Part shown: piece after piece, positions 1-38,032 of the stretch
Layout of the letters: every line of letters starts with the position of its first letter
Numbering within the stretch: position 1 is the stretch's first letter
Origin: Bacteroidaceae bacterium
GTDB taxonomy: Bacteria > Bacteroidota > Bacteroidia > Bacteroidales > Bacteroidaceae
Assembly: GCA_017940185.1 (NCBI GenBank)
Contig: JAGAZE010000018.1
Location: 1-38,032 of the forward strand
Direction: 5' to 3'
DNA length: 38,032 nt
Notes under the pieces: generated by a model
The model's database searches: none
Seen by the model: the letters and a program-made list of their open reading frames with translations, nothing else
What the model was told of the DNA's origin: nothing
Program-made: the position numbers and the translations under genes

Positions 1-2
1 CA

Positions 3-137
3 ACAGCCAAAGTGGAAGGAATCAACAATAAAATCAAGGTCCTTAAAAGAGAGGCCTATGGATTCAGGGATGAACGATACTTTAAACTCAGACTATATGA
101 CCTGCATAACAAAGGCATCACGTCATTTCTCGGATGA
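3..137 (+). CDS. ISL3-family transposase, C-terminal end (cut by window edge)
   Basis: Forty-four residues and a TGA stop at 135-137 are readable in the frame that starts at base 3; the rest lies upstream of the window. The peptide carries the pattern VEGINNKIKVLKR followed by AYGFRDERYFKLRLYDLH, which I recognise as the conserved C-terminal end of ISL3-type DDE transposases common in Bacteroidetes. The E in VEGINNK is in the position of the last catalytic acid of that family (family knowledge). The stretch is AT-richer than the TamB gene that follows. The right end of the element should lie within the next few tens of bases; AACTCCTGCGGAAAGGCGA at 145-163 is a possible terminal repeat but cannot be tested without the left end. 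Family call fairly sure; intactness unknown. Confidence 0.8.
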   Translation, partial: TAKVEGINNKIKVLKREAYGFRDERYFKLRLYDLHNKGITSFLG

Positions 138-212
138 ACCATTCAACTCCTGCGGAAAGGCGAGGTGGGTGTGTGTTTTTTTGCGCAACACACCACAAAT
201 CGCCCTCCAAAT

Positions 213-244
213 TTTGCCGCAACCGACAACTATAGGTATCTTTG
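213..244 (+). promoter_or_regulatory. Bacteroidetes-type promoter of the tamB operon
   Basis: TTTG at 213-216 and TATCTTTG at 237-244 are 20 bp apart, matching the Bacteroidetes -33/-7 consensus TTTG-N19-TAnnTTTG. Transcription should begin near 250, which rules out the in-frame TTG at 242 as a start and supports ATG at 269. Confidence 0.75.
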
Positions 245-268
245 CAAGATAAAGCACACTGCATCGTC

Positions 269-3200
269 ATGACCATCAAGCCACGCAAGATACTGAAATG
301 GATAGGGATAGCGCTGCTCTCCCCTATCCTTTTGTTTGTGCTGCTGGTCATACTGCTCTACATCCCCCCTATTCAGAACTGGGTGGCGCAGCGTGTGTGC
401 TCCTACGCCTCCGAACAGACGGGCATGCAAATCAGCGTGGGGCACGTGAGTCTGAAGTTCCCCCTCGACCTGAGCATCAGCGACTTCCGCATGCTGAAGG
501 CCAACGACAGCATACCCGGTCTCACCGACACCATTGCCGATGTAGGCGAGCTGGTGGTCGACGTGCAGCTGTGGCCGCTGCTGAAGAGCAAGGTGGAGAT
601 CGACGGCTTTGATCTCTACCGCACACGACTCAACACCAACGGCTTCATTGCCAGCACCCGCGTGAAGGGAGAGCTGCAGCACCTGCATCTGGAAAGCCAC
701 AACATCAACCTGAAGGACAACACCGTGCGGGTGAACCATGCTGCGCTCACCGACGCGCGTTTCGACGTGAGCCTGAGCGACACCGTGCCCCCCGACACTA
801 CGGAGAGTGAGACAAAGTGGCGACTGCTCATCGACGATGTGCAGCTGACACGCACCGCACTCACACTGCACACACCACGCGACGAGAGCACCATACGTGC
901 CGACCTCGGCGAGCTGCAGGCCAAGGGAGGCTATGTCGATCTTGCCGCCAGCGACTACCGCCTGCAACACTTTGAACTGAAAGACGGCACCATAGGCTAC
1001 GACAACAACCTCGTCCCCGAGCCACGACAGACTAAGGGTGCAGCCGCAGCAACCGACCGTCCCCTCGATACCGACCATCTGCTGCTGACCGACGTCAACA
1101 TCGGTCTCGACTCGCTGGTGTACAAGGAGACCCCAGTGCTGCGCCACGGCCGACCCGTACGCGATGCCGAAGGCAACAAGGTAACCACCAGCCGCATCGA
1201 CGCGCAGCTGCGCCACTGCTCACTGCACGAGCAGAGCGGACTGCAGATTGACGACCTCTCGGGACACGTCACCCTGGCCGACGGCGTACTGAAGCTGCCC
1301 ACACTGCATATGCAGACACCCCACTCGCGACTGGATGCCAATGTGCAGGTGGACTTCAACAACCTGGGCGCCTCGCTGCGCGAAGGTCTCTACGCCGACA
1401 TCGACGGCAGCATAGGGCGTGCCGACATCATGCGCTTTGCAGGCAGCGCACTGCCACGGCAGGTAGCAGCACGCTGGCCCGCAGCCCCGCTGACAATCAA
1501 GGGACTGGTGCGCGGCAACATGCAGCGCATGGAGTTCAGCCACCTCAGCGTCAACCTGCCAGGCACCCTGCGCATGCAGACGAGCGGCTATGCCGAAAAC
1601 ATCAGCGGCGGCGGACCGCTGCGCGCCGACCTCACACTACACGCCACCACAGGCAATACCGCATGGCTTACCGATGCCTACCTCGACCCGCGCACCACGG
1701 GTGTGAACATTCCCGGCGGCATCACCCTCGACGGCCATGTGAAGATGAACGGCGAGAACTATTCGGGCAATGTGAGCATTGGTCAGGACGGCGGCACAGC
1801 GCGCGTGAAGGGTTTCTTCGACAGCCGTGCCATGCGCTACGACGCCACCGTCAGCGCACAGCACTTCCCACTGCACCACTTCCTGCCCGGACAGGGACTG
1901 TCGGCCTTCAGCGGCAATGTGAGCGTGAGGGGCAACGGCACCGACATCATGTCGCCCCACACCCACATCACCGCCGATGCCGACATACGCCAGCTGAGCT
2001 ACAACGGGCAGTCGCTGGCCGGCACGCGGCTGCATGCCACAGTGCGCGGCGGCCATATCAACGCCAACATCGCCAGCCGTCATCCGCTGCTGCAAGGCGA
2101 CATCAACCTCACTGCCACCACACGCGGCGGCACCATGGGCGCACTCATCGATGCCGATCTCTCGCGCGTCGACCTGCAGGCATTGGGCATCACCGACCGG
2201 CAACTGGTGACAGCCGGCCACCTCCATGCCGACGTGAAGACCGACCTGAAGAGTCACTATCAGGTGGACGGCACCGTGCGCAATCTCGCCATCACTCAGC
2301 GGCGCGGCGTCTACCATGCTGCCGACATCGACCTGCACCTGCTCTCGCGCCGCGACACACTCTATGCCCAGGTGGCCACCGGCGACATGCAACTGCGCCT
2401 CAACGCCGACAGCGGACACGAGCAGCTACTGGCACGCCTGCAGAAAGTGGGCAAGGCCTTCACCACACAGCTGCAACAGCGCAACCTGAAACAAGAAGAG
2501 CTCTATGCCATGCTGCCCGATATGCACATCGACCTCGAAGCAGGTCACAACAACATACTCGCCCACATACTGCGCGACAAGGAGATAGCCTTCAGTCAGG
2601 CCGCCATACACCTCTCCACGGCACCTCACACAGGCATCAACGGCAGCATAGCCCTCGACTCGGTGGCTACCGCCGACATGCTCATCGACGTGGCACGCCT
2701 GAACCTCAGCACACACGACAACACACTCAACTTCGACGGACAGGTGCGTAACAACGCACAAAATCCCTACTACACCTTCAACCTGCTCTTCGACGGACAG
2801 CAACAGGAACGCGGCATAGCCCTCAACACAAAACTCTACGACAGCAAGGAGCGACTGGCAGTGAAACTGGGCGCCGCCACAGAAATGCACGACAACGGCA
2901 TGCAACTGGTGATGACCGACCTCAATCCCGTGCTGGCCTACAAGCAGTTTAGCGTAAATGCCGACAATCGCATCTTCCTCGCCTCCGACAAGCGACTCTC
3001 CGCACAGCTCATGCTGCGCGCCGACGACAACACCTCCATACAGATATACACCAACGACGACAACACCGAGGCGCTGCAAGACCTTACCGTGAGCGTGCAG
3101 CAAATCGACCTGAAGGCGCTCACCGAGCCACTGCCCTTCCTGCCACAGCTGGGCGGCATACTCAACGGCGACTACCACATCATACAGACAGAAAACCAGT

Positions 3201-5044
3201 TCTCCGTGTCCACCGCCATGGAGATTGCCGACATGGAGCTGGAAGGATGCAGGCTGGGCAACATCGGCGCCGATCTGGTATACATCCCCAAGTCCGACGG
3301 CAGCCACTTCGTCGACGGCATCCTCTCGCAAGACGGCAGCGAGGTGTGCACCCTCAACGGCTCGTACCTGCCCGACGGAGAAGGCGGCCTCAACGCCACG
3401 CTGGGCATGCAGCGCTTCCCCCTGGCCATGGTCAACGGCTTCCTGGGCGATGGTTTCATCGCCCTGCGCGGATATGCCAACGGCGACATCAGCGTGCGCG
3501 GACCGCTCTCGCAACTCGACATCGACGGACAGCTGCTCACCGACTCGGCTTACGTAGACCTGCCCAACTACGGCATCGCACTGCGCTTCGACGACCGACC
3601 GCTGCACTTCCACCACAGCACACTGAAGTTTGACAACTTCCGGCTCTACGGCTACAACAACGAGCCGCTCACACTCAATGGCGCACTCGACTTCCGACGC
3701 TTCGACAGCATGACGCTCTCGCTGCGCATGATGGCACGCAACTTCCAACTCATCAACGCCAAGGAGACACCACAGGCCGAGGCCTACGGCAAGGCATTCA
3801 TCAACTTCTTCGGCATGGTAAGCGGTCCCGTCAGCCAACTCACCATGCGCGGACGCGCCGACATACTGGGTGCCACCGACATGACCTATGTGCTGAAGGA
3901 TTCGCCGCTGACCACCGACAACCGCCTGCAGGAACTGGTGACCTTCGTCGACTTCAGCGACACTACTGCCGTGCAGACCAAGAAGGCAGAACTGTCGGGC
4001 ATCGACATGGACCTCACCCTGCACATCGACGAGGCAGCACACATCAAGTGCGACCTCAATGCCGACCACTCCAACTATATCGACCTGATAGGCGGTGGCG
4101 ACCTGCGCCTGCAAACTACGGCAGCAGAGGGATTCCGACTTACGGGCAAGTATACACTGGCCAATGGCGAGATGAAATACTCGCTGCCCGTCATCCCGCT
4201 GAAGACCTTCCACATCAAGGATGGCAGCTACATAGAGTTCAGCGGCGACCCCGAAAATCCCACCCTGCACATCACCGCCGTGGAGAAGACATCGGCTGCC
4301 GTGAGCGACGGAGGAGGAGCCAGCCGCACCGTCGACTTCGAATGTGGCGTGGTAGTAACACAGACACTGCAAAACATGGGACTGGAATTTGTCATCGAAG
4401 CCCCCGAAGACATGACCGTCACCAACGAGCTCAACACGCTCTCCAAGGAGGAGCGCGGCAAGATAGCCGTCACGATGCTCACCACAGGCATGTATCTCGG
4501 CGACGGAGGAGGCAGCGGCAACCTCAACATGAACAACGCACTCGGCGCATTCCTGCAAAGCGAAATCAACAACATCACCGGCAAGGCACTGCGCACACTC
4601 GACCTGCAATTTGGAGTAGACAACACCACCGATGCCAGCGGAGCACTACACACCGACTACTCGTTTAAGTTTGCCAAGCGCTTCTGGAACAACCGCCTGA
4701 AGATTTCCATCGGCGGCAAGGTGTCGACAGGTGCCGAGGTGTACAATCAGGACAATTCCTTCCTCGACAACGTGACATTCGAATACCGCCTGAGCCCCAC
4801 ATCCAACAAGTATGTCAACCTGTTCTACGACCGCAACAGCTACGACTGGATAGAGGGCAACGTGGGCAAATATGGTGCAGGCTTCCTATGGAAGCGCAAG
4901 GTGCAGCACTTCCGCGACATCTTCCGCTTCAAGAGCGACCGCCCCACCCTGCCCCTGCGTCCCCTGCGCCGCGACAGCACCGCCACGCTGCCACAGCTGC
5001 GCCGCGACAGCACACTCACCACCACAACAACGCCACAACCATGA
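269..5044 (+). CDS. tamB: TamB-like translocation/assembly protein (DUF490 C-terminus)
   Basis: A 1591-residue protein with one N-terminal membrane helix (about residues 8-30, rich in L, I, P) followed by a short region resembling AsmA-like starts (NWVAQRVCSYASEQTG) and more than 1400 residues of repetitive beta-strand sequence with many D, N and T. The last 350 residues, ending in beta-hairpin sequence around FAKRFWNNRLKISIGGK, match the TamB/DUF490 C-terminal domain. Family knowledge: TamB spans the periplasm as a lipid-conducting or outer-membrane assembly groove and pairs with TamA. The next gene is a TamA/BamA-like protein whose ATG overlaps this stop codon by four bases, so translation is probably coupled. 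ATG 269 is chosen because an upstream TTG lies inside the promoter. The extreme C-terminus is an unusual basic/Thr-rich tail with RRDST repeated. Confidence 0.88.
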   Translation: MTIKPRKILKWIGIALLSPILLFVLLVILLYIPPIQNWVAQRVCSYASEQTGMQISVGHVSLKFPLDLSISDFRMLKANDSIPGLTDTIADVGELVVDVQLWPLLKSKVEIDGFDLYRTRLNTNGFIASTRVKGELQHLHLESHNINLKDNTVRVNHAALTDARFDVSLSDTVPPDTTESETKWRLLIDDVQLTRTALTLHTPRDESTIRADLGELQAKGGYVDLAASDYRLQHFELKDGTIGYDNNLVPEPRQTKGAAAATDRPLDTDHLLLTDVNIGLDSLVYKETPVLRHGRPVRDAEGNKVTTSRIDAQLRHCSLHEQSGLQIDDLSGHVTLADGVLKLPTLHMQTPHSRLDANVQVDFNNLGASLREGLYADIDGSIGRADIMRFAGSALPRQVAARWPAAPLTIKGLVRGNMQRMEFSHLSVNLPGTLRMQTSGYAENISGGGPLRADLTLHATTGNTAWLTDAYLDPRTTGVNIPGGITLDGHVKMNGENYSGNVSIGQDGGTARVKGFFDSRAMRYDATVSAQHFPLHHFLPGQGLSAFSGNVSVRGNGTDIMSPHTHITADADIRQLSYNGQSLAGTRLHATVRGGHINANIASRHPLLQGDINLTATTRGGTMGALIDADLSRVDLQALGITDRQLVTAGHLHADVKTDLKSHYQVDGTVRNLAITQRRGVYHAADIDLHLLSRRDTLYAQVATGDMQLRLNADSGHEQLLARLQKVGKAFTTQLQQRNLKQEELYAMLPDMHIDLEAGHNNILAHILRDKEIAFSQAAIHLSTAPHTGINGSIALDSVATADMLIDVARLNLSTHDNTLNFDGQVRNNAQNPYYTFNLLFDGQQQERGIALNTKLYDSKERLAVKLGAATEMHDNGMQLVMTDLNPVLAYKQFSVNADNRIFLASDKRLSAQLMLRADDNTSIQIYTNDDNTEALQDLTVSVQQIDLKALTEPLPFLPQLGGILNGDYHIIQTENQFSVSTAMEIADMELEGCRLGNIGADLVYIPKSDGSHFVDGILSQDGSEVCTLNGSYLPDGEGGLNATLGMQRFPLAMVNGFLGDGFIALRGYANGDISVRGPLSQLDIDGQLLTDSAYVDLPNYGIALRFDDRPLHFHHSTLKFDNFRLYGYNNEPLTLNGALDFRRFDSMTLSLRMMARNFQLINAKETPQAEAYGKAFINFFGMVSGPVSQLTMRGRADILGATDMTYVLKDSPLTTDNRLQELVTFVDFSDTTAVQTKKAELSGIDMDLTLHIDEAAHIKCDLNADHSNYIDLIGGGDLRLQTTAAEGFRLTGKYTLANGEMKYSLPVIPLKTFHIKDGSYIEFSGDPENPTLHITAVEKTSAAVSDGGGASRTVDFECGVVVTQTLQNMGLEFVIEAPEDMTVTNELNTLSKEERGKIAVTMLTTGMYLGDGGGSGNLNMNNALGAFLQSEINNITGKALRTLDLQFGVDNTTDASGALHTDYSFKFAKRFWNNRLKISIGGKVSTGAEVYNQDNSFLDNVTFEYRLSPTSNKYVNLFYDRNSYDWIEGNVGKYGAGFLWKRKVQHFRDIFRFKSDRPTLPLRPLRRDSTATLPQLRRDSTLTTTTTPQP

Positions 5045-7386
5045 GCCATACGCTGACCACCCTGCTACGCCACCTATCGTGCGCCGCCATACTACTCACG
5101 GCAGCCGCCTGCTCCACCACGAGCAAGCTGGCGGAGGGAGAGCATCTCTACATAGGCCTCGACCACATCAACTTCAGCAACTACGAGGCCAACGACCAGG
5201 CCACCTTCACCAAGGAGGAGGTGGAAGCCGTGCTGGAATGCGAGCCTAACGGTGCACTCTTCGGCAGCAGCTACCACCGCACACCCTTCCCTTATGGCCT
5301 GTGGGTGTGGAATGCCTTCTCGGGATCGACGACGGCAGTGGGCAAATGGATCAACAATAGCTTTGGCAAGGCGCCCGTGACCATCAGCGGCGTCAATCCC
5401 AAGCTGCGCGCCTCGGTGGCGCAGTCGACACTGCAAGCCCACGGCTACCTGCGCGGCAACGTGGAGAGCACCATCGTGCCGTCGAAGAAGCCCAAGAAGC
5501 AACGCATAGGCTACGACGTCGATATGGGGCACCTGTTCCGCCTCGACTCCGTGGCCTACGTCAACTTCCCCGCCACCACCGACAGCATCATGGAGACGAC
5601 AGCTGCCGACCGACTGTTGCAACGCGGCACGCCCTTCGACGTGGGCACACTCGACGAAGAGCGCACACGGCTGAGCAACCTCTTCCGCAACAACGGATAC
5701 TTCTACTTCCAGCCGGGCTACATCAGCTACTTTGCCGACACCGTGGCAGTGCCCGGACAGGTGCAGCTGCGCGTACACATGGCCGACAGCCTCGACGCGC
5801 GCGTGTATAGAAAGTGGTATATAGGCAACATCGACATCAACCTGCGCCACACCATGCGCGAGCAGCTCGACAACCAGCAGGGACGGCGACGCTTCACGGC
5901 ACACTACCGCGGGCAGCGCATCCCCCTGCGATGGAGTGTGCTGAGCCGGGGCATACGCATGAGGAAAGGAAAGATATATCGCTACGACGACTATGCCGCC
6001 ACCATCAAGGCGCTCAATGCCAAGGGCGTGTTCTCGTCGGTCGACTGCCGCTTCACACCCCGACAGCAGACCACCGACACGCAGCTCGCCACCGACAGCA
6101 CGCACAACGTCGACACCCTCGACGTGAGCATCAACTGCCTCTTCGACAAGCCCTACGATGTGTATCTGCAAACCAACATCACAGGCAAGACCAACGGCTT
6201 CATCGGTCCCGGGCTGGTGGTGGGCCTCACCAAGAAGAACGCCCTGCGCGGTGCCGAGCTGCTCGACATCAACGTGCACGGCAACTACGAGTGGCAGACA
6301 CGTCACGAAGCAGAGGGAACATCCAACAGCATACACTCCTACGAATATGGTGCCGACGTGTCGCTCGACATGCCGCGCCTGCTCGTGCCCTTCCGCACAC
6401 GCCCCTTCCGACGCTTCGCACCCTCCACCACTGTCAAGGCATCGTTCAACGTGGTGAACCGCGCCAAATACTTCCGCCGACACATCGTATCGGGAGAACT
6501 GACCTACAAATTCCAGACCTCGGAGCGTTCGCGCCATCAGTTCAGCCCACTCATCTTTGAATACAACTACATGAGTCACCAGACGCAGCAGTTTGTAGAG
6601 TTTCTGCAATCGGCACCCTACCTCGAAGTGGCCATGCGCGACCAGTTTGTGCCCAAGATGCGCTACGTCTACACCTACACCTCACCCGCCACCTACCGCC
6701 ACCCCATCTATTGGGAAACCTCCATCAGTGAGGCAGGCAACCTGCTGGCAGCAGGCTACAGCCTGGCAGGCAAGCACTGGAGCGAGAAGGAGAAGAAACT
6801 CTTCAGCAATCCCTTCGCACAGTTTGTGCGGCTGGAGACTGACTGGCGCAAGACGTGGACCGTGGGCACCCACTCACAACTCGTCGCCCACGTGGGAGCA
6901 GGCATCATCTACTCCTTCGGCAACGCCACACAGAGCCCCTACTCGGAGCAGTTCTACGTGGGCGGTGCCAACAGCATACGCGCCTTCAACGTGCGCAGCA
7001 TCGGACCAGGCACCTATCACAGCGCCGACCCGAAGCTGTCGTTCCTCGACCAGACGGGCGACATCAAGCTGCAACTCAACTTAGAGTACCGCATGCGACT
7101 CTTCGGCAACCTCAACGGCGCCGTCTTCCTCGACGCCGGCAACGTGTGGACCACACGCAAGGATGCCTACCGCGAGGGAAGCAAGCTCAAAGGCAGCCAA
7201 CTGCTCGACCAGCTTGCACTGGGCACCGGCATAGGACTGCGCTACGACCTCGACTTCTTCGTCGTCAGACTTGACTGGGGCATCGGCATCCACCTGCCCT
7301 ACGACACCGGAAAAAAAGGATACTACAACATACCTAAGTTTAAAGACGGACAGAGCATACACCTAGCTATAGGCTACCCGTTCTGA
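5041..7386 (+). CDS. tamA: TamA/BamA-family outer-membrane beta-barrel lipoprotein
   Basis: A 781-residue protein starting at the ATG that overlaps the TamB stop (ATGA). Residues 1-22 form a lipoprotein signal with lipobox TAAAC followed by STTSKL, typical of Bacteroidetes TamL-type BamA paralogues. The N-terminal half (roughly 30-440) is soluble and POTRA-like; the second half is a beta-barrel of the bacterial surface antigen (D15/Omp85) type. The motif YVGGANSIRAFNVRSIGPG near residue 640-660 is the characteristic barrel region, and the protein ends in aromatic F (HLAIGYPF) as expected for a barrel sorting signal. With TamB it should form an inner-to-outer-membrane assembly or lipid transport system. 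A longer upstream reading frame from 4888 exists but lies wholly in TamB and would hide the signal peptide, so it is rejected. Confidence 0.88.
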   Translation: MSHTLTTLLRHLSCAAILLTAAACSTTSKLAEGEHLYIGLDHINFSNYEANDQATFTKEEVEAVLECEPNGALFGSSYHRTPFPYGLWVWNAFSGSTTAVGKWINNSFGKAPVTISGVNPKLRASVAQSTLQAHGYLRGNVESTIVPSKKPKKQRIGYDVDMGHLFRLDSVAYVNFPATTDSIMETTAADRLLQRGTPFDVGTLDEERTRLSNLFRNNGYFYFQPGYISYFADTVAVPGQVQLRVHMADSLDARVYRKWYIGNIDINLRHTMREQLDNQQGRRRFTAHYRGQRIPLRWSVLSRGIRMRKGKIYRYDDYAATIKALNAKGVFSSVDCRFTPRQQTTDTQLATDSTHNVDTLDVSINCLFDKPYDVYLQTNITGKTNGFIGPGLVVGLTKKNALRGAELLDINVHGNYEWQTRHEAEGTSNSIHSYEYGADVSLDMPRLLVPFRTRPFRRFAPSTTVKASFNVVNRAKYFRRHIVSGELTYKFQTSERSRHQFSPLIFEYNYMSHQTQQFVEFLQSAPYLEVAMRDQFVPKMRYVYTYTSPATYRHPIYWETSISEAGNLLAAGYSLAGKHWSEKEKKLFSNPFAQFVRLETDWRKTWTVGTHSQLVAHVGAGIIYSFGNATQSPYSEQFYVGGANSIRAFNVRSIGPGTYHSADPKLSFLDQTGDIKLQLNLEYRMRLFGNLNGAVFLDAGNVWTTRKDAYREGSKLKGSQLLDQLALGTGIGLRYDLDFFVVRLDWGIGIHLPYDTGKKGYYNIPKFKDGQSIHLAIGYPF

Positions 7387-7413
7387 TCAAACCCATAACC
7401 CTCATAACTCCCC

Positions 7414-8985
7414 ATGACCAACGCCTCACTACTTTGGGTCGACGACGAGATGGAACTGCTGCGCGCCCACGTCCTCTTCCTTGAAAACAAGGGCTACCAG
7501 CTCACCACCGTCACCAACGGCAGCGATGCCATAGAACAGTGCCGCACACAGCACTTCGACCTCATACTGCTCGACGAGATGATGCCAGGCCTCTCCGGAC
7601 TGGAGACCCTGCAACGCATCAAAGACCTGCAACCCGACACACCTGTGGTGATGGTGACAAAGAGCGAGGAAGAAAACATCATGGACCAGGCCATCGGTTC
7701 CAAGATTGCCGACTACCTCATCAAACCTGTCAACCCCAACCAGATACTGCTCACGCTGAAGAAGAACATACACCGTCGCGACCTGGTGGCCGAGGTGGTG
7801 AACAGCAACTATCAGCAGGCTTTCCGCGAGCTGGCCATGCAGATAGCCGACAGCCGCACCATCGACGACTGGAAAGACATCTATCGCCGACTGGTGAGAT
7901 GGGAGCTCGACCTGAGCAGCACCGACAGCGCCATGACAGAGCTGCTCATGCAGCAGAAGGAAGAGGCCAACCACGAGTTTGCACGCTACATACGCCGACA
8001 CTACCTCGACTGGATTGAGGCACGCACCAACCGCCAGCCACAGGACGACATGCCGCTGATGAGTCCCGACATCTTCAAGAGCCACATCTTCCCACTGCTC
8101 AACGAGGGGGAAAAGGTGTTCCTCATCGTGGTCGACAACCTGCGCTACGACCAATGGCTCACCATGGCCAGCGACCTGCGCGAGAGCTTCGACATCGACG
8201 AGCAGCTCTACCTCAGCATATTGCCCACCGCCACACAGTATGCACGCAACGCTATCTTCAGCGGACTCATGCCGCGGCAGATTGCCGAGATGTTTCCACA
8301 ACTATGGGTAGACGAAGACGAGGAGGAAGGAAAAAACCTCAACGAAGAACCACTCATACGCACACAAATGGAACGCTACCGCCGACGCAACACCTTCTCC
8401 TATCATAAGGTGAACGACTCGCAACGCGCCGAGCAACTCATGCAACAACTCAACAACCTCAAGCAAAACGACCTCAACGTGGTGGTGGTCAACTTCATCG
8501 ACATGCTCTCCCACGCCCGCACCGAGTCGAAGATGGTGCGCGAGCTGGCCAACAACGAGGCGGCCTACCGCTCCATCACACTCAGCTGGCTGCGACACTC
8601 CGTGATGGCCGAACTGCTCAAGGCACTGGCACAGAGCCAGTATAAAGTGGTGATTACCACCGACCACGGCTCCATACGCACCAACCGCCCCGTAAAAATC
8701 ATAGGCGACCGCAACACCAACACCAACCTGAGATACAAACTGGGCAAAAACCTGTCGTTCAACGAGAAGGAACTCTTCGTCATCCGCAACCCGCGACAGG
8801 CACAGTTGCCGGCACCCAACATCTCAACAGCCTACGTGTTCGCCACAGGCGACGACTTCTTTGCATATCCCAACAACTACAACTACTATGTGTCGTACTA
8901 CAAAAACACCTTCCAACATGGCGGCATCTCTATGGAGGAGATGCTCGTGCCACTCGTCACGCTCACACCGCGCAACCGCCAGTAG
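7414..8985 (+). CDS. porX: PorX-type response regulator with PglZ phosphodiesterase domain
   Basis: A 523-residue protein. Residues 1-120 are a CheY-like receiver: acidic pair D10-D11, phosphoacceptor D54 in LILLDEMMPG, T82 and K104 in the usual places. The C-terminal half (about 200-520) is an alkaline-phosphatase-fold PglZ domain with metal or active-site motifs IVVDNLRYDQW, ILPTATQYARN, VVNFIDMLSH and VITTDHGS. This architecture is that of PorX, which with the kinase PorY controls type IX secretion genes in Porphyromonas (family knowledge); length is close to the usual 515-520. It lies 27 bp after tamA and before a DUF4251 lipoprotein, so probably one transcript. No PorY kinase is in the window. 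The region between the two domains (about 125-195) is helical and charged. Confidence 0.92.
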   Translation: MTNASLLWVDDEMELLRAHVLFLENKGYQLTTVTNGSDAIEQCRTQHFDLILLDEMMPGLSGLETLQRIKDLQPDTPVVMVTKSEEENIMDQAIGSKIADYLIKPVNPNQILLTLKKNIHRRDLVAEVVNSNYQQAFRELAMQIADSRTIDDWKDIYRRLVRWELDLSSTDSAMTELLMQQKEEANHEFARYIRRHYLDWIEARTNRQPQDDMPLMSPDIFKSHIFPLLNEGEKVFLIVVDNLRYDQWLTMASDLRESFDIDEQLYLSILPTATQYARNAIFSGLMPRQIAEMFPQLWVDEDEEEGKNLNEEPLIRTQMERYRRRNTFSYHKVNDSQRAEQLMQQLNNLKQNDLNVVVVNFIDMLSHARTESKMVRELANNEAAYRSITLSWLRHSVMAELLKALAQSQYKVVITTDHGSIRTNRPVKIIGDRNTNTNLRYKLGKNLSFNEKELFVIRNPRQAQLPAPNISTAYVFATGDDFFAYPNNYNYYVSYYKNTFQHGGISMEEMLVPLVTLTPRNRQ

Positions 8986-9457
8986 GCTGGCCACGCTGCT
9001 CACCGCCACCCTGATGCTCACGGCGTGCAGCAGCCTCTTCCTGGCACGCGACAAAGACGGCATGATAACGGGCGACATACCCGTGACCTACGCATCGGGC
9101 ATGAACGTAAAAGCATCGTTCAACTATGCCACACCCATCATCGGCAAACCCATACAACTCACCGCACCCTACTACGTGGAGGTGCGCAACGACTCGCTCA
9201 TCTCCTACCTGCCCTACTTCGGCCGCGCCGACTATGTGCCCTACGGTGGAGGCAAGGCACTCGACTTTGCCGTGCCCATACTGCGCATCGACATCACACA
9301 CAACGAAAAGAAACAACGCGACACCTATTACATAGAGGTGCAGACCGACGAAGACTACCACTTCTATGAGTTGCAGCTCTACTCCAACGGACGCGCCTCG
9401 CTTGATGTGCGCTCACGGCAGCGCGACCTCATACGCTTTGAGGGATATAAGGAATAG
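8918..9457 (+). CDS. DUF4251 lipoprotein
   Basis: About 179 residues. After a basic, Arg/Ser-rich start comes a hydrophobic stretch LATLLTATLMLTA and a lipobox Cys (LTAC), so an exported lipoprotein is likely. The body has the DUF4251 signature: YYVEVRNDSLISYLPYFGRA, a glycine-rich PYGGGKALDF segment and a final strand with GRASLDVRSRQR. Members are found in Bacteroidetes; function is unknown. The start is uncertain: ATG 8918 overlaps porX by 68 bases and gives an unusually long positively charged n-region (22 residues); a non-ATG start nearer the hydrophobic stretch, such as CTG just after the porX stop, would give a normal signal. It ends just before a strong stem-loop, so it closes the tamB-tamA-porX transcript. 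Confidence 0.8.
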   Translation: MAASLWRRCSCHSSRSHRATASRLATLLTATLMLTACSSLFLARDKDGMITGDIPVTYASGMNVKASFNYATPIIGKPIQLTAPYYVEVRNDSLISYLPYFGRADYVPYGGGKALDFAVPILRIDITHNEKKQRDTYYIEVQTDEDYHFYELQLYSNGRASLDVRSRQRDLIRFEGYKE

Positions 9458-9478
9458 GTCATCACACACACACCCTAC

Positions 9479-9540
9479 CCTACACACACATCATCGCCCA
9501 ACGCTAAGCTGTCAGCATTGGGCGATGATGTGTGTGTAGG
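9479..9540. terminator. Long hairpin between convergent genes, probable bidirectional terminator
   Basis: A 27-bp stem (9479-9505 with 9514-9540, one G-T type mismatch at 9502) encloses an 8-base loop. It lies between the DUF4251 stop at 9457 and the arginine deiminase stop at 9556, which converge. There is no clear T tract on either side. Confidence 0.75.
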
Positions 9541-9555
9541 TACAGGCTTGCGCTG

Positions 9556-10791
9556 CTAGTCGCGCAGTATAGGCATTGTCATGCATCGTGCGCCGCCACC
9601 TGCACGGGGCAGTTCGCTAGCAGGGAACGTCACCACAAAGCGCTGGTGCTCGCTCATGTCGACCATGCCTGTCACTACGTCCTCGGCGTTGAGCACGTCG
9701 AAACCTGCCTTGTCAAGGATGTCGATGGTGCGGGTATTGCGGCGGTAGCCAATGATGCGCTCGTCGTCAAGGGCGAAGAAGTTGGCTCCCGAGTGCCACT
9801 GCTCGCGCAGCTGCTGCCAGGGGTCGTCGCCACCGCAGAAGAGCGGGTCGAAAGAGTGGCCCACCTCGTTGAGCGCGGTGAGCACGTCGGGCATGTCGTG
9901 ATAGCTGACATTGCCGTTGTCGATGCGTATCAGCGTGGTGTGCTTACCGGAGAAGATGCCCGTCTTCTTCAGCATGGGCTCAAACATCATGCAGCGGTGC
10001 TTGCCCAGCATGGTGAACACCATGTCGAGGTGTATGAACGACTCAGGACTGTGGGGCAGTTCCTGTACGATGATGTTGAAGTGGTCGCGCTCCTTGGCGT
10101 AGGTCTGCGCCAGATATTCAATTCCCTTTCTGTTGGTGCGTATGCTCTCGCCTATGCATAGGGTGTCGTCGGCGGTCACCTGTATGTCGCCGCCTTCGGT
10201 GCGTGCCTGCGCGTCGGCATGGGCGGCGCAGAAGGTCTCGGCCTGGAAGAAGTTGCGGAAGATGGCATCGTAGAGCAGTGTCTCGCGCTGGCGTACGCTG
10301 AAGCTCATGGTGTTGATCAACACGCGGTTGTAGAGTGTAGCCGAGGCGTCGCGCGTGAAGAAGAGGTTGTAGAGTGGCTCGGGGTGATAGCGGTTGAGGC
10401 TCACACCGTCCCATTTCGGGTCGTCGAGGCCTTCTATCAGCGCACGTGTAAGCTGCTGACTGGACATGTCGGCCAAGCGGTGTGCCAAGTCGGTATCGCC
10501 ATCCACACTAGCCTCTATCATGCTGTGGCGGAAGGCATCGTTGTCCATCAGCCAGCACATGATGTCGTTGACGTAGTACACGTGGCACCACTGCTCCAGC
10601 ACTTTGGCAAAGAGGGCATGCTCCTGTGCGGCGAGGGGCTGACTGAGAATATCGTTGTAGAGTGCTTCGTTGGCCATGTGAGGGTTCATCCGCTCTATTT
10701 CAAGACCCGGACGACGCAGCAACACGGCACGAAGATGCCCTGTCTCAGAACTTACATTGATAGGACAGGGGCTTAGTTCGTCGGTGCTCAT
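9556..10791 (-). CDS. arcA: Arginine deiminase
   Basis: A 411-residue protein that hydrolyses L-arginine to citrulline and ammonia, first step of the arginine deiminase (ADI) pathway. Visible family features: FTRD in the first half, EGGDIQ for substrate binding, FIHLDMVFTML containing the catalytic His and Asp, and the nucleophile Cys403 in GGGARCMTMPI near the C-terminus; length is as usual for ArcA. The other two enzymes of the pathway lie at 14807-16764 on the opposite strand, so the route is complete in the window although not one operon. No arginine/ornithine antiporter (ArcD) is seen here. It has its own promoter 36 bp upstream and lies downstream of the P5C dehydrogenase gene, from which it is separated by a hairpin. 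Confidence 0.94.
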   Translation of the reverse strand: MSTDELSPCPINVSSETGHLRAVLLRRPGLEIERMNPHMANEALYNDILSQPLAAQEHALFAKVLEQWCHVYYVNDIMCWLMDNDAFRHSMIEASVDGDTDLAHRLADMSSQQLTRALIEGLDDPKWDGVSLNRYHPEPLYNLFFTRDASATLYNRVLINTMSFSVRQRETLLYDAIFRNFFQAETFCAAHADAQARTEGGDIQVTADDTLCIGESIRTNRKGIEYLAQTYAKERDHFNIIVQELPHSPESFIHLDMVFTMLGKHRCMMFEPMLKKTGIFSGKHTTLIRIDNGNVSYHDMPDVLTALNEVGHSFDPLFCGGDDPWQQLREQWHSGANFFALDDERIIGYRRNTRTIDILDKAGFDVLNAEDVVTGMVDMSEHQRFVVTFPASELPRAGGGARCMTMPILRD

Positions 10792-10826
10792 ATCATAATA
10801 AAAGATTGATTATTGCAAATTCTCTG

Positions 10827-10834
10827 CAAAGGTA
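10827..10834 (-). promoter_or_regulatory. -7 box of the arcA promoter
   Basis: On the minus strand TACCTTTG matches TAnnTTTG, 36 bp before the arcA ATG. No good TTTG is found 19-21 bp further upstream; the upstream stretch is A/T-rich. The remaining bases up to the hairpin at 11016 hold no gene that I can support. Confidence 0.6.
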
Positions 10835-11015
10835 TCAAATTTCCATTTAATAAAAAAAGAAAAACAATACTTTTTCATCATCATCCACTTACAATACCTT
10901 CCCCTCACTATGCTCTCCTCCTTGTCTTTCTTTCAGGATACTGTTTCTCCGAAGTCGCGGATACAAGTCAAGGGGGGATTATTCGTTCGGCGGCCTTAGT
11001 TTCCGCTCTCCCTTT

Positions 11016-11055
11016 ACGAAGCATCCCGACGGCTTATGCCGTCGGGATGCTTCGT
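11016..11055. terminator. Perfect 18-bp hairpin after the P5C dehydrogenase gene
   Basis: Arms 11016-11033 and 11038-11055 pair perfectly around a 4-base loop. It starts only a few bases after the stop of the minus-strand dehydrogenase gene. The T run (TTTT) lies on the plus-strand side, so on the minus transcript the hairpin has no following U tract; it may act as an mRNA 3' end or a U-less terminator. Confidence 0.65.
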
Positions 11056-11058
11056 TTT

Positions 11059-12684
11059 TCACTTCATGTAAGTGTAGCGGTAGTCTGTTGGCGAGACAAG
11101 TGTCTCCTTAATGACGCGCGGTATGATCCAGCGTATGAGGTTGAACTCTCCTCCTGCCTTATCATTGGTACCGCTGGCGCGTGCTCCGCCGAAGGGCTGC
11201 ATGCCTACCACGGCTCCGGTGGGCTTGTCGTTGATGTAGAAGTTGCCGGCGGTGTAGCGCAGACGGTCGGTGATGCACTCCACTGCCATGCGGTCGCGGC
11301 CGAAGACGGCTCCGGTGAGGCCGTAGGGTGAGGTCTCGTCGCAGAGTTTCACAGTCTCGTCCACCTTGTCGTCGTCGTAGGGGTAGACGGTGATGATCGG
11401 ACCGAAGATTTCTTCTTCCAGCGACTTATAGTGCGGGTTGCATGTTTCGATGACGGTGGGCTCTACAAACCAGCCCTTGCTGTCGTCGCACGTGCCGCCC
11501 ATCACCACCTTGGCATCGTCGGCTGCCTGTGCATGGTCGATGTAGCTCTTGCACTTATCGAACGATGCCTTGTCGATTACGGCATTGATGAAGTTCATGG
11601 GTTCCATCACGTCGCCCATCTTCACTTCGCCAGCCATGCGCTTGATGTCGTCAAGCACAGCAGGCCACATGCTCTTGGGTATGTACATGCGCGATGCTGC
11701 CGAGCACTTCTGTCCTTGGAACTCGAATGCTCCGCAGAAGGCTGCCGTGGCCACGGCCTTGGGGTCGGCAGAGGGATGGACGAAGATAAAGTCCTTTCCG
11801 CCGGTTTCTCCCACGAGGCGCGGATAGCTCACATATTCGCCGAGGTGTGCTCCGGCCTGACGCCACAGGCTGTTGAAGGTGTCGGTGCTGCCGGTGAAGT
11901 GTATGCCTGCGAAGTGTCGCGACTGTGTGGCCACCTCGCCGATAAGGGCGCCGCTTCCGGGAAGGAAGTTCACCACGCCGTCGGGCAGACCCGCTTCCTT
12001 ATACAGCTGCATGAGGTAGTAGTTGCTGAGCAGTGCGGTGGTGGAGGGTTTCCACAGTGCCACGTTACCCATCAGCACGGGAGTCATGCACAGGTTGGAG
12101 GCGATGCTGGTGAAATTGAACGGTGTAACGGCCAGCACGAAGCCTTCCAGCGGGCGATATTCGGTGTGGTTGAGCTGTGCCGTGCCGTCCTTGGGCTGCA
12201 TGGCATAGATCTTCGAGGCGTAGTGCACATTGTAGCGGAAGAAGTCGATGGTCTCGCAGGCGGAGTCTATCTCTGCCTGATAGAAGTTCTTGCTCTGTCC
12301 GAGCATGGTAGCAGCATTGAGAATGGGGCGATACTTTGTGGCGAGCAGCTCTGCCATCTTCAGCACGATGGCGGCACGTGTGGTCCATGGTGTGCGGCTC
12401 CACTCTTTCCATGCCTCCATGGCGGCGGCCACAGCCTGCTCCACCTCGGCCTTGCCCACCTTATGGTAGGTGGCGAGCACATGTCGGTGGTCGTGCGGGC
12501 AGGTGACGGTGCCGGTGTCGCCAGTGCGTACCTCCTTACCACCGATGATGATGGGGATGTCGACCACTTGGTTGTACTGTCGTTTGAGCTCGGCTTCCAA
12601 TGCGATGCGTTCTGGCGAGCCCTCCAGGTAGCCCTTCACAGGTTCGTTCTGCGGAAGGGGGAAACGGATAATGCTGTTGTTCAT
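11059..12684 (-). CDS. pruA: L-glutamate gamma-semialdehyde (1-pyrroline-5-carboxylate) dehydrogenase
   Basis: A 541-residue aldehyde dehydrogenase-fold enzyme of the P5CDH group. Visible motifs: VTPFNFTSIASNL and ALWKPS (NAD site), HFTGST, catalytic Glu293 in GETGGKDF and nucleophile Cys327 in FQGQKCSAASR, and PFGGARASGTNDKAGG near the end, typical of delta-1-pyrroline-5-carboxylate dehydrogenases. It oxidises P5C/glutamate semialdehyde to glutamate with NAD, the last step of proline or ornithine breakdown. There is no proline dehydrogenase domain (bifunctional PutA would be over 1000 residues). Its place between the ADI pathway genes suggests that ornithine from arginine is fed to glutamate, but an ornithine aminotransferase is not present in the window. 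The upstream spacer holds an 8-bp repeat array and no clear promoter, so co-transcription with the genes upstream is possible. Confidence 0.93.
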   Translation of the reverse strand: MNNSIIRFPLPQNEPVKGYLEGSPERIALEAELKRQYNQVVDIPIIIGGKEVRTGDTGTVTCPHDHRHVLATYHKVGKAEVEQAVAAAMEAWKEWSRTPWTTRAAIVLKMAELLATKYRPILNAATMLGQSKNFYQAEIDSACETIDFFRYNVHYASKIYAMQPKDGTAQLNHTEYRPLEGFVLAVTPFNFTSIASNLCMTPVLMGNVALWKPSTTALLSNYYLMQLYKEAGLPDGVVNFLPGSGALIGEVATQSRHFAGIHFTGSTDTFNSLWRQAGAHLGEYVSYPRLVGETGGKDFIFVHPSADPKAVATAAFCGAFEFQGQKCSAASRMYIPKSMWPAVLDDIKRMAGEVKMGDVMEPMNFINAVIDKASFDKCKSYIDHAQAADDAKVVMGGTCDDSKGWFVEPTVIETCNPHYKSLEEEIFGPIITVYPYDDDKVDETVKLCDETSPYGLTGAVFGRDRMAVECITDRLRYTAGNFYINDKPTGAVVGMQPFGGARASGTNDKAGGEFNLIRWIIPRVIKETLVSPTDYRYTYMK

Positions 12685-12751
12685 AGATTTATGGGTTTGG
12701 GAAATTGGTCGTTTAGTCGTTTGGAAGATGGGTTGTTTGGGACAGATCCAA

Positions 12752-12839
12752 CAACTTGTCTACTCGTCAACTTGTCAACTTGTCTACTCGTCAACTCATC
12801 AACTTGTCTACTCGTCAACTTGTCTACTTGTCAACTCAC
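12752..12839. repeat. Array of eleven contiguous 8-bp repeats
   Basis: Exactly 88 bp divide into eleven 8-mers alternating between CAACTTGT and CTACTCGT with single-base variants (CAACTCAT, CTACTTGT, CAACTCAC). The array lies between the genes at 12836-13387 and 11059-12684 (both minus), and its last unit contains the stop codon of the former gene. I have seen such ACTTGT/ACTCGT octamer tracts between Bacteroidetes genes (recollection). Not a CRISPR: there are no spacers. Confidence 0.9.
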
Positions 12840-13387
12840 TGTGCTTCTTCTGCCACAATCTTTGCCAGTATGCTTGCCAGTGGCAGGGTGTCGATGCCGC
12901 TGCTTCGGATGGTGCCGTCGTCGAACTTGCACGACAGCGAGTAGGTGGATGCGTCGAGCACGCGTTCATTGCCGATGAGGTTGTTCTTTTCGGGCAGCAG
13001 GTGCACCTTCTCTTCCTTTAGCGTGTTGACAATGCGTTCCACGAAGGCGTCGTCGACGTTGTACACCGCTAAAGCCTTCTCGCTGTAGGTGTCGTTGATA
13101 TTGGTGCCGGGGCGGATGGTGGTCAGCTCATAGTGTCCGTCCTTGAAGCGTATCAGTTCGAATACGTAGCGCGGCTGGCGCATGCCGCCGCCGTGGCGGT
13201 AGAACACATATTGCAGTTGTCCTTCGGGAAAGGTGCGCAGTGTATCGGCTTTGGGGTCGATGCTTTTTGTGCTGTCGCAGCCCATCTTTTGGCAGCAGGC
13301 TGTTTTGTCGTCGCCGGTCGTTTTGTTTTGCGCATGCACCATAGTGACGGCTACTAGCAGCAAGCATGCGAAGAGACATTGTTTCAT
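12836..13387 (-). CDS. Secreted hypothetical protein with N-terminal Cys cluster
   Basis: A 183-residue protein I do not recognise. Residues 1-19 are a signal peptide (hydrophobic CLFACLLLVAVTMV, cleavage likely after VHA, before QNKT). The mature start has three close cysteines (CCQKMGC), possibly a metal or disulfide site, followed by a mixed alpha/beta body with YRHGGGMRQPRYVFELIRF and a C-terminal LASILAKIVAEEAQ. It begins 22 bp after the flavodiiron gene and is probably transcribed with it. Its stop codon lies in the last unit of the 8-bp repeat array, so the array has reached the coding boundary. Function unknown. Confidence 0.75.
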   Translation of the reverse strand: MKQCLFACLLLVAVTMVHAQNKTTGDDKTACCQKMGCDSTKSIDPKADTLRTFPEGQLQYVFYRHGGGMRQPRYVFELIRFKDGHYELTTIRPGTNINDTYSEKALAVYNVDDAFVERIVNTLKEEKVHLLPEKNNLIGNERVLDASTYSLSCKFDDGTIRSSGIDTLPLASILAKIVAEEAQ

Positions 13388-13409
13388 AGTGATGAATGGT
13401 TGTTAGTTG

Positions 13410-14612
13410 TTAGTTGTCAGCGTTGTCGAGTGCTTCTGCGAAGTGGCGTCCGTACTGTCGGCATTCTTCTATCACACTTCCGTCGGGCACCCACAGTTTC
13501 TGTATGCCTTCGTCGACGAGTTGCATGCCCGCCTCCTGCAGCAGGGCATTGAGCTGCTTTACAGCGTCGCCGCTCCATCCGTAGGAACCGAAGGCGGCGG
13601 CACGCTTCTTCTTCAGTTTCAGTCCCTTGAGCATCTCCAACCATCCGGCGATGGCGAAGGAGTGGCCGTAGTTGATGGTGGGCGAGCCCACGAGCAGTGC
13701 CTTGGAGTGGAAGGCCTCGGTGAGCACGTCGTTCTTGTCGGCGTGGGCGATGTTGTAGAGCTTCACCGTGGTGTGGGGTGCCACGTCGCGTATGCCGTCG
13801 GCGATGGCTTCGCCCATCTTGCGTGTCGACTGCCACATCGTGTCGTAGACGATGGTCACCTGGTCTTCCTGATAGGCATCGGCCCAGCGCTGATATTGCT
13901 CTACTATCTGCATGGGATTGTCTTTCCATATCACGCCGTGCGAGGGGCATATCATGTCGACAGGCAGTTGCATGGCGAGTATCTGCTGTATCTTCTTGCC
14001 CACGAGCATACTGTAGGGTGCCAGTATGTTGGCATAGTACTTCTCGGCTTCGCGCATCATCTCGGTGTGGTCTACGCAGTCGTTGTATAGCGACTCGCTT
14101 GCGTAGTGCTGTCCGAAGGCGTCGTTGCTGAACATGATGCGCTCGCTGTCCATATAGGTGAGCATGGAGTCGGGCCAGTGCAGCATGGTCATCTCCACGA
14201 AGGTGAGTGTGGTGTCGCCCAGGCAGAGGGTGTCGCCCGTCTTCACGTTCACAAAGTTCCAGTCCTCATGATAGTGTCCGCGCAGGATGGCCTCGCCCTT
14301 CTTGGTGCAGTAGATGGGTGTGCCGGGAATTTCGCGCAGCAGGGCGGGCAGCGCACCGCTGTGGTCTATCTCGTTGTGATTCATCACAATGTAGTCTATC
14401 TCCTTGAGGTCGACAGTCTCCTTCAGTCGGCTGACAAACTCTTTGTCGTAGGGTTGCCACACGGTGTCGATGAGTGCGGTCTTCTTGTCGCGGATAAGGT
14501 AGGAGTTGTATGATGAACCTTTGTGGGTGCTTAGTTCGTCGCCATGAAAGTGTGTCAGCTCCCAGTCGATCTTTCCGACCCAGCTGACGCGTGGTGTGAG
14601 TTGTTTTGTCAT
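13410..14612 (-). CDS. Flavodiiron protein (A-type flavoprotein, O2/NO reductase)
   Basis: A 400-residue cytoplasmic protein with a metallo-beta-lactamase-like diiron domain followed by a flavodoxin domain. Diiron ligands are readable as H79-x-E81-x-D83-H84 (HNEIDHSG), then H145 (MLHWPDS), D164 (SNDAFGQH) and H225 (CPSHG), a complete set for a flavodiiron protein. The flavodoxin part starts around residue 252 (VTIVYDTMWQST) and includes VGSPTINYG and FGSYGWSGDA for FMN. No rubredoxin domain is fused. The family reduces oxygen to water or nitric oxide to nitrous oxide, protecting anaerobes; which substrate applies cannot be read here. It has a clear own promoter, placed back to back with that of the ornithine carbamoyltransferase gene, and likely leads an operon with the secreted protein that follows. 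Confidence 0.93.
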   Translation of the reverse strand: MTKQLTPRVSWVGKIDWELTHFHGDELSTHKGSSYNSYLIRDKKTALIDTVWQPYDKEFVSRLKETVDLKEIDYIVMNHNEIDHSGALPALLREIPGTPIYCTKKGEAILRGHYHEDWNFVNVKTGDTLCLGDTTLTFVEMTMLHWPDSMLTYMDSERIMFSNDAFGQHYASESLYNDCVDHTEMMREAEKYYANILAPYSMLVGKKIQQILAMQLPVDMICPSHGVIWKDNPMQIVEQYQRWADAYQEDQVTIVYDTMWQSTRKMGEAIADGIRDVAPHTTVKLYNIAHADKNDVLTEAFHSKALLVGSPTINYGHSFAIAGWLEMLKGLKLKKKRAAAFGSYGWSGDAVKQLNALLQEAGMQLVDEGIQKLWVPDGSVIEECRQYGRHFAEALDNADN

Positions 14613-14688
14613 GATGCTAGTGAGTGTGCTAAGTGTTGTAGATATGGGTTTGCTCCGTAGGGAACGGCGGAGCTGATGTTATGCGCTA

Positions 14689-14719
14689 CAAAGTTAAACA
14701 AAAAAAAATATCTCCCAAA
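14689..14719 (-). promoter_or_regulatory. Promoter of the flavodiiron gene
   Basis: On the minus strand TTTG (14719-14716), 19 bp spacer, then TAACTTTG (14696-14689): an exact match to the Bacteroidetes consensus. The leader to the ATG at 14612 is about 70 nt. Confidence 0.85.
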
Positions 14720-14721
14720 TG

Positions 14722-14750
14722 TTGTAATATCCTTTTATGCATTATCTTTG
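14722..14750 (+). promoter_or_regulatory. Promoter of the ornithine carbamoyltransferase gene
   Basis: TTG at 14722-14724, 18 bp spacer, TATCTTTG at 14743-14750. The -33 element is only two bases from the -33 element of the divergent flavodiiron promoter. Transcription should start near 14757, about 50 nt before ATG 14807, which argues against an upstream ATG at 14681. Confidence 0.8.
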
Positions 14751-14806
14751 CAAACAATAATCCGACACCTATATTTTATTTATCATCAATACTTATTTTA
14801 ACAACT

Positions 14807-15799
14807 ATGCCAAAAAACCTCTCAGGTAGAAGTTTCCTCAAGCTGTTGGACTTCACCACCGAAGAAATCCAGTATCTGTTGGAGTTGGCCAAGGACTTCA
14901 AGCACATGAAGCGCACCAACACTCCGCACAAGTATCTCACCGGCAAAAACATCGTCTTGCTGTTTGAGAAGACGTCGACCCGCACGCGCTGCTCGTTTGA
15001 AGTGGCAGGCAACGACCTCGGCATGGGCGTGACCTACCTCGACCCGGGAAGCTCGCAGATGGGCAAGAAGGAGTCGCTGGAAGATACCGCCAAAGTGCTC
15101 GGACGCATGTTCGACGGTATCGAATACCGCGGCTTCGACCAACAGATTGTGGAAGACCTCGCCAAGCATGCCGGCGTGCCTGTATGGAACGGCCTCACCA
15201 CTGAGTTCCACCCCACACAGATGCTGGCCGACGTGCTCACCATCGAAGAAAACTTCGGACACTACAAAGGTCTGAAGATGGTGTTCATGGGCGACGCCCG
15301 CAACAACGTGGCCAACTCGCTGATGGTGGTCAGCGCCAAGCTGGGCATCAACTTCGTGGCTTGCGGACCCAAGGCCAACATGCCCGACAAGAAACTCGTT
15401 GACACATGCAAGAAGATTGCCAAGGAAAACGGATGCACCATCACCCTCACCGACGACGTGAAGAAGGGTACCAAGGATGCTGACGTGATCTACACCGACA
15501 TCTGGGTATCGATGGGCGAGCCCGACGAAATCTGGGCAAAGCGCATCAAGCTGCTCAAACCCTATCAGGTGAACGACGCCGTGATGAAGAATGCCAACCC
15601 CAACGCCATCTTCCTCCACTGCCTGCCCTCGTTCCACGACCTGGAGACAACCATCGGAAAAGACATCTACGAGAAATTCGGTCTGCCCGAGATGGAAGTC
15701 ACCGACAAGGTATTCCGCAGCAAGCAGTCGAAGGTGTTTGATGAGGCTGAAAACCGCATGCACACCATCAAGGCCGTGATGTACGCTACACTGAAATAA
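14807..15799 (+). CDS. arcB: Ornithine carbamoyltransferase
   Basis: A 330-residue enzyme that, in the ADI pathway, converts citrulline and phosphate to ornithine and carbamoyl phosphate. Visible: STRTR at 57-61 (carbamoyl-phosphate loop), HPTQ at 135-138, DIWVSMGEP around 231-239 and HCLPSFHD at 271-278, the ornithine-type signature. The HCLP and SMG motifs distinguish it from the acetyl- or succinyl-ornithine carbamoyltransferases used in biosynthesis by several Bacteroides (family knowledge). The carbamate kinase gene follows 23 bp downstream, which supports the catabolic role; an anabolic role (argF) cannot be excluded from sequence alone. ATG 14807 is chosen because the longer frame begins upstream of the promoter. 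Confidence 0.92.
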
Positions 15800-15822
15800 G
15801 TGGACAAGTTAACTGACACAAA

Positions 15823-16764
15823 ATGAACAAACGACTTGTTATCGCCTTGGGCGGCAATGCCCTTGGCAACACGCCGCAGGAGCAACTCGCTCTGGTGAAG
15901 CACACTGCCGCTACCATCGTCGACCTCGTGGAAGAGGGCTACGACGTGGTGATCGGTCACGGCAACGGCCCGCAGGTGGGCATGGTGAACCTGGCCTTCG
16001 AGCACTCCGCCAACAACGGCGGCGGCACGCCCGCCATGCCGTTCCCTGAGTGTGGTGCCATGACACAAGGATACATAGGCTACCACCTGCAGCAGGCTGT
16101 GCAGCGCGAGCTGGCACAGCGCGGCATCAGCCGTCCCTGCGCAGCAGTGGTGACACAGGTAGTGGTAGACAGCAGCGACCCCGCATTCCAGCATCCCACC
16201 AAGCCCATAGGCTCGTTCTACAGCAAGGACGATGCCGAGCGCATCATGGCCGAGACAGGCTACACCTTCGTGGAAGATGCCGGTCGCGGATGGCGCCGCG
16301 TGGTGCCCTCACCCATGCCCGCACAGATTGTGGAGCTGCCCGTCGTAGAACAACTCGTGGGCATGCACAGCATCGTCATCACCGTGGGCGGCGGCGGCAT
16401 ACCCGTGGTGAAGAAGGCAGAGGGCGACTACGAAGGCGTGGCAGCCGTCATCGACAAAGACCGCGCCAGCGCACGCCTCGCACTCGACCTGAAAGCCGAC
16501 ATGCTCGTCATACTCACTGCTGTGGAAAAGGTGAGCATCAACTTCAACAAGCCCGACCAGCGCGACCTCGACAGCATGACGCTGGCCGAGGCTGAGCAGT
16601 TCATCGCCGAGGGGCATTTCGCTCCGGGCAGCATGCTGCCGAAGGTGGAGTCGTGCATCGGCTTTGTCAGCCAGACCGAAGGTGCCACAGCACTCATCAC
16701 CTCACTGGAGAAGGCACGCGAAGCACTGGCCGGCAAGACCGGCACACGCATCGTGAAAGGATAA
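15823..16764 (+). CDS. arcC: Carbamate kinase
   Basis: A 313-residue cytoplasmic amino-acid-kinase-fold enzyme making ATP from carbamoyl phosphate and ADP, last step of the ADI pathway. Visible: N-terminal IALGGNALG, VIGHGNGPQVG, PFPECGAMTQGYIGY (specific to carbamate kinase), VVTQVVVDSSDPAF with KPIGSFYS, then VGGGGIPVV, DKDRASARLA and APGSMLPKVES near the C-terminus. Length is typical. Starts 23 bp after ornithine carbamoyltransferase, so both come from the promoter at 14722-14750. A hairpin with a T run follows 20 bp after the stop. Confidence 0.95.
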   Translation: MNKRLVIALGGNALGNTPQEQLALVKHTAATIVDLVEEGYDVVIGHGNGPQVGMVNLAFEHSANNGGGTPAMPFPECGAMTQGYIGYHLQQAVQRELAQRGISRPCAAVVTQVVVDSSDPAFQHPTKPIGSFYSKDDAERIMAETGYTFVEDAGRGWRRVVPSPMPAQIVELPVVEQLVGMHSIVITVGGGGIPVVKKAEGDYEGVAAVIDKDRASARLALDLKADMLVILTAVEKVSINFNKPDQRDLDSMTLAEAEQFIAEGHFAPGSMLPKVESCIGFVSQTEGATALITSLEKAREALAGKTGTRIVKG

Positions 16765-16783
16765 CCACTTTCTTCCTACAACA

Positions 16784-16819
16784 ACAAGCGACGCCACTCC
16801 CCGGTGCCGCTTGTTTTTT
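16784..16819 (+). terminator. Intrinsic terminator after arcC
   Basis: ACAAGCG (16784-16790) pairs with CGCTTGT (16808-16814), with partial inner pairing, and is followed by a six-T run to 16819. Confidence 0.75.
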
Positions 16820-16898
16820 GTTGGAGAAAAGAAAGAGCGCTTAGTTTCACTATAGGTGCCATAGGCTTTGGATTTGCCGGACGCTTCTCTATCAACAC

Positions 16899-16927
16899 AA
16901 AAAGAGGGCTCCTCATTGGAGTCCTCT
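16899..16927 (-). terminator. Terminator of the tRNA-Lys transcript
   Basis: On the minus strand a 10-bp stem (16927-16918 with 16912-16903, one mismatch) with 5-base loop is followed by five Ts (A run 16899-16903 on plus), starting 6 bases after the tRNA 3' end. Confidence 0.75.
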
Positions 16928-16932
16928 TTCCG

Positions 16933-17005
16933 TACGCCTGCAGGGGTTCGAACCCTGGACACCCTGATTAAGAGTCAGGTGCTCTACCAACTGAGCTACA
17001 AGCGC
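16933..17005 (-). tRNA. tRNA-Lys (anticodon CTT)
   Basis: A 73-nt cloverleaf on the minus strand: acceptor GCGCTTG/CAGGCGT with G-U pairs at the first and fifth positions, D arm GCTCAGTTGGTAGAGC, anticodon arm CCTGA-CTCTTAA-TCAGG with CTT at 34-36, T arm CAGGG-TTCGAAC-CCCTG, discriminator A. The 3' CCA is not encoded. It has its own promoter and terminator. Confidence 0.96.
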
Positions 17006-17056
17006 ATCATTAACTAAAAACCATGAAAAATGTTCTTGGATTGTGAAATCCGCGTG

Positions 17057-17087
17057 CAAAGGTATAGCTAATTCCGATACCTGCAAA
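17057..17087 (-). promoter_or_regulatory. Promoter of tRNA-Lys
   Basis: Minus strand TTTG (17087-17084), 19 bp, TACCTTTG (17064-17057): exact Bacteroidetes consensus, 52 bp before the tRNA 5' end. Confidence 0.85.
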
Positions 17088-17178
17088 TTTTTTGCGTTCT
17101 TTTTTCACACGCCGTTCACCGTTCGTCAAGCTGCAGCATTCATTCCGGGTGTCGAATGTTACGCCACACACAGGAAAG

Positions 17179-17215
17179 ACACATGCCGCACAATACTTTC
17201 TTGTGCGGCATGTGT
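17179..17215 (-). terminator. 15-bp hairpin after the fimbrillin-like gene
   Basis: Arms 17179-17193 and 17201-17215 pair perfectly around a 7-base loop, 36 bp past the stop of the minus-strand lipoprotein gene. No U tract follows on that strand. The remaining bases between this hairpin and the tRNA promoter show nothing else. Confidence 0.6.
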
Positions 17216-17251
17216 GTATGTGTGACAGAAGTGTATCTTCTACACGTCGGT

Positions 17252-19276
17252 TTACTGGAACCACTGTTTTGAGGCTTCGTCGTTTATCAGCCACCAATGT
17301 TCGGGGCGCTTGTTGGCCACATAACCTTGCCAACGGTTGTTGTTGCCACCACTCATGTGATCGCTCGCACTGATGCACAAGTAATTGTATCCCATGTCGT
17401 AGTAGAAGTAGTATGCCGAGCGTGCATCGTTGAATCCTTCTTTACCTGGCCACAGATAGGGCGTTGACGACCAATAGAAAGCGCGTGCTGCTACAAATCG
17501 GTATTCAGCGGGAGCAGTATACACCGTGTTGGCTGATGTTTTCTTCACCTCGAAGCAACCCAAGAGGGGGAGGAAGAAGTATTTATGAATAACACTGGCG
17601 TCAGGTCTTCCTTTAGTAGGATTCTTCTTAAAGCGGTTAGGATATTTGGAGGTTGTAAATTCCGCTGGGAATGTTGTCGTCAGATCTTCTTCAGTTTGCT
17701 CTCCGTCAATATCTACGCAATAATCTGAACTGAAGCCTTCAATGTATTGTTTCTTCAGTATCCACAGTCCGCCTTTGAATATTGCTTTTCCATCGCGGAA
17801 CGCAGCTTCGCCACCGCGTAAATCTTTCAACGCCCATGATGTCTCAGCATCGTAGTGTACATCACCATTGAAAATGTACCAGGTCATTTCATTGGCATTA
17901 GGTATGTCAACAGATACTTTGTCATCGTCTTGGTCAGCTACCAAGCCGTAATTGCAGCTATATTGTCCTGCATCAGTACCAGCGCGATGGCAACGCCATT
18001 TATACCACCAGTTTTCACGTAAACTCACAAATTCTCCTGCTATATATCCTTTGTTTTGGGTATCAACACCATCTGTTCGTGATTCAGTGTTGAGACCTTT
18101 CAGATAGTTCTTCACGTATGAGCCATCTTCATTCCAATGCCCTTCTTTCTCACTGAAGATCCATGCGCGGGCATCCCACTGATAGTAGGCGTAGGGTATT
18201 TCGAAGCTAAACTCCGGGTTGTGACCGTCAAAGGGCAACTTATGCGTGATGCGGGTGATGTCGTTCGCATTGCATTCATAGACTTGCCCCGTTGCCGGCT
18301 CCACGCTCGAATCACTTGCGCCTTCATTGATTCCGGCAGGCAGATACTTGGTATAGGTCTTCACATCTTCTTGTGCTGTTGTATACGAATAGGCACTGCC
18401 GGTCCATGACACGCTCCATGTCTCTCCATAGCCTATTTCGTACTCAATCTTCAGTCGGTGCTGTCCGGGTTGTATCACTACGTAGCATGCGTTGTCGTTG
18501 ACACTCTTGACTTTCTTCAGCTGGAAGATGCCCGGAGTTTTCGGGGTTAAGGTCACCACACTTGATGCATTGCTTACGTTGGGAATATCCAATCCGTCAT
18601 CGCCGAAGGCATAGGTGCCGGCAAGGGGCTTGCCGTCAAGCTCGGTAATCGTGATAGATTTGATGTAGCACATCTCCGGGTCTTCGTTGCGGTCGACACG
18701 CGGGGTAAACACCAGGATATGTGCCTTGTGGTCGAGCTTAAACTCGAATTTGTTTTCGTCGGCTATTCGTGTGGCAGTTGCCACGGCGCAGTCACCATCA
18801 TAGGCGATATGGTCCGACACATTGGGTGCATCCTGCGTCTGATTAGCGCTGATTACCACTTGGTCTACACTTTGGCCGTTGGCGGTTTTGTCGTTAACCA
18901 AGCCTGTGTAACGCACCTTATAGGTGTTGTTTGCACACTCCTGGGTAAAGCCGAAGTCGGCACCGCGCTTACCTTCATCCACGTTGGACGATGCGTCCTG
19001 CACCCATTGTGGATTATCCTGGTCGTCGTCGTGGAACATCCAGATATGGTCGCCAGGCTGCCAGAAGAACAGACGGTCATAGTTTACTTTGATTTTGCTC
19101 GCGCCACCGATGCCGGGGGCATTGCTCGGGTCGTCACCGTCGGTACTGCCGCTGATGAAGTAGGTTCTGATCTGCTTGTCGTCCTGTTGTTGAGTGGGGG
19201 TAGTGATGTCCTCACTGCAACTGCCTATCAGAACCGACAGCAGCGCAAGGGTAAGTAAAGAAGTGATTGCTCTCAT
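17252..19276 (-). CDS. Fimbrillin-like (Mfa-like/FimA-type) lipoprotein
   Basis: A 674-residue lipoprotein: signal with lipobox LIGSC and Cys20, then SEDITTPT. Residues about 35-330 resemble the N-terminal domain of Bacteroidetes fimbrillin-family proteins (a FFWQPGDHIWMF strand, VVTLTPKTPGIFQL, KTYTKYLPAGIN at the end of the domain). The remaining half contains many aromatic residues and FYWSSTPYLWPG with AYYFYYDMGYNYLCISA, a layout seen in FISUMP-like C-terminal modules of Bacteroidetes surface proteins. A second protein of the same type ends the window (36708-38032). Such lipoproteins are usually exported to the surface as fimbrial subunits or adhesins (family knowledge). It is expressed from the promoter at 19683-19713 together with a small acidic protein. 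Much of its 3' half is AT-richer than the surrounding genes. Confidence 0.75.
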   Translation of the reverse strand: MRAITSLLTLALLSVLIGSCSEDITTPTQQQDDKQIRTYFISGSTDGDDPSNAPGIGGASKIKVNYDRLFFWQPGDHIWMFHDDDQDNPQWVQDASSNVDEGKRGADFGFTQECANNTYKVRYTGLVNDKTANGQSVDQVVISANQTQDAPNVSDHIAYDGDCAVATATRIADENKFEFKLDHKAHILVFTPRVDRNEDPEMCYIKSITITELDGKPLAGTYAFGDDGLDIPNVSNASSVVTLTPKTPGIFQLKKVKSVNDNACYVVIQPGQHRLKIEYEIGYGETWSVSWTGSAYSYTTAQEDVKTYTKYLPAGINEGASDSSVEPATGQVYECNANDITRITHKLPFDGHNPEFSFEIPYAYYQWDARAWIFSEKEGHWNEDGSYVKNYLKGLNTESRTDGVDTQNKGYIAGEFVSLRENWWYKWRCHRAGTDAGQYSCNYGLVADQDDDKVSVDIPNANEMTWYIFNGDVHYDAETSWALKDLRGGEAAFRDGKAIFKGGLWILKKQYIEGFSSDYCVDIDGEQTEEDLTTTFPAEFTTSKYPNRFKKNPTKGRPDASVIHKYFFLPLLGCFEVKKTSANTVYTAPAEYRFVAARAFYWSSTPYLWPGKEGFNDARSAYYFYYDMGYNYLCISASDHMSGGNNNRWQGYVANKRPEHWWLINDEASKQWFQ

Positions 19277-19341
19277 ATCAAATAATGTTGTGGTGTTCGG
19301 ATTAGGATTGTATGTGAATGTGTGTAGGCAAGGGTGCAGTG

Positions 19342-19608
19342 CTACCCTTCGCCACCTTCGCGCTTTTCGTTATAGCGGCGCACGAAGGGAAGCAGGTCGG
19401 GCAGCTTCACCATCTTGGATTCAAAGTCAAGCTCTTCGTCTTCGAAGTCGCCTGCGCGACCTTCTTCAACATCACTGCCGCCGCCGCCACCGGCATCGCC
19501 GCCACCACCCGATACGGCCATCAGGTTGGAACGCACTTCTACATAAATCAGCTCAACACTTGGACGCTGATACAATTTCTTCTGAACGGATTGAACTATG
19601 TCTTTCAT
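19342..19608 (-). CDS. Small acidic Gly-rich protein upstream of the fimbrillin-like gene
   Basis: An 88-residue protein with no signal peptide. A basic start (MKDIVQSVQKKLYQRPSVEL) leads to a short hydrophobic segment, a glycine run (GGGG, then GGGGG), an acidic stretch (DFEDEELDFES) and a C-terminal tail with KLPDLLPFVRRY. The gene at 26190-26417 has the same order of parts (Y-x-x-P-x-V/I, GG, D/E-rich F-D/E run) and also lies next to a large exported protein. Short Bacteroidetes proteins beginning MK-x-x-Y-x-x-P are common next to surface protein genes; their function is not known to me. The next gene starts 65 bp downstream and shares the promoter. Confidence 0.7.
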   Translation of the reverse strand: MKDIVQSVQKKLYQRPSVELIYVEVRSNLMAVSGGGGDAGGGGGSDVEEGRAGDFEDEELDFESKMVKLPDLLPFVRRYNEKREGGEG

Positions 19609-19682
19609 TGTTATTGGTATAAAATACGGCTGGTCAGGCTTTTGCCATGCCTAAACCGCTATCGGCAAAATGAAATTATCGG

Positions 19683-19713
19683 CAAAGTTACGGAAGGGCA
19701 GTGAAAAACCAAA
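19683..19713 (-). promoter_or_regulatory. Promoter of the small protein and fimbrillin-like operon
   Basis: Minus strand TTTG (19713-19710), 19 bp, TAACTTTG (19690-19683): exact consensus, about 75 bp before the ATG at 19608. Confidence 0.85.
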
Positions 19714-19970
19714 AAAAAAAACTGTTTTTTTGCCCTTCAACCTGCCGCTGCCCTCTGCCCTGTTTTCCTCTGATATGCTTGCAGGCATTACCTTTAAGAA
19801 GGTGCTTTTTTATCCTTTGCATTCTCGCGCGCGCGTGTATTATGTATATGGTGTATCTGCTTGTGCTTTTCCGTCCCGCTCCGGGCACGCACCGACTGCC
19901 GCAGCAGGAGCCGGCAACAAATAATCCGCACACAGAGACCATTGCTTGCCAATTTTTTACTACTTTTGTG

Positions 19971-19978
19971 CCGTCAAC
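19971..19978 (+). promoter_or_regulatory. -7 box of the Na/phosphate transporter gene
   Basis: TACTTTTG fits TAnnTTTG, 28 bp before the chosen ATG. A TTG lies 22 bp upstream (19946-19948), a longer spacer than usual. The rest of 19714-19970 has a CG-alternating run near 19829 and no gene I can support. Confidence 0.55.
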
Positions 19979-20006
19979 ACACACACCTACCACCAGAGCA
20001 TCCACC

Positions 20007-22004
20007 ATGACATTCTCTATAGCCTTTAAGTTGTTAGGGTCGTTGGCCTTGCTCATCTACGGCATGAAGATGATGAGCGAAGCCTTGCAGAAGCTGGCCG
20101 GCCCCAGTCTGCGCCACGTGCTGGCCAAGATGACCACCAACCGCTTCACGGGCATGCTCACGGGTATGTTTGTCACAGCTGCCGTGCAGTCGTCGACAGC
20201 CACCACGGTGATGACGGTATCGTTTGTCAATGCCGCGCTGCTCACCCTGGCACAGGCCATCTCCATCATCATGGGTGCCAACATCGGCACCACGCTCACG
20301 GCATGGATTATGTCGGCAGGCTTCACCTTCAACATCGCCGATGCGGTGTTCCCGGCATTCATCATCGCCATGTTTCTCATCTATAAGCAGAAGCACCGCA
20401 TCGTGGGCGACTTCATCTTCGGCGTGGCCTTTCTTTTCCTCGGCCTTGGCACGCTTCGACAGACGGGCACCGACATGAACCTTGGCGAGAACGAGGCCGT
20501 GCTGCAATTCTTCGCCTCCTTCGACCCCAACAGTTTCACCACTACCATCCTCTTCCTGCTCATGGGCGGCGTGCTCACCATGTGTGTGCAGAGTTCGGCA
20601 GCTGTCATGGCCATCACCATGATACTGTGCTCGAGCGGTGCCCTGCCCATCTATCAGGGTATCGCGCTGGTGATGGGCGAGAACATAGGTACCACCGTCA
20701 CTTCTAACCTCGCCGCCCTTACCGCCTCCACGCAGGCACGGCGCGCAGCCTTTGCCCACATGTTCTTCAACGTGTTTGGCGTGCTGTGGATGCTCATCGT
20801 CTTCCATCCCTTTGTCGATCAGGTGTGCGCGTGGGTGGGCTACGACACCACCATGACGCGCGAGAGTGCCGGGCAAGAGGCCTTTCTGGCCAACGCCGGC
20901 AAGCTGAGCTTTGTGCTGGCAGCCTTCCACACCTGCTTCAACCTGGCCAACACCGCACTGCTCATAGGCTTCATACCGCAGATAGAGCGCATCGTGTGCT
21001 TCGTCATCCATCCGCGCAAGAAGCAGAAGGCGACGAGCGACGACGTGGTGCGCCTGCAGTTTATCGAGAGCGGACTGATGGCCACGCCCGAAATCAGCGT
21101 GCTGCAAGCGCAGAAGGAGGTGCACCACTTTGCCGAGCGCATGCAGCGCATGTTCGGAATGGTGCGCACCTATGTCGACGAGACCGACCGCAAAGAGCAG
21201 GAGCGGCAGTATGAGCGCATAGAGAAATACGAGAACATTGCCGACAACATGGAGATAGAGATTGCCACCTATCTGGAGAAGGTGGGCAACGACCACCTCT
21301 CCGACGACACCAAGGCAAAGATACGCGCCATGCTCCGACAGATCAGCGAGCTGGAGAGCATCGGCGACGGATGCTACCACATAGCACGCGCCGTGAAACA
21401 CAAGAACGACAATGGCGAAGACTTCACCTCGGAGCAGTATGCCGGCATCCACGAGATGCTGCGCCTGGTCAACGAGGCTGTGGCACAGATGATAGTGGTG
21501 CTCGGCCAACGCGGCAACGAACAGACCATCGCCCTCTCCGAAGAGATAGAAAACGACATCAATGCCCTGCGCAACCGCCTGCGCAACGACAACCTGCAAG
21601 CCGTCAACGCACACCACTACTCCTACGGCCTGGGCACCTTCTACACCGACGTCATCAACGGATGCGAGAAAGTGGGCGACTATGTGATGAATGTGGTGGA
21701 GGCACGGCTGGGCAAGGGCACCGTGCGCTATGCCGGACTGGTGATGCGCACCGACCGCAAGACAGTGAGCATCGACGGCACGCCCGCCAATCTCACACGC
21801 ACAGAGTACGACCTGCTCCACCTGCTGCTTACCCACCGCGGCGAGGTGTTCACCCGACAACAACTGCTCGATGCCGTGTGGAGCGATGTGGTGGTGACCG
21901 ACAAAACCATCGACGTGAACATCACCCGCCTGCGCAAAAAGATGGGACCCTACGCGCAAAACATCGTCAACCGCACGGGCTTCGGCTACACCTTTCAGGT
22001 GTGA
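20007..22004 (+). CDS. Na/phosphate cotransporter with PhoU region fused to an OmpR/PhoB-type winged-helix domain
   Basis: A 665-residue protein. Residues 1-340 are the Na/Pi cotransporter (NptA/YjbB, PF02690) membrane part with two inverted QSS repeats, QSS at 61-63 (VTAAVQSSTAT) and 195-197 (TMCVQSSAAV), each followed by a GxNIGTT motif. Residues about 380-565 are a helical PhoU-like region (ELESIGDGCYHIA, NGCEKVGDYVMNV). Then, where this family normally ends (VVEARLGKG), the frame continues for about 95 residues (571-665) that form a full OmpR/PhoB C-terminal winged helix: LTRTEYDLLHLLL, GEVFTRQQLLDAVW, TIDVNITRLRKKMG and NRTGFGYTFQV. There is no receiver domain. ATG 20007 is chosen over a longer frame because the promoter lies in between. 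I infer a membrane transporter that could also bind DNA; a hairpin terminator follows. Confidence 0.9.
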   Translation: MTFSIAFKLLGSLALLIYGMKMMSEALQKLAGPSLRHVLAKMTTNRFTGMLTGMFVTAAVQSSTATTVMTVSFVNAALLTLAQAISIIMGANIGTTLTAWIMSAGFTFNIADAVFPAFIIAMFLIYKQKHRIVGDFIFGVAFLFLGLGTLRQTGTDMNLGENEAVLQFFASFDPNSFTTTILFLLMGGVLTMCVQSSAAVMAITMILCSSGALPIYQGIALVMGENIGTTVTSNLAALTASTQARRAAFAHMFFNVFGVLWMLIVFHPFVDQVCAWVGYDTTMTRESAGQEAFLANAGKLSFVLAAFHTCFNLANTALLIGFIPQIERIVCFVIHPRKKQKATSDDVVRLQFIESGLMATPEISVLQAQKEVHHFAERMQRMFGMVRTYVDETDRKEQERQYERIEKYENIADNMEIEIATYLEKVGNDHLSDDTKAKIRAMLRQISELESIGDGCYHIARAVKHKNDNGEDFTSEQYAGIHEMLRLVNEAVAQMIVVLGQRGNEQTIALSEEIENDINALRNRLRNDNLQAVNAHHYSYGLGTFYTDVINGCEKVGDYVMNVVEARLGKGTVRYAGLVMRTDRKTVSIDGTPANLTRTEYDLLHLLLTHRGEVFTRQQLLDAVWSDVVVTDKTIDVNITRLRKKMGPYAQNIVNRTGFGYTFQV

Positions 22005-22052
22005 CACACCACATAGTGCCGACTCCTCAGCTATAGCACTCACATTCATCTC

Positions 22053-22077
22053 GGGAAGACTGCGGTCTTCCCTTTCT
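22053..22077 (+). terminator. Terminator after the transporter fusion gene
   Basis: GGGAAGAC-TGCG-GTCTTCCC (22053-22072) followed by TTTCT. Confidence 0.75.
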
Positions 22078-22147
22078 CATTGCGTGTCGGCACACCGACT
22101 GACCAACTATCGATTACTGTCCGTCTTCAAAATAAACATAACAAAAG

Positions 22148-22179
22148 TTGGCAGGTTTCGCAGAAACATCCTACCTTTG
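22148..22179 (+). promoter_or_regulatory. Promoter of the leucine-rich secreted protein gene
   Basis: TACCTTTG at 22172-22179 with TTG at 22148-22150, spacer 21 bp. The transcript would have an unusually long leader of about 250 nt to ATG 22440. The leader has a purine-rich tract (about 22308-22366) and a small palindrome TGCAACG-AG-CGTTGCA at 22373-22388; I recognise no known riboswitch. Confidence 0.6.
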
Positions 22180-22439
22180 CATCCGCTATCACTACTACTG
22201 CGCGTGCCTTGCCCGATGCAACGGCACTGTATTTGTTTGAAACATGACACGCCAGCACACCATATCCGTCTGGAGCCTAGTGCCCTCGCCACCCTCGCTC
22301 AGCAGCAAGGGAAGGGGGAAGGAGTGTGCAGACAGAAAGGAAAGGTAGTAGAAGAGATACTTTGCAACGAGCGTTGCAGGGCATTTGGCATAAATAGGCG
22401 ACACGCACATATTGTCTCAAAACACACCCAACACTCATA

Positions 22440-25400
22440 ATGAAACACATCACTTTTACCCACCGACAACCGACCAAGACAAAGAGACTTATCACCCTGC
22501 TCCTTGCTCTGCTGCCGATTGCCATGCAGGCACAGGCACCCGAAGGCACCACCTTCGTGTGCAACACCAGCGTAGCCAACCTCATACTGGTGAAAGACAA
22601 CGAATCCGGATTGGAATACCTCTACGACACCGGCGATGCCGCCAACGGGCTGTTCATCGATGTGAGCAAAGATCCTTTATGTACTTTCGTAAAAGGGGAA
22701 AGTACAATAAACTCCAACTGGCATTTCATGTCCGACGGTGGCCTGCGGTCCAATTGGCGAACAAATATCATGAAGCCTGCCAATGATAAGAATGCGCGTT
22801 GGTATAAGTCTGCCTTGGATCAGATAACTGAAGTAGACAAGAGCAACAACGGTATCGGCTCATTGAAGGGGGTGGAGTATTTCCGCAACCTGACGACGCT
22901 CACGCTCCCAGCCCAAAATAGCGTAACAAATATCGACGTGTCGAAAAACACCAAACTCACTTCCCTCACCTTCACCAACTCGCCCGAAGTGGTAACACTC
23001 AATATCAGCAATACCCTACTGTCGAGCCTGCCCATAAAATCTGGTCGAGAGTCTTCATTGGTGAACCTGTACGCGCAGAATTGTGAAAATCTGTCAACAG
23101 CCCTCAATCTTTCCAATTATTCCAAACTTGACGTACTCAAGCTGAGTAACAGTCCTGTAACGTCGCTGACACTCCCTGCACAGGCAATGCTAAGAGACTT
23201 GCATCTCGACGGCACGCAGATACCTACGCTTGACGTCTCAGCCTGTCGCAATCTGCGCGAACTCATACTCAGCAACAACCAGCACTTCACCAGCGCAATA
23301 TCGCTCCCCACTGTGAAGACTTCATTATTGGAACTCGACCTGCGTGGCACCAACCTGCACAACTTCTACACACACAGCAATCCGCTCGACCTGCGCGACT
23401 ACATAGAACTCGTAGGTAAAAAAGATAACAAGCTGTATTTCGACGACGTGGATGTACTGGGCTATGGCTTCAAGCGCTACTTGGCAGCCGACCTGGCGAT
23501 TGAGAACCCCGATGGTAACATACGCTTTCACAACAGCAACGCCGAAGAATTCACCTACGACCCGAGAGAAACCGTAGAACTCGTTGACTTCTCATCGAGC
23601 AACTACGGCCCCCACATGCCCAATCTGAAAGTGTTGCATGTGATTGGCGATGTACGCAACGTGATTCTTCCCGAAGATCGCACCACATTCACCATCACCT
23701 GTGAGAACTCACCCAACATTAACGTTCAGTTCGGCACACAGAGCCTGCTCACCACACTGTTCGTGGAAGATGTGCCGAGCATTGACGTGAGCGGATGTAC
23801 TGCACTGCAAAACTTGATATACATAGGAGCAGAGTCGAAAAATCTCACTCTGTCGGCAGCCAACGGAGCGCTGACCAGTCTCGATCTGCGCGAGAGCGGC
23901 GTGGAAGAGCTGGATCTCTCTGGCGGCGAGGCACCCAACCTGACAAGCGTCAGCACCTCTCTCTCGGCGATGAAGCGCCTCAACCTGAGCGGACACACTA
24001 AGCTCAGCGACCTTGCCTTGCATCCCTCTGAAGGTATCCGACCCGACACTATGTCGTCGATGGAATGGAGTAAGAAATATGTGCTCGAGGAGCTGGATGT
24101 CAGTGGCTGTACGCAATTGGCTAATAATGGTGAATGGATTCCTACGTTTAGAGACGATTGGAAGTATTTCTGCAATATCAGGAAGCTGAAAGCCAAAGGC
24201 TGTCGGTTTAATACGTTCAAGCTGTGGAACTCTCTGCTTACTGAGCTTGACCTGTCAGGCAATCCCAACCTGGATCAGATTGAGATAAATCAAGGTCTGC
24301 TTACCGGCAATGGGGATATTGACATCTCAGGCTGTCCAAATCTTAGGATTTTTAATGCGCATCGGCATCATTGGGAAAATCTCGACTTCCTGCTCGTGCC
24401 CACAGAAGCAGGTGGACCACAACGCACTCAGGCAGAAATCGACAAACTTGAGGTGCTGCAAGTGAATGGCGGCACATACACGATTAAAAATGAACTGACC
24501 ATAGGGGGAGAAATCGAGCTGACAGCAAGAGCCGACAGCCTTATCTACACCACACGCCTGAGACAGTTGAACCTCAACTACGTAAAAAAAGATACTTTCA
24601 GAAAGCTGCTCTGCGAAGACAATCTGCTGACCGAGCTCGACCTCACACACATCGGCAGCTCCCTCGGCTACCTGATGTGCGCACGCAACATGCTTACCGC
24701 CATCGACTTAAGCACACTTCCCACAATCCCATCAAATAATAATGTACCAGGAACTGGCGAAATATTCATTGGGAGCAGCTGGAGTCCGCAGGTGGGATAT
24801 GTCTCTGCCGAGATTGTGCGCGCACAAGGAAACGGAGAAGAAACACGCAAGAAAGACTGGATAGCACTGCACCTGACCAACGGAGGATATACCCACAAGC
24901 TCGACAACACCGCCAAGCTATATCCCAACCTCTACGCTGCACGCAACAACGGTACAGCCATAGCCGGCGAACAGCCGTGGATGTGCACCGTGAGCGATGC
25001 CAACGATGCCAGCATCACAGGCAACACCTTCGCAGGATGTAACTTCGATGCCAGTGCACACGACGGACTACACATCTTCGCACACTCGCTGGGAGAACTC
25101 ATCAGCGAAAACGGAAACAAATGGAATGACCACGAGCTCGACGGAAAGGTGGTGCTCTACAAATTCAACACAGGATACAACCAGGACGTAGACGAGAACC
25201 ACGTGCCTATACTCAACGCTGATGGCAGCATGAAGAAGAAGAATTCCACCAACAATCTCGACCCGCACATCAAAGTACGCACGCACCTGTGGCCGCACAT
25301 GATCAACATCAACCCTGCATCGAAGAGCGGCACAGGAGTCGACTACTACTCATCCACACTCTACCTCGACTACGACGCACTCATACCCGAAGGCGTGGAG

Positions 25401-26171
25401 TGCTACTTCATCAGCGGACTCACCAAAAACGACGTGACGCCCGAGGCCAACATCGGCGACGGACTGAAGTTCAAGATGGAGCCCTTCGGCAAGGGAGGCA
25501 CCGAGGAAGGCGTCAACCACATACTGCCCGCCTACACACCCGTATACATACGCTCCACCGTCGACCCGGGACTCTACGACTTCCAGCCTCTGTGGGAGTT
25601 CGACTACCTGGGATGGGAAAACCTGCGCGGCACCGAATACCATACCCTCCACGGCGTGGAGAGCGAGCCGGGACGCGTCATCAAAGTTGAATATCAGGAA
25701 GCGCTCGCTGCCGCACAGACGCTGAAAGCCGACATGCCCAACATCCTGACAGGATGGCTCGGAGTGAAAAACACCACCACCGACATGGAGGCGAAAGACT
25801 ACAACGTCTACACGCAGGCCAACGAGAGCGTCACACCACGACATGTGCTCACACTCACACGCAACAAGCTGGCAGGAACCAACGCCATCGGATTCTGGCC
25901 ATACACCGGAACAACCATAGCACCGCACCGGTGCTACATCACAGGAGAAGACTACAACAAGGCACTGAAGGCGGCCAATCTGGACGATGCCGGCAACATA
26001 GGAGGCACTTTCTTCTTCGACGACAACACCACGGCAATCACTACCGTCAATGCCAATACTAACGTGTCGACGGACGACAGCTGGTACACGCTCGGAGGAC
26101 AGCGGCTCAACAGCCGACCCACACACAGCGGAGTGTACATCAACAAGGGAAAGAAAGTAGTAATCAGATAA
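22440..26171 (+). CDS. Large secreted leucine-rich-repeat protein with type IX secretion-like tail
   Basis: A 1243-residue exported protein. Residues 1-32 are a signal peptide with an extended basic start and LLLALLPIAMQAQA. Residues about 110-760 contain irregular leucine-rich repeats (LTSLTFTNSPEVVTLNIS, LDVLKLSNSPVTSLTLP, LTELDLSGNPNLDQIEI and others), similar to internalin- or BspA-like surface proteins. The region 800-1190 is a non-repeat domain without a family I can name. The last 30 residues (SWYTLGGQRLNSRPT then SGVYINKGKKVVIR) match the tail of the M6 protease at 31305-33440, as expected of a shared C-terminal sorting signal. PorX in the same window fits use of type IX secretion. 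Local base composition is AT-richer at 22660-23200 and 24050-24400, so the LRR part may have been reshuffled. Role probably adhesion or ligand binding, inferred. Confidence 0.8.
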   Translation: MKHITFTHRQPTKTKRLITLLLALLPIAMQAQAPEGTTFVCNTSVANLILVKDNESGLEYLYDTGDAANGLFIDVSKDPLCTFVKGESTINSNWHFMSDGGLRSNWRTNIMKPANDKNARWYKSALDQITEVDKSNNGIGSLKGVEYFRNLTTLTLPAQNSVTNIDVSKNTKLTSLTFTNSPEVVTLNISNTLLSSLPIKSGRESSLVNLYAQNCENLSTALNLSNYSKLDVLKLSNSPVTSLTLPAQAMLRDLHLDGTQIPTLDVSACRNLRELILSNNQHFTSAISLPTVKTSLLELDLRGTNLHNFYTHSNPLDLRDYIELVGKKDNKLYFDDVDVLGYGFKRYLAADLAIENPDGNIRFHNSNAEEFTYDPRETVELVDFSSSNYGPHMPNLKVLHVIGDVRNVILPEDRTTFTITCENSPNINVQFGTQSLLTTLFVEDVPSIDVSGCTALQNLIYIGAESKNLTLSAANGALTSLDLRESGVEELDLSGGEAPNLTSVSTSLSAMKRLNLSGHTKLSDLALHPSEGIRPDTMSSMEWSKKYVLEELDVSGCTQLANNGEWIPTFRDDWKYFCNIRKLKAKGCRFNTFKLWNSLLTELDLSGNPNLDQIEINQGLLTGNGDIDISGCPNLRIFNAHRHHWENLDFLLVPTEAGGPQRTQAEIDKLEVLQVNGGTYTIKNELTIGGEIELTARADSLIYTTRLRQLNLNYVKKDTFRKLLCEDNLLTELDLTHIGSSLGYLMCARNMLTAIDLSTLPTIPSNNNVPGTGEIFIGSSWSPQVGYVSAEIVRAQGNGEETRKKDWIALHLTNGGYTHKLDNTAKLYPNLYAARNNGTAIAGEQPWMCTVSDANDASITGNTFAGCNFDASAHDGLHIFAHSLGELISENGNKWNDHELDGKVVLYKFNTGYNQDVDENHVPILNADGSMKKKNSTNNLDPHIKVRTHLWPHMININPASKSGTGVDYYSSTLYLDYDALIPEGVECYFISGLTKNDVTPEANIGDGLKFKMEPFGKGGTEEGVNHILPAYTPVYIRSTVDPGLYDFQPLWEFDYLGWENLRGTEYHTLHGVESEPGRVIKVEYQEALAAAQTLKADMPNILTGWLGVKNTTTDMEAKDYNVYTQANESVTPRHVLTLTRNKLAGTNAIGFWPYTGTTIAPHRCYITGEDYNKALKAANLDDAGNIGGTFFFDDNTTAITTVNANTNVSTDDSWYTLGGQRLNSRPTHSGVYINKGKKVVIR

Positions 26172-26189
26172 AACGGAGGGAATAGACCT

Positions 26190-26417
26190 ATGAAAAAGGA
26201 ATATATTCATCCCGAGATAACCGCCCTCAACAGCGAAGACCTGCTGGAGATTCCCACCGGGGGAATCTCAAATCAAGGCGGCGACGACAACTTCGGCAAG
26301 GACGACGACTTTGACGACGACTTCGAAGGTGAATGGCAGATGCTGGAGAACAACGATTGGGAAGACGACACCGACAGCATCACCTTCCGCCCGCACAGGC
26401 ACCCCTTCGACGACTGA
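26190..26417 (+). CDS. Small acidic protein downstream of the leucine-rich secreted protein
   Basis: A 75-residue protein with no signal peptide: MKKEYIHPEITALNSEDLLE, then IPTGGISNQGG, an acidic run (DDDFDDDFEGEW) and a C-terminal DDTDSITFRPHRHPFDD. Like the 88-residue protein at 19342-19608 it has Y-x-x-P-x-I/V near the start, a GG segment in the middle and an Asp/Glu/Phe-rich part. It starts 18 bp after the leucine-rich protein gene, so both are on one transcript. The GG after a short leader recalls peptide precursors cleaved at double glycine, but no peptidase or modification enzyme lies next to it. Function unknown. Confidence 0.75.
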   Translation: MKKEYIHPEITALNSEDLLEIPTGGISNQGGDDNFGKDDDFDDDFEGEWQMLENNDWEDDTDSITFRPHRHPFDD

Positions 26418-26452
26418 CCGCCACGCCGCCGAGAGGCAACCCGCACACAACA

Positions 26453-26495
26453 GAAAGCCACCCACATGTGTTCAACCGACACGTGGGTGGCTTTC
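26453..26495. terminator. Hairpin between convergent genes
   Basis: A 17-bp stem (26453-26469 with 26479-26495, one A-C mismatch) between the small acidic protein (+) and the permease (-). Confidence 0.7.
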
Positions 26496-26549
26496 AATAT
26501 GGTAGCAACTACCTGGGAGTGCTGACTTCCTCGTTTCCTTTGCGTAGTT

Positions 26550-27863
26550 TTATCCGCAGCAGCATTTCTTTTTCTTACCTGCCAGCCGGCGCATGTAAGA
26601 GACGATGAGCAGCACGATGAGCACCACGGCGCAAGCCACCTCCAGCCACGACGCCGAACCCTCATGGCAGCATGCCACGTTGTTGGCCACGGCAAACCAC
26701 TCACGGGGCAACAGTTGATCGATGACAACACCTGTGAGCAGCGCGCCGACGATGATGCTGCCCAGATAGGCCATCAGCGTGCGTGTGCCGAGACGCCGAC
26801 GGATGAGCAGGATGGAAGCGATGTTACATGCCGGCCCCGCCATGAGCATGACGAAGGCAGTGCCTGGCGACAAGCCCTTCAGCATGAGGGCCACGGCAAT
26901 GGGAATGCTGCCCGTGGCGCAGATGTACATAGGCACACTGATGAGCAGCACCAGCAGCATGGAGAGCCACGTGTTGGAAGCAAAGATAGCGAAGAAGTCG
27001 TTGGGCACAAACACCGTAATCAGTGCAGCGACGACCAAGCCCAACACCAGCCAATGCCCGATGTCGTCGAGCATGTCGATAAAGGCATAGCGCAAGGCCG
27101 AAATCAATTTGCCGCCGAACGAAGCGTTGGCCTCCTCCTTCTCCTCATGGCAACAGCAGCAGCACGACTCCTCTTTCTCCTTCTCTTCGTTACCGCAGCA
27201 GCAGCACGACTCCTCTTTCTCCTTCTCCTCGTGACCGCAGCAGCTGCACGACTCCTCTTTCTCCTTCTCTTCATGACCACAGCAGCAGCACGACTCCTCT
27301 TTCTCCTTCTCCTCGTGACCGCAGCAGCAACACGACTCCTCTTTCTCCTTCTCCTCGTGACCACAGCAGCAGCACGACTCCTCTTTCTCCTTCTCCTCGT
27401 GACCGCAGCAGGCATGTTCCGTTGCTTCAGCGTCGTGTGTTTCGGCCTTTCCTTCCCTTTGTGGATATGCCGATGCCGTCAGCACGTTGGCCATTGTTCC
27501 TCCCCCGAGTGCCGTTATCAGCGCGGCAATGGGGCGAATGATGGCCATTGGCAGTCCCATGAGTGAGTAGGTGGCAAGTATGGAGTCGACACCGGTCTGC
27601 GGTGTGGCGATGAGAAAAGCCGTGGTAGCCCCTTTTGATCCTCCTTCCTTATGTAGCGACAGTGCCGTGGGCAGCACACCGCACGAGCACAGCGGCAACG
27701 GGATGCCGAGCAGTGTGGCATAGAGCACGCTGCGCAGCGAGTTGTCGGCAAGATAGTTGGTGTAGAATCGCGCGGGCACGAAGACGTGCATGAGTCCGGC
27801 AAAGAAGAAGCCCAACAGCAGATAGGGCGCCATCTCGGTGATGATGTGAAAAATCTGTTCCAT
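26550..27863 (-). CDS. SO_0444-type Cu/Zn efflux permease with Cys-rich tandem-repeat loop
   Basis: A 437-residue inner-membrane permease made of two homologous membrane halves (about residues 5-132 and 250-430), as in the DUF318/ArsP-like permeases that NCBI names SO_0444 family Cu/Zn efflux transporters. The first half has PLCSCG (C59, C61) in a membrane segment; the second has ICATGSIPIAVAL and AGPACNIASI. The linking loop (about 135-250) is a low-complexity metal-binding array: units of 14 residues, GHEEKEKEESCCCC, six times plus a partial one, with 26 cysteines and 7 histidines. The protein also ends in KKKKCCCG. Role inferred: binding and export of a soft metal ion. ATG 27863 is preferred because a consensus-like promoter lies just upstream; a longer frame from 28034 crosses it. 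Confidence 0.85.
   Translation of the reverse strand: MEQIFHIITEMAPYLLLGFFFAGLMHVFVPARFYTNYLADNSLRSVLYATLLGIPLPLCSCGVLPTALSLHKEGGSKGATTAFLIATPQTGVDSILATYSLMGLPMAIIRPIAALITALGGGTMANVLTASAYPQREGKAETHDAEATEHACCGHEEKEKEESCCCCGHEEKEKEESCCCCGHEEKEKEESCCCCGHEEKEKEESCSCCGHEEKEKEESCCCCGNEEKEKEESCCCCCHEEKEEANASFGGKLISALRYAFIDMLDDIGHWLVLGLVVAALITVFVPNDFFAIFASNTWLSMLLVLLISVPMYICATGSIPIAVALMLKGLSPGTAFVMLMAGPACNIASILLIRRRLGTRTLMAYLGSIIVGALLTGVVIDQLLPREWFAVANNVACCHEGSASWLEVACAVVLIVLLIVSYMRRLAGKKKKCCCG
27129..27410 (-). repeat. 42-bp tandem repeats encoding the Cys/His/Glu loop
   Basis: The sequence CACGACTCCTCTTTCTCC recurs at 27163, 27205, 27247, 27289, 27331 and 27373, an exact 42-bp period, in frame with 14-residue protein units. 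Units differ by a few bases (one His to Asn, one Cys to Ser, several silent), so they are recent but not identical copies. Copy number probably varies between strains. Confidence 0.95.
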
Positions 27864-27888
27864 ATATATAATAGGTATAATGACGCAG

Positions 27889-27919
27889 CGAAAGTAGCGG
27901 GTTGCACACTTGTAGCAAA
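27889..27919 (-). promoter_or_regulatory. Promoter of the Cys-rich permease gene
   Basis: Minus strand TTTG (27919-27916), 19 bp, TACTTTCG (27896-27889): one mismatch from TAnnTTTG, 25 bp before ATG 27863. The rest of the gap to 28037 shows no gene. Confidence 0.6.
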
Positions 27920-28037
27920 GAAAGGATGAGAAAAAGTAGCCGACAATGCAACCCTGTTGCAACTTCAGGTGCGCAAATGCTGTCAGCGTGCCAAGTGTCA
28001 CCCGCTCAGACACCGATGGCGCCTTCGGCAACAACCG

Positions 28038-28071
28038 GAACAGGGCATGTCCAGACGGACACGCCCTGTTC
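28038..28071 (-). terminator. 15-bp hairpin after the OPT transporter gene
   Basis: Arms 28038-28052 and 28057-28071 pair with one mismatch around a 4-base loop, 40 bp after the stop of the minus-strand transporter gene. No U tract. Confidence 0.6.
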
Positions 28072-28110
28072 AGTCATTGAATATGTTTCTGCCGTTGCGG
28101 CAGGCAGGAA

Positions 28111-30105
28111 TTACTTATTCTTGTTCTTCTTCATCGTCATCCAGATAAAGAATGCGATGAGGCAGATGTAGGCACCGAGTGAGAGTGCCTCTGCCAGTGC
28201 GCTGTTGGTCCACTCATCATCTATAAGGTTGATGTCGGCAAAGCGCAGGAGCACGCTCACCACGCCCATCAGTGCTCCGCCGGCGATGAAGCCCGAGGCG
28301 ATGAGCGTACCCTTCTCGCCACGTGCATTGTTCACCTCAGCATCCTTGCTCCGTGTGGTGACAAACCAGTTGACGGCACCGCCGATGAGCAGCGGCACAT
28401 TGAGCTGGATGGGGATGAACATGCCCAGTGCGAAGGGCAGTGCGGGAATCTTACACAGTGTGAGTATGACGGCGATGCCGGCTCCGATGGCATAGAGCAG
28501 CCATGGAGCACCTGTGCCGCTCATCAGCGGGTCGATTACAGCCGCCATGGCGTTGGCCTGCGGAGCGACGAGCTGTCCGGAGGCAAAGCCGTAGGTCTCG
28601 TTGAGCAGCATGATGACACCGCCCACGGTGGCAGCGCTGACCAATGTGCCGAGGAACTTCCACTGCTGTTGCTTCTTCGGTGTGCTGCCCAGCCAGTAGC
28701 CGATCTTCAGGTCGGTGATAAATGCGCCTGCCATAGAGAGTGCCGTGCACACCACGCCGCCCATGATGAGGGCTGCCACCATGCCGCCGGTGCCCTTCAG
28801 GCCCACTGCCACCATCACCACGGAGGCGAGAATGAGCGTCATGAGCGTCATGCCCGACACGGGGTTGCTGCCCACGATGGCAATGGCGTTGGCGGCCACT
28901 GTGGTGAAGAGGAAGGCGATGACGGCCACGAGCAGGATGCCCACGGCAGCAAAGAGCAGGTTGCCCTCCATCACGCCCAACCAGAAGAAGAGGAACACCA
29001 CGAGCAGGGTGACGATAGAGCCGATGGCGATAATCTTGAAGGAGATGTCGCGTTGCGTGCGCTGCACCTCAGCCATGCCTGCACCCTTGCCTTTCATCTC
29101 CTTGGCCGCCAGGGAGACGGCACCCTTGATAATGCCCCACGACTTGATGATGCCTATGATGCCCGCCATGGCGATGCCGCCGATGCCAATGCTCTTGCCG
29201 TAGTGGGTGAATATCTCTTCTGCCGACATGGCATCGACGGTGGTGGTGATGGTAGGTGTCCACTGGTTGAGCACGTCGCCGCTGAACAGCAATGCCATGC
29301 CCGGCACCACTATCCACCAGATGAACAGCGAGCCGAGCGTGATGATGAAGGCATACTTCAGTCCGATGATGAATCCCAGTCCGAGCACTGCCGATCCGGT
29401 GTTGATTTTCAGCACGAGCTTCGTCTTGTCGGCCAGTGCCTGTCCTATGGGCAGCACGCGCGTGGTGAACACCTCGCTCCACCATCCGAAGGTGGCAACG
29501 ATGAAGTCGTAGAGTCCGCCCACGATGCCGGCGATGAGCAGGGGTATGGCCTGCTTGCCGCCCTTGGCACCGCTCACCAGCACCTGTGTGGTGGCAGTGG
29601 CTTCGGGGAAGGGGTACTTGCCGTGCATGTCCTTGACGAAGTACTTGCGGAAGGGGATGAGGAAGAGTATGCCGAGCACGCCGCCGAGCAGCGAGGCGAG
29701 AAACACGTTGAGAAACGACGTGGTCATCTCCGGGTACTTTGCCTGCAGGATGTAGATGGCGGGCAGCGTAAAGATGGCTCCGGCCACGACGGCACCCGAG
29801 CATGCACCGATGCTCTGTATGATGACGTTCTCTCCGAGAGCGTTCTTGCGCTTGGTGGCTGTCGACACGCCCACGGCGATGATGGCGATGGGGATGGCGG
29901 CTTCGAACACCTGTCCCACCTTCAGTCCGAGGTAGGCGGCGGCGGCCGAGAAGAGGATGGCCATGAGCACACCCCACGTCACCGACCAGGCGTTGACTTC
30001 CGGATAGCGTCGTTCCGGCGACATCACGGGCTGGTACTCTTCGCCCGCCCGCAGTTCCCGAAAGGCATTTTCGGGCAGTTGGATAAGGTCTTTGTCTTGT
30101 TCCAT
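28111..30105 (-). CDS. OPT-family oligopeptide transporter
   Basis: A 664-residue polytopic inner-membrane protein with about 15 hydrophobic segments. Visible OPT-family features: N-terminal SVTWGVLMAILFSAAAAYLG, GENVIIQSIGACSGAVVAGA, HGKYPFPEATATTQVLVSG (the conserved PFPxxTA motif), and later GSNPVSGMTLMTL, characteristic of the bacterial branch. It would import small peptides (or, in some members, metal chelates) using the proton gradient; substrate cannot be read here. The C-terminus is short and very basic (MTMKKNKNK). It starts 24 bp after the small HExxH protein gene and is likely co-transcribed with it. Confidence 0.92.
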   Translation of the reverse strand: MEQDKDLIQLPENAFRELRAGEEYQPVMSPERRYPEVNAWSVTWGVLMAILFSAAAAYLGLKVGQVFEAAIPIAIIAVGVSTATKRKNALGENVIIQSIGACSGAVVAGAIFTLPAIYILQAKYPEMTTSFLNVFLASLLGGVLGILFLIPFRKYFVKDMHGKYPFPEATATTQVLVSGAKGGKQAIPLLIAGIVGGLYDFIVATFGWWSEVFTTRVLPIGQALADKTKLVLKINTGSAVLGLGFIIGLKYAFIITLGSLFIWWIVVPGMALLFSGDVLNQWTPTITTTVDAMSAEEIFTHYGKSIGIGGIAMAGIIGIIKSWGIIKGAVSLAAKEMKGKGAGMAEVQRTQRDISFKIIAIGSIVTLLVVFLFFWLGVMEGNLLFAAVGILLVAVIAFLFTTVAANAIAIVGSNPVSGMTLMTLILASVVMVAVGLKGTGGMVAALIMGGVVCTALSMAGAFITDLKIGYWLGSTPKKQQQWKFLGTLVSAATVGGVIMLLNETYGFASGQLVAPQANAMAAVIDPLMSGTGAPWLLYAIGAGIAVILTLCKIPALPFALGMFIPIQLNVPLLIGGAVNWFVTTRSKDAEVNNARGEKGTLIASGFIAGGALMGVVSVLLRFADINLIDDEWTNSALAEALSLGAYICLIAFFIWMTMKKNKNK

Positions 30106-30129
30106 AGTGAGTAGATATTTGTGTGTGAT

Positions 30130-30456
30130 TTAAGTTTTCTTTCTCATCTCCTTCCACCATGCGTAGTGCCGGCGGCGGGAGAGGTAGTCCACCTCGTACA
30201 TGTGGCGGTAGGCCTCGCGCTCGAATCCTATATTATAATAGGCATTCCCCTTTTTGCACAGGCGCACTACCCACTCCGCCACATACCACAGGTAGAACCC
30301 CACGTAGAGCATCTCGCGCATCTGCGCAGTGTGTATACGCTCGTGGTTGACGGTGGCAGGCGTAATCGGCGTTCCACGACGACACACCAGTAGCCCGAAG
30401 AAGTTGAATGCCACAAACTTCCGACCGGGAAGCCAACGGTTGCGCACGATTTTCAT
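30130..30456 (-). CDS. Small HExxH protein, possible minimal zinc hydrolase
   Basis: About 108 residues from ATG 30456. It contains H38-E39-R-I-H42 (VNHERIHTAQMRE) followed by an aromatic, partly hydrophobic helix (YVGFYLWYVAEWVV) and F-E79-R-E81-A-Y, which could supply a third ligand in a gluzincin-like site. I recognise related uncharacterised short proteins in Bacteroidetes but know no function. The C-terminus is strongly basic (RRRHYAWWKEMRKKT). A longer frame from 30552 adds 32 residues in a region of a divergent promoter and is less likely. It precedes the OPT transporter by 24 bp. Confidence 0.7.
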   Translation of the reverse strand: MKIVRNRWLPGRKFVAFNFFGLLVCRRGTPITPATVNHERIHTAQMREMLYVGFYLWYVAEWVVRLCKKGNAYYNIGFEREAYRHMYEVDYLSRRRHYAWWKEMRKKT

Positions 30457-30554
30457 GCCGTCAAAGTTCGGAAAAAAGCAGTAAGCAGAAAAGAAAGGCG
30501 GGGTAAAATGCGCACTTTTCTCCGCCCGGATGGTGATTATTCGGAAAAACACCC

Positions 30555-30562
30555 TACTTTTG
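30555..30562 (+). promoter_or_regulatory. -7 box of the HD-domain gene
   Basis: TACTTTTG fits TAnnTTTG, 61 bp before ATG 30624. No clear -33 TTTG. Confidence 0.5.
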
Positions 30563-30623
30563 CTGCGTCAACCGTTGTCGACAGCACTCCAGCCGTCTGC
30601 TGCCGACAGGATTACTTTACGCT

Positions 30624-31235
30624 ATGAACATTGACATCGACCAACAGAGAACACAGATAGTGAGCCTGCTTGAGCATACACAGCGCCCGGGCATGACTGA
30701 GGTGATAGACTATCTGAACCGTTCGGGTTTCTTCGAGGCTCCTGCCTCGGTCAGCCGCCACCTCAATGTGCCGGGCGGACTGGCATGCCACTCGCTCAAT
30801 GTGTGCCGCGTGGCACGCCGGCTGGCAGCACAGATGACAGAAGAGCAACCCGCACTGGCCGAGCGACTGAAAGACGAAAGCATCGTGATAGCATCGCTGC
30901 TGCACGACATGTGCAAGAGCAACATCTACCGCAAAGTGAAGAAATATCGCAAGGACGCTAACAACCACTGGGTGGAATACGATACCTACGAGGCCGACGC
31001 TTCGCGCTTCCCCGCAGGACACGGCGAGAAGTCGGTGTTCATGCTCATGCAACTGGGACTGCAACTCACCAAGGACGAGCTGCTCGCCATACGCTGGCAC
31101 ATGGGACCTTGGGGGCTGGCACTGCACTCCTACGACGACAAGGCCAACTACAGCGCCGCCAACGACGGATTCCCACTCGTGCCGCTGCTCCAGGCCGCCG
31201 ACTCGCTGGCAACACACATGCTGGAAAGCGAATAA
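30624..31235 (+). CDS. HD-domain phosphohydrolase
   Basis: A 203-residue soluble protein with H56 (LACHSLNVCRVARRL), the H94-D95 pair (SLLHDMCKSN) and a later Asp in LLQAADSLATHM, the order of metal ligands in the HD superfamily. HDMCK, with Lys after the metal pair, and the late HMGPWGL are seen in short HD hydrolases of Bacteroidetes annotated as hydrolases or dNTPase-like. No other domain is attached. Substrate unknown; nucleotides are the usual targets of the superfamily. Divergent from the HExxH/OPT genes and 68 bp before the M6 protease gene, for which I see no separate promoter. Confidence 0.8.
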   Translation: MNIDIDQQRTQIVSLLEHTQRPGMTEVIDYLNRSGFFEAPASVSRHLNVPGGLACHSLNVCRVARRLAAQMTEEQPALAERLKDESIVIASLLHDMCKSNIYRKVKKYRKDANNHWVEYDTYEADASRFPAGHGEKSVFMLMQLGLQLTKDELLAIRWHMGPWGLALHSYDDKANYSAANDGFPLVPLLQAADSLATHMLESE

Positions 31236-31304
31236 AAGAAAGAACAACTGTTATTACAACACAATCTATTTACAAACAACAATCGTAATCACACTACACA
31301 CATC

Positions 31305-33440
31305 ATGAAGAAAATTGTCTCAACCCTGATGCTACTCTCTGTAGCCATCATGCTCCACGCCATACCGGCCAAGCCCGGACAGTGGAAGACCATCCGTCTC
31401 GCCGACGGCAGCACCCTCCGCGTAGAGCTGCGTGGCGACGAGCACGCCAAATGGTATCAGGCCGAAGACGGACGCATGTTCGTCAAGGCACAGAATGCCG
31501 ACTACTACGTGGCCACCACCACAGCTGCCATACAGCAGAAAGCCATCAAGCATCGCACCACCACCGCCAAGCACTACTCCAAGCGCGCCAAGGCCATGAA
31601 GAAGGCACAGAACCCCATCTTCCAGGGAGCACGCAAGGGACTCATCATCCTGGCACAGTTTCAGGACACCAAGTTCCAAGACGGACACGATGTGGCACTC
31701 TACAACAAGATAGCCAATCAGCTCAACTACAAGGAAAACGGCTTCTACGGCTCCATCAGTGACTACTTCCGCCATCAGAGCAACGGACAGTTTGAACTCT
31801 CCTTCGACGTGAAGGGCGTGGTGACACTGCCCCAGAACATGGCCTACTATGGCGGCAACGACTCCGACGGCGACGACCTGCGCCCGGCGCAGATGGTGAT
31901 AGACGCCCTGGAATCCGTGAAGACAGAGATCAACCTCGCCGACTACGACTGGGACGGCGACGGCGAAGTGGAAGAGGTGTTTGTGCTCTATGCCGGCAAG
32001 GGCGAAGCCAACGGCGGCAGTGCCAACACCGTGTGGCCACACATGTGGTCGGTAGTGGCAGGCACTGGCAACTACTGGACCTACAACGGCTATCGCGTCG
32101 ACACCTATGCCTGCAGCGCTGAGCTCAACGGCTACAACGAACTCGACGGCGTGGGCACCTTCTGCCACGAATTCTCCCACTGCATGGGCTTCCCCGACAT
32201 GTACGACACCAGCTATGGCGGCAACTACGGCATGGGCGAATACGACCTGATGTGCAGCGGTTCCTACAACGGCGAAGGACGCTATCCCGCCAACTACTCG
32301 GCCTATGAGCGCGCAGAGTGCGGATGGATAGAGCTGACAGAACTCACCGGCACAGGCAGCGTCACCAATCTGGCTTGCAGCAACGACCACGGACCCGGAT
32401 ACGTGGTGTACAACCAGGCGCACAAAGACGAGCGCTTCATCATCGAAAACCGGCAGCGCACCGGATGGGATACCTACATACCCCGCTCAGGACTGATGAT
32501 ACACTACATCGACTACGATGCCGCCGTGTGGGAGTACAACATTCCCAACACCATCTGCGACTACTCCTCCTACGCCACACAAGATCCCGACAACGCCGAC
32601 TACTGGCGCAACTACAAGAACGACCACCAGCGCCTGTGCTTCTTCCATGCCGACAACAATGCCAAGAGCGACAACATATACCCCTACGGCGCCAGAGACT
32701 CGCTGACCAACCGTTCCACGCCGGCAGGCAGGCTATACCACGCCAACAGCGACGGCACAAAGTACATGAACATTGCCATCACCAAGATTACCCAAAACTA
32801 CAATGGCACCATGTCGTTCAACTACGCCCCCAGTGAGTCGCGCATTCCGCAGAAGCCCGACCACACCGATGCCCTCTTCTACGAGAGCTTCGACCAGTGT
32901 GCCGGCACCGGCGCATGGGACGGACAGTGGAGCGGCTCGATAGCATCGGCCACCTTCACCCCCGACAACACCGGATGGCAGGCCAACCGCAGCTATGGCG
33001 CACAGCAGTGTGCACGCTTCGGCACCGGCACGGCAGTGGGATCGGCATCGACACCGGAGTTTGAAATCAACGGCACCGCCACCTTCGCCTTCATGGCAGC
33101 GCCATGGGGCAGCGACGGCACCACACTGCGACTCTCCGTGGGAAGCGGCAACGCCACCATCACACCCAATACCTTCACCATGACAGCGGGCGAATGGTCG
33201 ACATTCAACGCCACCATCACAGGAACAGGCAAGGTGCGCATCACCTTCTCGCCCACCAAGCGGCTCTTCCTCGACGAGATAGTGGCCAAAGGCCCGACAC
33301 CCACAGGCATCAACACCATCAACGCCAACGCGAACGCCAACGTGAACAGCTGGTACACCCTCGACGGACGACGCCTCAACGCCAAGCCCACACAGAAGGG
33401 TATCTACCTCAACAACGGCAAGAAAGTGATACTGAAGTAA
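31305..33440 (+). CDS. Secreted M6-family metalloprotease with type IX secretion-like tail
   Basis: A 711-residue exported protease. Residues 1-19 are a signal peptide (MKKIVSTLMLLSVAIMLHA). The M6 (immune inhibitor A-like) catalytic domain spans about 105-440 and holds H288-E-F-S-H292-C-M-G-F-P-D298, the HExxHxxGxxD zinc site, preceded by ADYDWDGDGEVEEVFVLYAG, which looks like a calcium-binding stretch. After SFNYAPSESR a jelly-roll-like domain follows (about 520-665), then the C-terminal tail SWYTLDGRRLNAKPT and KGIYLNNGKKVILK, nearly the same as in the leucine-rich protein at 22440. Probably secreted to the surface or medium to degrade proteins or peptides. Many M6 members occur in oral and gut Bacteroidetes. 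Confidence 0.9.
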   Translation: MKKIVSTLMLLSVAIMLHAIPAKPGQWKTIRLADGSTLRVELRGDEHAKWYQAEDGRMFVKAQNADYYVATTTAAIQQKAIKHRTTTAKHYSKRAKAMKKAQNPIFQGARKGLIILAQFQDTKFQDGHDVALYNKIANQLNYKENGFYGSISDYFRHQSNGQFELSFDVKGVVTLPQNMAYYGGNDSDGDDLRPAQMVIDALESVKTEINLADYDWDGDGEVEEVFVLYAGKGEANGGSANTVWPHMWSVVAGTGNYWTYNGYRVDTYACSAELNGYNELDGVGTFCHEFSHCMGFPDMYDTSYGGNYGMGEYDLMCSGSYNGEGRYPANYSAYERAECGWIELTELTGTGSVTNLACSNDHGPGYVVYNQAHKDERFIIENRQRTGWDTYIPRSGLMIHYIDYDAAVWEYNIPNTICDYSSYATQDPDNADYWRNYKNDHQRLCFFHADNNAKSDNIYPYGARDSLTNRSTPAGRLYHANSDGTKYMNIAITKITQNYNGTMSFNYAPSESRIPQKPDHTDALFYESFDQCAGTGAWDGQWSGSIASATFTPDNTGWQANRSYGAQQCARFGTGTAVGSASTPEFEINGTATFAFMAAPWGSDGTTLRLSVGSGNATITPNTFTMTAGEWSTFNATITGTGKVRITFSPTKRLFLDEIVAKGPTPTGINTINANANANVNSWYTLDGRRLNAKPTQKGIYLNNGKKVILK

Positions 33441-33451
33441 ACACAATACTA

Positions 33452-33496
33452 CAGATGGTGCATAGAGCAGGCCCACGCCTCTCCATGCACCATCTG
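33452..33496. terminator. 12-bp perfect hairpin after the M6 protease gene
   Basis: CAGATGGTGCAT (33452-33463) pairs with ATGCACCATCTG (33485-33496), loop 21 bases, no T tract. From 33497 to the next ATG no TAnnTTTG is seen, so the following cassette may rely on readthrough or on an atypical promoter. Confidence 0.5.
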
Positions 33497-33567
33497 ACTT
33501 CAACACACCTGCACACCATATCAGTAAGGAACGCGCGCGCGAACCACACAAGCCACCCCCACAAGCC

Positions 33568-33807
33568 ATGACACACCACACCTTCTCACGCATCGTCTGC
33601 CAACTGCTGGCAGCCGTCGTCACCATTCTCGGACTCGGCACATGCAAATGCCATAAGAATGCCGTCGACAACAACGACAAAAAGGAAACGCCCACCATCG
33701 ACCCGCGCGAAGATATCGGACGCGCCGTGGCACTCTACGGAGGACCCAACATGCGTTTCCAACAGCCGGTGAAAGCTCCGGAAGAACCCTCTTCAACAGA
33801 GAAATAA
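33568..33807 (+). CDS. Small LYGGP lipoprotein 1 (radical SAM-associated)
   Basis: A 79-residue lipoprotein: hydrophobic signal QLLAAVVTILGLGT with lipobox Cys26, a charged linker (NNDKKETPTIDPRED), then IGRAVALYGGPNMRF with LYGGP at residues 56-60 and a Pro/Glu tail. It is the first gene of the cassette and ends 12 bp before the radical SAM enzyme. Three further small lipoproteins after that enzyme carry the same LYGGP. Family knowledge: Bacteroidetes radical SAM/lipoprotein systems (I recall TIGR04133 with TIGR04134) pair a SPASM enzyme with short lipoproteins carrying a YGxP motif; modification is predicted, not shown. Confidence 0.88.
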   Translation: MTHHTFSRIVCQLLAAVVTILGLGTCKCHKNAVDNNDKKETPTIDPREDIGRAVALYGGPNMRFQQPVKAPEEPSSTEK

Positions 33808-33819
33808 CCACCCTACCCT

Positions 33820-34896
33820 ATGCACACACGCCTCAGCCTGCGCAAACGTATCGGACTGGAGATACAGCGTAAGTTTCAGCGCGACCTCATCAAGGAGCAT
33901 CCCCTCTACCAGCTCTTCTGGGAATGTACCCTGCGCTGCAACCTGCGCTGTCGGCACTGTGGCAGCGACTGCACCGCCGTGCCCGACACACCCGACATGC
34001 CCGTGGAAGACTTCCTCGGCGTGCTCGACCGCATCGCCACAAAGTACAACCCGCACGACGTGTTCATCATCGTCACCGGCGGCGAACCCCTCATGCGCGC
34101 CGACCTGGAACAATGCGGACGCGCCTTCTACGAGCGCGGATTCCCATGGGGCATCGTCACCAACGGACTGGCACTCACCAAGCAACGCTTCCAAGGCCTG
34201 CTGCAAGCAGGACTGCGCTCGGTGGCCATCAGCCTCGACGGACTGAAGGACAACCACAACTGGATGCGCGGCGTGGAGCAGAGCTTCGACAGTGTAGACC
34301 GCGCCCTCGACATGCTCGTGGCAGAGAAGAGCATCATCTTCGACGTGGTGACATGCGTCACGGAGAAGAACATCGGCCAGCTGCCAGCCCTGCGCCGGTA
34401 TCTCATCGGCAAGGGTGTGCGGCTGTGGCGTCTGCTCACCGTTTTCCCCGTAGGGCGAGGTGCCACCGACCCCATGCTGCGGCTGTCGCCACAACGCTTC
34501 CGCGAGCTGCTCGACTTCATCAAGCTCACACGCCAGCAGGGCCATATTCGTGCCTCCTACGGCTGCGAGGGATTTCTGGGCAACTACGAGTTCGACGTGC
34601 GTGACCACGCCTTCTTCTGCAAGGCTGGCATCACCGTGGGCTCGGTGCTCATCGACGGCAGCATATCGGCATGCTCCAGCATACGCAGCAACTACCACCA
34701 AGGCAACATCTACACCGACGACTTCATCGACGTGTGGGAACAGAAGTTCGCCCCCTTCCGCAACCGGCAGTGGGCCCGCACCGGTGAATGTGCCGACTGC
34801 AAGATGTGGCGCTACTGCAACGGCAACGGACTGCACCTGCGCGACGACCAAGGACGACTGCTGCAATGCAACCTGCACGAGCTGGAGAAAGAATAA
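33820..34896 (+). CDS. Radical SAM/SPASM enzyme of an rSAM-lipoprotein system
   Basis: A 358-residue enzyme. The radical SAM iron-sulfur motif C40-x3-C44-x2-C47 lies in CTLRCNLRCRHCGSDC, and TGGEP at 86-90 binds S-adenosylmethionine; ISLDG at about 137-141 fits the barrel. The C-terminal SPASM region has cysteines 249, 267, 285, 324, 327, 333 and 350 (FFCKAG, ISACSSI, GECADCKMWRYC, LLQCNL), enough for two auxiliary clusters. SPASM enzymes usually modify ribosomally made peptides or proteins. The neighbours are four short lipoproteins that share LYGGP, the likely substrates. I take it for the family NCBI calls TIGR04133 radical SAM/SPASM protein; the number is from memory. The enzyme would act in the cytoplasm before the lipoproteins are exported. 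Confidence 0.9.
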   Translation: MHTRLSLRKRIGLEIQRKFQRDLIKEHPLYQLFWECTLRCNLRCRHCGSDCTAVPDTPDMPVEDFLGVLDRIATKYNPHDVFIIVTGGEPLMRADLEQCGRAFYERGFPWGIVTNGLALTKQRFQGLLQAGLRSVAISLDGLKDNHNWMRGVEQSFDSVDRALDMLVAEKSIIFDVVTCVTEKNIGQLPALRRYLIGKGVRLWRLLTVFPVGRGATDPMLRLSPQRFRELLDFIKLTRQQGHIRASYGCEGFLGNYEFDVRDHAFFCKAGITVGSVLIDGSISACSSIRSNYHQGNIYTDDFIDVWEQKFAPFRNRQWARTGECADCKMWRYCNGNGLHLRDDQGRLLQCNLHELEKE

Positions 34897-34931
34897 TGCT
34901 ACACATACTTCACACCTCAATTACCATAACC

Positions 34932-35168
34932 ATGAAAAAACTGTCCCACAGCCGCCGACACACGCCCATCACTCCCTGGAAATGGCTCTCAGGCCTGGTG
35001 CTCGTCGTCCTCGGGCTTGCCGGCTGCAAGAACAAGGATGCCACCGTGCAGCAGAAGATAGAAGCAGTGGTCGACACCATCGGCATGGAGGAAGACCTCT
35101 ACGGCGGACCCGTGCCCGGCTACTATGAAGAGCCAGACTCTATCATCGAAGAAGCTACAACAGAGTAA
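34932..35168 (+). CDS. Small LYGGP lipoprotein 2
   Basis: A 78-residue lipoprotein: basic start KKLSHSRRHTPITPWKW, hydrophobic LSGLVLVVLGLAG and lipobox Cys32, linker KNKDATVQQKIEAVVDTIGM and EEDLYGGPVPGYYEEP with LYGGP at 56-60, the same residue numbers as in lipoprotein 1. The tail is acidic. It follows the radical SAM gene by 35 bp and precedes lipoprotein 3 by 7 bp. ATG 34932 is chosen because the frame upstream lies in the radical SAM gene and would bury the signal peptide. Confidence 0.88.
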   Translation: MKKLSHSRRHTPITPWKWLSGLVLVVLGLAGCKNKDATVQQKIEAVVDTIGMEEDLYGGPVPGYYEEPDSIIEEATTE

Positions 35169-35175
35169 CCACATC

Positions 35176-35424
35176 ATGAAAAGACTATCCTACAGCCGCA
35201 ACCGACGCCACATGCTCATCAGCACCGTGCTTGCCGCCGTGCTCATCCTGCTCGGACTGCCATCGTGCAAATCGAAAAAAATAGGACGCATCATAGGCTT
35301 GTATGGCGGACCCGACATCAACTACTACCGCAACCAGGAGAAGGCATCGCAACGACAGATGCAAGCCGACAGTACTGCGCTCCAACAACAGCCACCGACA
35401 GCCTCACCATCTAACACCCAATAG
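35176..35424 (+). CDS. Small LYGGP lipoprotein 3
   Basis: An 82-residue lipoprotein starting KRLSYSRNRRHML, very like the start of lipoprotein 2, with hydrophobic STVLAAVLILLGLPS and lipobox Cys31. The motif follows closely: KSKKIGRIIGLYGGPDINYY, LYGGP at 42-46, then a polar Gln-rich tail. Compared with lipoprotein 1 the linker between Cys and motif is short (11 residues against 30). Only two bases separate its stop from the next ATG. Confidence 0.88.
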   Translation: MKRLSYSRNRRHMLISTVLAAVLILLGLPSCKSKKIGRIIGLYGGPDINYYRNQEKASQRQMQADSTALQQQPPTASPSNTQ

Positions 35425-35426
35425 CC

Positions 35427-35651
35427 ATGTACACATTCTTTCGCAAACATCTCGGTGCCGTAGTCAGCACCGGCCTCGCCACACTCCTCACACTGTTGGG
35501 GTTCGCCTCATGCAAAGGCAAGATCATCGGTCGCGACGAGTGCCTCTACGGCGGACCGCCCGAAGCCTACCGCAACCTGCCACCCGCACACAACGACACC
35601 ACACAGGCAGATGCCACACTGCCGACAAAGGCAGAACAGCAACAGGAATAA
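35427..35651 (+). CDS. Small LYGGP lipoprotein 4
   Basis: A 74-residue lipoprotein: YTFFRKHLG, hydrophobic AVVSTGLATLLTLLGFAS, lipobox Cys29, then KGKIIGRDECLYGGPPEAYR with LYGGP at 40-44 and a Thr/Gln-rich tail ending EQQQE. The IGR followed by LYGGP and a nearby Tyr-Arg matches lipoprotein 3. An extra Cys (C39) sits just before the motif, unlike the other three. The dipeptidase gene starts 6 bp after its stop. Confidence 0.88.
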   Translation: MYTFFRKHLGAVVSTGLATLLTLLGFASCKGKIIGRDECLYGGPPEAYRNLPPAHNDTTQADATLPTKAEQQQE

Positions 35652-35657
35652 GTCACC

Positions 35658-36431
35658 ATGAACAAAAAACAGACACTCACCTCCGCCCTGTTGTTTGCAT
35701 GCAGCCTCATTGCCTTGGCATGCCGGCAGGCCCCCTCCCCCACCCCCGCCGCTCCCGTCGAAGCAGTGAGCGACACCCTTCCCACCCAAGCCGACACGCT
35801 GGGCAACCCGCCACACGAAGGATTCGTATATGTGAGAACACTCATCCCCGACGTGATAGAAGACCTTCGCTACTTCACCACCAACAACTTCATGGGCATG
35901 CAGGTCGACGGCTACGAGGCAAACCGTGCCATCCTCAGTCGTGAGGCTGCCACGGCACTGCAGGCTGCCGCCGACGAGCTGAGAGAACAGGACTACGTCA
36001 TCAAGATATTCGATGCCTACCGCCCGCAGAAGGCGGTCGACCACTTCGTGCGCTGGGCAAAGACAAAGGACCAGCGCAACAAGAAGGACTACTACCCCAA
36101 CATAGCCAAAGCCAACCTCTTTCCACGGTATATCGCCACACGCTCCGGACACACCAAGGGCAGCACCATCGACATGACCATCTGCCACAAAGACACCGGC
36201 GAAGAGGTGGACATGGGACAGCACTTCGACTACTTCGGCCCTGCCTCACATCCCGACTTCACAGGCAAGTATCCCGGCGGCGTCATCACACCACAGCACC
36301 ATCAGAACCGCATGCTGCTGCGCAACATCATGATAAAGCACGGCTTCAAGCCCTACGACAGTGAGTGGTGGCACTTCACACTGAAGAACGAACCCTATCC
36401 GAAAACCTGGTTCACCTTCCCCGTGAAGTAG
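35658..36431 (+). CDS. VanX/DdpX-type D-Ala-D-Ala dipeptidase, lipoprotein
   Basis: A 257-residue exported enzyme with a lipobox (SLIALAC, Cys22) and a Pro/Ala/Thr-rich linker to residue 55. The peptidase M15D core has R122 (FDAYRPQ), H165 and D172 in SGHTKGSTIDM and E236-W-W-H239, the zinc ligands and catalytic base of VanX. Such enzymes hydrolyse D-Ala-D-Ala; as a periplasmic lipoprotein it more likely recycles cell-wall dipeptide than gives glycopeptide resistance, since no vanH or ligase gene is near (inference). It is the last gene of the rSAM-lipoprotein cassette, only 6 bp after lipoprotein 4, but lacks LYGGP. A GC-rich hairpin follows. Confidence 0.9.
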   Translation: MNKKQTLTSALLFACSLIALACRQAPSPTPAAPVEAVSDTLPTQADTLGNPPHEGFVYVRTLIPDVIEDLRYFTTNNFMGMQVDGYEANRAILSREAATALQAAADELREQDYVIKIFDAYRPQKAVDHFVRWAKTKDQRNKKDYYPNIAKANLFPRYIATRSGHTKGSTIDMTICHKDTGEEVDMGQHFDYFGPASHPDFTGKYPGGVITPQHHQNRMLLRNIMIKHGFKPYDSEWWHFTLKNEPYPKTWFTFPVK

Positions 36432-36473
36432 CCGATCCGATAAAAGCGCTTCACACGATAACACATATTACCT

Positions 36474-36510
36474 CCGCACCGGCGGCATTCATCCGTTGCC
36501 GCCGGTGCGG
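36474..36510 (+). terminator. 14-bp GC-rich hairpin after the dipeptidase gene
   Basis: CCGCACCGGCGGCA (36474-36487) pairs perfectly with 36497-36510 around a 9-base loop, followed by ATATTTAC. Another small hairpin (GGGCTTTGC with GCAAAGCCC) lies at 36540-36559. Confidence 0.65.
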
Positions 36511-36611
36511 ATATTTACGACACACTCACAACAGTAACAGGGCTTTGCCTGCAAAGCCCGTGCATGTCCGCGGTGTGGCACCCACAAGGATGTCGGCTTG
36601 AAATCACATAG

Positions 36612-36642
36612 AAAAAGTCCCCTTGTCTCGCAACAAAGGGAC
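36612..36642 (-). terminator. Intrinsic terminator of the second fimbrillin-like gene
   Basis: On the minus strand a 10-bp stem (36642-36633 with 36626-36617, one mismatch) followed by five Ts (A run 36612-36616 on plus), about 66 bp after the stop at 36708. Confidence 0.7.
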
Positions 36643-36707
36643 CGTGCAATAACCACTAAATAATAAGAAAAATATGAGATACCTTTCTTATGCCTTAAAT
36701 GGGTCTC

Positions 36708-38032
36708 TTACTTAAACCATGCGCTGCCGTCTGGACGATGACCGCCAATACATGAAAATTTCTTTGGTGTTGTTGTAAAAATATATAGGTATGAAGGAGA
36801 GTTAGATCGTTTTATATCATACCAAAAGCAATGTGAATATGCATCACTCTTGATTGATGACGACCAATAGAAACCCATGCCTTCATTTATGCGCTCACTG
36901 TCCGTGTTATAGTCGCCTATAGCGGGCAGGAAAAAGTAGTCGTCAGAATTGTTAGGAGCACCTGAGTTTCTGATTAGCGTTTCTCCATATCTTACACCAC
37001 CTATCGTCCCATTATATTGCAAGTCTGGATGCTGGCTTGAACAGCTGGTTATGGTGGCACCGGCAGGTTTCTCGGAAATCTTGTTCCATTTCTTCAACCA
37101 TACACCACCTGTCAGTTTCTGCCCATTTAAACGGTACACAGTTTGAAAATCAACATAAGCATCACCATGTTTCATATACCAACCCATAGCATTTAAACAA
37201 GGCATGTCCTTGGCACTGTATTGTGCATCGCTTCGGCCGGCAGCTGTTCCTGGGTCGTCAGTTATACCTGATGTGTTATAATAACGGTCTGGAGTTTCCG
37301 CCGTAGGGTAGTTGGTTTCGTCTTTATCACCGAATTCGGTAATGTAGGGATCCACCCCATCCCACACCCATTTTTTAGCATCCCACATATAGAATGTGTT
37401 TTTATAAGGAAACCACATGTCGTCAATGGTCATTTTCAACGTGGAGCGATAGAACTTCCGGGCAAGGAGTGTTGCATTGGGTGCGCTCTTCTTATAAGCA
37501 ACGCCATCGGGGTCGGGCAATCCCCATACGTCAAGTGGCATAGCGGTGAATGGTTTCAGGATTACGTAGATGCTTTGATAGGCAGGTGAGGGGAGGTTGA
37601 TATGGTAGGTGTCGTCACCCTGCTCTATCTGCATTCGTCTTACGTTCAAAGGTGAGTTGTCATTGGCCAGCCGCGTCTCAAAGCGCATGATGGAGAACTT
37701 CTCCAGCATGGTGATGTCTTCCTGCACCACGGCAGCACCTCCGTAAACCGACAGTTTGCCGCTTCCCTCGCATACATCGAACTGCTTGGCTATCGTCTCC
37801 AGCTTGCCGTCCTGCTCTGCAAGAAGGTTCTCCTTCACCTGGCCGGTGTTCTGGTCTACCGCAGTATAGGGATAGATGAAGCGTGCGTCGGAGCCGTCGC
37901 TGACGGTGGATACCACGCGGGCGGAGATGTAGGCCTTGCCGTCTTTCACCTCACTGACGGTAGCCTTGGTCACCGTTCCGTCGATGACGAGTGCCAACTC
38001 GTCGCCGACCTCCCACGTGGCCGCCACTTTCA
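36708..38032 (-). CDS. Second fimbrillin-like protein (5' end outside the window)
   Basis: At least 441 residues; the frame is open to the right edge, so signal peptide and start are missing. The visible N-terminal part (VGDELALVIDGTVTKATVSE, IYPYTAVDQ, MLEKFSIMRFETRL, YQSIYVILKPF) is fimbrillin-like. The C-terminal half has MGWYMKHGDAYVDF, GGVWLKKWNKI, YFFLPAIGDY and GFYWSSSIKS with HCFWYDI, the same FISUMP-like ending as the protein at 17252-19276, so the two are distant paralogues. From about 36720 to 37500 the gene is clearly AT-richer than the cassette beside it, suggesting a horizontally exchanged or fast-evolving surface region. Confidence 0.72.
   Translation of the reverse strand, partial: KVAATWEVGDELALVIDGTVTKATVSEVKDGKAYISARVVSTVSDGSDARFIYPYTAVDQNTGQVKENLLAEQDGKLETIAKQFDVCEGSGKLSVYGGAAVVQEDITMLEKFSIMRFETRLANDNSPLNVRRMQIEQGDDTYHINLPSPAYQSIYVILKPFTAMPLDVWGLPDPDGVAYKKSAPNATLLARKFYRSTLKMTIDDMWFPYKNTFYMWDAKKWVWDGVDPYITEFGDKDETNYPTAETPDRYYNTSGITDDPGTAAGRSDAQYSAKDMPCLNAMGWYMKHGDAYVDFQTVYRLNGQKLTGGVWLKKWNKISEKPAGATITSCSSQHPDLQYNGTIGGVRYGETLIRNSGAPNNSDDYFFLPAIGDYNTDSERINEGMGFYWSSSIKSDAYSHCFWYDIKRSNSPSYLYIFTTTPKKFSCIGGHRPDGSAWFK

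Follow-up and report, generated by a model that had tools for sequence, protein, structure and literature searches.

TIGR04133 radical SAM enzymes as possible lipoprotein spliceases of Bacteroidales: a cassette with four small LYGGP lipoproteins

The analyzed window, that is, the whole stretch of 38,032 nucleotides at positions 1 to 38,032 of contig JAGAZE010000018.1 (Bacteroidaceae bacterium, assembly GCA_017940185.1), contains a run of six genes on the + strand. These genes encode one radical SAM/SPASM enzyme, four lipoproteins of 74-82 aa, and one M15 dipeptidase, and the gaps between them are, in order, 12, 35, 7, 2, and 6 bp. Direct reading of the DNA thus confirmed the six-gene cassette described in an earlier note, including the sizes of the lipoproteins and the gaps of 2-35 bp. 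The host of the cassette is a relative of rumen Prevotella. The following features were found at the locus:

33568..33807, + strand: lipoprotein 1, candidate substrate, 79 aa, signal ...LGLGTC; IGRAVALYGGPNMRF
33820..34896, + strand: radical SAM/SPASM enzyme, TIGR04133 (565.1 bits), 358 aa, candidate modifying enzyme
34932..35168, + strand: lipoprotein 2, 78 aa, signal ...LGLAGC; IGMEEDLYGGPVPGY
35176..35424, + strand: lipoprotein 3, 82 aa, signal ...LGLPSC; IGRIIGLYGGPDINY
35427..35651, + strand: lipoprotein 4, 74 aa, signal ...LGFASC; IGRDECLYGGPPEAY
35658..36431, + strand: M15 D-Ala-D-Ala dipeptidase-like protein (Pfam Peptidase_M15), 257 aa, with its own lipoprotein-type signal
36473..36511, + strand: GC-rich hairpin beyond the last gene (-34.5 kcal/mol, z -8.2)

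The hairpin is a possible transcript end; it lacks a clear T run, and the consensus scan gave no + strand report for it. The M15 gene is likely to be on the same transcript as the rest of the cassette.

The enzyme matches both the Radical_SAM and SPASM domains of Pfam. Its assignment to TIGR04133, suggested in the earlier note, was confirmed by a profile search, in which it scored 565.1 bits against a curated cut-off of 425 over positions 1-349 of 350. TIGR04133 (rSAM_w_lipo) and TIGR04134 (radical SAM-associated putative lipoprotein) are NCBIfam hypothetical equivalogs for an enzyme and adjacent lipoproteins; here four adjacent lipoproteins, all with LYGGP, were found. The second half of the proposed pair failed, as none of the four passes TIGR04134: lipoproteins 3 and 4 score 18.6 and 20.2 bits against a curated cut-off of 39.8, and lipoproteins 1 and 2 have no match to this model at E<=1. 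In the NCBIfam and Pfam searches as a whole, no match at E<=1 was found for lipoprotein 1, and lipoprotein 2 gave only sub-threshold matches to unrelated models (E 0.17 and 0.26). The TIGR04134 proteins of loci L003 and L271 carry YGxP as well, but the window lipoproteins differ from that system in being short, in being present in four copies, and in having no carboxypeptidase-regulatory-like domain, which in the relatives is itself represented by weak, sub-threshold Pfam matches. In genome samples of the order and of the genus, TIGR04133 enzymes were found in 94 of 393 and 105 of 398 genomes, respectively, and Parabacteroides distasonis also has a member of the family. Among phage records and viral contigs, only distant radical SAM matches turned up. 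A literature search by the names of the TIGR04133 family, in papers other than Scott et al. (Chem 2022), found nothing.

LYGGP is present in all four lipoproteins and is preceded in each by the lead IG[R/M]x3; the IGR-like lead described earlier therefore stands in this form, and the acid-rich alternative does not. The codon pattern for LYGGP has 6 matches in the 2.09 Mb genome, 4 of them inside the cassette, and the backward pattern has none. Of the two matches outside the cassette, one lies in an L,D-transpeptidase ORF and the other in a frame of 32 codons that does not resemble a gene. A single LYGGP outside the cassette is close to the chance expectation (rough estimate, 0.5 per proteome).

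For comparison, 215 dereplicated relatives of the TIGR04133 enzyme were collected. A nearby same-strand protein with XY[GA] was found for 204 of them, 187 by pattern within 2.5 kb (a YG.P lipoprotein for 165 enzymes, Y[GA].{1,2}P for 22 more) and 17 by inspection, which followed after a strict signal-peptide filter had left 90 of the 215 enzymes and a looser one 28 without a partner. No partner was found nearby for 9 enzymes, and 2 loci are cut by contig ends. Among lipoprotein-like ORFs on the same strand within 1.5 kb of the enzymes, 215 of 403 contain YG.P. Shuffling the mature regions 200 times gave a mean of 6.0 and a maximum of 14, and of the other lipoprotein-like ORFs in these loci 6 of 182 contain it. 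At least two motif lipoproteins are encoded in 41 of 186 motif cassettes, and five in three of these, so the earlier view that tandem multiplication of the candidate substrates is unusual is not supported.

The usual partner motif is X-Y-G-x-P-x3-aromatic, and LYGGP is its local version: the literal string was found in 10 of 246 partner proteins, 7 of these 10 being from the window and its nearest relative (L061). Conservation of LYGGP in orthologous cassettes, as the earlier note presumed it, holds for Tyr, Gly, and usually Pro, and fails for Leu and the second Gly, both of which vary. Position X can be E, M, C, L, V, K, or A, and is frequently Glu or the Cys of the lipobox (40 of 246 partners). 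Partners without Pro keep Tyr and Gly or Ala (CYGTDKD, CYGTAYD). Some partners are not lipoproteins. An aromatic residue stands at +7 from Tyr in 71% of 243 partners and in all four window proteins, and at any other offset from +2 to +15 in 20% or less.

Between the window and L061, the 45 columns of the motif region contain 13 synonymous changes and no amino-acid change, and outside the motif 85 of 186 columns are changed in amino acid. The motif is thus under purifying selection between near relatives. Lipoprotein 3 has no counterpart at the corresponding place in L061. Being conserved across cassettes and under such selection, the motif is well founded as the modification or recognition site that it had been proposed to be. 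The motif could serve as a recognition element, so YGxP might also be a mere docking or partner-binding site on lipoproteins that are unmodified there. We consider this quite improbable, as the lipoproteins vary freely outside the motif between near relatives and the domain following it differs from cassette to cassette, which leaves few other candidates for the substrate site. Additionally, in L067 a single open frame runs from the radical SAM enzyme into its EYGTP lipoprotein.

The M15 protein scores 158 bits on Pfam Peptidase_M15 (cut-off 27) and 208 bits on the VanX model NF033115, below the cut-off of 320. Its gene starts 6 bp behind lipoprotein 4, is retained behind the L061 cassette, and occurs in two further cassettes, from another genus. 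Together with the L,D-transpeptidase with a LYGGP tail, encoded elsewhere in the window genome, this would fit a cell-wall system with the dipeptidase as one of its working components. Such a system is highly improbable in our view: M15 genes were found near only 4 of the 215 cassettes, in two lineages, with at least 2.5 kb available on both sides in 149 of the 215, and the LYGGP tail of the transpeptidase is absent in the nearest relative. The neighborhood count leaves the cell-wall role, to which the dipeptidase had been taken to point, weakly grounded, and on the same count a general role as an M15-led cell-wall system was rejected. The M15 gene is probably outside the core of the system. 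The transpeptidase was set aside as an unlinked substrate, since just one of the 32 homologous ORFs compared has the tail. The radical SAM enzyme occurs in 26 of 42 genomes carrying this transpeptidase versus 79 of 356 other genomes, a co-occurrence that may merely reflect relatedness.

The signal peptides of the partners are also conserved. LG[FLIVYM] was found in 153 of 246 partners versus 0 of 34 in a background set that is small and more strictly filtered than the partners. Among LG-type-signal lipoprotein-like ORFs near the enzymes, 181 of 192 contain Y[GA]; in none of the other 11 is the motif Tyr replaced by F, W, or H. Since the partners share LG-hydrophobic, their signal peptides may function as a leader; this conservation could instead reflect shared descent. 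An acidic stretch after the Cys is the surface-export signal of lipoproteins. Such a signal was rejected for the partners because their acid content is not above background (average 0.78 vs. 1.09).

Spliceases excise tyramine at XYG (loss 135.08 Da) and leave a ketoamide. TIGR04103 is presumably the splicease family (PlpXY, IPR026482). All four window lipoproteins contain LYG, an XYG target. In PMC10533398, the natural PlpXY targets are MYG and LYG, P is missing at +3 from some published tags, and no modification occurred on LYG tags inserted into FtsZ. In the splicease cases described there X is M, L, or G, in contrast to the frequent Glu or lipobox Cys of TIGR04133 partners.

The window enzyme does not belong to TIGR04103 (103 bits against a cut-off of 725) and scores slightly higher on the TIGR04053, NirJ, AhbD, mycofactocin, and TIGR03913 models. 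A Nostoc enzyme that passes TIGR04103 (853 bits) adjoins a Nif11 precursor ending in ALYGLPPELF, the same extended motif, and five related enzymes adjoin peptides with LYGTP, KYGYP, or PYG/LYG. No clear XYG partner was seen for 7 of 13 splicease-group rows (L262, L264, L266, L267, L269, L288, L289). In a tree with five outgroups TIGR04133 and the splicease group fall together (100/99), in an unrooted topology with a long TIGR04133 stem (2.79) that calls for a long-branch warning; the deep branches of a 56-row tree are not resolved. HCGS, at the cluster, was found in 15 of 15 TIGR04133 rows, 10 of 13 splicease-group rows, and 0 of 5 outgroups, and the segment G[FY][LYF]GxYE in 13 of 15 versus 4 of 13. 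TIGR04133 ranks only fourth among the families matched by the enzymes of Nostoc, L265, and Azospirillum, behind AhbD or TIGR04053.

In contrast to PlpXY substrates, the window proteins have a lipoprotein signal where the leader would stand. NCBIfam models for Nif11/nitrile-hydratase-like leaders have no match at E<=1 in the four proteins, and the Nif11-type leader model matches the Nostoc precursor. PlpX acts together with the RRE partner PlpY, and no such small gene was seen in the six-gene run. The GDL-motif maturases of TIGR03913 are close to TIGR04103, and their DUF1843 peptides carry PYG or LYG, in some cases LYA or MYA; YA likewise occurs in a few TIGR04133 partners. In the sequences read, these small peptides differ from the partners in having no lipoprotein signal.

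Two other chemistries were considered. SPASM enzymes are known for cross-links, and the sharply placed +7 aromatic would suit an enzyme that joins the motif Tyr to it (Y-G-x-P-x3-[Y/F]) in a short loop stabilized by a Pro turn. This is distinctly unlikely, as about 29% of partners have no +7 aromatic and the Nostoc precursor of the splicease family also has F at +7, so that this residue can be read as one of recognition. A Tyr-centered change other than splicing, such as epimerization, hydroxylation, or Cα-Cβ cleavage with a chain break, would agree with the invariance of Tyr and with the similar scores of the enzyme on several SPASM families; we regard it as unlikely, with a small but real chance, because it is the splicease group that has a matching substrate motif and lies closest in the tree. 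In three-residue cyclophanes an aromatic residue is joined to the Cβ two residues on. This chemistry was rejected, as the window proteins have Gly at the required position, and so was a sactionine, as 3 of the 4 have no Cys from six residues before to eight after Tyr.

The most likely reading of these sequences, at roughly even odds, is that the enzyme resembles a splicease and produces lipid-anchored ketoamide proteins. One cytoplasmic radical SAM/SPASM enzyme would modify the lipoprotein set at X-Tyr-Gly prior to export, probably recognizing both Y-G-x-P-x3-[Y/F] and the signal peptide, used as a leader (LG-hydrophobic before Cys). Removal of tyramine at Tyr and rejoining of the chain would give residue X, which is Leu in each of the window lipoproteins, an α-keto-β-amino (ketoamide) backbone. 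Export and lipidation would then tether the ketoamide at the envelope. Ketoamides of spliceotides are described as protease inhibitors in PMC11117315 and PMC10373908. Residue X would serve as P1 in covalent, reversible protease inhibition, differing X giving differing targets. The sequence comparisons show the pairing of enzyme and partners, the motif and the selection on it, the conservation of the signal peptides, and the similarity of the enzymes; the modification itself, its nature as splicing, and an inhibitory product are inferences.

More tentatively, at somewhat less than an even chance, TIGR04133 as a whole may consist of lipoprotein spliceases, which across Bacteroidales would convert XYG sites of exported, lipid-anchored proteins to α-ketoamides. 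The signal peptide would be the leader and the exchangeable residue X would be P1, producing tethered protease traps in some of which X would be the lipid-bearing Cys. The link to XYG spliceases, the +7 aromatic, and the conserved signal peptide go beyond the earlier note. If splicing is true, the signal peptide would perform the role of a leader, and bacteria of the gut and rumen would commonly carry backbone β-amino acids in their envelope lipoproteins.

The six cassette genes were found at the positions claimed by the earlier note, all on the forward strand and separated by gaps of 12, 35, 7, 2, and 6 bp. In the NCBIfam profile search proposed there, the radical SAM enzyme (rSAM), which has Radical_SAM and SPASM domains, matched TIGR04133 (565 bits; cut-off, 425). 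Each of the four small proteins carries the claimed lipoprotein-type signal and LYGGP; none passes the TIGR04134 cut-off. All four share the extended motif I-G-[R/M]-x3-L-Y-G-G-P-x3-[Y/F]. The last gene encodes a VanX-like M15 peptidase scoring below the VanX model cut-off, and a strong hairpin lies 3' of it.

Features of the window
33568-36431, forward strand: cassette of lipoprotein 1, rSAM, lipoproteins 2-4, and the M15 dipeptidase-like gene
31305-33440: M6 metalloprotease gene immediately upstream of the cassette
26550-28034, reverse strand: ORF resembling a membrane protein, with tandem EEKEKEESCCCCGH-type repeats that may bind metal

The LYGGP codon pattern has six matches in this genome, four of them inside the cassette. 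Far from the cassette, an L,D-transpeptidase (YkuD) with a lipoprotein-type signal has EELYGGPEEF in its tail (locus L298 on contig C18, 1371-2360, reverse strand). Of 32 homologous ORFs, 31 lack such a tail, the one in the nearest relative among them; thus, LYGGP is present there by chance or through recent gain.

Among sampled genomes, TIGR04133 was found (E<=1e-80) in 94 of 393 from the order, each at least 80% complete, and in 105 of 398 from the genus. In the spirochaete Treponema saccharophilum, a plasmid record holds a TIGR04133 enzyme with a CYGMP lipoprotein; the occurrence of the TIGR04133/TIGR04134 pair on spirochaete plasmid DNA (L271, 3613-5089) suggests inter-phylum transfer. With a profile from ten family members, 243 rSAM ORFs were collected from a subset of the loci of the listed matches; dereplication by shared 6-mers left 215, a few of which score below the curated TIGR04133 cut-off. 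Under a loose signal filter, a same-strand lipoprotein-like ORF with YG.P was found within 2.5 kb of 165 of these rSAMs and one with Y[GA].{1,2}P near 22 more, leaving 28 without a pattern-based partner. YG.P occurs in 215 of the 403 lipoprotein-like ORFs near rSAMs versus a shuffled mean of 6.0, a rate at which a few pattern partners may be due to chance, and in 6 of the 182 remaining lipoprotein-like ORFs of the same loci. Inspection revealed XY[GA], where X is the residue before Tyr, beside 17 of the 28.

Loci without a pattern-based partner, by inspection (offsets counted from Tyr)
No P at +3 or +4: L155, L175, L181, L187, L194, L214
P at +5: L255
Overlooked through overlap: L139
Truncated by contig end: L119
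Different signal or anchor type, or none: L149, L157, L162, L063, L260, L008, L166
Fused in frame to the rSAM: L067
Locus cut near the enzyme by contig end: L078, L112

In total, 204 of the 215 rSAMs have an XY[GA] neighbour, and neither pattern nor inspection revealed one nearby in 9 loci.

Motif statistics were calculated for 246 motif lipoproteins of 186 cassettes, located within 1.5 kb of the rSAM; the percentages depend on the search pattern, in which Y is fixed. The residue after Tyr, where only Gly and Ala are admitted, is Gly in 98% and otherwise Ala (2%), and Pro occupies +3 in 88%, the pattern demanding it at +3 or +4. Position +7 is aromatic in 71%, the remaining offsets in at most 20%. 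X is most often E (28%), followed by M and C (17% each), L (15%), V (12%), K (6%), and A (3%); in 40 lipoproteins it is the lipobox Cys itself. X varies within 24 of the 41 cassettes having at least two motif lipoproteins; in all four window lipoproteins it is Leu. The nearest relative found, L061, has an enzyme 87% identical to that of the window. Across the three common lipoproteins, the 45 motif columns show no amino-acid and 13 synonymous differences, versus 85 of 186 columns changed outside the motif.

The signal peptide is also conserved: LG[FLIVYM] was found in 153 of the 246 motif lipoproteins and in none of 34 background lipoproteins, which were more strictly filtered. This peptide may double as a leader; shared descent would also explain its conservation. 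Among 192 lipoprotein-like ORFs with LG-type signals near rSAMs, 172 have Y[GA].{1,2}P, another 9 keep Y[GA] but not the downstream P (some of these not being partners), and 11 have neither; F, W, or H replaces the motif Y in none of the 11. The region after the motif differs among partners: it lacks any recognisable domain, weakly matches a carboxypeptidase-regulatory-like domain, or contains TonB_C. In L110 (6116-7263), a TIGR04133-type gene is followed by two lipoproteins with YGPPP and TonB_C. In Prevotella aff. ruminicola Tc2-24 (L067, 4992-6563), a single open frame spans the rSAM and an EYGTP lipoprotein, either a natural fusion or a lost stop.

The favoured reading is that the cassette enzyme would act in a manner resembling spliceases, which excise tyramine at XYG and leave a ketoamide. 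A Nostoc enzyme belongs to TIGR04103 (853 bits), which we take to be the same family as IPR026482, and its precursor resembles the window lipoproteins in fitting Y-G-x-P-x3-[Y/F], with F at +7. Clear XYG neighbours were found for 6 of the 13 splicease-group enzymes, none or unclear ones for the other 7.

XYG neighbours of splicease-group enzymes
Nostoc enzyme: adjoining Nif11 precursor ending ALYGLPPELF
L263 (1495-3116, reverse strand), TIGR04103-like: adjoining 165-residue protein with LYGTPPVP, ending LLYGTPPVPLYQAPSK
L265 (1468-3599, genome of the window's own family), TIGR04103-like: adjoining protein of 214 residues in which KYGYP is repeated six times, five times as KYGYPC; probably a multi-site substrate
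L261, L286, L287 (TIGR03913-type): DUF1843-type peptides with PYG, LYG, LYA, or MYA

TIGR04133 ranks third among NCBIfam models for two splicease-group enzymes and fourth for three others. A 33-row tree, which carries a long-branch warning, places TIGR04133 and the splicease group together and apart from five outgroups (100/99); deep branches were not resolved in a 56-row tree with distant outgroups. HCGS at the cluster was found in 15 of 15 TIGR04133, 10 of 13 splicease-group, and 0 of 5 outgroup rows. The pre-SPASM segment reads G[FY][LYF]GxYE in 13 of the 15 TIGR04133 rows, 4 of the 13 splicease-group rows, and none of the 5 outgroup rows; [IV]GY[YF] occurs in all 13 splicease-group rows and in none of the others. 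Against this likeness, the window enzyme scores no better with TIGR04103 than with several other SPASM families, and, unlike in the PlpXY system, no PlpY was seen in the window cassette; beside the Nostoc enzyme, a 71-residue protein without a family match occupies the expected PlpY place. PlpX is assigned to IPR026482 in PMC11002830, and according to PMC10533398 the FtsZ-inserted tags that worked contain PIRPGYGLPI, other tags, LYG ones included, having failed there. Literature searches revealed nothing under the names TIGR04133/TIGR04134 or rSAM-associated lipoproteins, and among the papers listed for spliceases and for Bacteroides radical SAM peptides none dealt with this lipoprotein family; Scott et al. 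(2022) may cover it.

The cell-wall role that the earlier note had drawn from the dipeptidase is weak, since M15 genes are near only 4 of the 215 cassettes. The M6 metalloprotease, with same-strand upstream homologues at 8 of the 215, is possibly a target, or it may simply be adjacent. Two reports (PMC11117315, PMC10373908) describe the ketoamides of spliceotides as inhibiting proteases; were X to carry such a group, it would become the P1 residue.
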